A stretch of DNA of 45,852 nucleotides from Pseudomonadota bacterium (lineage in GTDB: Bacteria > Pseudomonadota > Alphaproteobacteria > Micropepsales > Micropepsaceae), in NCBI GenBank assembly GCA_018242105.1, contig JAFECP010000005.1, positions 19,869-65,720 of the forward strand. The letters are read 5' to 3'. This document shows positions 1-45,852 of this stretch, in pieces (position 1 is the stretch's first letter; the number at the start of each line of letters is the position of its first letter). Both the position numbers and the translations under genes were made by a program. Below the pieces are notes generated by a model that was not told the origin of the DNA, did no database searches, and was given only the letters and a program-made list of their open reading frames with translations.

Positions 1-264
1 GGCGCCTATATCGAAACGCAGGGCAATTTCCCCGCGCAGGGCGATCTCAGCGTCCGTGCATCGGATGGCGGAAACATCGACGCGCGCGCGCTCATGGCGG
101 CGAATGTGAACGCCAAGGCCAGCGACGGCGGCAATCTGAAGATCCACCCGCGCAAATCCATGCAGGCGCACGCCGACGATGGCGGCAATATCGATTACTG
201 GGGCAATCCCACCGTGACCCGCCTCGTCGCCGAAGATGGCGGCAATGTGCACGGCGAAGACTGA
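1..264 (+). CDS. DUF2807-like repeat protein, C-terminal part
   Basis: The frame is open from the first base and ends at a TGA at 262-264, so only the last 87 residues are visible. The tail has four evenly spaced Asp-Gly-Gly-Asn motifs in the settings SDGGNID, SDGGNLK, DDGGNID and EDGGNVH. Such periodicity is typical of the right-handed beta-helix of DUF2807 (head GIN domain, putative auto-transporter adhesin) proteins, which are exported. The next gene starts 12 nt later and encodes a protein with an analogous Gly-Ser-Gly repeat, so the two are probably co-transcribed paralogues. The N-terminus and any signal peptide lie outside the window. Function is unknown beyond a likely envelope location. 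Confidence 0.6.
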   Translation, partial: GAYIETQGNFPAQGDLSVRASDGGNIDARALMAANVNAKASDGGNLKIHPRKSMQAHADDGGNIDYWGNPTVTRLVAEDGGNVHGED

Positions 265-276
265 ACAGGAGCCAAC

Positions 277-861
277 ATGCAAAAAACACTTCTTCTCGCC
301 GCCGCCGCGACCGCGCTTTTGACGGCGGGTGCGCAAGCGGACACCGCCGTTTCCACCGGCCAATTCCATTCTGTTGCGATCGAAGGCATGGGCCACGTCA
401 CTTTCGTGCATGGCGCGCAGCAGCGCGTGGTGCTGAAACAGGGCGACACCAACAATACGCGGATATATGTGAAGGGCGGCGAACTCGTCTTCAAATCCTG
501 CCTCAGCAAAGGCTGGTTCGGCGGAAACGATTGCCCGTCCGGTTACGATCTGCAGGCCGAGGTGATGACCCCTGGCCTTTCCGGCGTGGAGATCGACGGC
601 AGCGGCAAGTTCGATGTCGCCGGACCGTTCCCGCAGCAACCGAAGCTCGACATTGAGATCAACGGCAGCGGCAATGTCGATCTGTCGGGCATGCCCGCGG
701 CCAGCAGCGATGTCGCGATCCACGGCAGCGGCAAGGTTTACACCACGGCGCGCGAAAAACTGGACGTGGAAATCGCCGGCAGCGGCACAGTGGTCTATGG
801 CGGCACGCCGCATATCAGCCAAACCATCATGGGCAGCGGCGCCGTCAAAAGCGCCAAATAA
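277..861 (+). CDS. Exported DUF2807 (GIN-domain-like) protein
   Basis: This 194-residue protein begins with a clear Sec signal peptide (MQKTLLLAAAATALLTAGAQA, predicted cleavage near residue 21). The mature part starts with a beta-rich segment holding two Cys (CLSKGWFGGNDC) that could form a disulfide. It then carries short repeats centred on Gly-Ser-Gly (DGSGKFD, NGSGNVD, HGSGKVY, AGSGTVV, MGSGAVK), the hallmark of the DUF2807 beta-helix. The start has a good AGGAG ribosome site 6 nt upstream and lies 12 nt after the preceding gene. Role is unknown; family members are described as putative adhesin-like or sensing envelope proteins. Domain confidence is high, function confidence low. Confidence 0.8.
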   Translation: MQKTLLLAAAATALLTAGAQADTAVSTGQFHSVAIEGMGHVTFVHGAQQRVVLKQGDTNNTRIYVKGGELVFKSCLSKGWFGGNDCPSGYDLQAEVMTPGLSGVEIDGSGKFDVAGPFPQQPKLDIEINGSGNVDLSGMPAASSDVAIHGSGKVYTTAREKLDVEIAGSGTVVYGGTPHISQTIMGSGAVKSAK

Positions 862-888
862 GCTGAAGGTTCATGGAGTGGGCGCGAT

Positions 889-926
889 GGCCCGGAGGCG
901 ACTCCGGGCCGTTTGCGCAAACGGCC
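889..926 (+). terminator. Overlapping inverted repeats after DUF2807 gene
   Basis: A 9-bp GC-rich stem (GGCCCGGAG at 889-897 with CTCCGGGCC at 902-910, tetraloop GCGA) is followed by GTTTGCG. It overlaps a perfect 20-bp palindrome at 907-926. The two folds are mutually exclusive. The first resembles a terminator with a weak T tract. From here to 1140 I see no convincing gene. Confidence 0.4.
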
Positions 927-1140
927 CATGCGCACACGCATTCATGAGCGCACCATGGCGGTTCATGGCAACCCGCTGGACCCGGCGGTCGAATATCTGC
1001 GCACGCAGGGGCGCAGCTGGAACGAGATCATCGACAGCGCCTCATGGCGGGCCCGTTGCCCCGAGCCCGCATGTGCTATCTTGAGAACGCAGCGGCGGGA
1101 ACACGCGGCTGAGGTCCACGTTTATGCTGGGAGAACGAGC

Positions 1141-1356
1141 ATGGCCAAGTTCAAGAAAGGCGATCGCGTCCGTTGGAATTCCGAGGCCGGTTATGTGACA
1201 GGCCATATCGTCGCGATCCATGAACGCGACTTCGACTACAAGGGCCACACCCACCGCGCTTCGAAAGACGCGCCGCAATATGAGATCAAGAGCGATAAAA
1301 GCGATCACATCGCCGCGCACAAGGAAGATGTTTTGCGAAAGATCGGCGGAGACTAG
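1141..1356 (+). CDS. DUF2945 / HVA1 TUDOR-like small protein
   Basis: This 71-residue basic protein opens MAKFKKGDRVRWNSEAG and contains the segment VTGHIVAIHERDFDYKGHTH. That matches the small SH3/Tudor-like fold of DUF2945 (hypervirulence-associated protein TUDOR domain). Family members are short stand-alone proteins of unknown biochemical role. I start at ATG 1141, preceded by GGGAGA; the frame is open further upstream, but that stretch has no family-like content. The next gene starts 5 nt after the stop, so co-transcription is likely. A possible promoter (TTGCCC near 1056, TATCTT near 1077) has a short spacer and is uncertain. Confidence 0.75.
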   Translation: MAKFKKGDRVRWNSEAGYVTGHIVAIHERDFDYKGHTHRASKDAPQYEIKSDKSDHIAAHKEDVLRKIGGD

Positions 1357-1361
1357 GCGCC

Positions 1362-1949
1362 GTGGAGCCAAAGCCGCCGGTCTTCACGATCGGCCATTCC
1401 AACCGCACGATCGCCGAATTCGTGGCGTTGTTGCGCGCAGGCGGCGTGCAGCATGTCGTCGATATAAGGCGCTTTCCCCGGTCGCGCGCCAACCCCGGCT
1501 ACAATGCGGATATTCTGCCGGGCGAACTCGCGCACCATGGGATTTCCCATGCGCGCATCGAAGAACTCGGCGGACGGCGTGCGCACGCCAAAGACATCCC
1601 GCCGGAAGTGAACGCCTTTTGGACCAACCGCAGCTTCCACAATTACGCCGACTATGCGCTTTGCGGCGCCTTCCGCTCCGGCTTTGGCAATCTTCTTGAG
1701 ATGGCGGGCGAACGCCGGACGGCGATCATGTGCGCCGAGGCGCTGTGGTGGCGTTGCCACCGCCGCATCGTGGCAGACTATCTGATGAGCACGGGGCGAA
1801 CCGTGTTTCATCTCATGGCGGCGAATACCGTAACGCCCGCGAAGATCACCGAAGCCGCCATCCGGGCGAAAGACGGCCTGCACTATCCGGCGGACGGTCT
1901 TGAAGGCGAAACTAGGCCTTCCAGAACGAAACCAATGCGCCGCCGATAA
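1362..1949 (+). CDS. DUF488 family protein
   Basis: This 195-residue protein opens with the DUF488 signature FTIGHSNRTIAEFVALLR, followed by VVDIRRFPRSRANPGYN. A later Cys-containing segment, MCAEALWWRCHRRIVADYL, is also characteristic. DUF488 proteins are cytosolic and lack an assigned reaction. The start is GTG, 5 nt after the stop of the DUF2945 gene. The last 38 nt overlap the 3' end of the convergent membrane-protein gene. The basic C-terminal tail (RPSRTKPMRRR) lies in that overlap and may be an extension beyond the conserved domain. Confidence 0.8.
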   Translation: MEPKPPVFTIGHSNRTIAEFVALLRAGGVQHVVDIRRFPRSRANPGYNADILPGELAHHGISHARIEELGGRRAHAKDIPPEVNAFWTNRSFHNYADYALCGAFRSGFGNLLEMAGERRTAIMCAEALWWRCHRRIVADYLMSTGRTVFHLMAANTVTPAKITEAAIRAKDGLHYPADGLEGETRPSRTKPMRRR

Positions 1950-2259
1950 CGATAAGGCTCCCACCCGTCAGAACCGGAAGCGTGGGCGTTGTGCGGAAGA
2001 AGAAGAAATTCACGATCTGCCAGACGATGAACAGCGTGGCGATATAGAGGCCCACGACCTCGCGAAACTCCAGCGGCGCGAGATTGAGGAATGTCGAATA
2101 CGCAAACACAAGCGCGGCGCCCAGAATGAAAAGGCCGATGCGGACAGGCGTCACGCCCGCATGATCCTGCAGCGCGATGCGAACCACCGCATCGCCGCTG
2201 ACTTCCACCACCGTGGCCACCAACAAGAACCCGATGGCCTGCAAAATTCCCGCTGGCAT
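1912..2259 (-). CDS. Small four-helix membrane protein, SMR-like
   Basis: This 115-residue hydrophobic protein has four predicted membrane helices. Helix 1 (FLLVATVVEVSGDAVVRIAL) places a Glu in a setting like the essential membrane Glu of small multidrug-resistance transporters (AEVIGTT in EmrE). Length and helix count also fit the SMR or DMT-like fold. No substrate can be inferred and the similarity is at motif level only. The gene is convergent with the DUF488 gene, overlapping it by 38 nt. Its upstream region (2260-2334) is AT-richer than its surroundings and is shared with the divergent LexA-boxed promoter. Confidence 0.6.
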   Translation of the reverse strand: MPAGILQAIGFLLVATVVEVSGDAVVRIALQDHAGVTPVRIGLFILGAALVFAYSTFLNLAPLEFREVVGLYIATLFIVWQIVNFFFFRTTPTLPVLTGGSLIVIGGALVSFWKA

Positions 2260-2334
2260 ATGTCACCTCTCGCTTCCCTAGAACGGCCCCGCCGTAGAGG
2301 GGATATCTAAAATCCTATTTCCGATCAAGTACTT

Positions 2335-2390
2335 ATAATTTTTCCCAAACCGGCTTGCATTCGCAGTATATGTTCTCTATATGTTCCCGC
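2335..2390 (+). promoter_or_regulatory. LexA-boxed promoter of unknown two-gene cassette
   Basis: A -35 TTGCAT (2355-2360) and -10 TATATG (2378-2383) are separated by exactly 17 bp. Overlapping the -10 is GTTC-TCTATAT-GTTC at 2372-2386, matching the alphaproteobacterial LexA box GTTC-N7-GTTC. An AT-rich AATTTTTCC stretch lies just upstream. Transcription should begin around 2389-2391, at the ATG of the following gene, so the mRNA would be leaderless or nearly so. A homologous promoter lies on the minus strand at 31912-31861; 42 of 52 bases are identical by my count, without gaps. Confidence 0.75.
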
Positions 2391-2897
2391 ATGAAAGAGC
2401 CCGAAGCCCATGCCGGTAATGGCCCGGTCCCCCTCCACGCCCCCGCGGGCCAGGAGGATCAAACGCAGGATTTCACCGACAAGCATGTCGTCCCCGCGGT
2501 GGCGCGGCTGCACAGCGCATTGGCGTCGTGCGATGCGCTTATTTCACGCTACGTGAAACGCGCCACCGACTCTGAAAATTACAGCGCGGATGCGCAGGCC
2601 AAGTTCGCTCTTGTCGCTGCACGCCTCGCGGCGGCGCAAGGCCAAACGGCGGGCGCCATCGCGCGCCTCGCGGATGCGGAGAGCCGTCAGCGCGTCACCA
2701 ACATAAGGGTCGATGATTCTGTTTTCCGCCCGCGCCGCCGCACGGCGGCCGGCGTCAACCGCGCCCCACGAAATAACCCGTCGCACGGTAGCACCGGCAC
2801 AAGCGATTGGGAAAACGGCGAATCCGAAGACGAAAAAACGACATTCAATTCGTCTCCGAAAACGGCCTTCACCGGCCCACGCATCCGGCAAGTCTGA
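2391..2897 (+). CDS. Unknown SOS-associated cassette protein 1
   Basis: This is a 168-residue protein I cannot assign to a named domain. Residues ~25-105 are Ala-rich and predicted helical (VPAVARLHSALASCDALISRY, then AKFALVAARLAAAQGQTAGA). The C-terminal third is polar, rich in Arg, Ser and Asn, and probably disordered. I chose ATG 2391 because it lies 4 nt after the LexA box, at the predicted transcription start. An earlier in-frame ATG would sit inside the promoter. No Shine-Dalgarno is present, which fits a leaderless message. The stop TGA overlaps the next ATG by one base, so the two products are likely coupled. Base composition upstream is AT-richer than in neighbouring genes, suggesting acquired DNA. 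Confidence 0.6.
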   Translation: MKEPEAHAGNGPVPLHAPAGQEDQTQDFTDKHVVPAVARLHSALASCDALISRYVKRATDSENYSADAQAKFALVAARLAAAQGQTAGAIARLADAESRQRVTNIRVDDSVFRPRRRTAAGVNRAPRNNPSHGSTGTSDWENGESEDEKTTFNSSPKTAFTGPRIRQV

Positions 2898-3190
2898 TGG
2901 CCAGGCGCGGCGCTCCCCTCGGCAATCGCAACCGTGTCACCCACGGCTTGCGCACGCGCGAAATGAAAGAAATGCGCGCGATGGTGCGCGCCTGCATCGC
3001 GGAGATGAAACTGGCGGCCGGGCTGGTGAGAGCGGAAGCGGCAAAAGACTTTCTTCCCCCGCTTTGCGGGGGAAGTGCCGAACGCAGTGAGGCGAAGGGG
3101 GTGGCTGCGGCGGAGCAGGCAACGCACCATCACCGCCGCCCCTTCCACCGCTTCGCGGTCCCCCTCCCCCGTAAAACGGGGGAGGGAAAA
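2897..3190 (+). CDS. Cassette protein 2 (GAPLGNRN motif), stop lost to repeat
   Basis: The protein begins MARRGAPLGNRNRVTHGLRT and continues REMKEMRAMVRACIAEMK. The Gly-Asn-(Arg/Lys)-Asn...His-Gly motif is known from small basic alphaproteobacterial proteins and from DNA-associated phage-type proteins; its function is unknown to me. The start overlaps the upstream stop (TGATG). After about 50 residues a palindromic repeat begins at 3053 and is read in frame. No stop occurs there, and the frame stays open antisense to folC and into accD until 4798. The natural C-terminus has therefore apparently been replaced. The end given here is the end of the repeat region, not a stop codon. Confidence 0.45.
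3053..3186. repeat. Palindromic repeat element, copy 1
   Basis: The element is bounded by two hairpins: CTTCCCCC/GGGGGAAG at 3053-3075 and CCCTCCCCCG/CGGGGGAGGG at 3162-3186. An inner complementary pair (AAGGGGG near 3095, CCCCTT near 3140) lies between them. Shared core words with copies 2 and 3 include the GAACGCAGTGAGG-type box and CACCGCTTCGCGGTCCCCCTC. It sits between the cassette gene and the folC stop. In the cassette frame it reads GGSAERSEAKG ... HRFAVPLPR. This copy has a longer inner loop than copy 2. Confidence 0.85.
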
Positions 3191-4510
3191 TCAACTATTC
3201 TCGGCCAGCACCCGGCCCGCCAGATACAGCGACCCGCAGATCAGGATGCGCGGCGCCGGGTCGCCCGGATGCGCGCGCGCCCAGGCATCGACCTGCATCA
3301 TCGCGTCTTCCAGATCGTCGGCCGGCGTGGCGTTGAGGCCCACGGCGCGCGCGGCGTCGTACAATTCGCCGGCGCCGCGCGAGGCCGGCTCGCCATCGAT
3401 CTGCACCGTCGTCACATGCCGCGCCAGCCCGCCGAACGGCTCCAGGAATCCGCGCGCGTCTTTCGTCTTCAACATGCCGCAGATCAGATAGAGCGGCTTG
3501 GGCGACCGCTCTTCCAGATCCGCAAGCGCACGGGAAACGGCGGCGGCGCCGTGCGGATTGTGTCCGCCGTCGAGCCAGACTTCCGCATCGCGCGGCGCAA
3601 GCGCGATCAGCGGGCCTTTGGTGAGCCGCTGCAAGCGCGCGGGCCATTCGACCTTGCGCAATCCGGTTTCGATAGCGCGGTCCACCGCCCAGCCCGGCCC
3701 GGCATGGCGCAACGCCGCGATAGCCGTGGCCGCGTTCTCGATCTGATGCTGCCCGATCAATTTGGGCAGCGGCAGGTCGAGCAAGCCCCTCTCGTCCTGA
3801 TAGGTCATCCGCCCATGCTCGGAATGGCAGAAGAAATCCTGCCCATAAACGAACACCGGCGCGTTCAGCGCATCGGCGCGGCGAACGATGACATCGCGCG
3901 GAACGTCGTCCTGGTTGCCGACCACCAGCGGAACGCCGCGTTTCACAATGCCAGCCTTCTCCGCCGCGATGCTGGCGATGTTGGTGCCAAGAAACTCCGC
4001 GTGATCGAGGCCGATCGGCGTGATCACCGTCATCAGCGGATTGGCGATAACGTTGGTGGCGTCGTACCGGCCGCCAAGCCCCACTTCCAGCACCAGCGCA
4101 TCGGCGGGATGGCGCGAGAACGCAAGGAACGCCGCGCACATCAGGATTTCAAAGAAGGTGATTTCCTTTCCGTCATTCACCCGCTCGCATTCTTCGAGCA
4201 CACCGGCGAATTCTTCATCGCCGATCAGGGTTCCCGCGATGCGGATACGCTCGTTGAAGCGAACCAGATGCGGCGAGGTATAGACGTGGACCCGCTTGCC
4301 GTTCGCCTCCAGCATGGCGCGCAGGAAGGCGCAGGTGCTGCCCTTGCCGTTGGTGCCCGCGACGTGGAACACCGGCGGCATCTGCAATTCAGGATGGCCG
4401 AGTTCGGCCAGCAGCCGTTCGATCCGCTCCAGCTTGAGATCGATGCCCTTGGGATGAATGTAGAGAAGGCGGTCGAGGATGGCATCGCTGCGGGACGCAG
4501 CAACGCTCAT
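3191..4510 (-). CDS. folC: Dihydrofolate / folylpolyglutamate synthase
   Basis: This 439-residue Mur-ligase-type enzyme adds Glu to dihydropteroate and to folates. Near the N-terminus is the P-loop [15 protein letters not shown], followed by [14 protein letters not shown], the folate-binding segment of Fol[13 protein letters not shown] and LDHAEFLG follow, and the C-terminal domain carries [10 protein letters not shown]. The length is normal. ATG 4510 overlaps the accD stop by 4 nt (ATGA), the standard accD-folC arrangement. It is the last gene of the long minus-strand run, and copy 1 of the palindromic repeat abuts its stop and may help end transcription. Confidence 0.95.
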
Positions 4511-5454
4511 ATCTTCGCGCCGGATTTGATCGCGGGGTCCGCCTTCTTCACCGGCACGGCCTCGATCACCGCGGGCGCGGTGAGCGCGCGGCTGCGCGGG
4601 CGCGGCTTCTTCATCAGCATATGCACCAGGCTCGACAGCGTGGCGCGCAGCTCATGGCGATGGGTCACCATGTCCACAATGCCGTGGTCGAGCAGGAACT
4701 CCGCTTTCTGGAATCCTTCCGGCAGCTTCTCGCGGATCGTCTGTTCGATGACGCGTTGGCCGCTGAAGCCGATGCGCGCTCCGGGTTCGGCGATATGAAC
4801 GTCACCCAGCATCGCATAGGAAGCGCTGACGCCGCCAAAGGTGGGGTCGGTCAGCACCACGATATAAGGCAGGCCCGCTTCATTGAGCATGGTCACGCCG
4901 ATCGTCACGCGCGGCATCTGCATCAGGGAGAGCAAACCTTCCTGCATGCGCGCGCCGCCGGACGACACGAAAAGAATAAAAGGCCGCTTCTCTTCCACCG
5001 CGGCCTGCATCGCCAGCACCAGCGCTTCGCCCACGCCCATGCCGAGCGAACCGCCCAGGAAGTCGAAAGGCTGCACCGCCACCATCACCGGCATGCCATC
5101 CAATGTGCCGCGCGCGGCCTGCAGCGCTTCCTGCCGCCCGGTCTTGGAACGGGTATATTTCATCTCGTCGGCGTATTTTTTTTCGCCGCGGAATTTCAGC
5201 GGATCGGCCGGCACAGCCGGGGGCGGCATCTCTTCATAGACGCCGGCATCGAACAGGGCCGTGAAGCGGTCCTTCGCCGTGATTCGCATGTGGTGCCCGC
5301 AATTCGGGCACACGTTCTGCGCCGCTTCGAGATCGCGGTGGAAGATCATCTCCCCGCAAGCGGGGCACTTCTTCCAGAGGTTCTCGGGCGTGTCGGCCTT
5401 GTTGCCGATCAGGCTCTTGATTTTGGGGCGGACGAAATTGGCGATCCAGTTCAT
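4507..5454 (-). CDS. accD: Acetyl-CoA carboxylase carboxyltransferase subunit beta
   Basis: AccD forms the carboxyltransferase with AccA and moves the carboxyl group from biotin to acetyl-CoA, the first step of fatty acid synthesis. The 315-residue product has the N-terminal four-Cys zinc ribbon ([13 protein letters not shown] ... CPNCGHHMR, residues ~34-56). The crotonase-like core includes [18 protein letters not shown] and [15 protein letters not shown]. The C-terminal ~35 residues are a basic, Pro- and Ala-rich extension. It lies 20 nt after trpA and overlaps folC by 4 nt, so it belongs to the trp-acc-fol run. Confidence 0.95.
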
Positions 5455-5474
5455 GGGCTTGAGCCTACCACAGG

Positions 5475-6296
5475 TTATCCGCGGGCTGCATGCACGGAAT
5501 CGGCGAGGGATTTGCAGAATCCGGCAACATCTTTAACGAGTTCCGCGGCCTTCGCGCCATTTGCGGAAAGCAGCCGGATGCGGTCCACGATGGCCGATCC
5601 GACCACCGCGCCATCGGCGATCCGCGCGATCTGGCCCGCCTGTTCCGGGGTCTTGATCCCGAAGCCTACACAGCAGGGCAGCGGACTCGCGGCATGGATT
5701 CGTTTGAGGGCGGCTTCGACTTCGGAGGCGTCGAAGGTCTTGGTGCCTGTCACGCCCGCAACCGAAACATAATAAAGAAAACCGCTTGCCCCGGTGAGCA
5801 CCGTCTTGAGGCGATGGTCGTTGGTGGTGGGCGCCAGCAGGCGGACGATATCGATGCCTTGTGCGTTTGCGGGAACGCACAGCACTTCATCCTCTTCCGG
5901 CGGCAGATCGACGGTGATGAGGCCATCGACTCCAGCGGCTGCCGCATCGCGCGCGAACTTCGCCGTGCCGTAATGATGGATGGGGTTGTAATAGCCCATG
6001 AGAATGACAGGCGTTTTGTTGTCGGCCTTGCGGAAGCGGCGCACCATCTCCAGCGTCTTGTGCATGGTCGCACCGGCTTTGAGCGCGCGAAGCGACGAGG
6101 CCTGCACCGCCGGGCCATCCGCCATCGGATCGGAAAAGGGGGCGCCCAGCTCGATGAGATCGGCACCGATCGCGGGCAGCTTCTCCATGATCGCAAGCGA
6201 TGTATCTGCATCGGGATCGCCCGCCGTGATGAACGGCACGAAGGCGGCGCGGTTCTGCTTCTTCAACTCCGCGAAACGGGCTTCGATGCGGCTCAT
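5475..6296 (-). CDS. trpA: Tryptophan synthase alpha chain
   Basis: TrpA cleaves indole-3-glycerol phosphate to indole, which is channelled to TrpB. The 273-residue TIM barrel has the catalytic Glu49 ([12 protein letters not shown]) and Asp60 (MADGPAVQ) at the same numbers as the Salmonella enzyme. The phosphate-binding part GFGIKTPEQ and GSAIVDRI follow. The start is ATG 6296, overlapping the trpB stop by 4 nt; the frame is open upstream, but that part is antisense-like and lies within trpB. Overlap with trpB fits stoichiometric production of the alpha2-beta2 complex. Confidence 0.97.
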
Positions 6297-7507
6297 ATCT
6301 TCACACCCAGATGCGCCGCCGCCGTGAACACATCCTTGTCGCCACGGCCCGAGAGCGTGACGGCGATGGCCGCATCCTTCGGCATGGCCGGCGCGATGCG
6401 CGCGACATGGGCCAGCGCATGAGAGGATTCCAGCGCCGGGATGATCCCTTCGATCCTGGAGAGCAGCGTGAAGGCTTCCATCGCTTCCTTGTCGGTGGCG
6501 GAGAAGTATTTCACCCGGCCCTGATCCTTGAGCCAGGAGTGTTCGGGGCCGACGCCCGGATAGTCCAAACCGGCGGAGATGGAGTGTGCTTCCTCGATCT
6601 GCCCGTTGGAGTCCTGCAGCAGATAAGAGCGCGAACCATGGAGCACGCCCGGCGTGCCTTTGGTGAGCGTCGCGGCCTGACGATGCGTGTTCACACCCTC
6701 GCCTGCCGCCTCGACGCCGTGGATCTCGACCGAGCTGTCGTCCAGGAACGGATGGAACGTGCCGATCGCATTCGATCCGCCACCGACACAAGCGACGACC
6801 AGATCGGGAAGTTTCTTCTCGACGGCCATCATCTGCGTCTTGATCTCGTCGCCGATGACACATTGGAAATCGCGCACCATCATCGGATAGGGATGCATGC
6901 CCGCCGCCGACCCGATGATGTAGAACGTGTCGTGGACGTTCGCGACCCAATCGCGGATCGCTTCGTTCATCGCATCCTTGAGCGTGCGCGAGCCGGACGA
7001 GACGCCGCGCACTTCCGCGCCCAGCAGGTTCATGCGAAACACGTTCGGCTTCTGCCGCTCAATATCCACTTCGCCCATATAGACGATGCAGGGCAGCCCG
7101 AACCGCGCCGCCACCGTCGCCGTCGCCACGCCATGCTGGCCGGCGCCCGTCTCCGCAATGATGCGCGTCTTGCCCATGCGCAGCGCGAGCAGGATCTGGC
7201 CGAGGCAGTTGTTGATCTTGTGCGCGCCGGTGTGATTGAGGTCTTCGCGCTTCAAATAGATCTTCGCACCACCCAAATGCTGCGTCAGCCGCTCCGCGTA
7301 GTAGAGCGGATTGGGCCGGCCGACATAATCCTTCAGCAGCCCGTTCAGTTCGGCGTGAAACTTCGGATCGTTCTTGGCGTCTTCGTAAGCCTTCTCCAGA
7401 TCGAGCACGAGCGGCATCAGAGTCTCGGCAACGAAGCGCCCGCCATAAGCGCCGAAATGACCGTTCGCATCGGGACCGGTGCGCAGCGAATTCGGACGAT
7501 CGTTCAT
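6293..7507 (-). CDS. trpB: Tryptophan synthase beta chain
   Basis: TrpB is the PLP enzyme that condenses indole with serine. The 404-residue protein has the PLP lysine in [13 protein letters not shown] (Lys97) and the phosphate loop [11 protein letters not shown]. The family segments [16 protein letters not shown] and [12 protein letters not shown] are also present. ATG 7507 overlaps the trpF stop by 4 nt and was preferred over the longer open frame upstream because family members start just before the [10 protein letters not shown] segment. TrpF, TrpB and TrpA are consecutive and tightly overlapped, so they are likely translationally coupled. Confidence 0.97.
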
Positions 7508-8166
7508 GTTTGCGCGCTCGCGAATTCTGCGTTGCGTACACCATCTACGAAGGCGCGGATCATTTCCGGGCTTTTCTGCCCCGGCGCGGTTTCGACACCA
7601 GACGAAACATCCACGCCCGGCGCGCCGCTGATGGAGATCGCGCGCGCGACATTGTCCGCATTCAGTCCGCCCGCCAACAACCATGGCCGGGCAAAAGTCC
7701 GGCCTTTGAGGATCTGCCAATCAAAGGCCGCACCATGCCCGCCTTCGCGCGCCGCGCCGCTTGGCGCCTTCGCGTCGAACATCAGCATATCGGTTACGGC
7801 TTCATATGAGGATGCGAATGCAAGATCGGACCCATCCGCGACGGCAAGCACTTTGATGACCGGGAGCCCGGTCATCGAACGGATTTCGCTGACACGCGCC
7901 ACGCTTTCCTTGCCATGCAGTTGGATGAAGTCAGGCGTTGCGTGCCCGATGATTGTCTTGAGCGCCGCATCGTCAGGATCGGCCATCACTGCAACCAGGC
8001 GTGTGCGCCCCTTCATACGAGCCGACAGCATTCGCGCTTGTTCGGCATTGAGCGCGCGAGGACTTCCCGGATGGAACATCAGACCGGCAAAATCGGCGCC
8101 CGCGCGCACCGCCGCATCGGCGGATTCCACGCTGTTTATGCCGCAGATTTTCACCTGGATCGTCAT
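7504..8166 (-). CDS. trpF: Phosphoribosylanthranilate isomerase
   Basis: TrpF isomerises N-(5-phosphoribosyl)anthranilate to the deoxyribulose form. The 220-residue TIM barrel opens [15 protein letters not shown] with the catalytic Cys at residue 8. It has the family segments [12 protein letters not shown] and VQLHGKE-like FIQLHGKES. The phosphate-binding end reads [12 protein letters not shown] and [16 protein letters not shown], which is typical. The gene follows the GST gene after 55 nt and overlaps trpB by 4 nt. No trp leader peptide or attenuator was seen in that gap. Confidence 0.96.
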
Positions 8167-8221
8167 GGCTGGCGCTTATCGCCGCCGCCGGACCCGAAAG
8201 CAAGACACGGCCGATTACAGC

Positions 8222-8857
8222 CTAAATCCAGCCCGTCAGGCCCTCGCGTTCATGCGTCGCGCGATAGGACGGCAGGCTTCGCACCCGCCCGGCATAGCGC
8301 TTGATATATGGCCAATCGGCGGCGGTCTTGGGCATGTCGCGTGACCAGCGCGTCAGCATGCCCGCGAGGAAGTCCACCGCCGTCAGATGCGCGCCCATCA
8401 TATAAGGCCGCTCATCGCACAGCAGCGCATCCATGCGATCCCACACCTTCTCGATGCGGATGCGCGCCTGCGCTTTCGTTGCTTCGACGTTCTGCGGCCC
8501 CGCGCCTTCATCGGAATAGAACCAAAGCCGGAACGCCGGCATCAGCGTGTTGGCGAGATACATCATCCATTGCAGATAGAGCGCGCGATCCGCCGCGCCG
8601 ATGGCAGGGGCAAGCTTTGCATCCGGATGACGTTCGGCCAGCATCATCAACAACGCTGCCGCTTCGCCATAAGCGATGCCATCCATCACCAGCGCTGGAA
8701 CATGGCCCGTCGGATTGATCCTCAGATACCCGGATTTCTTTTGATCGCCCTTCTCGAAATCGAGCGAGACGAACTCGAACGGTATGCCCAGTTCCAGCAA
8801 CATCCAGTGAACGCACATGCTGGCGGTGCCCGGCGCGCCGTAAAGCTTGTAGCTCAA
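8222..8857 (-). CDS. Glutathione S-transferase family protein
   Basis: This 211-residue cytosolic protein has an N-terminal thioredoxin-like GST domain. It contains LRINPTGHVPALVMDG, with the conserved cis-Pro segment before the glutathione gamma-Glu site, and YGEAAALLMMLAER. An all-helical C-terminal domain holds DRMDALLCDERPYMMGAHLTAVD, close to the GST N-capping box. The start is TTG 8857, overlapping the pyrF stop by 4 nt (TTGA). The substrate cannot be inferred. Its place between pyrF and trpF suggests it is carried along in the operon rather than part of tryptophan synthesis. Confidence 0.85.
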   Translation of the reverse strand: MSYKLYGAPGTASMCVHWMLLELGIPFEFVSLDFEKGDQKKSGYLRINPTGHVPALVMDGIAYGEAAALLMMLAERHPDAKLAPAIGAADRALYLQWMMYLANTLMPAFRLWFYSDEGAGPQNVEATKAQARIRIEKVWDRMDALLCDERPYMMGAHLTAVDFLAGMLTRWSRDMPKTAADWPYIKRYAGRVRSLPSYRATHEREGLTGWI

Positions 8858-9567
8858 ACTGTAGCCTTCAGATCGTCTGCTATCGCCTTCGCGGCGCTGG
8901 CTGGATCTTTTGCGGCAACGATCGGCCGGCCGATCACGAGGATATCCGCGCCTTTAGCGAGCGCTTCCGCCGGCGTCATCACGCGTTTCTGGTCCGCAAC
9001 GTCCGCGCCCGCGGGACGAATGCCCGGAACGACAAGCATGAAGCCCGAGCCAATGGCTTTGCGGATAGGTTCGATTTCATGGGCGCTGCAGACAACGCCA
9101 TCGAGACCCGACTTCTTCGTCAATTCGGCAAGCCGCAAAACTTGATCGCGCGCCGGCTTCTTCTGCCCCACCGCATCGAGGTCGCTGTCTTCAAGGCTGG
9201 TCAGCACCGTTACCGCGATCAGTTTCACATTCGGATTGACCGAAGCTGCTGCTTCCTTCGCGGCACGCATCATGGCTTCGCCGCCCGACGCGTGGATGTT
9301 GAAGATGGAGATGCCCAGCGACGCGATTGCCTTGGAGGCGCCCGCGACCGTGTTCGGAATGTCATGGAATTTGGTGTCGGCAAAAACCGGCGCGCCCAGC
9401 GCCGCGACCTGCTTGACCGCGTCCGGGCCAAGGGCCGTGATGAATTCCAGCCCGACTTTCAGGCCGCCGACATGCGGTTTGATGGATTTGGCGATCTCGA
9501 GCGCGCGGGGAAGATCGGGCGTGTCGAGAGCGGCGAAGACCGGGTTCGTGAATCGTGCAGCGCTCAT
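8854..9567 (-). CDS. pyrF: Orotidine 5'-phosphate decarboxylase
   Basis: PyrF converts OMP to UMP in the last step of pyrimidine synthesis. The 237-residue TIM barrel has the catalytic charge network in VFADTKFHDIPNTV (Asp64, Lys66, Asp69). Early FAALDTP and GLKVGLEF supply the other Asp and Lys. The C-terminal phosphate loop is VVPGIRPAG, and VIGRPIVAAKDPA is typical. It starts 62 nt after ihfB and overlaps the GST start by 4 nt. Confidence 0.97.
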   Translation of the reverse strand: MSAARFTNPVFAALDTPDLPRALEIAKSIKPHVGGLKVGLEFITALGPDAVKQVAALGAPVFADTKFHDIPNTVAGASKAIASLGISIFNIHASGGEAMMRAAKEAAASVNPNVKLIAVTVLTSLEDSDLDAVGQKKPARDQVLRLAELTKKSGLDGVVCSAHEIEPIRKAIGSGFMLVVPGIRPAGADVADQKRVMTPAEALAKGADILVIGRPIVAAKDPASAAKAIADDLKATV

Positions 9568-9629
9568 CGAGTGCGCGTCTTAAAGCGCAGCCCCGCCGGG
9601 GGCAAGTGACGCTGTATTACAGACAAAGA

Positions 9630-9926
9630 CTAGGGCGCGGCGTGACCGTTACCATTTAGCCGCTCGCGCAATTCCTTGCCGGTGCGGAAGAACGGTGCGC
9701 GCTTTTCGTCCACGGACACAGGCTCGCCCGTGCGCGGATTGCGGCCCATGCGCGATGGGCGAACCTTCACAGAGAAAGCCCCAAAGCCGCGCAATTCCAC
9801 GCGATGGCCTTCCGACAAAGCCTTTGTGATCGCGTCGAGCATCGTGGTCACGATCCGCTCGACGTCACGGTGATAAAGGTGCGGATAGCGCTGCGCCAGA
9901 CGCGCAACCAATTCTGACTTGATCAT
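9630..9926 (-). CDS. ihfB: Integration host factor subunit beta
   Basis: IHF beta pairs with IHF alpha to bend DNA at specific sites and assists sigma-54 promoters among others. The 98-residue product begins [20 protein letters not shown]. It carries the conserved [15 protein letters not shown] and the DNA-inserting beta-arm [12 protein letters not shown], whose Pro intercalates in the minor groove. Position upstream of pyrF and trpF is usual in alphaproteobacteria. The 9927-10107 gap upstream should hold its promoter; I did not find a confident one. Confidence 0.95.
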
Positions 9927-10107
9927 CCCCTGCCCCCGCGGGCGTCAAACCGGTTCGGACTCTGCCTTCCGGACTGAGTTAACCCTCTCATGGGGTCTGG
10001 GGGGCGTCAATTGGAGTCAAGCGAAGCGGTTGAAGGAAAAGCGCTTTTTTCAAGAAACGTGGCTTAAATCCCGCTATTTTTACGGCACAAACACGGGAGA
10101 ACCGATC

Positions 10108-10482
10108 TCAGGAAGCCTTCGCCGCCAGTGCGCAAAGCTCCGTCAGGGTCTCTGGGAGCACCCAACCTTGGGTTTCAACGATTCGTCCTTGCACGGCATC
10201 CTGGACCAGAACCTCGGAAAGAGGCCTCCCGCCGAGGCGCCGATGCAGACTCCCGGCTCCGCTGGAAGCCTTATCACCGGCAAGAACGGCCTTGCCGATC
10301 AATATCGCATCTTCCCTGTCTCCAAGTCCGAAAAGCAAACCGCCAAGCTTCCCCTTAGCCCAAGGGCTCAGCAATCTGGAGATCTCATATACAGCGCCAC
10401 CGGCGGCCCCAAGTCCCACAACCGCCCCCAGGGCTGCCAGCAGCGGGCGGCGGGAAACACCATCCTTCCATCCCTCGCTCAT
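10108..10482 (-). CDS. Short twin-arginine-signal protein paired with GMC oxidoreductase
   Basis: This 124-residue protein has an N-terminal twin-arginine signal: SRRPLL followed by a Gly/Ala-rich hydrophobic stretch (residues ~11-35). The remainder ends in QGWVLPETLTELCALAAKA, a tail I associate with small Tat proteins next to GMC enzymes. Larger partners such as gluconate 2-dehydrogenase subunit 3 play a similar role for membrane GMC dehydrogenases. ATG 10482 overlaps the GMC stop by 4 nt, which supports a two-subunit complex. The GMC enzyme itself lacks a signal, so this protein could carry it through the Tat system; that is inference. It is shorter than usual subunit 3 proteins. Confidence 0.65.
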   Translation of the reverse strand: MSEGWKDGVSRRPLLAALGAVVGLGAAGGAVYEISRLLSPWAKGKLGGLLFGLGDREDAILIGKAVLAGDKASSGAGSLHRRLGGRPLSEVLVQDAVQGRIVETQGWVLPETLTELCALAAKAS

Positions 10483-11981
10483 GGGAATAGCCCCTTGATA
10501 TGGTCCGCAAGGCGCAAGGCGAGCGCGACGAGATTCATCGTCGGATTCGAAGCGCCGCAGGTCGGGAACGTGGAACTTCCCGCGACGAACAAATTGCCAA
10601 TGCCGTGAACCTTGAGGTCGGCGTCCACAACGCCTTGCTTGGGATCGTTGTGCATGCGCGTCGTGCCGACATGGTGGTTGCCCCAATCCATCGTTTCCAG
10701 CCAGCTCTCGCGCGAGCAGCGGTCCAGATGGATCAGGCCGGTCTGCGCCGCCAGAAGTTGGCGGCCGAGTTCCTTTATCGTCTGGCGATAAAGCGCGAAA
10801 TCCTCGTCACCGATGGTCATGTGCAAATTCAGCCGCGGCATGCCGAGTGCGTCACGTGCAGATATCAGCGTCAGGCGGCGGTCTGGGTCCGGTTTCAGTT
10901 CCATGCCGCAGCCCAGTTCGTAAGCCGCCGCATCGCCACCATCGATGCCCAGCGCCGACGCCGTTGTCGCGACGACCGCTTTGCCGAAATCGTCCAACTC
11001 GATCCTGTTCTCGACCGTGGTGAGCGAGTCCATCACATGGGCGGCGCGCTTATAGTCATCGGTCACCGCGAGCGCGGCGCGGAAAATGGCTCCATCGCCA
11101 CGCTGATTGCTGGGATAGTAAGGCGCGATCGGTCCAGCGAAGACCACCAGCTTCGCAGTGTTGCGCGGCACAGGATTGTCCATGAAGAACCGGCCGACGA
11201 GGTCGTTGCCGTTTCCGACACCCTGCTTCATCACGCCATTGGAGGCGAGCAGCAGACGCACATTCTCCATCCCGCCAGTTGCGAGCACGATGTGCTTTGC
11301 CTTCACCGTAAACTTGCCGCCGGTGAGCGTGGCAACATCCAGATGATCGACGCTCTTCGCATCCGGCGTCAGCGCGATATTGGTGACGTTGGCGTGCAGC
11401 AGCGCGGTGAGATTGGATATTTGTTTCAGATCGGCGGCATAGCGCTCGCCGAAATTGGTCGGAAGCTCAGAGCCGCGCATTTTGCTGAACTGGAACCAGC
11501 TATTGTAAACGCCGCCGGCGCCGAGTGTCAGCGGCGCGCCGTATTGATCGACCCATTGCTGGCTCTTTGCTTCGTAGTCGAACGGCCCTGCTTCCACCAA
11601 GGCCTGCGCGCGCGGGTAATATGGATCGAGCGCGGTTTTCTTAAACGGCCAACCGGAATAAGGCACCCAGGAGCGCTGCTCGAAATCGCTGGCATCGAGC
11701 GGGCGGCACCATCCACCCCAATGGTTCGTGCCGCCGCCGAGATAACGCTGCCGCGTCGCGTTCAGCGGCGTATATGGCACGCCGGTCTGCGTTCCATCGT
11801 ACAGCGCCTGTGTCTTGTCGTCGAAACTGGTGCCACCGCTTTCCAGCATCAGGACCCGGATCGGCTTTCCGGCAAGCGACAGTGCCAAGGTGATGCCAGC
11901 CGGACCACCGCCGATAATCGCAAGATCGGTATCGAGAACTGTGCCCGAAGGAATGGTGCGGGCATCGGAGAACGCGCTCAA
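10479..11981 (-). CDS. GMC family FAD-dependent oxidoreductase
   Basis: This 500-residue flavoprotein has the FAD dinucleotide fold near residues 20-37 (LAIIGGGPAGITLALSLAG). The GMC segment RYLGGGTNHWGG follows, and the C-terminal active site reads WGNHHVGTTRM with His436/His437 and CGASNPTMNL with Asn479. It resembles the large subunit of periplasmic sugar or glucoside dehydrogenases of the GMC type. The substrate is not determined. The start is TTG 11981, with AAAGG about 7 nt upstream, because no ATG or GTG precedes the FAD fold. It overlaps the small Tat partner by 4 nt. Confidence 0.85.
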   Translation of the reverse strand: MSAFSDARTIPSGTVLDTDLAIIGGGPAGITLALSLAGKPIRVLMLESGGTSFDDKTQALYDGTQTGVPYTPLNATRQRYLGGGTNHWGGWCRPLDASDFEQRSWVPYSGWPFKKTALDPYYPRAQALVEAGPFDYEAKSQQWVDQYGAPLTLGAGGVYNSWFQFSKMRGSELPTNFGERYAADLKQISNLTALLHANVTNIALTPDAKSVDHLDVATLTGGKFTVKAKHIVLATGGMENVRLLLASNGVMKQGVGNGNDLVGRFFMDNPVPRNTAKLVVFAGPIAPYYPSNQRGDGAIFRAALAVTDDYKRAAHVMDSLTTVENRIELDDFGKAVVATTASALGIDGGDAAAYELGCGMELKPDPDRRLTLISARDALGMPRLNLHMTIGDEDFALYRQTIKELGRQLLAAQTGLIHLDRCSRESWLETMDWGNHHVGTTRMHNDPKQGVVDADLKVHGIGNLFVAGSSTFPTCGASNPTMNLVALALRLADHIKGLFP

Positions 11982-12121
11982 GACAAGCCTTTCGGGACGC
12001 TGCGAATGGCGTGAAGCCTAGATCGCAAAAGATGTCATGTCTTGTCGGAATTGTTGCGTAGGGGCAAGGCGAAGAAGCGAAGGCTGGCCAGCCACCCGAA
12101 GCTGCGAGCAGTTTGTTGTCT

Positions 12122-12146
12122 CCCTACGCTCCTGCGGAGCTTCGGG
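12122..12146. repeat. 25-bp imperfect palindrome near tRNA-Ala
   Basis: CCCTACGCTCC and GGAGCTTCGGG flank a 3-nt loop TGC, with 9 of 11 positions pairing. The same unit recurs at 31536-31560 with 23 of 25 bases identical, directly after tRNA-Leu. Here it lies about 30 nt beyond the tRNA-Ala 3' end. Confidence 0.7.
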
Positions 12147-12156
12147 ACACACTCTC

Positions 12157-12171
12157 CGCTGCTTCGCAGCG
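12157..12171 (-). other. Hairpin just downstream of tRNA-Ala
   Basis: CGCTGC-TTC-GCAGCG forms a perfect 6-bp stem 5 nt beyond the encoded CCA of tRNA-Ala. There is no T run after it on the tRNA strand, so it may mark processing or a weak transcription stop. Confidence 0.4.
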
Positions 12172-12176
12172 TAAGG

Positions 12177-12252
12177 TGGTGGAGCCAAGCGGGATCGAAC
12201 CGCTGACCTCCTGCATGCCATGCAGGCGCTCTCCCAGCTGAGCTATGGCCCC
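12177..12252 (-). tRNA. tRNA-Ala (anticodon GGC)
   Basis: The 76-nt cloverleaf has acceptor stem GGGGCCA/TGGCTCC, including the G3:U70 wobble pair that is the alanine identity element. The D arm is GCTC...GAGC. The anticodon stem CCTGC/GCAGG has loop ATGGCAT with anticodon GGC. The T arm is AGCGG-TTCGATC-CCGCT. ACCA is encoded at the 3' end. It sits 37 nt downstream of the FYDLN gene on the same strand. Confidence 0.97.
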
Positions 12253-12262
12253 AATCGCAGCC

Positions 12263-12282
12263 TTCCGGTCTGGGGACCGGAA
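12263..12282 (-). other. Stem-loop between FYDLN gene and tRNA-Ala
   Basis: TTCCGGTC and GACCGGAA form an 8-bp perfect stem with loop TGGG in the 37-nt gap between the FYDLN stop and the tRNA 5' end. No T tract follows in the minus direction. A 5' processing or attenuation role is possible. Confidence 0.4.
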
Positions 12283-12289
12283 ACGAACT

Positions 12290-12790
12290 TTAACGTTCGT
12301 CTTTTTCGATATCAGCGTCGATGATGCCGCTGACGTCGTCGTTCTCGTCTTCTTCTTCCTCGAGGAGACTGTTGTCTTCCTCTTCATCGTCACCGAGTTC
12401 GTCATCGAGATCTTCGATGTCGTCGGCAGCATCCGCATCGACAACGGACATACCAGCACCTTCGGCTTCCGTTTCGGTGTCGGGTGTCTCTTCCTCTTCG
12501 TCCTCATCGTCATCCGAGGCGACGATCAGCGGAGTTTCCTCGACCTCACCCTCGTCTTCGGCCTCCTCGGCCTCGACTTCCTCGTTCTCATCCTCATCGT
12601 CCTCATCGCGCTCAACGACGGCGGCGGGAGCGGCAGGCTCAGGCGTGCGCGGGCGGCGCTGCTTGTACAGCGACTCAGGCTCGAAGCTGAATTCGCACTT
12701 CGGGCATTCGATGGGACGTTTCTCAAGGTCGTAAAAACGCGCGCCGCAAGAGGGGCACACGCGCTTAATTCCCAGATCAGCCTTGACCAA
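12290..12790 (-). CDS. FYDLN-acid / TIGR02300 family protein
   Basis: The N-terminus of this 166-residue protein is a zinc-ribbon-like unit, [11 protein letters not shown] ... CPKC (Cys12, 15, 29, 32). It contains the FYDLEKRP motif that names the TIGR02300 (FYDLN acid) family. The rest is a very acidic, low-complexity tail of Glu and Asp runs, surely disordered. I prefer TTG 12790, with GGAAG 7 nt upstream, because it gives the family's usual short lead to [11 protein letters not shown] and leaves 86 bp to divergent aroA. GTG 12841 would add 17 residues. The function of the family is unknown. Its place beside aroA is conserved in alphaproteobacteria. Confidence 0.85.
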
Positions 12791-12876
12791 AGTTACACTT
12801 CCCGCGTTCAGTCCGGTTTCGGAGGCCGGGTCGTTTGCCACTTATCGGCCCCCCTGTCAAAGGCCGAAATAACCCT

Positions 12877-14217
12877 ATGAATACCTCTCCCGTCACACGG
12901 CCTTTGAGCGCCCGCCGGTCAGGCCCTTTGCAGGGAAAAGCGCTGGTTCCCGGCGACAAATCCATCTCCCACCGGTCCCTCATTTTGGGCGCGCTCGCCG
13001 TGGGCGAGACAAGGATTTCCGGCCTGCTGGAAGCAGAGGATGTGCTGAACACCGCCAAAGTTATGCGCCAGTTTGGGGCTGACGCGCAGCGGAGTGGCGA
13101 TGGCCAATGGAGCATTTGGGGAACCGGCGTTGGCGGATGGGCGCAACCGGCGGAAGATCTCGATTTCGGCAATTCCGGCACCGGCTCACGGCTTGTCATG
13201 GGCGCGATGGCCACGTCGCCGATCACTGCGGTCTTCACCGGCGATGCGAGCCTGCGCGGCCGGCCGATGAAGCGCGTTCTGGAACCTCTGGAGAAGTTCG
13301 GCGCGACCTGGACCGCCCGTGATGGCGGCTTGATGCCGTTGACGCTGCACGGCACGGATCGGCCGATCTGCATCGACTATGATGTGAAGGTCGCGTCCGC
13401 GCAGGTGAAGTCCGCCTTGTTGCTGGCGGCGTTGAACGCGCCGGGCCGCACGCGCATTACGCAGAGCGCCCTCACCCGCGATCACACAGAGAAGATGTTG
13501 AAAGCCTTCGGCGCGGACATCTCGGTCGAACGGACCAAAGACGGCGAAACCATTACGTTGATGGGCGAAGCCGAATTGAAACCTTGTGCCATCGAAGTCC
13601 CGCGTGATCCCTCTTCCGCCGCATTCCCGCTTGTCGCGGCGCTGATTGTGCCGGGTTCGGAAGTCGTGATCCCGAATGTGCTGCTCAATGAACGCCGTAT
13701 CGGATTGATCGACACACTGAAAGAGATGGGCGCGGACATCACCGTCACCCATCCGCGCGAAAGCGGCGGAGAGAAGATCGGCGATCTCATCGCACGATAT
13801 TCGGAACTGACCGGTATCGAGGTTCCCCCCGAACGCGCGCCCGCGATGATCGATGAATATCCGATCCTCGCCATCGCCGCGGCTTTCGCCAGTGGCCGCA
13901 CCACGATGCGTGGGCTGGAAGAGCTGCGCGTCAAGGAAAGCGACCGGCTGTCCGCCATCATCAACGGGCTACGTGAGAACGGCGTGACGGTCGAAGAATC
14001 CGAAGACGGAATGGTTGTCGAAGGTGGCGCCGTTCCGGGCGGGGGCCGCGTGACCACCCATATGGATCACCGCATCGCCATGTCATTCCTCATCATGGGC
14101 CTGGCAACGGAGAAGGACGTTTGCGTGGACGATATTTCCATGATCGCGACGAGCTTCCCGCAATTCGAAAATCTCATGCGCGACCTCGGCGCCGACTTTC
14201 TGCTGGTGAACGAATGA
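12877..14217 (+). CDS. aroA: EPSP synthase (3-phosphoshikimate 1-carboxyvinyltransferase)
   Basis: AroA joins shikimate 3-phosphate and PEP in the pathway to chorismate. The 446-residue protein matches the class II, CP4-like form in segments such as [46 protein letters not shown] and [15 protein letters not shown]. The loop [12 protein letters not shown] has Gly101 at the position where the CP4 enzyme has the unusual Ala. The C-terminal [14 protein letters not shown] is conserved. ATG 12877 was chosen because the longer frame adds residues with no family match. The stop overlaps cmk by 4 nt. It feeds chorismate to PabB and Trp enzymes encoded elsewhere in the window. Confidence 0.97.
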
Positions 14218-14867
14218 ACACCGTCATCGCCGTGGACGGCACCGCCGCGTCCGGCAAAGGCACGCTAGCGAAAAAGCTCGCGGCACATTTCGGATTTTAT
14301 CATCTGGATTCCGGTTCGCTCTATCGTCTGGCCGCGCTCGGCGTCATCGACGCGGGCGGCGATCCGAACAATGAAGCTGATGCCGTAAAAGCCGCGCGCG
14401 TGATCGATCCGTCCAAGACCGACGATGTGCGCCTTCGTTCGGCGGAGATCGGAAAGGCGGCGTCGCTGGTGTCGGTGTTTCCGCCGGTACGCGCCGCCCT
14501 GCTCGACTATCAGCGCGCCTTTGCCGGACGCAAGCCCGGCGCCGTCATCGATGGCCGCGATATCGGGACGGTGGTCTGCCCCGATGCGACCGCCAAGCTG
14601 TTCGTGGACGCTACCCCCGAAGTCCGTGCCCACCGCCGTTGGCTGGAACTCAAAAGCTATGGGCAGGCACCGGACGAAGCCCAAATCTTCAAGGAAATCT
14701 GCGAGCGCGATGAACGGGATACCAACCGGGCCATCTCGCCCCAGAAGCCGGCCGCCGATGCGGCCTTGCTGGATACCAGCCAACTGGGTATAGACGCGGC
14801 GTTCGCGGCCGCCCTCGCTTTGGTTCAGCCGAAGATTGAGGCGCTCAGGGCCCGCCCCAGGGGTTGA
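14214..14867 (+). CDS. cmk: Cytidylate kinase
   Basis: Cmk phosphorylates CMP and dCMP with ATP. The 217-residue product opens [20 protein letters not shown], whose P-loop GTAASGKGT is at residues 9-17. [15 protein letters not shown] is the CMP-binding segment and [15 protein letters not shown] is typical. The lid region [16 protein letters not shown] follows. ATG 14214 overlaps the aroA stop by 4 nt, and the order aroA-cmk-rpsA is widely conserved. Confidence 0.96.
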
Positions 14868-15004
14868 AGGAGACCCGGCGGCGCCCACACCGAGTTGGCC
14901 CCGAAATCACTTCTGACAATCCAACCGCCCTGCGGATGCATGTCCGCATGGAAGTCCGCCGCCGACGCGCGGTCGGCACAAATGTTTTTGCAAAGGAATA
15001 TCGA

Positions 15005-16759
15005 ATGGCACGTTCTGCCACAGCCGAAACCATCGCCACCCCGAGCCGCGACGATTTCGCGGCCATGCTGGAAGCCAGCTTCCATACCCAGTCGCCGCAG
15101 GAAGGCAACGTCATCAAAGGCAAGGTCGTCGCCATCGAAAACGATTTCGCCGTCGTCGACGTCGGTTTGAAGACCGAAGGCCGCGTGGCCCTCAAAGAAT
15201 TCTCGATGCCCGGCATCCCCGCCAATGTGAATGTTGGCGATGACGTCGAGGTCTATCTGGAGCGCGTCGAGAACGCGATGGGCGAAGCCGTGCTGTCCCG
15301 CGACAAGGCGCGCCGCGAAGAAAGCTGGATCCGCCTCGAGAAGGCGTTCAACGACCAGACGCGCGTGCAGGGCGTGATCTTCGGCCGCGTGAAGGGTGGC
15401 TTCACCGTTGATCTCGACGGCGCCGTCGCGTTCCTACCCGGTTCGCAGGTGGACGTTCGCCCGATGCGCGATGTCGGCCCGATCATGAACCAGGCACAGC
15501 CGTTCCAGATCCTCAAGATGGACCGCCGCCGCGGCAACATCGTCGTCTCGCGCCGCGCCGTTCTGGAAGAGCGCCGCGCTGAGGAGCGTTCCTCGCTTGT
15601 CGCCTCGCTGCAGGAAAAGCAGATCGTCGAAGGCGTGGTGAAGAACATCACCGACTACGGCGCATTCGTGGACCTGGGCGGCGTGGACGGCCTGCTGCAC
15701 GTCACCGATATCGCGTGGCGCCGCGTCAGCCATCCGACCGAAGTTCTGAATGTCGGCCAGACGGTCCAGGTGCAGATCATCAAGATCAATCCGGACACGC
15801 AGCGCATCAGCCTTGGCATGAAGCAGTTGCAGACCGATCCGTGGGAAGGCGTTGCCGTCAAATATCCGGTCGGCGGCAAGTTCAACGGCAAAGTCACCAA
15901 CGTCACCGACTACGGCGCCTTCGTGGAACTGGAGCCGGGCGTGGAAGGCCTTGTCCATGTCAGCGAGATGAGCTGGGTGAAGAAGAACGTCGCCCCGTCC
16001 AAGATCGTCACGCCGGGCACCGACGTCGATGTGCAGGTGCTGGAAGTCGATTCCAACAAGCGCCGCATCTCGCTCGGTCTCAAGCAGACGCAGGACAACC
16101 CGTGGGAAGCGTTCTCCAAGAACCACCCGGTTGGCTCCACGATCGAAGGCGAGATCAAGTCGATCACCGAATTCGGTCTGTTCGTCGGCCTCGACAGCGA
16201 GATCGACGGCATGGTGCACCTGTCCGACCTCTCCTGGTCCAAATCCGGCGACGAAGCCGTCAAAGACTACGAGAAGGGCCAGATTGTCTCGGCGAAGGTG
16301 CTGGACGTTGACGCCGAGAAAGAACGCGTCAGCCTCGGCATCAAGCAGCTCGGCGACGATCCGATCGAGAAGGCCGGCGCCGGCGGCGGCGCGCTGAAGA
16401 AGAACCAGGTCGTCACCGTCACGGTGACGGAAGTGAACGATGGCGGCATCGAAGTCAGCCTCGCCGATGGCGTGAAAGCGTTCATTCGCCGTGCCGACCT
16501 CGCCCGCGACCGCAACGACCAGCGCCCGGAACGTTTCCAGGTTGGCAACAAGGTCGATGCGCTCGTGACTCAGATCGATAAGGCCTCGCGCCGCATCTCG
16601 CTCTCCATCAAGGCACGCGAGATCAGCGAAGAGAAGGAAGCGGTGGCCCAGTATGGCTCGTCCGATTCCGGCGCGTCGCTGGGCGACATCCTTGGCGCGG
16701 CGCTGAAGAAGCGCGGCGGCAAGAAGGCCAAAGCGGACGACGAGGACGGCGAAGAGTAA
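15005..16759 (+). CDS. rpsA: 30S ribosomal protein S1
   Basis: S1 helps mRNA bind the 30S subunit. The 584-residue protein has six S1 (OB-fold) repeats. The last four share the pattern KNITDYGAFVDLGGVDGLLH and variants near residues 200, 295, 380 and 470, with the linkers RISLGMKQL and RISLGLKQT. The start ATG 15005 has AAGGAA about 7 nt upstream. The frame is open for 47 codons earlier, but those codons are not S1-like. The 137-nt gap after cmk may hold an additional promoter or a leader used for autoregulation; I saw no decisive motif. A strong terminator follows. Confidence 0.97.
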   Translation: MARSATAETIATPSRDDFAAMLEASFHTQSPQEGNVIKGKVVAIENDFAVVDVGLKTEGRVALKEFSMPGIPANVNVGDDVEVYLERVENAMGEAVLSRDKARREESWIRLEKAFNDQTRVQGVIFGRVKGGFTVDLDGAVAFLPGSQVDVRPMRDVGPIMNQAQPFQILKMDRRRGNIVVSRRAVLEERRAEERSSLVASLQEKQIVEGVVKNITDYGAFVDLGGVDGLLHVTDIAWRRVSHPTEVLNVGQTVQVQIIKINPDTQRISLGMKQLQTDPWEGVAVKYPVGGKFNGKVTNVTDYGAFVELEPGVEGLVHVSEMSWVKKNVAPSKIVTPGTDVDVQVLEVDSNKRRISLGLKQTQDNPWEAFSKNHPVGSTIEGEIKSITEFGLFVGLDSEIDGMVHLSDLSWSKSGDEAVKDYEKGQIVSAKVLDVDAEKERVSLGIKQLGDDPIEKAGAGGGALKKNQVVTVTVTEVNDGGIEVSLADGVKAFIRRADLARDRNDQRPERFQVGNKVDALVTQIDKASRRISLSIKAREISEEKEAVAQYGSSDSGASLGDILGAALKKRGGKKAKADDEDGEE

Positions 16760-16790
16760 TCTTTCGTTCACCTTGTTCAGCAAAGACGAA

Positions 16791-16821
16791 AAGCGCCCGG
16801 CAAAACCGGGCGCTTTTTTTT
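16791..16821 (+). terminator. Rho-independent terminator of rpsA
   Basis: AAGCGCCCGG and CCGGGCGCTT form a 10-bp stem with loop CAAAA, followed by eight T residues in total. It lies 31 nt beyond the rpsA stop. Confidence 0.95.
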
Positions 16822-16927
16822 GGAAAATCCCCGAGGTGCGCGCAACCGCGTGTTTGGATTAACGCAGCGTTATCGCCCGATATTCTAGAAATTGGCGAGA
16901 GTCTATCGCCATTACTTTCGGGGACCA

Positions 16928-18619
16928 ATGGGCTATTCGAGTACCACTGCTCGCACTGCATCGCGCCGCGCTGTCTTGCTGATAACGTGGGCGATGACGT
17001 TTGCCGCGGTGTTCGGCAGCTCGGCTGGCGTGGATCTCATCTCGAGATGGACTGGAAGCATCGACGGCATCTGGTTATCGAATGCGGTTTTCCTGGCGAT
17101 TTTTCTGAAGCACGACCGCCGCGATTGGACCGTTATCGCCGCGGCAGGTTTCACGGCCAATCTGGCGGCCGATCTGATCGCCTATAACCTTCACTACGCC
17201 ACGACGTTCGCGGTTCTCAATCTTCTGGAAGTCCTGATCGTCGCGCTGCCCCTGCGCACTTTCGTTCTTGATCGCGATTTCACGCGATCAAGCTCGTTGC
17301 TGACATTCTATGCTTTGGCAATCGGTCCGGCGCCCGGCATCGCCGCTTTGCTGTTTGGTGCGGTCGGCGTATTGGTGGATCATGCGCCGTTCTGGCCGGC
17401 CGCCGTGAATTGGTACAGTTCCGACGCCCTCGGTCTTGCGATTGTGACGCCGCCACTGATGACCGTCAGATGGGTGGATATGAAATCAATGTTCAACCGG
17501 CAACAGATTGCCGGGACAATCCTGCTTCTAAGCGCCGTATTAGCCACAATCGCGATCAATTTCATGCTGCGCAGCTATCCAGTCGCATTTCTCTTCTTCC
17601 CCGCTGTCGTGCTGCTGACTTTTCAGCGCGGGTTCGCGGGAGGGGCCATCGCTCTCGTGATGACGACACTTTATCTGCTCGTTCCGGCCCTTTTCGGTGA
17701 GTCGAGCGGCGCGCTGCACGCCCACCCTGTCCGCGAGCAGATAACGGTGGTGCAGGTTTTCATCGCGGTGTTGAGCTTCTCCGTTGTGCTGATTGGCGCG
17801 GCGCTGGAAGAGCGCCGCCGGCTGGGACAATGGCTCGCGGCGGCGATCGCCCGTGCCGAGAATTCCCGCGAAGAAGCGCTTCTCGCCAAAGAATCGGCGG
17901 AGAAAGCCAACCGCTCCAAGTCCATGTTCCTCGCCAATATGAGCCACGAACTACGCACACCGTTGAATGCCGTGATCGGCTTCTCGGAAATGATGCACTC
18001 GGAGATTTTCGGACCCTTGGGCGATCGCCGTTATCTCGAATATGCGGGCCTGATCCAGGGCGCGGGCAAACATCTTCTGGACCTCATCAACGACGTCCTG
18101 GATATGTCGAAGATCGAGGCCGGTAAGCAGGAGCTGCATCGCGAGCGCCTGGATATCGTTGAAGTCATCCGCGACGCACTTTCGATGATGCGGGAACAGG
18201 CGGCAGCCGGAGAGGTAAATTTGGCGATGGATGCAAATTTGCTGCCCATCTTCATCCAGGCCGATCGTAGGGCCATGAAACAGATATTCCTCAACCTGCT
18301 ATCCAACGCTGTGAAATTCACACCGCAAGGCGGCCGCGTTTCGGTGACGGCGCAAACGGCGGGCGACCGCATCACCTTGTCGGTTTCGGACACCGGCATC
18401 GGTATCCCGGCGGAGCAGATCTACCGCCTCGGAAACCCGTTCGTCCAGATTCGCAACAATGCCGGCACCACTCAAACGGGCACAGGCCTTGGCCTCGCGC
18501 TCGTGCGTGCGCTCACCGAAATGCACGATGGCACATTCCGCATCGACAGTGTCGAAGGCCAGGGGACGACTGTCAGCGTTTCATTCCCAGCTCGCGCCCG
18601 CGAGATGATGGCCGCCTGA
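16928..18619 (+). CDS. MASE1-domain sensor histidine kinase
   Basis: This 563-residue membrane protein has an N-terminal MASE1-type sensor of about eight hydrophobic segments (residues ~15-290), including SIDGIWLSNAVFLAIFLKHD and YSSDALGLAIVTPPLM. A short coiled linker (EERRRLGQ to AEKANRSKS) follows. The HisKA domain has the phosphorylated His340 in ANMSHELRTPLNAVIGF. The ATPase domain has an N box (NLLSNAVKFTPQGG), a G1 box (SDTGIGIP) and a G2 box (TGTGLGLALV). No receiver or response regulator gene is adjacent, so it is an orphan kinase. ATG 16928 has GGGGA upstream and beats the TTG at 16892. It ends 2 nt before the convergent pabB-pabC stop. Confidence 0.88.
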   Translation: MGYSSTTARTASRRAVLLITWAMTFAAVFGSSAGVDLISRWTGSIDGIWLSNAVFLAIFLKHDRRDWTVIAAAGFTANLAADLIAYNLHYATTFAVLNLLEVLIVALPLRTFVLDRDFTRSSSLLTFYALAIGPAPGIAALLFGAVGVLVDHAPFWPAAVNWYSSDALGLAIVTPPLMTVRWVDMKSMFNRQQIAGTILLLSAVLATIAINFMLRSYPVAFLFFPAVVLLTFQRGFAGGAIALVMTTLYLLVPALFGESSGALHAHPVREQITVVQVFIAVLSFSVVLIGAALEERRRLGQWLAAAIARAENSREEALLAKESAEKANRSKSMFLANMSHELRTPLNAVIGFSEMMHSEIFGPLGDRRYLEYAGLIQGAGKHLLDLINDVLDMSKIEAGKQELHRERLDIVEVIRDALSMMREQAAAGEVNLAMDANLLPIFIQADRRAMKQIFLNLLSNAVKFTPQGGRVSVTAQTAGDRITLSVSDTGIGIPAEQIYRLGNPFVQIRNNAGTTQTGTGLGLALVRALTEMHDGTFRIDSVEGQGTTVSVSFPARAREMMAA

Positions 18620-18621
18620 AG

Positions 18622-20415
18622 TCACCGGGCGCGGGCCAGCGCGGGTTCGGCAGCGACCGCCTTGATCAACCCGCGCAAGGAATTCCCCAACAGCACGGCG
18701 CCGCCATTCAGATCCTGCGGATAGAGCGGTGCTTCTTCGCATTGCCCCCCTGCGATCAGTTCGCGACGCAGGCATCCGTTCAACACGCCATCATCGAGGG
18801 GCGGCGTGAAGAGCTGCTCGCCCCGGCGCAGAAAAATATTGGTGCGGCTTCCTTCCGTCAGCCGTCCATGTTCGTTGACGAAGAGGACTTCGTCGCTTCC
18901 CTGGGTGTGCCCGAATTCGAATTCGGATTCGTAGGTTTCGCGCCTATTGGTTTTGTGTCTCAGCAGAATATCGCTGCTCGGCATCACGACAGATGAAATG
19001 GTGTAGCGCCAATAAGCCGGCGCCACTGGCAAGACCATACTGGAACATGAGAACGATCCGTCTTCATGAAGAACGAGCCGGACGCGCAGATCGCCAGGCG
19101 CACCGAAAACCGATTCGTTCATCGCCCGTGTGGCGCACGCTGCATCGAACGGAATGGAAAAGGCGGTCGCCGATAACGCCATGCGGGCCAGGTGCAGGTT
19201 TTGCCGAACGAAACCGTTACGCTGGGAGAAGCGTAGCGTCTCGATCAGTTCAAGCGGCTGGCGCGCGCTGTCGTAATAGCGCGCCTTGAGCAGACATTCA
19301 TCATATTCACCTTGCGCATGAGAGTCATGGACCACGGCGCCCCCAATGCCTAATGCGCCACAGCCATCGCCGATCGTGAGGGTGCGGATGGCGACATTGA
19401 ATTCCGCGGAGCCATCCGGCGCGAAATGCCCGATGGCCCCGCAATAGACGCCGCGCGGACTCTGCTCCAGCGCATGAATGATCTGCATCGCGCGGATTTT
19501 CGGCGTCCCGGTCACCGACCCACAAGGAAATAACGCTCGCACCAGTTCGTAGATTGTGATGTTCGGCCTCAGTTGCGCGCTCACTGCCGACACCATCTGG
19601 TGCACAGTCGGGAAGGTCTCGATGGCGTAAAGGTCGCTCGCCGAAACGCTGCCGATCTCCGACACCCGGCTCATATCGTTGCGCAGCAGATCGACGATCA
19701 TGAGATTTTCGGCGCGGTCCTTTTCGCTGTTCTGCAGCCTGGTGCGCACCACCACGTCTTCCATGGGAGTATCGCCACGCGGCGCTGTCCCCTTCATAGG
19801 CTTGGCGGTTATTTCCCCGTCATGCGTGACCGAAAAGAACAATTCGGGAGAGAGACTCAGGATGTGGCGCTTTCCGTCGTCGATGAATGCGCCGTGTGCG
19901 GCTTTCGAATGTTTGCGCAGATCCAGATAAAGCGCCATCGGATCGCCTACAGCGGCGAAGTGGGAGCGGAAACTGAGATTGGCCTGATAGATATCTCCAG
20001 CATCGATCAAGTCACGCACTTGCGCGAAGCGCGCGGCGTATTCCTCGAAATTCCATTCGTGGCCAAGCGGTCCGCCATAGGCGCGGCCTTGTACCTGTGC
20101 CGCGAGCAAGGCGTTTGCCGCTTCGCCCCTCACTTCCTCGCACGCGTCGAATATGCCGAACCACAAGAGCGGTTCCTCACGCCGCCCGGGCAGCAACGCG
20201 CGCAAATGCGGTTCCAGCACATAGCCGAGCTCATAGGAGAAATAGCCGGCAACGTGCTTTCCGGCGCGGCGTGCGTTCTGCAAGGCACGGAGTGCGGCAT
20301 CGACAAGCTGCGGGTCGTCGGCCTGCACGATCGCCGCCGGATCGGTGTACCGGCGCACCCGCTCCTGGCCAGGACGTGCATCGTCCAGCAGTATCTTGGC
20401 CGTACCGCGCGCCAT
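18622..20415 (-). CDS. pabB: Aminodeoxychorismate synthase component I fused to ADC lyase
   Basis: The 597-residue fusion makes p-aminobenzoate for folate. Residues ~1-365 are the chorismate-binding PabB part, with ITAKPMKGTAPRGDT, DRAENLMIVDLLRND, FPCGSVTGTPKIRAM and GVYCGAIGHFAPDG. Residues ~385-597 are a class IV aminotransferase-fold PabC part. Its PLP lysine is in LLRHKTNRRE (Lys488), and GRLTEGSRTNIFLRRG carries the conserved Glu. Such PabB-PabC fusions are known in proteobacteria. The glutamine amidotransferase PabA is not in the window. Product flow leads toward folate and FolC, encoded at 3191-4510. Confidence 0.93.
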   Translation of the reverse strand: MARGTAKILLDDARPGQERVRRYTDPAAIVQADDPQLVDAALRALQNARRAGKHVAGYFSYELGYVLEPHLRALLPGRREEPLLWFGIFDACEEVRGEAANALLAAQVQGRAYGGPLGHEWNFEEYAARFAQVRDLIDAGDIYQANLSFRSHFAAVGDPMALYLDLRKHSKAAHGAFIDDGKRHILSLSPELFFSVTHDGEITAKPMKGTAPRGDTPMEDVVVRTRLQNSEKDRAENLMIVDLLRNDMSRVSEIGSVSASDLYAIETFPTVHQMVSAVSAQLRPNITIYELVRALFPCGSVTGTPKIRAMQIIHALEQSPRGVYCGAIGHFAPDGSAEFNVAIRTLTIGDGCGALGIGGAVVHDSHAQGEYDECLLKARYYDSARQPLELIETLRFSQRNGFVRQNLHLARMALSATAFSIPFDAACATRAMNESVFGAPGDLRVRLVLHEDGSFSCSSMVLPVAPAYWRYTISSVVMPSSDILLRHKTNRRETYESEFEFGHTQGSDEVLFVNEHGRLTEGSRTNIFLRRGEQLFTPPLDDGVLNGCLRRELIAGGQCEEAPLYPQDLNGGAVLLGNSLRGLIKAVAAEPALARAR

Positions 20416-20523
20416 TCAACCCATCCTCCCGGCATATCGGTTTTGCCGCGAGCCGCCCGGAGTCGCAATGCAGGGTTTCGCGGCACACTACCGCCGCACA
20501 GATTCGTGAACAAAATAGGGACA

Positions 20524-20552
20524 CTTGATCCGCGGCCAAACGTCCCCACATT
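20524..20552 (+). promoter_or_regulatory. Sigma-32 (RpoH)-type heat-shock promoter
   Basis: CTTGATC at 20524-20530 and CCCCACATT at 20544-20552, 13 bp apart, match the RpoH pattern CTTGAAA-N(11-16)-CCCCATNT. The predicted transcript starts near 20560 and leaves a leader of about 90 nt before the hsp20 ATG. Gene identity supports the call. Confidence 0.7.
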
Positions 20553-20649
20553 GTACGTAGAAGGGCGCCTTCGGGGCCCCAGGAGTCGAAAGTAACCGAT
20601 GGCCGCAGAGATGTGGCACCGGCAAGGCCGCTCAAGGAGGGCTTTGGAG

Positions 20650-21075
20650 ATGAATCGCAATGGAACCTTCAACAGCCCGTTTTTGCTGGGCTTTGAGCAT
20701 CTGGAACGATTGCTCGAACGGACTGCGAAAGCCGCGGGCGAGGCTTATCCGCCTTACAATATTGAAGATGCCGGCGGGGACCGCCTGAAAATTGTCCTCG
20801 CGGTGGCCGGTTTCTCCCGCGAGGAACTGAATGTCACGATCGAGGACAACCAGCTCGTGATCCGGGGAAAACAGAACGAAACCGCCGATCGCACGTTTCT
20901 TCATCGTGGCATCGCAGCGCGCCAATTTCAGCGCGCGTTCGTGCTGGCGGAAGGAATCGAAGTGAGAGGCGCAGAACTGGAAAACGGATTGCTCGCCATC
21001 GATCTGGAAAGACCGCATGCGCAGACCATCACGCGCACGATCGAGATCAAGAGCCGGACGAACGCAAAGGCGTGA
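20650..21075 (+). CDS. Hsp20 family small heat-shock protein
   Basis: This 141-residue protein carries an alpha-crystallin domain (residues ~35-130). It includes YPPYNIEDAGGDRLKIVLAV, the segment AGFSREELNVTIEDNQLVIRG, and ARQFQRAFVLAEGIEVRGAE before ENGLLAIDLER. These holdases keep unfolding proteins soluble in the cytosol. ATG 20650 is 9 nt after AAGGAGG. The leader contains an AAGGCC/GGCTTT pair around the ribosome site that could act as a thermosensor. The DUF1150 gene follows after 22 nt, an arrangement common in alphaproteobacteria. Confidence 0.92.
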   Translation: MNRNGTFNSPFLLGFEHLERLLERTAKAAGEAYPPYNIEDAGGDRLKIVLAVAGFSREELNVTIEDNQLVIRGKQNETADRTFLHRGIAARQFQRAFVLAEGIEVRGAELENGLLAIDLERPHAQTITRTIEIKSRTNAKA

Positions 21076-21097
21076 GGGATTGGAAAGGAAGGTCGCT

Positions 21098-21349
21098 ATG
21101 ACCAATAGAAGCGAAATCTACGATGTCGATGTCGAGCCGCATGCTGCCCGCATCGCGTACATCAAGCCGACGGGCATCGAGGAAGCAACGCGTCTGGGTA
21201 TCATGCCAAAGGGCATCAAGCTGCCAGACAACTTGAAGCTTTATGTGCTTCATGCCATCGACGGCACGGTGCTTGGCTACACTGACTCCTGGGACACCGC
21301 CTATGGCGCGGCAATCCAGAACGAGTTGACGCCGGTGAGCGTGCATTAG
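21098..21349 (+). CDS. DUF1150 family protein
   Basis: This 83-residue protein has the family's central region GIMPKGIKLPDNLKLYVLHA, then DGTVLGYTDSWDTAYGAAIQ. DUF1150 proteins commonly sit directly after an hsp20 gene in alphaproteobacteria, as here, 22 nt downstream, so they are probably heat-induced together. The molecular role is unknown. AAGGAAGG lies upstream of ATG 21098. A stem-loop terminator follows. Confidence 0.88.
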   Translation: MTNRSEIYDVDVEPHAARIAYIKPTGIEEATRLGIMPKGIKLPDNLKLYVLHAIDGTVLGYTDSWDTAYGAAIQNELTPVSVH

Positions 21350-21371
21350 CGCTTCATGGGTGAAAGAAAGG

Positions 21372-21402
21372 AAAAGGGCCGGAGCAAAACTCCGGCCCTT
21401 TT
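21372..21402. terminator. Bidirectional terminator between DUF1150 and ptsN
   Basis: AAAAGGGCCGGAG and CTCCGGCCCTTTT form a 13-bp stem with loop CAAAA. A-rich and T-rich flanks let it end transcripts arriving from both convergent genes. Confidence 0.92.
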
Positions 21403-21421
21403 GCTCTGTTCGATGGAAAAA

Positions 21422-21895
21422 TCAGGCCGCTTGCGATGTGCTGCCGTTCGTCTTCTCCGTCAGCAGTGCATAAAGCACTTCTGAATCCTTCGCCGCGCGC
21501 AGTTTTTCGCAGGTTTGCTGATTGCGCAGCAGACGCGAAACGCGTGCCAATGCCTTCAGATGGTCTGCGCCGGCGCCTTCCGGGGCGAGCAGCAGAAAGA
21601 CAAGATCCACAGGCTGGTTATCGACGGCATCGTAAGCGATGGGTGTTTCCAGACGCGCGAACATGCCGACGATTTTTGTCAAGCCTGCAAGGCGGCCATG
21701 CGGGATCGCGATGCCCTGCCCCATGCCGGTAGAACCAAGCCGTTCCCGCTCGATCAGTGTTTCGAAAATGCGGCGTTCCGGAAGCCCGCTCAGCGGCGCA
21801 ATGCGCTCCGCCATCTCTTGCAGCAACTGTTTCTTGCCTTGAGCCTTCAACGAGGAAAGGACGGCCTCCGGCGCAAGCAGATCGGTGATTTCCAT
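21422..21895 (-). CDS. ptsN: Nitrogen PTS EIIA protein
   Basis: PtsN is the EIIA-Ntr end of the nitrogen phosphotransferase chain. It is phosphorylated on a His and regulates potassium, carbon and nitrogen processes by binding partners. The 157-residue protein has the active-site His66 in GMGQGIAIPHGRLAGL. VDLVFLLLAPEGAGADHLKAL and LARVSRLLRN are typical of the fold. It follows hpf after 22 nt, at the end of the lpt-rpoN-hpf-ptsN run. The convergent bidirectional terminator lies just beyond. Confidence 0.95.
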   Translation of the reverse strand: MEITDLLAPEAVLSSLKAQGKKQLLQEMAERIAPLSGLPERRIFETLIERERLGSTGMGQGIAIPHGRLAGLTKIVGMFARLETPIAYDAVDNQPVDLVFLLLAPEGAGADHLKALARVSRLLRNQQTCEKLRAAKDSEVLYALLTEKTNGSTSQAA

Positions 21896-21917
21896 AGAAC
21901 CCTTCTGAACGCGACAA

Positions 21918-22247
21918 TCAGGCGGAATCGCCCCCGAGCGTATTCCCCTTTTGATGATGATTCTTCAAGCGGCGCTTATACCGGCGAAGTTGCTTCTCCA
22001 GATGTTCCAGCATGGCTACGTGCGCAGTGTGTGCGTCTTTGCCGATGCCTTCCGCCTTCATCACCGGACCCGAGTCGAGATGCGCCGTGCAATCGGCGCG
22101 GAACATGGGGCCTTCGTGGGAGAAGACGACATTTGCTTCCGCGCCACCGTCGAAATGCTTCGCTAGCGCCGTTTCCAGCTCCGCGCGCACTTTTTCAGGT
22201 AGCGCTGTACCGATTTCGATTTGCTTGCCTGACACCCGGACATTCAT
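21918..22247 (-). CDS. hpf: Ribosome hibernation promoting factor, short form
   Basis: This 109-residue protein has only the N-terminal HPF/RaiA domain. It includes VRVSGKQIEIGTALPEKVR, DCTAHLDSGPVMKAEG and the basic helix LEKQLRRYKRRLKNHH. HPF binds the decoding centre of resting ribosomes. Alphaproteobacterial HPF is more often a long form of about 190 residues with a C-terminal dimerisation domain. Here the frame ends soon after the linker (NHHQKGNTLGGDSA), and no such domain is found in the 22 nt before ptsN. Position between rpoN and ptsN is standard. Confidence 0.9.
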   Translation of the reverse strand: MNVRVSGKQIEIGTALPEKVRAELETALAKHFDGGAEANVVFSHEGPMFRADCTAHLDSGPVMKAEGIGKDAHTAHVAMLEHLEKQLRRYKRRLKNHHQKGNTLGGDSA

Positions 22248-22380
22248 GGCTTGTCAATGCACCACTTGGAGTTTCGGTTGCGCGATCGGCTGCGCCGGTT
22301 CCTAGCTGCCATCGAAAAGGCGGCGGGTGTGTAGGCCCGCCCCCTCCCAAAGTCAACGCCACATAAAAAGCCCGGAATCC

Positions 22381-23895
22381 TCAGCGTCCTGCGGCCAAGG
22401 AAAAATCCGACGTCTTCATCCTACGCCGTTCCACGGAGGATGGAATGCGCATGGCTTCCCGATATTTTGCGACGGTCCGTCTTGCGATATTGACACCGTC
22501 CGCTGTCAAGAGCGCAACAATGCGATCGTCGGACAAAACTTGGGCAGCTTCATTATCGATCATCTCACGAATCCGGTCGCGCACGGCTTCGGCGGAATGC
22601 GCTTCCGTGCCATTGACCGCCTGGATCGAGGCAGTGAAGAAGTATTTCAACTCGAAGAGGCCGCGCGGCGTCGAAATATATTTATTCGATGTGACCCGGC
22701 TCACCGTGGATTCGTGCATGGTGATCGCATCGGCAATTGTGCGAAGATTGAGCGGACGCAGATGGCGGACGCCGTAAGTCAGGAAGCCATCCTGCTGGCG
22801 CACAATCTCGGTGGCCACCTTCATGATCGTGCGCGCGCGCTGATCCAGGCTCTTCACCAGCCAGTTCGCATTGTTGAGGCAATCGGTGATGTAGGCTTTC
22901 GAATCCTTGTCGCGAGCGCTGCCGTTGATCTTGGTGTAGTAGCGCTGGTTCACCAGCAGACGCGGCAAGGTGTCGGAGTTGAGTTCGACATGCCATCCGC
23001 CATCATTGCCCTCGCGCACGAACACATCCGGTACGACGGGTTGCACGGGTTCGGAACCGAAAGCCAGGCCGGGCTTCGGCGTAAGCTCGCGGATTTCTGC
23101 AATCATGTCTGCGATGTCTTCGCTGTCGCAGCCGCATAGTTCGCAGAGGCGAGTCACATCGCGCTTGGCCACCAGTTCCAGATTCGTGAGAAATGCCTGC
23201 ATGATCGGATCGAGGCGGCCCAACTCTTTCAGTTGAAGACCGAGGCATTCGGCGAGGTCGCGTGCGCCAACGCCTGTCGGTTCAAAGCCCTGAATGACCT
23301 TGAGCACCTCTTCCACGGTATCGCGCGGCACCACGAGACGCGTGGCCATTTCATCAAGATCGGCGCGGCAATACCCGGCTTCATCGATAGCATCGACCAG
23401 CGAGGCGCCGATGAGGCGGCGCTCACCATCCAGACCCGCAATCGAAAGCTGATCGGTGAGATGATCGCGCAGCGTGGCGGCCTGAGCCAATGTACGCTCA
23501 ATGGCGCTTTCGCCATCTTCGCCCAGCGCAGGCCCTGCTGCGGAGCGCATGTTCGACCAGTCGGAAGAAGACTGTGGTGCCGTACTGTCGGAGCCGAAAT
23601 CCTCGCTGTGAAGATCTTCGCGGCTGATATCCATGTCGTCGGATTTGGAGAAGTCTTCGCGCGAGAGTGCAGCATCCAGCGTTTCGCTATCCGTGGAGGC
23701 TGTTTCAGCCTTCTGCTCGTCCGGCGCGTGCTCACGCTCATCGCGCTCCAGCAGCGGATTCTTTTCGAGTTCCTGCTCGACGTAATTGGCGAGTTCCAGA
23801 TTGGAGAGCTGCAGGAGCTTGATGGCCTGCTGCAACTGAGGCGTCATGACCAGGGACTGGCCCTGACGCATCTCCAATCGCTGTGCTAACGCCAT
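22381..23895 (-). CDS. rpoN: RNA polymerase sigma-54 factor
   Basis: The 504-residue protein has the Gln- and Leu-rich region I (QSLVMTPQLQQAIKLLQLSN), an acidic region II (~residues 50-140) and the core-binding domain. The C-terminal RpoN box reads ARRTVAKYREAMRIPSS. Sigma-54 directs GG/GC promoters such as the one predicted before glnB in this window. It starts 26 nt after lptB, the usual order. The 22248-22380 gap toward hpf contains GC-rich inverted sequence but no confident promoter. Confidence 0.97.
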   Translation of the reverse strand: MALAQRLEMRQGQSLVMTPQLQQAIKLLQLSNLELANYVEQELEKNPLLERDEREHAPDEQKAETASTDSETLDAALSREDFSKSDDMDISREDLHSEDFGSDSTAPQSSSDWSNMRSAAGPALGEDGESAIERTLAQAATLRDHLTDQLSIAGLDGERRLIGASLVDAIDEAGYCRADLDEMATRLVVPRDTVEEVLKVIQGFEPTGVGARDLAECLGLQLKELGRLDPIMQAFLTNLELVAKRDVTRLCELCGCDSEDIADMIAEIRELTPKPGLAFGSEPVQPVVPDVFVREGNDGGWHVELNSDTLPRLLVNQRYYTKINGSARDKDSKAYITDCLNNANWLVKSLDQRARTIMKVATEIVRQQDGFLTYGVRHLRPLNLRTIADAITMHESTVSRVTSNKYISTPRGLFELKYFFTASIQAVNGTEAHSAEAVRDRIREMIDNEAAQVLSDDRIVALLTADGVNIARRTVAKYREAMRIPSSVERRRMKTSDFSLAAGR

Positions 23896-23921
23896 ACGCT
23901 ACCCGCCCCTACGCCTGCTCG

Positions 23922-24719
23922 CTAAAGCGAGAATCTTTCGCCAAGATAAATCCGGCGCACTTCACGATCGCCCACGATCTCTGCGGGCGAACCTTCCTTC
24001 AGAACCTGACCTTCATGGATGATGTAGGCACGGTCGATAATATCGAGCGCGTCGCGCACGTTATGATCCGTGATGAGAACACCGATACCGCGGTCCTTCA
24101 GGTGACGCACCAGATCTCGAATGTCGTTCACGGCGATGGGGTCGATGCCGGCCAGCGGCTCGTCGAGCAAGATGTAGGACGGATGGGTTGCCAGACAGCG
24201 TGCGATTTCCACGCGGCGGCGTTCACCGCCCGACAAGGCGATCGCCGGCGTGTCGCGCACGTGCGTCACGCCGAATTCCGCCATCAATTCCTCGACCATC
24301 GCTTCAAGGCGCGCCGGATCGCTTTCCACCAGCTCGGCGGTGGCGCGGATATTCTCTTCCGTGGTCAGCCCGCGGAAGATGGATGCTTCCTGCGGCAGAT
24401 AGCCGATACCCATGCGGGCGCGGCGATACATCGGCATGGCGGTAACGTCGTGCCCGTCCAGTTCGATGGTGCCGTAATCGGCAGGGATCAAGCCGGTAAT
24501 CATGTAGAAAGTGGTCGTCTTGCCCGCGCCGTTGGGGCCAAGCAGGCCCACGACTTCGCCACGGCGAAGCGTGAGGCTCACCGCGCGCACGACGGGGCGC
24601 TTCTTGAAACTCTTGCCGATCTTGGTGACGACAAGACCGCCCGTGCCTTCGACGACGCGAACCGGCATATCTCCGTCGCGTTTGAAAAGCTGAGTCTGGG
24701 AACCGTTTTCGGTTGTCAT
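23922..24719 (-). CDS. lptB: LPS export ABC transporter ATP-binding protein
   Basis: LptB powers extraction of lipopolysaccharide from the inner membrane with LptF and LptG. The 265-residue ATPase has Walker A GLLGPNGAGKTTTFY (residues ~59-73) and the LptB segment GIGYLPQEASIFRGLTTEEN. The signature is LSGGERRRVEIAR, with Walker B YILLDEPLAGIDP. An N-terminal extension of about 25 residues precedes the usual start of the fold. It lies 41 nt after lptA and 26 nt before rpoN. Confidence 0.97.
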   Translation of the reverse strand: MTTENGSQTQLFKRDGDMPVRVVEGTGGLVVTKIGKSFKKRPVVRAVSLTLRRGEVVGLLGPNGAGKTTTFYMITGLIPADYGTIELDGHDVTAMPMYRRARMGIGYLPQEASIFRGLTTEENIRATAELVESDPARLEAMVEELMAEFGVTHVRDTPAIALSGGERRRVEIARCLATHPSYILLDEPLAGIDPIAVNDIRDLVRHLKDRGIGVLITDHNVRDALDIIDRAYIIHEGQVLKEGSPAEIVGDREVRRIYLGERFSL

Positions 24720-24760
24720 GGCAAGAACTGTGCCTTTTCGGATTTAAGGAACTGTGAAGG

Positions 24761-25318
24761 CTATTTAGCCGGGGATTTACCAGTTGTTTGCGATTGAGAC
24801 GGTGCAGCGGGCCTGGTTTTCTGATTGGGCGTGAAAACGCCCTGAACACGGCCTCCCGGAGCCCCCTTGGCGGTCAGTTGGGCCTTTCCAGTATCCATAT
24901 TCATCACCAGATGCGTGCCGCGCATGACATTCTTTTCCTTCGTCAGGACGACCTTGCCATCGAGCGTGATGTTCTTGGTGTTTAAGTCGTAAACGCCGGT
25001 GTCGCCTGACGCGTTGCCAGAGGTGGAGGTGAACAGCACATTTCCCGCGCCGTCGATGAAGCTGGGCTTCCCGTTCACTTCGTGCACGCTCACCCTGTCT
25101 GCGCGCAGCTTGAAGTCGCCCTGCACCACGATCACGTTGCCAATATAGGTTCCGACCTTGGTGTTGAGGTCCCCCGTGAACGTATCGGCGGAAACATTAA
25201 TTGGCGCGTTGGAGTCATGCTTGCCCATATTGATGCCGCCTTCATCCGCTGCGAAAGCCATGCCGGATGAAACCGCAAGAGCCAGTGCGCAAAGCGCATA
25301 TTGGAATCGAGCACTCAT
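24761..25318 (-). CDS. lptA: LPS transport periplasmic protein LptA
   Basis: LptA forms the periplasmic bridge that carries LPS to the outer membrane. The 185-residue product has a Sec signal peptide (MSARFQYALCALALAVSSG, cleavage near MAFA). The OstA-like beta-jellyroll follows (INVSADTFTGDLNTKVGTYI, then GNVIVVQGDFKLRADRVSV). ATG 25318 overlaps the lptC stop by 4 nt. A longer open frame upstream lies inside lptC and lacks a signal, so it was rejected. The Pro/Lys/Gln-rich tail is disordered. Confidence 0.92.
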   Translation of the reverse strand: MSARFQYALCALALAVSSGMAFAADEGGINMGKHDSNAPINVSADTFTGDLNTKVGTYIGNVIVVQGDFKLRADRVSVHEVNGKPSFIDGAGNVLFTSTSGNASGDTGVYDLNTKNITLDGKVVLTKEKNVMRGTHLVMNMDTGKAQLTAKGAPGGRVQGVFTPNQKTRPAAPSQSQTTGKSPAK

Positions 25319-26142
25319 TTTTTCTTCTTCAACGCTCCTGGATAAATCTGCATGTGAACATTGCCTATCAAATAGATGATCGGTTTTACTTTCTGCGCTG
25401 GCACATCCGCCACGCGCGCCGGACAGACGACGCCCGCCGTGTCGCTCGGGTGATGCTTCGATTTCCGCGGTTCGCCCGGTTTCTTGTCCCGCGCGCACGG
25501 GTCAGTGAGTTTCTCGATACGGAAGCGGTCGGCGGAGAATGTGCCTTGCGGTCCCTGCCCCGTCACGCGGTGCGGGCCTGTGGCGATGCCTTTGGCCAGA
25601 TCGATATATGCGAGATCGGTATGAACCTCATAGCCCTGATCGGTAAACACCGCGATCGCGCCGCTGAGTTCCAATTGCCGCGCATCCGCATCCAGCACGC
25701 CATGTGGCGCAGTTGCATTCAGCCATTGGCCGTCCTTGAGGCTGAGATCCGCCTGCACGTTGGTCAGCGTCGCCTGACGAAGATTCTTCGGATTTTGCGT
25801 CGCTTTGTCCGCCGTGACGGTGAAAGGATTGCCTTCGCTATCGGTGCCGTGGAGCTTTGGTTCGGTCATCGCCAGATCGCCCGACACGATACCCATCTTC
25901 TCGAACGTCATGGCAATGCGTTGCGATTGCCGTGGAATAAGCGAGTAACCGATCACAAGGCCGACCAGCAGCAGCCCGGCCAGAAGCAGGCCACGGCGCA
26001 TGACATTGACGAAACGTGTATAGCGCTCCGCATCGTCGACCGTGGTGCGCGAACGGGCGCTCCAATCGAACTTGCCGCGCGCCGATGGCGTCTTGCCGAT
26101 CGGTTCGGCCACAGCGCCATTTCCGGTCCGCCGGTCCGCCAT
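25315..26142 (-). CDS. lptC: LPS export protein LptC
   Basis: LptC is the bitopic inner-membrane protein that passes LPS from LptBFG to LptA. The 275-residue product has a cytosolic lead of about 47 residues and a single helix RRGLLLAGLLLVGLVIGYSL (~residues 49-68). A periplasmic beta-rich domain follows, with TADKATQNPKNLRQATLTNV and GVLDADARQLELSGAIAVF. A Lys run ends the protein. The start overlaps the kdsD stop by one base (TAATG) and the stop overlaps lptA by 4 nt. Confidence 0.9.
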   Translation of the reverse strand: MADRRTGNGAVAEPIGKTPSARGKFDWSARSRTTVDDAERYTRFVNVMRRGLLLAGLLLVGLVIGYSLIPRQSQRIAMTFEKMGIVSGDLAMTEPKLHGTDSEGNPFTVTADKATQNPKNLRQATLTNVQADLSLKDGQWLNATAPHGVLDADARQLELSGAIAVFTDQGYEVHTDLAYIDLAKGIATGPHRVTGQGPQGTFSADRFRIEKLTDPCARDKKPGEPRKSKHHPSDTAGVVCPARVADVPAQKVKPIIYLIGNVHMQIYPGALKKKK

Positions 26143-27170
26143 TATTGAAGTCCCGCGCGCAAACAGTCGTGAACCGTCAAAAGCCCGACGGGCTTTTTCG
26201 ACTTGGTCTTTGGGTCCACGACGAACAGGCTGGTCACTTTCGCGGCGTTCATGAAAGACAACGCTTCCGCCGCGAGAAGGTCGGCACGGATGGTTTTCGG
26301 GTTAGCCGTCATCACTTCGCGTGCCTTGCGGTTCAGCAAATCGCGTTCGAGATGGCGGCGCACATCGCCGTCGGTAATTATGCCGACCAGCGCGCCCTTG
26401 CCATCGACGACGCCCGCCACACCGGCGAAGCCGAAAGCCGAGGCCATTTTCGCAATCACTTCGCGCATCGGCGCGTCGGGCCTGATCAGCGGCAGTTCCG
26501 TGTCCTTGTGCATGATGTCGGATACACGAATGAGCATGCGGCCCAACGAGCCGCCCGGATGGAAATCGCGATACTGATCGGCGGAGAACCCGCGGCGCTC
26601 CATCAGCGCAACCGCCAGCGCATCGCCGAGCACCAGCATCATCGTGGTGGAGGTCGTCGGCGCCATGCCCATCGGACAGGCCTCGCGGGCTTTGGGCAGG
26701 ATTAGCGGAACATCGGATGCACGCAGCAAGGTCGAATCGGCATTCACAGCCATGCCGATCAGCGGAATATGGAAACGCTTCGCATAGGTGATGATATCGC
26801 CCAGCTCCGCCGTTTCTCCACGATAGGAAAGCATCAGCAGCGCATCATCGCGCGTGAGCGCACCGAGATCGCCATGGCTTGCTTCGCCCGGGTGGATGAA
26901 TTGTGCGGGCGTGCCAGTGGAGGACAGTGTTGCCGCGATCTTGCGGGCGATGTGTCCGCTCTTGCCCATGCCACTGACAACGACGCGGCCCTTCACGCGA
27001 TAGAGAACACCCACCGCGCGGCTGAAATCGCCGTTGAGCGTATCGCCGAGCGCCCGGATGGCTTCGATCGCTGTATCGAATACCCGCCGCGCGGCAGCGG
27101 CATCCGTATTGCGCTCGCGCGGTTTGCGCGGAAGCACAGCAACAGCCGAAGCACGGTCAGGGGAACGCAT
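26142..27170 (-). CDS. kdsD: Arabinose-5-phosphate isomerase (KpsF/GutQ family)
   Basis: KdsD makes D-arabinose 5-phosphate for the Kdo sugar of LPS, which suits its place before the lpt genes. The 342-residue protein has a SIS domain (~residues 50-190) with VVVSGMGKSGHIARKIAATL, STGTPAQFIHPGEASHGDLG and CPMGMAPTTSTTMML. Two CBS domains follow (~residues 220-340), ending KPVGLLTVHDCLRAGLQ. ATG 27170 has AGGAC upstream. The open frame runs further upstream to 27317 without family resemblance. The 181-nt gap from rnd may carry a promoter. Confidence 0.93.
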   Translation of the reverse strand: MRSPDRASAVAVLPRKPRERNTDAAAARRVFDTAIEAIRALGDTLNGDFSRAVGVLYRVKGRVVVSGMGKSGHIARKIAATLSSTGTPAQFIHPGEASHGDLGALTRDDALLMLSYRGETAELGDIITYAKRFHIPLIGMAVNADSTLLRASDVPLILPKAREACPMGMAPTTSTTMMLVLGDALAVALMERRGFSADQYRDFHPGGSLGRMLIRVSDIMHKDTELPLIRPDAPMREVIAKMASAFGFAGVAGVVDGKGALVGIITDGDVRRHLERDLLNRKAREVMTANPKTIRADLLAAEALSFMNAAKVTSLFVVDPKTKSKKPVGLLTVHDCLRAGLQ

Positions 27171-27351
27171 CGAATGTCCTATCCAGACTGGTCCAACGGT
27201 TCGCGCCCCGAAACCGCTTCTCATCATTGCCATCCGCCGCAAAGCTCGGGCAACGCGAAATTCATGCCAGATGTAGACCAAATTATGGGGGCTGGCGGAA
27301 GGCCCTTCAAGCCGCACCCATATCAGCTATTAAATCAGGGAAACCAAGGTG

Positions 27352-27963
27352 TTAATGGGCGAAGATGTCCACCTCAGACCAGCCTGCCAGGTCCAGTTCC
27401 GCTCGCACCGGCAGGAAGTCGAAACAGGCCTTGGCCAGTCCCGTTCGGCCCTCACGCGCCAGCATGCCGTCCAGCACGTCCTTCAGGCGATGCAGGTAGG
27501 CGACATCGTTGGCGGCATAGGCTAGCTGCTTCTCGGTGAGTTCCGGTGCGCCCCAATCGGAGCTTTGCTGTTCCTTCGACAGATCGGTGCCGAGCAATTC
27601 GCGAACGATGTCTTTCAAACCGTGCTTGTCAGTATAGGTGCGCACAAGTTTGGAGGCGATCTTGGTGCAATAGATCGGTGCCGTGATGACGCCGAGATAG
27701 CGGCGGAACATCGCCACATCGAACCGCGCATAGTGAAACAGCTTGATCACCGCACGATTGTTCAACAGCTTCTTCAAATTCGGCGCATCGTAGTTGCCGT
27801 CTGTGAACTGCACCATGTGGGCGATGCCGTCGCCCGAAGAAAGCTGCACAAGGCAAAGCCGGTCGCGGACGGGATTAAGGCCCAGTGTCTCGCTGTCGAT
27901 GGCCACGATGGGGCCGAGATCCAGCCCGTCCGGCAGATCGTTCTTGTAGAGCTTTGTTTTCAT
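27352..27963 (-). CDS. rnd: Ribonuclease D-type 3'-5' exonuclease
   Basis: This 203-residue protein carries only the DEDD exonuclease domain. Its motifs are IVAIDSETLGLNP (Asp and Glu of Exo I), KLFHYARFDVAMF (Exo II) and QLAYAANDVAYLHRLKD (Exo III with Tyr). The HRDC domains of E. coli RNase D are absent, as is common for short alphaproteobacterial versions. It probably trims tRNA or other structured RNA 3' ends. It precedes kdsD by 181 nt on the same strand. Confidence 0.9.
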   Translation of the reverse strand: MKTKLYKNDLPDGLDLGPIVAIDSETLGLNPVRDRLCLVQLSSGDGIAHMVQFTDGNYDAPNLKKLLNNRAVIKLFHYARFDVAMFRRYLGVITAPIYCTKIASKLVRTYTDKHGLKDIVRELLGTDLSKEQQSSDWGAPELTEKQLAYAANDVAYLHRLKDVLDGMLAREGRTGLAKACFDFLPVRAELDLAGWSEVDIFAH

Positions 27964-28111
27964 GGCCGTCCTTTGCGATGCCCGAACCTATTGGCATACC
28001 TCCGTTTTTTCAACCGGAAGCAGCGGAGTCACCGGCCTGGTCAACCGGCCAGCGCCATCGCAGAGCCCGTCTCGATATGCCAGTGTTCGCCCACAAAAGG
28101 GGGATTTGGGG

Positions 28112-29569
28112 ATGGACCATGAAGGCGTGACGCGAAGGGCCTTGGCTCCGCTGCTGGCCGGCGCCGCGCTTGCGACAACCGCGGCCTGCGGGCCGCAAAA
28201 CACGAGCGGCAAACAGCCGTCATCGCGACGGTTTCCATCCGATTTCAAATGGGGCGCCGCGACTTCGGCATTCCAGATCGAAGGTTCGCTCGATGCCGAT
28301 GGACGCGGCCAGAGCATCTGGGATGTCTTCCAGAAAAATCCCAAGAACATCATCGATCATTCCACCGCCGACGTAGCGTGCGACTCTTATCGCCGTTATG
28401 CCGACGATGTCGCGCTCCTCGCCGGCGCGAATATGTCGGCCTATCGCTTCTCGATTTCCTGGACACGCATATTGCCGGATGGCGCGGGGGCGGTGAATGA
28501 CAAAGGGCTCGACTACTACAGCCGCCTGACCGATGCGCTGTTGGAAAAGAAGATCGCCCCCTACGCCACCCTTTTCCACTGGGATTTGCCGCAAGCACTT
28601 TATCTGAAAGGCGGATGGGCAAACCGCGATACCGCCAAACGCCTCGCCGATTACAGCGCAGTGATCGCGGACAAGCTTGGCGACCGCATCAAGAATTTCA
28701 TCATCCTCAACGAAGCGGCGGTGCACACCGTTGTCGGTCATCTTCTCGGCACGCAGGCGCCGGGATTGAAGGACGCAAATCTGCTCGGCCCCGTCACCCA
28801 TCACCAGAATCTCGGACAAGGCCTGGCGATACAGGCGATGCGTGCGCATCGCAAAGATCTGCACATTGGAACGACGATGGCGCTGATGCCCGTGCGCTCC
28901 GCTGGACCGTGGTGGGATCTGAAAGACCTGCTTCCGGCGAAAGCCTTCGATGCGGTGTGGAACGGTGCCTATCTCGATCCGCTTCTGATCGGCAGTTATC
29001 CCTTTGCTGCGCGCCAATTCGTCGACTCCGTGGTGAAGGATGGCGACATGGCGATTACCCGGCAGCCGATCGATTTCCTTGGCGTGAACTACTACTCGCC
29101 CAGCTACATCAAATTCGACAAGACCAACCCCAGCTATATTGGCCCCGCATTGCCGCCAAAGGGTGTGCCGCTGGATGCGTTCGGCCGCGAGATCGATCCG
29201 TCGGGCCTCGGCGAAGTACTCACGCGCCTGCGCGAGGATTATGGCAATCCTGTTATCTACGTGACGGAAAACGGATGTTCGGATCCGCTCGGCACGGGCG
29301 AAGCGCTGCTCGACGACCCATTCCGCATCGACTATCTGCGCCAGCACATGGAAGTGACGAAACTCGCCATGGAGAACGGTTCGCCCATCTGCGGCTATTT
29401 CGTCTGGTCGCTGGTGGATAATTGGGAATGGGATTCCGGCTTCACCTCCAAATTCGGGATGGTCGCCATGAACCGCACCACCGGCGTGCGCGCCACCAAA
29501 GCCTCCTACAGATGGATGGCGGCGCTCGCTAAGTCCGGTCTGCTGCCCGCGGAGACGCGCAGCGTATGA
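28112..29569 (+). CDS. GH1 beta-glucosidase, predicted Tat lipoprotein
   Basis: This 485-residue glycoside hydrolase family 1 enzyme cleaves beta-glucosides. The N-terminus has a twin-arginine motif (TRRALAPLLAG) and a lipobox ending LATTAAC, with Cys26 as the lipidation site. That is uncommon for GH1, which is usually cytosolic. The acid/base Glu201 is in FIILNEAAVHT, where Pro of the usual NEP is replaced by Ala. The nucleophile Glu386 is in YVTENG. The glycone-site residues FQIEG (Gln55), LFHWDLP (His156) and NWEW (Glu439) are present. ATG 28112 has a G-rich ribosome site. The PhyH gene overlaps its stop by 4 nt. Confidence 0.9.
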   Translation: MDHEGVTRRALAPLLAGAALATTAACGPQNTSGKQPSSRRFPSDFKWGAATSAFQIEGSLDADGRGQSIWDVFQKNPKNIIDHSTADVACDSYRRYADDVALLAGANMSAYRFSISWTRILPDGAGAVNDKGLDYYSRLTDALLEKKIAPYATLFHWDLPQALYLKGGWANRDTAKRLADYSAVIADKLGDRIKNFIILNEAAVHTVVGHLLGTQAPGLKDANLLGPVTHHQNLGQGLAIQAMRAHRKDLHIGTTMALMPVRSAGPWWDLKDLLPAKAFDAVWNGAYLDPLLIGSYPFAARQFVDSVVKDGDMAITRQPIDFLGVNYYSPSYIKFDKTNPSYIGPALPPKGVPLDAFGREIDPSGLGEVLTRLREDYGNPVIYVTENGCSDPLGTGEALLDDPFRIDYLRQHMEVTKLAMENGSPICGYFVWSLVDNWEWDSGFTSKFGMVAMNRTTGVRATKASYRWMAALAKSGLLPAETRSV

Positions 29570-30375
29570 CCGCAGCGCCATCGCAGCAGCAGATCGAAGC
29601 CTTCCAGCGCGACGGCGCGGTCTGCCTGCGCGGCGTTCTGAATGCCAACGCCGTTGCGCGCCTGCGCGATGGTATCGACGCCAATCTGCGCGCGCCCAGC
29701 CCGCGCGCGAAAATTGCCAGCACCAACGGCGACCCCGGCCTGTTCGTGGAAGATTTCTGCAACTGGCGGGAAAACGATGCCTATCGCGACTTCATCTTCA
29801 CATCCGGACTCGGCGAAATCGCCGCGCGGCTGATGCAGAGCAAAACGGCGCGTCTCTATCACGATCACATGCTGACAAAGGAGCCGGGCACGGTACAGCG
29901 CACGCCGTGGCATCAGGATCAGCCCTACTACAACATCGACGGTGCGATGAATGTGAGCTTCTGGATTCCCGTCGATCCGGTGAGCCGCGCCTCCACGCTG
30001 GAATTCGTCGCCGGTTCGCATCGCGGGCCGTGGCTCATGCCGCGCACCTTCCGGGACAATCAGGCGAAATGGTTTCCCGAAGGCAGCCTCGCCGATCTTC
30101 CCGATGTCGAAGCGGATCGCGCCGCGCACAACATCATCGGCTGGGCGCTGGAGCCGGGCGACCTCGTCGCCTTCCATATGCTGACGCTGCACGGATCGGC
30201 GGGCGTTCAGCCCGGCACGCGGCGGCGGGTCTTCTCATTGCGCGTTCTGGGCGACGACATCACCCACGCGCCACGGCATTGGGCGACATCGCCGGAATTT
30301 CCGGGCCTCGCGGACGATCTGCCGCCCGGCGCGGCGATGGATCATCCGCTGTTTCCCCTCCTCTGGCCCGGCTAG
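29566..30375 (+). CDS. Phytanoyl-CoA dioxygenase (PhyH) family protein
   Basis: This 269-residue Fe(II)/2-oxoglutarate oxygenase has the iron triad His116 and Asp118 (PWHQDQPYYN) and His209 (MLTLHGSAG). An Arg-rich strand (GTRRRVFSLR) likely binds 2-oxoglutarate. It is not a lipid-chain enzyme by default, as PhyH proteins act on many metabolites. Overlap with the beta-glucosidase (ATGA) suggests joint use, for example modifying a released aglycone, but that is inference. Its stop and the convergent DUF2189 stop share the same CTAG at 30372-30375. Confidence 0.87.
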   Translation: MTAAPSQQQIEAFQRDGAVCLRGVLNANAVARLRDGIDANLRAPSPRAKIASTNGDPGLFVEDFCNWRENDAYRDFIFTSGLGEIAARLMQSKTARLYHDHMLTKEPGTVQRTPWHQDQPYYNIDGAMNVSFWIPVDPVSRASTLEFVAGSHRGPWLMPRTFRDNQAKWFPEGSLADLPDVEADRAAHNIIGWALEPGDLVAFHMLTLHGSAGVQPGTRRRVFSLRVLGDDITHAPRHWATSPEFPGLADDLPPGAAMDHPLFPLLWPG

Positions 30376-31241
30376 CGCGCCACCAGCTTGCGGTAGAGAT
30401 GCCATGTCGCGTGGCCCAGGATCGGCACCACCGCGACAAGCCCGATGAAGAGCGGGATCGAGCCAAGCACCAGACTGGCCGCCACGATCAATCCCCACGC
30501 CGCCATCGGGCCGGGATTTTCCTTCACCGCGCGGATCGAGGTCCGGATCGCCGTATCCAGTCCCACATCGCGATCGATCAGCAACGGGAACGAGACGACG
30601 CTGATCGCCATGGCGAGCAATGCAAACAGGAAGCCGACGCCAACGCCGGCGACGATCAATGTCCAGCCTTGCGATGTCGCGAACACATCGCGGGCGAAAG
30701 CGCCGATGGATACCGGTTCGGCCGGGCCGAGCGTCAGCGCATAGATTCCCCACGCCGCGGCCAGCCACACCAGGAACAACATCACCAGAATGACGCCCAG
30801 CGCGATGATGCCACCGATGGCCGGCGCTTTGAACACATCGAAGGCGTTGGACCATTCCACTTCGGCGCCCTGCTCGCGCCTGCGGCTCATTTCATAGAGG
30901 CCGATGGCGGCGAAGGGGCCGACGATCGCGAAGCCGGAGGCCAGCGGGAACAGCAGCGGCACCAGATCGGAACCGAACGCGGCGCGCGCGAGCACGAGCC
31001 CGACGGCGGCGTAGATAATGCCAACGAACAGCACGTCGCTGCGATAGGCTTCGAAATCGTCGAAGCCCTTGGCGAGGGATTCGCGCACGTCGGCGATGGT
31101 GATCTTGCGCACGGCGGGGATGGGCGAATGCGCCGTGTCCGCCATGTGGTCGAGCGTGCGATGCGCGGATGCGATGGCGTGGCCTGCATTGACGATCTGC
31201 TCGCCGGTCCATTCGATGGGATTGCGGATGGTGTGAGGCAT
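30372..31241 (-). CDS. DUF2189 integral membrane protein
   Basis: This 289-residue protein has about six membrane helices. The soluble lead contains RKITIADVRESLAKGFDDFE, the entry segment of the DUF2189 family. Conserved polar spots such as GPFAAIGLYEMSRRREQG and FPLLIDRDVGLDTAIRTS link the helices. The function is unknown. It is convergent with the PhyH gene, and the two stops share four bases. The upstream 31242-31400 interval holds no gene. Confidence 0.85.
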   Translation of the reverse strand: MPHTIRNPIEWTGEQIVNAGHAIASAHRTLDHMADTAHSPIPAVRKITIADVRESLAKGFDDFEAYRSDVLFVGIIYAAVGLVLARAAFGSDLVPLLFPLASGFAIVGPFAAIGLYEMSRRREQGAEVEWSNAFDVFKAPAIGGIIALGVILVMLFLVWLAAAWGIYALTLGPAEPVSIGAFARDVFATSQGWTLIVAGVGVGFLFALLAMAISVVSFPLLIDRDVGLDTAIRTSIRAVKENPGPMAAWGLIVAASLVLGSIPLFIGLVAVVPILGHATWHLYRKLVAR

Positions 31242-31400
31242 GTTTCTTCCTCCCGAGGCGTTTTGGGCTGGGGGAAGCGGCTGGCGGTCAACCTGGCCGT
31301 CGGTCGCGTGTCCCGCAACCTTGCTGTCGCAGGACTATACGCCTTTCGGGCGCCCGGATCACCTCGCGCAACGGGCGAAGGCTCACGGGAAACAACCGGT

Positions 31401-31429
31401 TTGACTTCGCTTTTGGCGCCACCTAAACA
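31401..31429 (+). promoter_or_regulatory. Sigma-70-type promoter of tRNA-Leu
   Basis: TTGACT at 31401-31406 and TAAACA at 31424-31429 are separated by 17 bp. The tRNA begins 21 nt after the -10. Confidence 0.6.
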
Positions 31430-31450
31430 TCGCGCCCTCAAAAGCTGTCG

Positions 31451-31535
<85 letters not shown>

Positions 31536-31560
31536 CCCTACGCTCCTAAGGAGCTTCGGG
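31536..31560. repeat. 25-bp imperfect palindrome directly after tRNA-Leu
   Basis: The unit CCCTACGCTCC-TAA-GGAGCTTCGGG begins at the base after the encoded CCA. It differs from the copy near tRNA-Ala (12122-12146) at two bases, both in the loop region. Confidence 0.7.
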
Positions 31561-31577
31561 TGGCAGGCCAGTCTTTG

Positions 31578-31857
31578 CGCCCGCCCAAAAGAAAAGCCCC
31601 ATAGAATCCGCGCCGCTTTCGCGGGCGCGCCCCATGAGGCCTTTCGGTGCCCAGCTACGCAGCAAGCCCTAGGATGGCCGTCTTCCAGGCCAACCAGTGA
31701 GCGCCTTCGCTCCAACCTCCCCGGTTTGCATGCGGAAACCGGATCGAGCCATCGCCGGCCTGCCGATCTCCGCGCGGGGTGCCGCAAGCGCCCCCTTACC
31801 TGTCTGTCCCTGCGATCATCAGAGCTTCACGGCTGTTTATCTCCCGTCCATTACCCG
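31578..31857 (-). ncRNA. Candidate SOS-controlled non-coding transcript
   Basis: A LexA-boxed promoter at 31912-31861 points into this region, but no credible reading frame follows; the first ATG (31851) gives four residues. Several strong stems are present: GGGGTGC/GCGCCCC around 31778-31796, CCGGTTT/AAACCGG at 31722-31742, GAGCG/CGCTC around 31700, and CCGC-GAAA-GCGG near 31615-31628. A T-rich stretch (minus strand CTTTTCTTTT, near 31590) could end it. It does not match tmRNA, RNase P, SRP or 6S RNA as I know them. It could also be degraded DNA. Confidence 0.25.
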
Positions 31858-31860
31858 ATT

Positions 31861-31912
31861 GAACATATAGAGAACAGATAGGACTAATGCAAGCCTTATT
31901 AGGAAAAATTTT
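31861..31912 (-). promoter_or_regulatory. Orphan LexA-boxed promoter (paralogue of 2335-2386)
   Basis: Read on the minus strand, it has TTGCAT (31892-31887), a 17-bp spacer and TATATG (31869-31864). The LexA box GTTC-N7-GTTC overlaps the -10 (31875-31861). It aligns without gaps to 2335-2386 over 52 bp with 42 identities by my count. Similarity stops at the end of the box. It faces away from the toxin-antitoxin genes. Confidence 0.7.
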
Positions 31913-31932
31913 CAGAGGCGCTTCGAATTCCA

Positions 31933-31961
31933 TTGTAGTGACGATGTCAATACGCCAATAT
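31933..31961 (+). promoter_or_regulatory. Toxin-antitoxin promoter with internal operator
   Basis: TTGTAG (31933-31938) and CAATAT (31956-31961) are 17 bp apart. The spacer holds the inverted repeat GTAgTGACgatGTCAaTAC at 31935-31953, well placed for autorepression by the antitoxin. The start near 31968 would exclude the earlier in-frame ATG at 31960. Confidence 0.5.
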
Positions 31962-31983
31962 GGCAAGCCCGGAGGAGACAACG

Positions 31984-32262
31984 ATGGCCAGCCCGGTCCG
32001 CAAAGACGATGTGATTCAGATTCGCGCATCCGCCGAAACCAAGGCGATGCTGAACCGCGCGGCGGCGCTGCGCGGCCAAAAGCTGTCGGAGTTCATGCTG
32101 GACAGCGCGCGGCGTCAGGCGGAGGAAGCCATTCTCGATCAGCGCGTTTTCTTCCTGGACGAGAAGGCCCATGCCGCCTTCGTGGAAATGCTGGATGCGC
32201 CTGCCAAACCGAACAAAGCGCTGAAGGCGCTCATGACACGCAAGCCAGCGTGGCACCGCTGA
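31984..32262 (+). CDS. DUF1778 (TacA-like) antitoxin
   Basis: This 92-residue protein has a ribbon-helix-helix lead (VIQIRASAETKAMLNRAAAL) and the DUF1778 segment GQKLSEFMLDSARRQAEEAI. The C-terminal part ending FLDEKAHAAFVEMLDAP is the toxin-neutralising region of TacA-type antitoxins. Such proteins bind their own promoter with the toxin. ATG 31984 has GGAGGAG upstream and lies 10 nt before the toxin gene, the usual order. An operator-like repeat precedes it. Confidence 0.88.
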   Translation: MASPVRKDDVIQIRASAETKAMLNRAAALRGQKLSEFMLDSARRQAEEAILDQRVFFLDEKAHAAFVEMLDAPAKPNKALKALMTRKPAWHR

Positions 32263-32272
32263 CGCTCCCGGC

Positions 32273-32782
32273 ATGTCCACCGTCATTCTTCCGCCGGAAC
32301 GATTGACCGCGCGGCACGACACATCCGGATTTTCCAACGGAAAGCATCCTTTGCTGGATGCCTGGCTGAAAGAGCGGGCGCTGGAGAGCGAAGGCCTTTC
32401 CGCCCGCACCTATGTGATCTGCACCGCGCTTGCGCAGGTCGTCGGCTATTATGCGATTTCGACCGCGATGGAAGAACGGCATGCGCTGCCGACGGCGAGG
32501 CTCCGCCGCAACCTGCCCCATCAGGTGCCGCTTCTGCTGATCGGACGGCTGGCGCTGGACGTTTCCGTGCAGGGCCGCGGATTGGGGGCCGATCTTCTGG
32601 CCGACGCGGTGCGGCGCTGTTGCGCGGCATCCGAGATCGCCGGAGCGCGCGCGATCATCGCCCATGCGATCGACGATGAAGCGGCGCGCTTTTATCGGCA
32701 TCACGGCTTTGTCCCCTCGCCGCTGGGCGAGCACATCATGCTGCTGCCGATGGAAATGGCGAGGAAAGCGCTGACAGAGTAA
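32273..32782 (+). CDS. GNAT-family toxin (TacT-like acetyltransferase)
   Basis: This 169-residue GNAT protein has the acetyl-CoA loop LALDVSVQGRGLGADLLADA (V-x-x-Q-x-x-G-x-G). The ending AARFYRHHGFVPSP is typical of TacT and AtaT toxins, which acetylate the amino acid on charged tRNAs and stop translation. YYAISTAMEE and PHQVPLLLIGRLALD fit the same family. The partner DUF1778 antitoxin is 10 nt upstream. No Shine-Dalgarno is seen, suggesting low or coupled translation. The exact tRNA target cannot be read from sequence. Confidence 0.87.
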   Translation: MSTVILPPERLTARHDTSGFSNGKHPLLDAWLKERALESEGLSARTYVICTALAQVVGYYAISTAMEERHALPTARLRRNLPHQVPLLLIGRLALDVSVQGRGLGADLLADAVRRCCAASEIAGARAIIAHAIDDEAARFYRHHGFVPSPLGEHIMLLPMEMARKALTE

Positions 32783-32814
32783 CCTCTGACAGAGAACAAA
32801 AAAGCAAATCCATC

Positions 32815-33126
32815 TTACTCGCACAGACAATCATATCGCGTGGAAGAGACTTCTTTGCCGCCCCATGGCACGACGCAGACGTGGGACCAATCGGGCGCCA
32901 AATTGTAGCCGGGCCTCATTCCTTCGCCGTTCTGGTCGGCACGGCAAACGGAGAACGGATTGCCATTCACATATCGGCCGCTTCTGACCGCGCGCATGCC
33001 TTCGGTTCTGCAGGTGGCTTCGCACCGCTCATTTCTCGATGGAATCCATGTGGCGCCCCAAGCTTGCGTGAACGCAGGCAGAGAAGCGGCGATCAAAGCT
33101 GAAGCAAAGAATATCCGTGTCTTCAT
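32815..33126 (-). CDS. Secreted Cys-rich protein with DM9-like segment
   Basis: This 103-residue protein has a Sec signal peptide (MKTRIFFASALIAASLPAF, cleavage near TQA). The mature part of about 80 residues has six Cys, probably three disulfides (RCEATC, SVC, HVC, DCLC). The stretch NPFSVCRADQNGEGMRPGYN followed by CVVPWGGKEVSS resembles the DM9/DUF3421 lectin repeat (G-x-x-x-PGK ... C-Y-VPWGGKE). The match is by eye only and would be half of a usual DM9 pair. ATG 33126 has GGGGGG upstream and starts the signal peptide. It is convergent with the toxin gene, 32 nt apart. Confidence 0.55.
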   Translation of the reverse strand: MKTRIFFASALIAASLPAFTQAWGATWIPSRNERCEATCRTEGMRAVRSGRYVNGNPFSVCRADQNGEGMRPGYNLAPDWSHVCVVPWGGKEVSSTRYDCLCE

Positions 33127-33229
33127 AGTCCCCCCGTCAATGGGGAAAGAATATAGGGGCCGAATATCTGTCGCCACAATTATGTGCAGCCGGGGAATAT
33201 GTGCCGCCGCATTTCCAGTAATTTTCCGG

Positions 33230-33643
33230 TTACGACTGGCTGACGGCGGCGCCGTAACTCCACAGGGGCTTGTATGCCGACCGGTAATGCCACGCGAGCG
33301 CTGCGAGCGTGACGCTGTGCAACGTGCCCCAGATCCATGCCGTATCGAGAAGCGTGTCGGTGAGGAAGATGATCACCATGACCGGCGCGAGGAGCACCAC
33401 GCCGAGCGGCGCTGTGCGTTCGAAAAACAGAGCTATTGCGGATACTGCATAGATCGCTGCAAGTGCCGGATCGACGAAACCCGTTTTGGCCAACGCTTCC
33501 TGAAAACTGGCCGACGCGCTGCTGAGCTTCAAGTGGAGCGGCGGAACCGCGCCCAGAAGAGACAGCGCCAGGTAGATGCCGACATAGAGATAATAGGCTG
33601 CGAAGACGTAACGAACGATGCGCCAGACAATAGACTGCGCCAT
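33230..33643 (-). CDS. Small four-helix membrane protein, DoxX-like size
   Basis: This 137-residue protein has four predicted membrane helices: YVFAAYYLYVGIYLALSLLG, AAIYAVSAIALFF, APLGVVLLAPVMVIIFL and WGTLHSVTLAALAWHY. Length and topology resemble DoxX/DUF417-type proteins, but no diagnostic motif was recognised, so function stays open. ATG 33643 has GGGGG 5 nt upstream; TTG 33655 would add four residues. The 33656-33920 gap upstream holds no gene I can support. Confidence 0.6.
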   Translation of the reverse strand: MAQSIVWRIVRYVFAAYYLYVGIYLALSLLGAVPPLHLKLSSASASFQEALAKTGFVDPALAAIYAVSAIALFFERTAPLGVVLLAPVMVIIFLTDTLLDTAWIWGTLHSVTLAALAWHYRSAYKPLWSYGAAVSQS

Positions 33644-33920
33644 CCGTGCCCCCAATCAATCCGGATCGATCCCCCTTGGACTGTATCCTGCCTTTCCTTA
33701 TGCGCCAACAGCACCGCGGCTTGCACGCCCGTATCCGGCAGAAGTCTATTTGGTTTGCACAGGTCAGGAGTGAGCACGCACACGGCAAATAGTCGATATC
33801 TGAATGGCGTCAGCGCAGATAAGCCTTCTCTCGGTTTGCTTGGGCGTTCGAGGCCGCAAGAATACGTCGACGGGATATCTATTGTGGCCGAGCGAGCGAA
33901 CAGACCGGTGCGTCAAACTC

Positions 33921-34736
33921 TTACCTCCCCGCCACATGCAGGAGGTTGCTGCCGCCGCTCGCGAGGAGCCGCCCGTCTTCGCTCCAGATGTGGACGTTGC
34001 CGTGGATGAGGCCGCCGCCCGCAACATCCGCGCGGGCGTGGCCTAACAACCAGTCCGCCCTGCCCGGCCGGTCGTGAAACCACACGGTCACGTCGAGGCT
34101 GGGGGCGATGTAGTTGGGTTTCTCCTTCAAGCCGCGATGCCAGCTTGGCCACTGGATCGTGTCGATCAGCAAGAGTGAGCGTGCGTTGTCTAGCCAGACA
34201 TCGTCCGTATGCGGAAAATCCTTGAAGCGGTACCAGTCCTCCAGCACCGATCCGCGCGCGTCGTGCATGTCCCACGTCACGGGCGTCACCGGTTTTGAAT
34301 CGAAATGCGCCCAGAAGGGATGCTTTTCGTTTTCGGGAAACAGCTCGGCCCATGTCTTGAGCGCCGAAGGCTTCGGCACCTCCGGCATCTTGCGGTCGCG
34401 TTTCTGCGGGCCGTCCGTCTTGTTCGTGGTCCACACCTGCGCCTGCAATACGCGCTTGCCATTCTGTGTCAGCACCGCGTTCAGGCACCATGCGTTGCGG
34501 CCCTGGCGCACCGGCTCGATGGCGATGTCCACCGCATCGAACTGTCCGGCCGCGAGATACTGGCAGGAGAATGTCGCCGGCTTGTGATCCGGCGGCGCGA
34601 TCTTTCCCACCGCGCGCAAGACGATGGAGGCGATGTAGCCGCCGTTCGGGCCCCAGATGTCCCAGTCGCGCGAGAGGGTCGCGGTCAACCGTCCGTCAAC
34701 CATGGTCACAACGGTGTCGTCGACGAAGCTGGCCAT
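33921..34736 (-). CDS. Acyl-CoA thioesterase family protein (double hotdog)
   Basis: This 271-residue protein matches the TesB-like thioesterase superfamily (4HBT_3). The N-terminal hotdog half has DWDIWGPNGGYIASIVLRAV, in which NGGY is the substrate-facing segment, and FSCQYLAAGQFDAVDIAIEP. The second half includes PSLDVTVWFHDRP and LGHARADVAGGGLIHGNVHI, ahead of a terminal WSEDGRLLASGGSNLL that is typical. It likely hydrolyses medium- or branched-chain acyl-CoA; the substrate is unknown. The gene is divergent from the YbjQ-like gene. Confidence 0.85.
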   Translation of the reverse strand: MASFVDDTVVTMVDGRLTATLSRDWDIWGPNGGYIASIVLRAVGKIAPPDHKPATFSCQYLAAGQFDAVDIAIEPVRQGRNAWCLNAVLTQNGKRVLQAQVWTTNKTDGPQKRDRKMPEVPKPSALKTWAELFPENEKHPFWAHFDSKPVTPVTWDMHDARGSVLEDWYRFKDFPHTDDVWLDNARSLLLIDTIQWPSWHRGLKEKPNYIAPSLDVTVWFHDRPGRADWLLGHARADVAGGGLIHGNVHIWSEDGRLLASGGSNLLHVAGR

Positions 34737-34835
34737 ATCTTCTTTCCGATGCCTTGTTTCCCGCTGGCGCTGGATTACCTCTTATCACATATCGATTCGC
34801 GCCAAGATTCGCTTCTGCGCGCAGGAGGACGAAAC

Positions 34836-35177
34836 ATGCTGGTCGTCACCACCGAAAGCATCGCCGGTTACAAGACGGTCGAAACGCTGGGGCAATGCTT
34901 CGGCGTTGTCGTGCGCTCGCGCGGGCTGGGCGGAAACATCATGGCTGGGTTGCGCTCCATCGTGGGCGGCGAGATCCATGAATACACCGCGCTGCTCGAA
35001 GAGGCGCGCCGCCACGCGGTGGACCGGCTTGTCGCCAACGCCACGCTGATGGGCGCGAACGCCATCGTGATGATGCGCTTCGACTCCGCGGAAATCGGGC
35101 AGACGATGAGCGAGATCGTGTCTTACGGCACCGCCGTGCGCGTCGTTCCGGCCAACCCGGACGAGACGCGTGCATAG
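34836..35177 (+). CDS. YbjQ/UPF0145 family protein
   Basis: This 113-residue protein opens MLVVTTESIAGYKTVETLG. It carries the family core SRGLGGNIMAGLRSIVGGEI, then EYTALLEEARRHAVDRLV and ANATLMGANAIVMMRFDSAE. YbjQ proteins assemble into pentameric heavy-metal-binding-like rings of unknown role. ATG 34836 has AGGAGG upstream. The next gene's GTG overlaps the stop by 8 nt. Confidence 0.92.
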   Translation: MLVVTTESIAGYKTVETLGQCFGVVVRSRGLGGNIMAGLRSIVGGEIHEYTALLEEARRHAVDRLVANATLMGANAIVMMRFDSAEIGQTMSEIVSYGTAVRVVPANPDETRA

Positions 35178-35451
35178 CCTCACCATCGGGCTCGGCATCG
35201 CCGCTTTCATCTGCGGTCTGCTGGCGCTTGCGCTCATTCATTTTCCGGCAGCGTTCGTGTTCCTGTTCTGGGGCATCGTCATTGTCGTGGGGGTGGCGTT
35301 CGAGCGCTATCGCTACAAACGCATCGAAACGAAAGCGCCCGCCGGCAACTGGCAGCGCACCACGGAACGCTTCATCGACGACGCCACCGGCGCGCCGGTC
35401 ACCGTGTGGATCGATCCGGCGACGGGCGAACGGAAATATGTCGCCGACTAG
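35170..35451 (+). CDS. Small membrane protein downstream of YbjQ
   Basis: This 93-residue protein has two N-terminal membrane helices (LTIGLGIAAFICGLLALALI and AAFVFLFWGIVIVVGVAF). A basic turn (ERYRYKRIE) and a soluble tail ending PVTVWIDPATGERKYVAD follow. I do not recognise the family. It begins at GTG 35170, overlapping the YbjQ gene by 8 nt, so the two are probably translated together. The interval to the next gene is 73 nt. Confidence 0.65.
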   Translation: MHSLTIGLGIAAFICGLLALALIHFPAAFVFLFWGIVIVVGVAFERYRYKRIETKAPAGNWQRTTERFIDDATGAPVTVWIDPATGERKYVAD

Positions 35452-35524
35452 CGGCGAATTGCGCGCTTTGCGGTTCCGCGCGGCTTTGGCTATTTAACGG
35501 CGGCAAAATTCTCGGGAAATTCCC

Positions 35525-36490
35525 ATGGCGTCTCTGGTGACGGTGTTCGGCGGATCGGGCTTTGCGGGCCGCAATGTGGTCAGGGCGCTGGCCAAGGCCG
35601 GTTATCGCATCCGCGTGGCGGTGCGCCACCCGAACCTCGCCCCATACCTGCCGCCAAGCGGTGCGGTCGGGCAGATCCAGTTGATGAAGTGCAACGTGCT
35701 GGATCAGGACGCGGTGACGCGCGCCTGCCATGGCGCCGATGCCGTCGTGAATCTCGTCGGCATTCTCTATCCGGCCGGCGGACAGGGTTTCGAAGATGTC
35801 CATGTCACCGCCGCCGGCCATATCGCGATGGCGGCAAAAGCCTGCGGCGCGCAGACGCTGGTGCATCTTTCCACGCTGGGCGTCGATCCCGATTCACAAT
35901 CGGCCTATGCCAGCACGAAAGCGGACGGCGAACGCGTGCTGCGCGAGGAATTCGCGAACACCACCATTCTACGCTCCTCGCTGATGGCGGGCGCGGACGA
36001 CAATTTCTTCAACAAGTTCGCAAGCCTTGCGCGCTTCCTGCCCTTCCTGCCGCTGATCGGCGGCGGCCATACGAAATTTCAGCCGGTTTTCGTGGGCGAT
36101 GTGGCGGCGGCGGTGCTGAAATGCGTGGAGGATCCATCCACGCGCGGCAAGATCTATGAGCTGGGCGGGCCGAACGTCTACAGCTTCAAGGAAATTCTTG
36201 AGATCGTTCTGCGCGAGACCAATCGCTCGCGCCCGCTGATCCCGGTGCCGTTCTTCCTCGCGTCGGTCAAGGCGATGTTCCTGCAATTCCTGCCGGGCAA
36301 GCTTCTGACGCCCGATCAGGTGACGTTCCTGAAGACGGACAATGTGGTGGCGCCTGGCGCGCTCACCTTCCGCGATCTGGGCATCGCGCCGGAATCCATC
36401 GAAGCGGTGCTGCCGGCCTATCTGTGGCGCTTCCGCCCGCGCGGCGAATACGACGAAGCGGTGCGCGAGCGCGTTACCGGTAGCCCGTAA
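35525..36490 (+). CDS. Complex I NDUFA9-like NAD(P)H-binding protein
   Basis: This 321-residue atypical short-chain reductase has the dinucleotide motif VTVFGGSGFAGRNVVRAL at the N-terminus. The substrate-binding segments YASTKADGERVLREEF and FQPVFVGDVAAAVLKCVED follow, and YELGGPNVYSFKEILEIVL is typical of the NDUFA9 subfamily. In alphaproteobacteria and mitochondria this protein associates with NADH dehydrogenase. No nuo genes lie in the window. Its last 17 nt overlap the 3' end of convergent uppP. Confidence 0.9.
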   Translation: MASLVTVFGGSGFAGRNVVRALAKAGYRIRVAVRHPNLAPYLPPSGAVGQIQLMKCNVLDQDAVTRACHGADAVVNLVGILYPAGGQGFEDVHVTAAGHIAMAAKACGAQTLVHLSTLGVDPDSQSAYASTKADGERVLREEFANTTILRSSLMAGADDNFFNKFASLARFLPFLPLIGGGHTKFQPVFVGDVAAAVLKCVEDPSTRGKIYELGGPNVYSFKEILEIVLRETNRSRPLIPVPFFLASVKAMFLQFLPGKLLTPDQVTFLKTDNVVAPGALTFRDLGIAPESIEAVLPAYLWRFRPRGEYDEAVRERVTGSP

Positions 36491-37289
36491 GCATCAGCGC
36501 GATCAGCGCCAAGCCTGCCGCCACGCGATACCAGCCGAACGGTTTGAGGCCGTAGCGGCCGATGAAGGCGATGAACGTCTTCACCACGACATAGGCCACA
36601 AGAAACGACACCACGAAGCCCACCGCGATGGTGGTCATGTTCGCGGAGGTCAGCGCGTCATGCTTCTTGTAAAGCTCGAACACGGACGCGCCCAGCATCG
36701 TCGGCACCGCGAGATAGAAAGTGAAAGCCGCCGCGGCCTTGCGCTCCACGCCCAGCATTTCGCCGCCCAGAATCGTGGCGCCCGAGCGCGATACGCCGGG
36801 GATCAGCGACAGGCATTGGCACAATCCGATCTGGAAAGCCTTCCACAAGGGCAGCGTGTCCGGATCGGTGTGGCGCGGTGCGGGCGCGATGCGCTCGAAG
36901 ATCAGGATGACGATGCCCCCCAAGATCCATGTCGTCGCAATCACCGGCAGCGCGCGGACCGGATCGAGCAGAAAACTATTGATGAAGTTGATGACGGCGA
37001 CGCCCAGAACGGCGGATGGCAGGAACGCCACGATCACCGCAAGCGCGAAGTGGCGCGCCTTGGGATCGGTGAACATGCCGGTGATCACATCCCAGATCTT
37101 GCGCCAGTAAACGGCGACGACCGACAGCACCGCGCCGAACTGAATCACCACGGTGAACGCTTCCCACTGGTCCTTGTTCAGACCGAGGAAATTTTCGGTG
37201 ACCAGCAGATGCGCGGTGGACGACACCGGAAGGAATTCCGTGAGGCCTTCGACAATGCCCAGCCAGACCGCATTCAGAAAATCGCCCAT
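36474..37289 (-). CDS. uppP: Undecaprenyl-diphosphatase
   Basis: UppP (BacA) dephosphorylates undecaprenyl diphosphate so the carrier lipid can be reused for peptidoglycan and surface polysaccharides. The 271-residue protein has about eight membrane helices. The two catalytic motifs are GIVEGLTEFLPVSSTAHLLV near the N-terminus and SLIPGVSRSGATILGGEMLG near residue 165. Length and motifs are normal. It is convergent with the NDUFA9-like gene and overlaps it by 17 nt. Confidence 0.96.
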   Translation of the reverse strand: MGDFLNAVWLGIVEGLTEFLPVSSTAHLLVTENFLGLNKDQWEAFTVVIQFGAVLSVVAVYWRKIWDVITGMFTDPKARHFALAVIVAFLPSAVLGVAVINFINSFLLDPVRALPVIATTWILGGIVILIFERIAPAPRHTDPDTLPLWKAFQIGLCQCLSLIPGVSRSGATILGGEMLGVERKAAAAFTFYLAVPTMLGASVFELYKKHDALTSANMTTIAVGFVVSFLVAYVVVKTFIAFIGRYGLKPFGWYRVAAGLALIALMLTGYR

Positions 37290-37439
37290 ATCAGCCCCAG
37301 ATTCGCGTGAAGATGCGCCTGCCTAACATGGCCCGCAGGTTTCCGGACATTATGGAAAGTTATGACAGCTAAACTGACTTACTGATCCGGTGATTGTGGA
37401 TGGCCGACCACAACCTTCCAGAAATCCAAACTATATTAG

Positions 37440-37462
37440 GCAGTAATACTGTCTTATACTGC
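37440..37462. promoter_or_regulatory. Inverted repeat upstream of gltD
   Basis: GCAGTA (37440-37445) and TACTGC (37457-37462) face each other over 11 bp. A nested palindrome CAGTA-A-TACTG also occurs (37441-37451). It lies 65-87 nt before gltD in an AT-rich stretch with a -10-like TATACT (37455-37460). A further candidate, TGGCA...TTGC at 37499-37513, has sigma-54 spacing but would start too close to the GTG. Confidence 0.35.
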
Positions 37463-37526
37463 TTATTCCGCTCGATCCCATCCCTGGAATCTGCCAAATG
37501 GCAATCTCATTGCGCTGGAGAAGGCC

Positions 37527-38969
37527 GTGGCAGAACGAATGTTACGCTTTGTTTCTACCCATCAGCAGATGCCCGAAAAGCGGCCGGCGGACACCCGCGC
37601 GCAGGACTTCCATGAGATCTATGCCGAATTCATCGCCGCAAAAGCCGAAGAACAGGCGTCCCGCTGTTCGCAATGCGGCGTGCCCTTCTGCCAGGTCCAC
37701 TGCCCCCTTCACAACAACATCCCAGATTGGCTGAAGCTCACCGCCGAAGGCCGCCTCGAAGAGGCCTATGAGCTTTCTCAATCCACCAACAACATGCCGG
37801 AGATCTGCGGCCGCATCTGCCCGCAGGACCGGTTGTGCGAAGGCAATTGCGTCATCGAGAAGGCGGGCCATGGCACCGTCACCATCGGCGCGGTCGAGAA
37901 ATATCTGACGGACACCGCCTGGAAGAACGGCTGGGTGAAGCCCCTCGTCCACCGCCGCGTGCGCAGCGAGCATGCCGGCATCATCGGCGCGGGCCCTGCC
38001 GGACTTGCCGCCGCCGAAGAGCTGCGCCGCCAAGGTTACAAGGTAACGGTGTATGACCGCCACGACCGGGCGGGCGGGCTGCTCACCTATGGCATCCCCA
38101 GCTTCAAACTGGAGAAGGACATCGTCGCCCGCCGCGTGAAGCGCCTCGAAGACGGCGGCGTCGTCTTCAAGCTTGGCTTTGAAGTGGGCCGCGACGGATC
38201 GCTCGCCGATCTTCGCGCGCAGCACGACGCGGTTCTCATCGCCACCGGCACCTACAAGGCCCGCGATATCGACGCCCCGGGGGTCGCGTTGAATCATGTC
38301 ATCGACGCGATGGATTTCCTCATCGCGTCCAACCGCAAAGGCTTCGGCGATGCCGTGCCGCAGTTCGACAACGGCGCGCTGGATGCGAAAGGCAAGCACG
38401 TCGCCGTCATCGGCGGCGGCGACACCGCCATGGATTGCGTGCGCACCGCCATTCGCCAGGGCGCGGAGCAAGTGTCCTGCATCTACCGCCGCGACATGGA
38501 GAACATGCCGGGCAGCCTGCGCGAAGTCGCCAATGCCGACGAGGAAGGCATCGCTTTCGAGTGGCTGACGCTGCCCAAAGGTTTTCTCGGCAAGAAGAAG
38601 GTGAGCGGCGTGCGCCTGACGCGCATGCGCCTCGGCACGCCGGACCGTTCCGGCCGCAAGACACCGGTGGAGATCGCCGATAGCGAATTCACGCTCAATG
38701 CCGATCTCGTCATCAAGGCGCTGGGCTTCGACGCGGAGAACCTGCCGCAGATATTCGACGCGCCGGGCCTCGGCGTTTCGCGCAGCGGCACGCTGTCCGC
38801 CGATCCGAAGACGTTGCAGACCACCATGGACGGCGTTTTCGCTGCCGGCGACATCATGCGCGGCGCGTCGCTTGTGGTGTGGGCGATCAAGGATGGCCGC
38901 GATGCGGCGGCCTCCATTCACAAATATCTCGAAGCCAAGGCGCAACCCGCGCTGGAAGCGGCGGAGTAA
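37527..38969 (+). CDS. gltD: Glutamate synthase small subunit
   Basis: GltD passes electrons from NADPH to the large GOGAT subunit. The 480-residue protein has an N-terminal ferredoxin-like region with RCSQCGVPFCQVHCPLHNNI and ICGRICPQDRLCEGNC for two 4Fe-4S clusters. The FAD site is GIIGAGPAGLAAAEELR-like (AGIIGAGPAGLAAAEELRRQ) and the NADPH site is VAVIGGGDTAMDCVRTA. It starts at GTG 37527 with GGAG 6 nt upstream; ATG 37539 is an alternative. gltB starts 4 nt after its stop. Confidence 0.95.
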   Translation: MAERMLRFVSTHQQMPEKRPADTRAQDFHEIYAEFIAAKAEEQASRCSQCGVPFCQVHCPLHNNIPDWLKLTAEGRLEEAYELSQSTNNMPEICGRICPQDRLCEGNCVIEKAGHGTVTIGAVEKYLTDTAWKNGWVKPLVHRRVRSEHAGIIGAGPAGLAAAEELRRQGYKVTVYDRHDRAGGLLTYGIPSFKLEKDIVARRVKRLEDGGVVFKLGFEVGRDGSLADLRAQHDAVLIATGTYKARDIDAPGVALNHVIDAMDFLIASNRKGFGDAVPQFDNGALDAKGKHVAVIGGGDTAMDCVRTAIRQGAEQVSCIYRRDMENMPGSLREVANADEEGIAFEWLTLPKGFLGKKKVSGVRLTRMRLGTPDRSGRKTPVEIADSEFTLNADLVIKALGFDAENLPQIFDAPGLGVSRSGTLSADPKTLQTTMDGVFAAGDIMRGASLVVWAIKDGRDAAASIHKYLEAKAQPALEAAE

Positions 38970-38973
38970 AGAT

Positions 38974-41900
38974 ATGAGCGAAGAACGCCACCCGCTTTCC
39001 TCCCCCGTTCACGGGGGAGGTGTCGAGCGTAGCGAGACAGAGGGGGCGCTTGGCACCGGCCCCCTCCACCGCTTCGCGGTCCCCCTCCCCCGTGAACGGG
39101 GGAGGAAAAATAGAGGTGAAGCGGAAATCGCTCGCTATCTCTCGAACGCTCGCAAACTCGAAGATGCGCATTCCTACAAACCATCCGACGAACACGACGC
39201 TTGCGGCGTCGGCTTCGTTGCCGCCATCGACGGCAAGCCGCGCCGCGATGTCGTGGCGCGCGCCATCGATGCGCTGAAATCGGTCTGGCATCGCGGCGCT
39301 GTGGATGCGGACGGCAAGACCGGCGACGGCTGCGGTATTCATCTGCAGGTGCCGCAGGATTTCTTTCGCGAAGCGGTGCAGCAGACCGGGCACAAGCTTC
39401 GCTCCGGCCGCATCGCGGTGGGCCAGATTTTCCTGCCGCGCACCGATTACAACGCGCAGGAAACCTGCCGCACCATCGTGGAATCCGAAATCCTGCGGTT
39501 CGGCTTCTACCTCTATGGCTGGCGCCAGGTGCCGATCGACATTTCGATCATCGGCGAGAAAGCGAACGCGACGCGGCCCGAAATCGAGCAGATCATGTTC
39601 GATGCCGGGGACGGCAATCTCGAAGAGCTGGACCGCCGCCTTTATCTGTGCCGCCGCCGCATTGAGAAGCGCGTGCGCGAAGCCTCCATCCAGGATTTCT
39701 ATGTCTGCTCGCTGTCGTCGCGCTCGCTGATCTACAAGGGCATGTTCCTCGCGGAGCATCTCAGCGAATTCTATCCCGATTTGAAGGACGAGCGTTTCGT
39801 CTCCGCCTTCGCGATCTTCCACCAGCGCTATTCCACCAACACGTTCCCGACCTGGCGGCTGGCGCAGCCCTTCCGCATGCTCGCGCACAATGGCGAGATC
39901 AACACGCTGAAGGGCAACGTCAACTGGATGAAGAACCACGAGTTCAAGATGGCGTCCGAGCTGTTCGGCGAGCATGGCGACGACATCAAGCCCATCGTGC
40001 AGCCCGGCGGTTCGGACTCCGCCGCGCTCGACAGCGTGTTCGAGGTTCTGGTGCGCGCGGGCCGTTCCGCGCCTTTAGCCAAAACGCTGCTCGTGCCTGA
40101 AGCGTGGTCGAAGAAAGCCAGCACGATGCCGGAAGCGCATCGCGCGATGTATGCTTATGCCAACGGCGTGATGGAGCCGTGGGATGGCCCCGCTGCGCTT
40201 GCCGCCACCGATGGCCGCTGGGTGATCGCGGGCATGGACCGCAATGGCCTTCGCCCGCAGCGCTACGCCATCACCGAAGACGGTTTGCTCTGCACCGGTT
40301 CGGAAACCGGCATGGTGGTGCTGGACGAGCGCTCCGTCGTGCGCAAGGGCCGCGTTGGCCCCGGCCAGATGATCGCGCTCGATCTCGACGCAGGCCGCTT
40401 CTACGAAGACCGCGAAATCAAGGACAAGCTCGCATCCGAATTCCCCTATGCCGAATGGGCGAAGAAGATCGTGGAGCTGGAGCCGATCATCGGCCCCGGC
40501 CCCGAACCGCGCATGTTCGACCGCGATGGCTTGCGCCGCCGCCAGGTCGCGGCCGGCATGACCTTGGAAGATGTCGAGCTGATCCTCGCGCCGATGGTGG
40601 AAGACGGGAAAGAAGCCGTCGGCTCGATGGGCGATGACACGCCGCTCGCGGTTCTCTCCGAGCAATACCGGCCGCTGTCGCATTTCTTCCGGCAGAATTT
40701 CAGCCAGGTCACCAATCCGCCGATCGATCCGCTGCGCGAAGAACGCGTGATGTCTCTCAAGACGCGCTTTCGCAATCTCGGCAACGTGCTCGCGCAGGAC
40801 GAAACGCAGGCGGACGTCTATGTGCTCGAAAGCCCGGTGATCTCCACGGGCATGTACGACCGCATGAAGGATCACCTCGAAGGCCGGTTCTACGAGATCG
40901 ATTGCGTCTTCGAGGTGCGGGACGGAAAACCGAAAGATGGCAATGCGCTGTCCCGCGCGCTAGAGCGCATCAAGAGCGATGCCGAAGACGCGGTGCGGCA
41001 AGGCTACAATCACCTCATCCTGACCGACGAACGCATCTCCAACGCCCTCGCCGCCATTCCGATGATCCTGGCCACCGGCGCGGTGCACTCGCATCTGGTG
41101 CGGCAGGGGCTTCGCACCTACACTTCTCTCAATGTCCGCTCGGCGGAATGTTTCGACACGCACTATTTTGCCGTGCTGGTCGGTGTCGGCGCGACCACGA
41201 TCAACGCTTATCTCGCGCAGGAATGCATCGCGGACCGCCATGCGCGCGGCTTGTTCGGAAAGCTCGCACTCGGCCCCACGGTGAAGCGCTATCTCGATGC
41301 GGTGAATGCCGGGCTGCTGAAGATCATGTCCAAGATGGGCATCTCGGTGATCTCGTCCTATCGCGGCGCCTACAACTTTGAGGCAGTCGGCCTGTCGCGC
41401 TCCATGGTTGCGGAGATTTTCCCCGGCATGACCAGCCGCATTTCCGGCATCGGCCTGGGTGGCATCGCCAAGAAGGTGGCGCGCCAGCATGCGCGCGCAC
41501 ATGATGCGGATGTCATCGCCCTGCCTGTTGGCGGTTTCTACAAGTCTCGCGCCAATGGCGAGACGCATGCGCATGGCGCAGAGCTGATCCATCTGCTGCA
41601 AACCGCGGTGACGACCGACTCTTATTCTACCTACCGCAAATATTCCGAAGCCGTGTGGGCGCTGCCGCCGGTATCGCTGCGGCATTTGATGAACATTCGT
41701 AAAGGCACAGCGCCGATCCTGCTCGAAGAAGTGGAATCCATCACCGAAATCCGCAAACGCTTCGTCACGCCGGGCATGAGCCTTGGAGCATTAGGCCCAG
41801 AAGCGCATGAGGTTCTGAACATCGCGATGAACCGCATCGGCGCGAAATCCGACAGCGGCGAAGGCGGCGAAGACCCGGCGCGTTTCAAGGCGAAGCCCAA

Positions 41901-43641
41901 CGGCGACAACCCCAACAGCGCTATCAAGCAGGTGGCGTCCGGCCGCTTCGGCGTGACGGCGGAATATCTGAACCAGTGCCGCGAGCTGGAGATCAAGGTC
42001 GCCCAAGGCGCCAAGCCCGGCGAAGGCGGGCAGTTGCCCGGCTTCAAGGTGACGGAGATGATCGCAAAGCTGCGCCACGCCACACCCGGCGTGATGCTCA
42101 TCTCGCCGCCGCCGCATCACGACATCTATTCCATCGAGGATCTGGCGCAGCTCATTTACGACCTGAAGCAGATCAACCCCGAAGTGCGCGTCTGCGTGAA
42201 GCTGGTGTCGGCATCGGGCATCGGCACCATCGCGGCGGGCGTGGCGAAGGCGAAAGCCGACGTCATCCTCATCTCCGGCCACAATGGCGGCACCGGCGCG
42301 TCGCCGCAGACCTCGATCAAATATGCCGGCGTGCCGTGGGAGATGGGGCTGACGGAAGCCAACCAGATCCTCACGCTCAACAATCTGCGTCACCGGGTGA
42401 CTTTGCGCACCGATGGCGGCATCCGCACTGGCCGCGATGTGGTGATGGCGGCGATGATGGGCGCGGAAGAATATGGCGTCGGCACCGCCTCGCTGGTGGC
42501 GATGGGCTGCATCATGGTGCGCCAATGCCATTCCAACACCTGCCCCGTCGGCGTCTGCACGCAAAACCCCGATTTGCGCGCGAAGTTCACCGGCACGGCG
42601 GAGAAAGTGGTCAATCTCTTCAGCTTCATCGCTGAGGAAGTGCGCGACATCCTTTCGCAACTCGGCTTCCGCAAACTGGAGGACGTGATTGGCCGCACGG
42701 ACCTGCTCTACCAGATGAGCCGCGGCGCGGAAGAACTCGACGATCTGGATTTGAACCCGCTGCTGGTGCAGGCCGATCCCGGCAATTATCCGCGCAGCTC
42801 CACCCGCACCGGCCGCAACGAGGTGCCGGATGCGCTGGACACGCAGATCGAGAACGACGCGCAGGCGTTCCTCAACGCCGGCGAGAAAATGCAGCTCACC
42901 TACAATGTGCGCAACACCATGCGCAGCATTGGCGCACGCATCTCATCGCGCATCGTGCGCAAATGGGGCATGACGGGCTTGCCGCATGGCCATCTGACGT
43001 TGCGCCTGCGCGGAAGCTGCGGCCAATCGCTGGGCGCCTTCGCCGTGCAAGGGTTGAAGATCGAAGTCTTCGGCGACAGCAACGACTATGTCGGCAAAGG
43101 CCTGTCCGGCGCGACGATTACCTTGCGCCCCACCACCGCCGCCAAATTCGTGGCGCGCGACAACACCATTATCGGCAACACCTGCCTCTATGGCGCGACG
43201 AGCGGCAAACTCTTTGCGGCCGGGCAAGCGGGCGAACGTTTCGCCGTGCGCAATTCCGGCGCGACCACCGTAGTCGAAGGCTGCGGCTCGAACGGCTGCG
43301 AATACATGACGGGCGGCACGGCGGTGATCCTGGGCGCCATCGGCGACAATTTCGCCGCCGGCATGACGGGCGGCATGGCCTTCGTTTACGACGCCGACGG
43401 CATGTTCGAAAAGCATCTGAATACCGACACGGTCATCGCCCGGCGTATCGCGACATCCTATTGGCACAACTATCTGTACGACCTGATCGACGAGCACCGC
43501 CGCGAGACGATGTCGGTCTTCGCAGGCGAATTGCTCGCGCATTGGGATGTCGAGCGCGACAATTTCTGGCAGGTCGTCCCAAAGGAAATGCTGAGCCGCC
43601 TCGCACAGCCGCTCACCGAGAACAAACAGGCGGCGGAGTAG
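38974..43641 (+). CDS. gltB: Glutamate synthase large subunit, repeat-extended propeptide
   Basis: GltB makes two glutamates from glutamine and 2-oxoglutarate. The 1555-residue protein has the class II amidotransferase domain whose nucleophile is Cys77 in DEHDACGVGFVAAIDG. The FMN synthase domain includes SGEGGEDPARF, with the 3Fe-4S cysteines in CIMVRQCHSNTCPVGVC. The glutamate-synthase beta-helix domain ends with GRRIA-type segments. The start ATG 38974 has GGAG 7 nt upstream and no alternative start exists between it and Cys77. Residues ~8-45 come from a palindromic repeat read in frame. Removing them leaves a propeptide of ~38 residues, close to known GOGATs. Confidence 0.96.
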   Translation: MSEERHPLSSPVHGGGVERSETEGALGTGPLHRFAVPLPRERGRKNRGEAEIARYLSNARKLEDAHSYKPSDEHDACGVGFVAAIDGKPRRDVVARAIDALKSVWHRGAVDADGKTGDGCGIHLQVPQDFFREAVQQTGHKLRSGRIAVGQIFLPRTDYNAQETCRTIVESEILRFGFYLYGWRQVPIDISIIGEKANATRPEIEQIMFDAGDGNLEELDRRLYLCRRRIEKRVREASIQDFYVCSLSSRSLIYKGMFLAEHLSEFYPDLKDERFVSAFAIFHQRYSTNTFPTWRLAQPFRMLAHNGEINTLKGNVNWMKNHEFKMASELFGEHGDDIKPIVQPGGSDSAALDSVFEVLVRAGRSAPLAKTLLVPEAWSKKASTMPEAHRAMYAYANGVMEPWDGPAALAATDGRWVIAGMDRNGLRPQRYAITEDGLLCTGSETGMVVLDERSVVRKGRVGPGQMIALDLDAGRFYEDREIKDKLASEFPYAEWAKKIVELEPIIGPGPEPRMFDRDGLRRRQVAAGMTLEDVELILAPMVEDGKEAVGSMGDDTPLAVLSEQYRPLSHFFRQNFSQVTNPPIDPLREERVMSLKTRFRNLGNVLAQDETQADVYVLESPVISTGMYDRMKDHLEGRFYEIDCVFEVRDGKPKDGNALSRALERIKSDAEDAVRQGYNHLILTDERISNALAAIPMILATGAVHSHLVRQGLRTYTSLNVRSAECFDTHYFAVLVGVGATTINAYLAQECIADRHARGLFGKLALGPTVKRYLDAVNAGLLKIMSKMGISVISSYRGAYNFEAVGLSRSMVAEIFPGMTSRISGIGLGGIAKKVARQHARAHDADVIALPVGGFYKSRANGETHAHGAELIHLLQTAVTTDSYSTYRKYSEAVWALPPVSLRHLMNIRKGTAPILLEEVESITEIRKRFVTPGMSLGALGPEAHEVLNIAMNRIGAKSDSGEGGEDPARFKAKPNGDNPNSAIKQVASGRFGVTAEYLNQCRELEIKVAQGAKPGEGGQLPGFKVTEMIAKLRHATPGVMLISPPPHHDIYSIEDLAQLIYDLKQINPEVRVCVKLVSASGIGTIAAGVAKAKADVILISGHNGGTGASPQTSIKYAGVPWEMGLTEANQILTLNNLRHRVTLRTDGGIRTGRDVVMAAMMGAEEYGVGTASLVAMGCIMVRQCHSNTCPVGVCTQNPDLRAKFTGTAEKVVNLFSFIAEEVRDILSQLGFRKLEDVIGRTDLLYQMSRGAEELDDLDLNPLLVQADPGNYPRSSTRTGRNEVPDALDTQIENDAQAFLNAGEKMQLTYNVRNTMRSIGARISSRIVRKWGMTGLPHGHLTLRLRGSCGQSLGAFAVQGLKIEVFGDSNDYVGKGLSGATITLRPTTAAKFVARDNTIIGNTCLYGATSGKLFAAGQAGERFAVRNSGATTVVEGCGSNGCEYMTGGTAVILGAIGDNFAAGMTGGMAFVYDADGMFEKHLNTDTVIARRIATSYWHNYLYDLIDEHRRETMSVFAGELLAHWDVERDNFWQVVPKEMLSRLAQPLTENKQAAE
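38996..39108. repeat. Palindromic repeat element, copy 2 (inside gltB)
   Basis: The element has perfect terminal inverted repeats: TTTCCTCCCCCGTTCACGGG at the left end and its complement at the right, each itself a hairpin (38999-39020 and 39084-39105). An inner AGGGGGC/GCCCCCT pair lies between. It contains no stop codon in the gltB frame and encodes GGGVERSETEGA ... PLHRFAVPLPR. Both ends are intact, so insertion looks recent. Confidence 0.92.
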
Positions 43642-43755
43642 TCCGAGCGGCCTAAAAAAGAGGCATGTCGCCCAAAATTTGAGCCATCCTCGGCTTCGTT
43701 TGGTGAAGGTTCTCGTAACCCACTGATCTTGTTTGTGGATATCCACCGGATCGGT

Positions 43756-43772
43756 TGGCACGAACCCTGCTA
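43756..43772 (+). promoter_or_regulatory. Sigma-54 promoter of glnB-glnA
   Basis: TGGCACG-AACC-CTGCTA matches the sigma-54 pattern TGGCACG-N4-TTGCW. GG (43757-43758) and GC (43769-43770) are separated by exactly 10 bp. Transcription would start near 43782, leaving a leader of about 43 nt before glnB. A 12-bp palindrome GTGGATATCCAC lies at 43735-43746. No clear NtrC site was found in the 43642-43755 interval. Confidence 0.8.
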
Positions 43773-43773
43773 A

Positions 43774-44163
<390 letters not shown>

Positions 44164-44211
44164 AATCCATTGGGGTGAACCAGTTCAACCGTTCGAAGGG
44201 AAGTTAGCATC

Positions 44212-45630
<1,419 letters not shown>

Positions 45631-45631
45631 C

Positions 45632-45747
45632 TTTTCCTCCCCCGTTTACGGGGGAGGAGCTGAACGAAGTGAAGCGGAGGGGGCTGTGCGGCGGCATAGC
45701 CCCCTCCGGCGTTTCACGCCACCTCCCCCGTAAACGGGGGAGGAAAG
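45632..45747. repeat. Palindromic repeat element, copy 3
   Basis: Terminal hairpins CCTCCCCCGTTTACGGGGG (from 45636) and CCTCCCCCGTAAACGGGGG (45722-45743) are inverted copies of each other. An inner AGGGGGC/GCCCCCT pair lies between. In the frame used by copies 1 and 2 it would read SSPVYGGGAERSEAEGA before a stop. It separates glnA from the convergent kinase gene and may act as a bidirectional transcription end. Confidence 0.92.
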
Positions 45748-45750
45748 TTT

Positions 45751-45852
45751 CTACGCCGCCGCTGCTTCCGGCTTGCCTTGAACGCCATCCACCGGCTTGC
45801 ACGGCAGGACGACATAGGCGCGTGCGCCTCTGCCCTGCTCGCTTTCGAGCCA
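45751..45852 (-). CDS. C-terminal end of probable sensor histidine kinase
   Basis: Only the last 33 residues are visible. WLESEQGRGARAYVVLPC fits the final strand of a GHKL ATPase domain, where a Glu-Ser...Gly-x-Gly loop is followed by the closing ...LP. A Lys/Pro/Ala tail then ends at TAG 45751-45753. The rest of the gene is beyond the window. The assignment rests on this short segment alone, so family and role are tentative. Confidence 0.45.
   Translation of the reverse strand, partial: WLESEQGRGARAYVVLPCKPVDGVQGKPEAAAA

Follow-up and report, generated by a model that had tools for sequence, protein, structure and literature searches.

What do two small, overlapping genes placed directly behind a LexA-type box do for the cell, and is it the box that controls them? 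The pair lies in a 45,852-nucleotide stretch of alphaproteobacterial DNA, referred to here as the window (Table 1). A first-pass annotation had described it as a cassette of two genes, coupled by a TGATG overlap and preceded by a near-ideal LexA site, and had named a damage-inducible DNA-binding pair, a mobile-element remnant and a defence module as candidates. The overlap is real: gene 1 starts with the ATG at 2391 and ends with the TGA at 2895-2897, the last base of which opens the ATG of gene 2 (2897; protein beginning MARRGAPLGNRN). The LexA site is also as good as claimed. Four bases separate the end of box GTTCTCTATATGTTC from the gene 1 start codon, and the box with its flanking bases (2370-2386) matches exactly the Caulobacter LexA consensus, (T/A)TGTTC-N6-TGTTC, as given in the available part of PMC13384398. 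A sigma-70 promoter read by eye at the pair was discarded, as a scan for -35/-10 elements of the E. coli type found none.

Table 1. Features of the two-gene locus and of the structured RNA copy in the window.
Feature	Position	Strand	Remark
LexA box GTTCTCTATATGTTC	2372..2386	+	GTTC-N7-GTTC; fits the Caulobacter consensus in the available part of PMC13384398
Gene 1 (P0001), 168 aa, helical, polar variable tail	2391..2897	+	
Gene 1 conserved helical core, predicted hairpin of two helices	2481..2729	+	
CGACATTCAATTC 13-mer, inside gene 1 tail	2839..2851	+	11 times in genome, partly behind LexA boxes
TGATG stop/start overlap, gene 1/gene 2	2895..2899	+	
Gene 2, GAPLGNRN domain	2897..3049	+	frame without stop here, open to 4798
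Hairpin and T-run, terminator-like for folC	3053..3075	-	similarity to sister copies of gene 2 ends there
folC, convergent neighbour	3191..4510	-	named by eye from translation
Structured RNA, window copy	31654-31875 (whole stretch about 31570-31875)	-	LexA box and terminator-like end

Taken alone, the LexA site is weak evidence, because the GTTC-N7-GTTC pattern occurs three times in the window against 1.31 expected from shuffles. The genome as a whole (3.22 Mb, 78 contigs) gives it weight. It contains 102 exact matches to the pattern, against 60 for the reversed pattern, so that roughly forty boxes are likely to be real. A profile of 61 rows finds ten genes with the GAPxGNxN motif (GAP genes) at unrelated sites. 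Nine have an exact box within 710 bp upstream, where about 0.23 would be expected from 102 sites in 3.22 Mb, and the tenth has a site with one mismatch. Likewise, a matrix derived from 23 boxes with no GAP gene downstream scores a site upstream of all ten and downstream of one. Most boxes lie about 155-240 bp from the GAP gene where it stands alone and 358-710 bp away where gene 1 intervenes. Boxes are also found before lexA, ssb/uvrA, an MmcB-like gene, an Lhr-like helicase gene and a radical-SAM gene (names assigned by eye). Since the same pattern precedes nine of the ten GAP genes as well as lexA, ssb/uvrA and other repair-like genes, the window site is convincing, and the pair is very probably under SOS control in this genome.

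In other genomes the association persists but thins out. Exact boxes were found upstream of 12 of 65 loci and downstream of none (six loci lacking the motif were left out); with the matrix, the figures were 14/65 upstream and 2/65 downstream, 65 of 69 loci being scored and four with short flanks dropped. Among the nearest relatives, LexA sites precede 2 of 25 loci and follow none; these loci, 25 of the 33 places listed outside the genome, partly overlap the earlier 65, and three are short. Thus, it is not the case that homologues never carry LexA boxes; such boxes are, however, rare elsewhere, which argues that SOS control is biased towards this lineage.

The pair belongs to a genuine family. 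A 28-row profile identifies six gene 1 copies in this genome, each adjoining a GAP gene, leaving four GAP genes that have no gene 1. Across all units collected, gene 1 is present in 36 of 79, and at 26 of 30 gene 1 loci a GAP motif follows within 1 kb; of the four loci where none was found, two are short. Among 60 sampled genomes of the bacterial family, at least 50 match the window GAP domain at E values up to 1, and 30 match the gene 1 profile at E values up to 1e-4. In a sample of the class, the GAP profile is found in 11 of 241 genomes and gene 1 in five, three of them in the own genus in either case. GAP units are also present in Rhizomicrobium electricum DSM 21034, a relative available in culture; the two of its loci that were read have no exact LexA box. 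The pairing and these counts indicate a conserved operon found mostly in this bacterial family; judged by the same profiles, the bare GAP motif is more widespread than the gene 1/GAP pair. In a tree of the GAP domain (49 columns, mostly unresolved) the copies of this genome are scattered and one origin remains compatible, the domain being too short to tell whether they represent one expansion. Programmed frameshifting between the genes was considered and rejected, as the relative frame, worked out by hand from the locus coordinates, is -1 at some loci and +1 at others. No description of the family was found in the open-licence literature, a coverage that makes this absence weak evidence.

Conservation in the gene 1 protein is confined to about 75 residues comprising two helices and an R/H-rich end, the tails being variable. 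Of the structure prediction that the first-pass annotation had proposed for the pair, the gene 1 core yielded an AlphaFold2 model in which two helices form a hairpin (mean pLDDT 75.8, pTM 0.43). Fold searches with this model returned no PDB match, nor any viral match below an E value of 3. The profile searches proposed for both proteins were productive for gene 2, as described below; for gene 1 they gave no convincing match in Pfam, NCBIfam, PHROGs, PADLOC or PDB. Searches with single sequences produced nothing useful for either protein. One match of gene 1, to PHROG 17671 (E 0.0041), was not reproduced with the core alone. Relatives of gene 1 were absent from the phage and plasmid collections and the viral contigs searched. 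As to DNA binding by gene 1, the database and fold searches brought up no structure, family or solved relative in support.

Gene 2 encodes a basic protein (12 K+R against 5 D+E in 51 residues in the window copy) whose domain has five invariant positions in 61 rows: G5, G9, N10, N12 and G17. Here the profile searches led to phage small terminases. Weak matches to PHROG 1889, called terminase small subunit, come from 40 of the 61 GAP members (best E 9e-4), and the GAP profile aligns with the phage terminase-like profile at an hhalign probability of 97 over 21 columns. In viral contigs, the motif occurs in proteins adjoining a terminase-like ATPase (neighbours identified by eye). Because the motif is short, the resemblance could be convergent. 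A split small terminase, made up of gene 1 and gene 2, was entertained and dropped: the oligomerising core of small terminases was sought in gene 1 by profile comparison and was not found. Nor are the proteins clearly phage structural fragments, an outcome that the first-pass annotation had regarded as fatal to its proposal. The likeness is to phage packaging, spans 21 columns of gene 2 and involves no part of gene 1.

The same annotation had ended the region at 3052. No stop codon occurs there. The gene 2 frame continues through the hairpin and then, antisense to folC and codon-aligned with it, to 4798 (phases compared by hand), while its resemblance to sister copies stops near 3048, where the hairpin starts. 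Lacking a stop of its own, the window gene 2 may thus be damaged. Carried further, this would make the window copy a decaying operon, with promoter and gene 1 intact and gene 2 shortened by the folC terminator hairpin. The long open frame and the end of sister similarity at the hairpin fit such a history. However, many family members have run-on frames: counted from +150, 35 of 79 units stay open for 200 codons, compared with 18 and 16 in the two alternative frames, so that an open gene 2 may often be the look of these genes. The true excess may differ, as the motif was placed by hand at eight loci and their frames may therefore be counted one over (those of L201 and L207 plainly are). On balance, we consider decay improbable. 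Alternatively, the units could be what is left of a phage-derived or mobile element, with cargo that retained an SOS promoter, although this too seems unlikely to us. Besides the terminase-like motif in gene 2, such an origin is suggested by the dispersal of the units, the ten of which adjoin unrelated, including housekeeping, genes (by eye; among them smpB, mfd, cysS, mraZ and folC). No GAP motif was found beside folC in the stretches read from 16 same-genus relatives with a folC match. Moreover, in two genome pairs the alignment is limited to the whole or a portion of the unit (705 bp and 292 bp) and does not reach into the flanks. Against mobility, inspection by eye of about 1.5 kb on each side of the units of this genome revealed no transposase, integrase, portal or large terminase, and no convincing flanking or terminal repeats surround the window copy. 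In addition, two units have stayed in place between one pair of closely related species, with flanks 84-87% identical, and among the matches listed none exceeds about 50% identity to the window GAP domain. Of the mobile-element proposal, then, the dispersed and variable sites stand; a transposase was not seen and the copies are only distantly alike. No relative read shares both flanks of the window copy.

Two observations concern the folC site in relatives. In one of them (L149), a translated stretch near folC resembles the later part of the GAP domain and lacks the motif. In another (L135, position 1465), a LexA-type box next to folC is followed by another gene pair altogether, TcmP-like and Gp37-like by eye.

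The reading we favour, though tentatively, is that the pair is an SOS-induced, probably nucleic-acid-binding two-gene operon of an undescribed dispersed family. From what can be seen directly, namely the box, the genes, their overlap, the family, the pairing and the repeated LexA association in this genome, we infer the following course. LexA would keep the promoter closed until DNA damage opens it. Gene 1 would then supply a helical-hairpin protein and gene 2, presumably translated by coupling to gene 1, a short basic protein with the GAPxGNxN motif. Most likely, the two products would form a complex that binds nucleic acid and, once the SOS response is under way, acts on DNA that is damaged or being replicated, and several diverged paralogues would work in one cell. 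The terminase-like motif that gene 2 appears to carry would fit a DNA-binding pair. The same small, coupled, multi-copy genes at variable sites would also suit a toxin-antitoxin-like or growth-arrest pair, with gene 1 as partner and gene 2 as basic effector, kept silent by LexA until DNA is damaged. A precedent exists in the class in the Caulobacter higBA toxin-antitoxin pair, which LexA holds at a perfect site according to the available part of PMC13384398. Pfam, NCBIfam and PADLOC, however, yielded no toxin or antitoxin family, and the four GAP genes of this genome without gene 1 disfavour a strict pair; we hold this alternative to be unlikely. An anti-phage defence module, the last of the original candidates, might likewise take the form of a small two-gene cassette at variable sites. 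It found no support: when the gene 1 family was scanned, PADLOC gave one weak match among 28 members (E 0.0027), and no defence gene was recognised by eye among the neighbours viewed. That role is very improbable.

GAP units are not the only repeated sequences behind LexA boxes in this genome. In the window itself, a box identical to GTTCTCTATATGTTC (31861-31875, minus strand) heads a transcript-like stretch, an apparently non-coding structured RNA of about 290 nt. Six copies exist in the genome, with 80% mean column identity over the core, and all six have a LexA box 56-61 bp upstream of the core. The consensus of the longer stretch has 59 predicted pairs, 18 of them with changes on both sides, and no Rfam family matched. 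With a model built from the six copies, the RNA is detected in 10 of the 60 bacterial-family genomes.

A short dispersed element forms another set. It consists of a G-rich block, GTGAAAACGACTGC, CCACAAGATGTTG and then CGACATTCAATTC or a variant of it, and was found at ten loci (L242, L245, L246, L249, L251, L253, L254, L038, L085 and L088). A LexA box accompanies it at seven sites, and the stretches read contain no GAP gene; the frame of a possible peptide is not preserved at every site. In this genome the 13-mer CGACATTCAATTC has 11 occurrences and its reversed control none; 15 other genomes together contain it twice. Also recurrent is a related 12-mer, GAATTGAATTCA, which occurs 24 times in 12 other genomes (L159-L182), again with none for the reversed control; it is read in several frames and is often, though not exclusively, upstream of GAP genes. 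Finally, two loci (L062, 1500-1830; L072, 1497-1827) share a near-identical stretch of more than 300 nt behind LexA box GTTCCTATTATGTTC, possibly an RNA or an insertion.

SOS regulons are usually viewed as sets of genes for repair and checkpoint functions. In this genome, at least 22 of the exact LexA boxes precede dispersed units (nine GAP, six RNA, seven element). If the units act on DNA, they would constitute an unrecognised multi-copy branch of the damage response, approachable through the cultured R. electricum and its GAP units. A bolder and doubtful extension would make LexA the lineage's master switch of dispersed small-unit families (ten gene 1/GAP units, six RNAs and seven boxed elements), such that the SOS response fires a genome-wide battery of DNA- and RNA-acting parts, perhaps a single system of protein, RNA and DNA site.

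Several known systems invite comparison. Small proteins of alphaproteobacteria in which a Cys/HGG stretch precedes GAPxGN (L186-L190) share the GAPxGNxNAxKHG tail with gene 2. Unlike the ten GAP genes here, they give one match per genome in the sample, and none of the five has an exact LexA site in the 720 bp upstream, L189 having one at -749. To our knowledge, these proteins have no family name. The SOS-controlled small toxins of E. coli, DinQ, TisB and SymE, as described in the material available, are LexA-controlled small products as in our case, from which the present genes differ in forming a coupled pair with a conserved helical core. We know of no homology between them and the pair. Phage small terminase subunits (PHROG 1889 and 509) have the GAPxGNxNAxKHG motif in common with gene 2 over 21 columns; the rest of the terminase is absent from gene 2 and gene 1 has no match. 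Comparable in arrangement to the window pair, as far as the available part of PMC13384398 allows the comparison, is Caulobacter higBA, where again two small genes of an alphaproteobacterium lie behind a perfect LexA site. The window pair differs from it in matching no toxin or antitoxin family and in belonging to a set of about ten diverged copies rather than occupying one locus.
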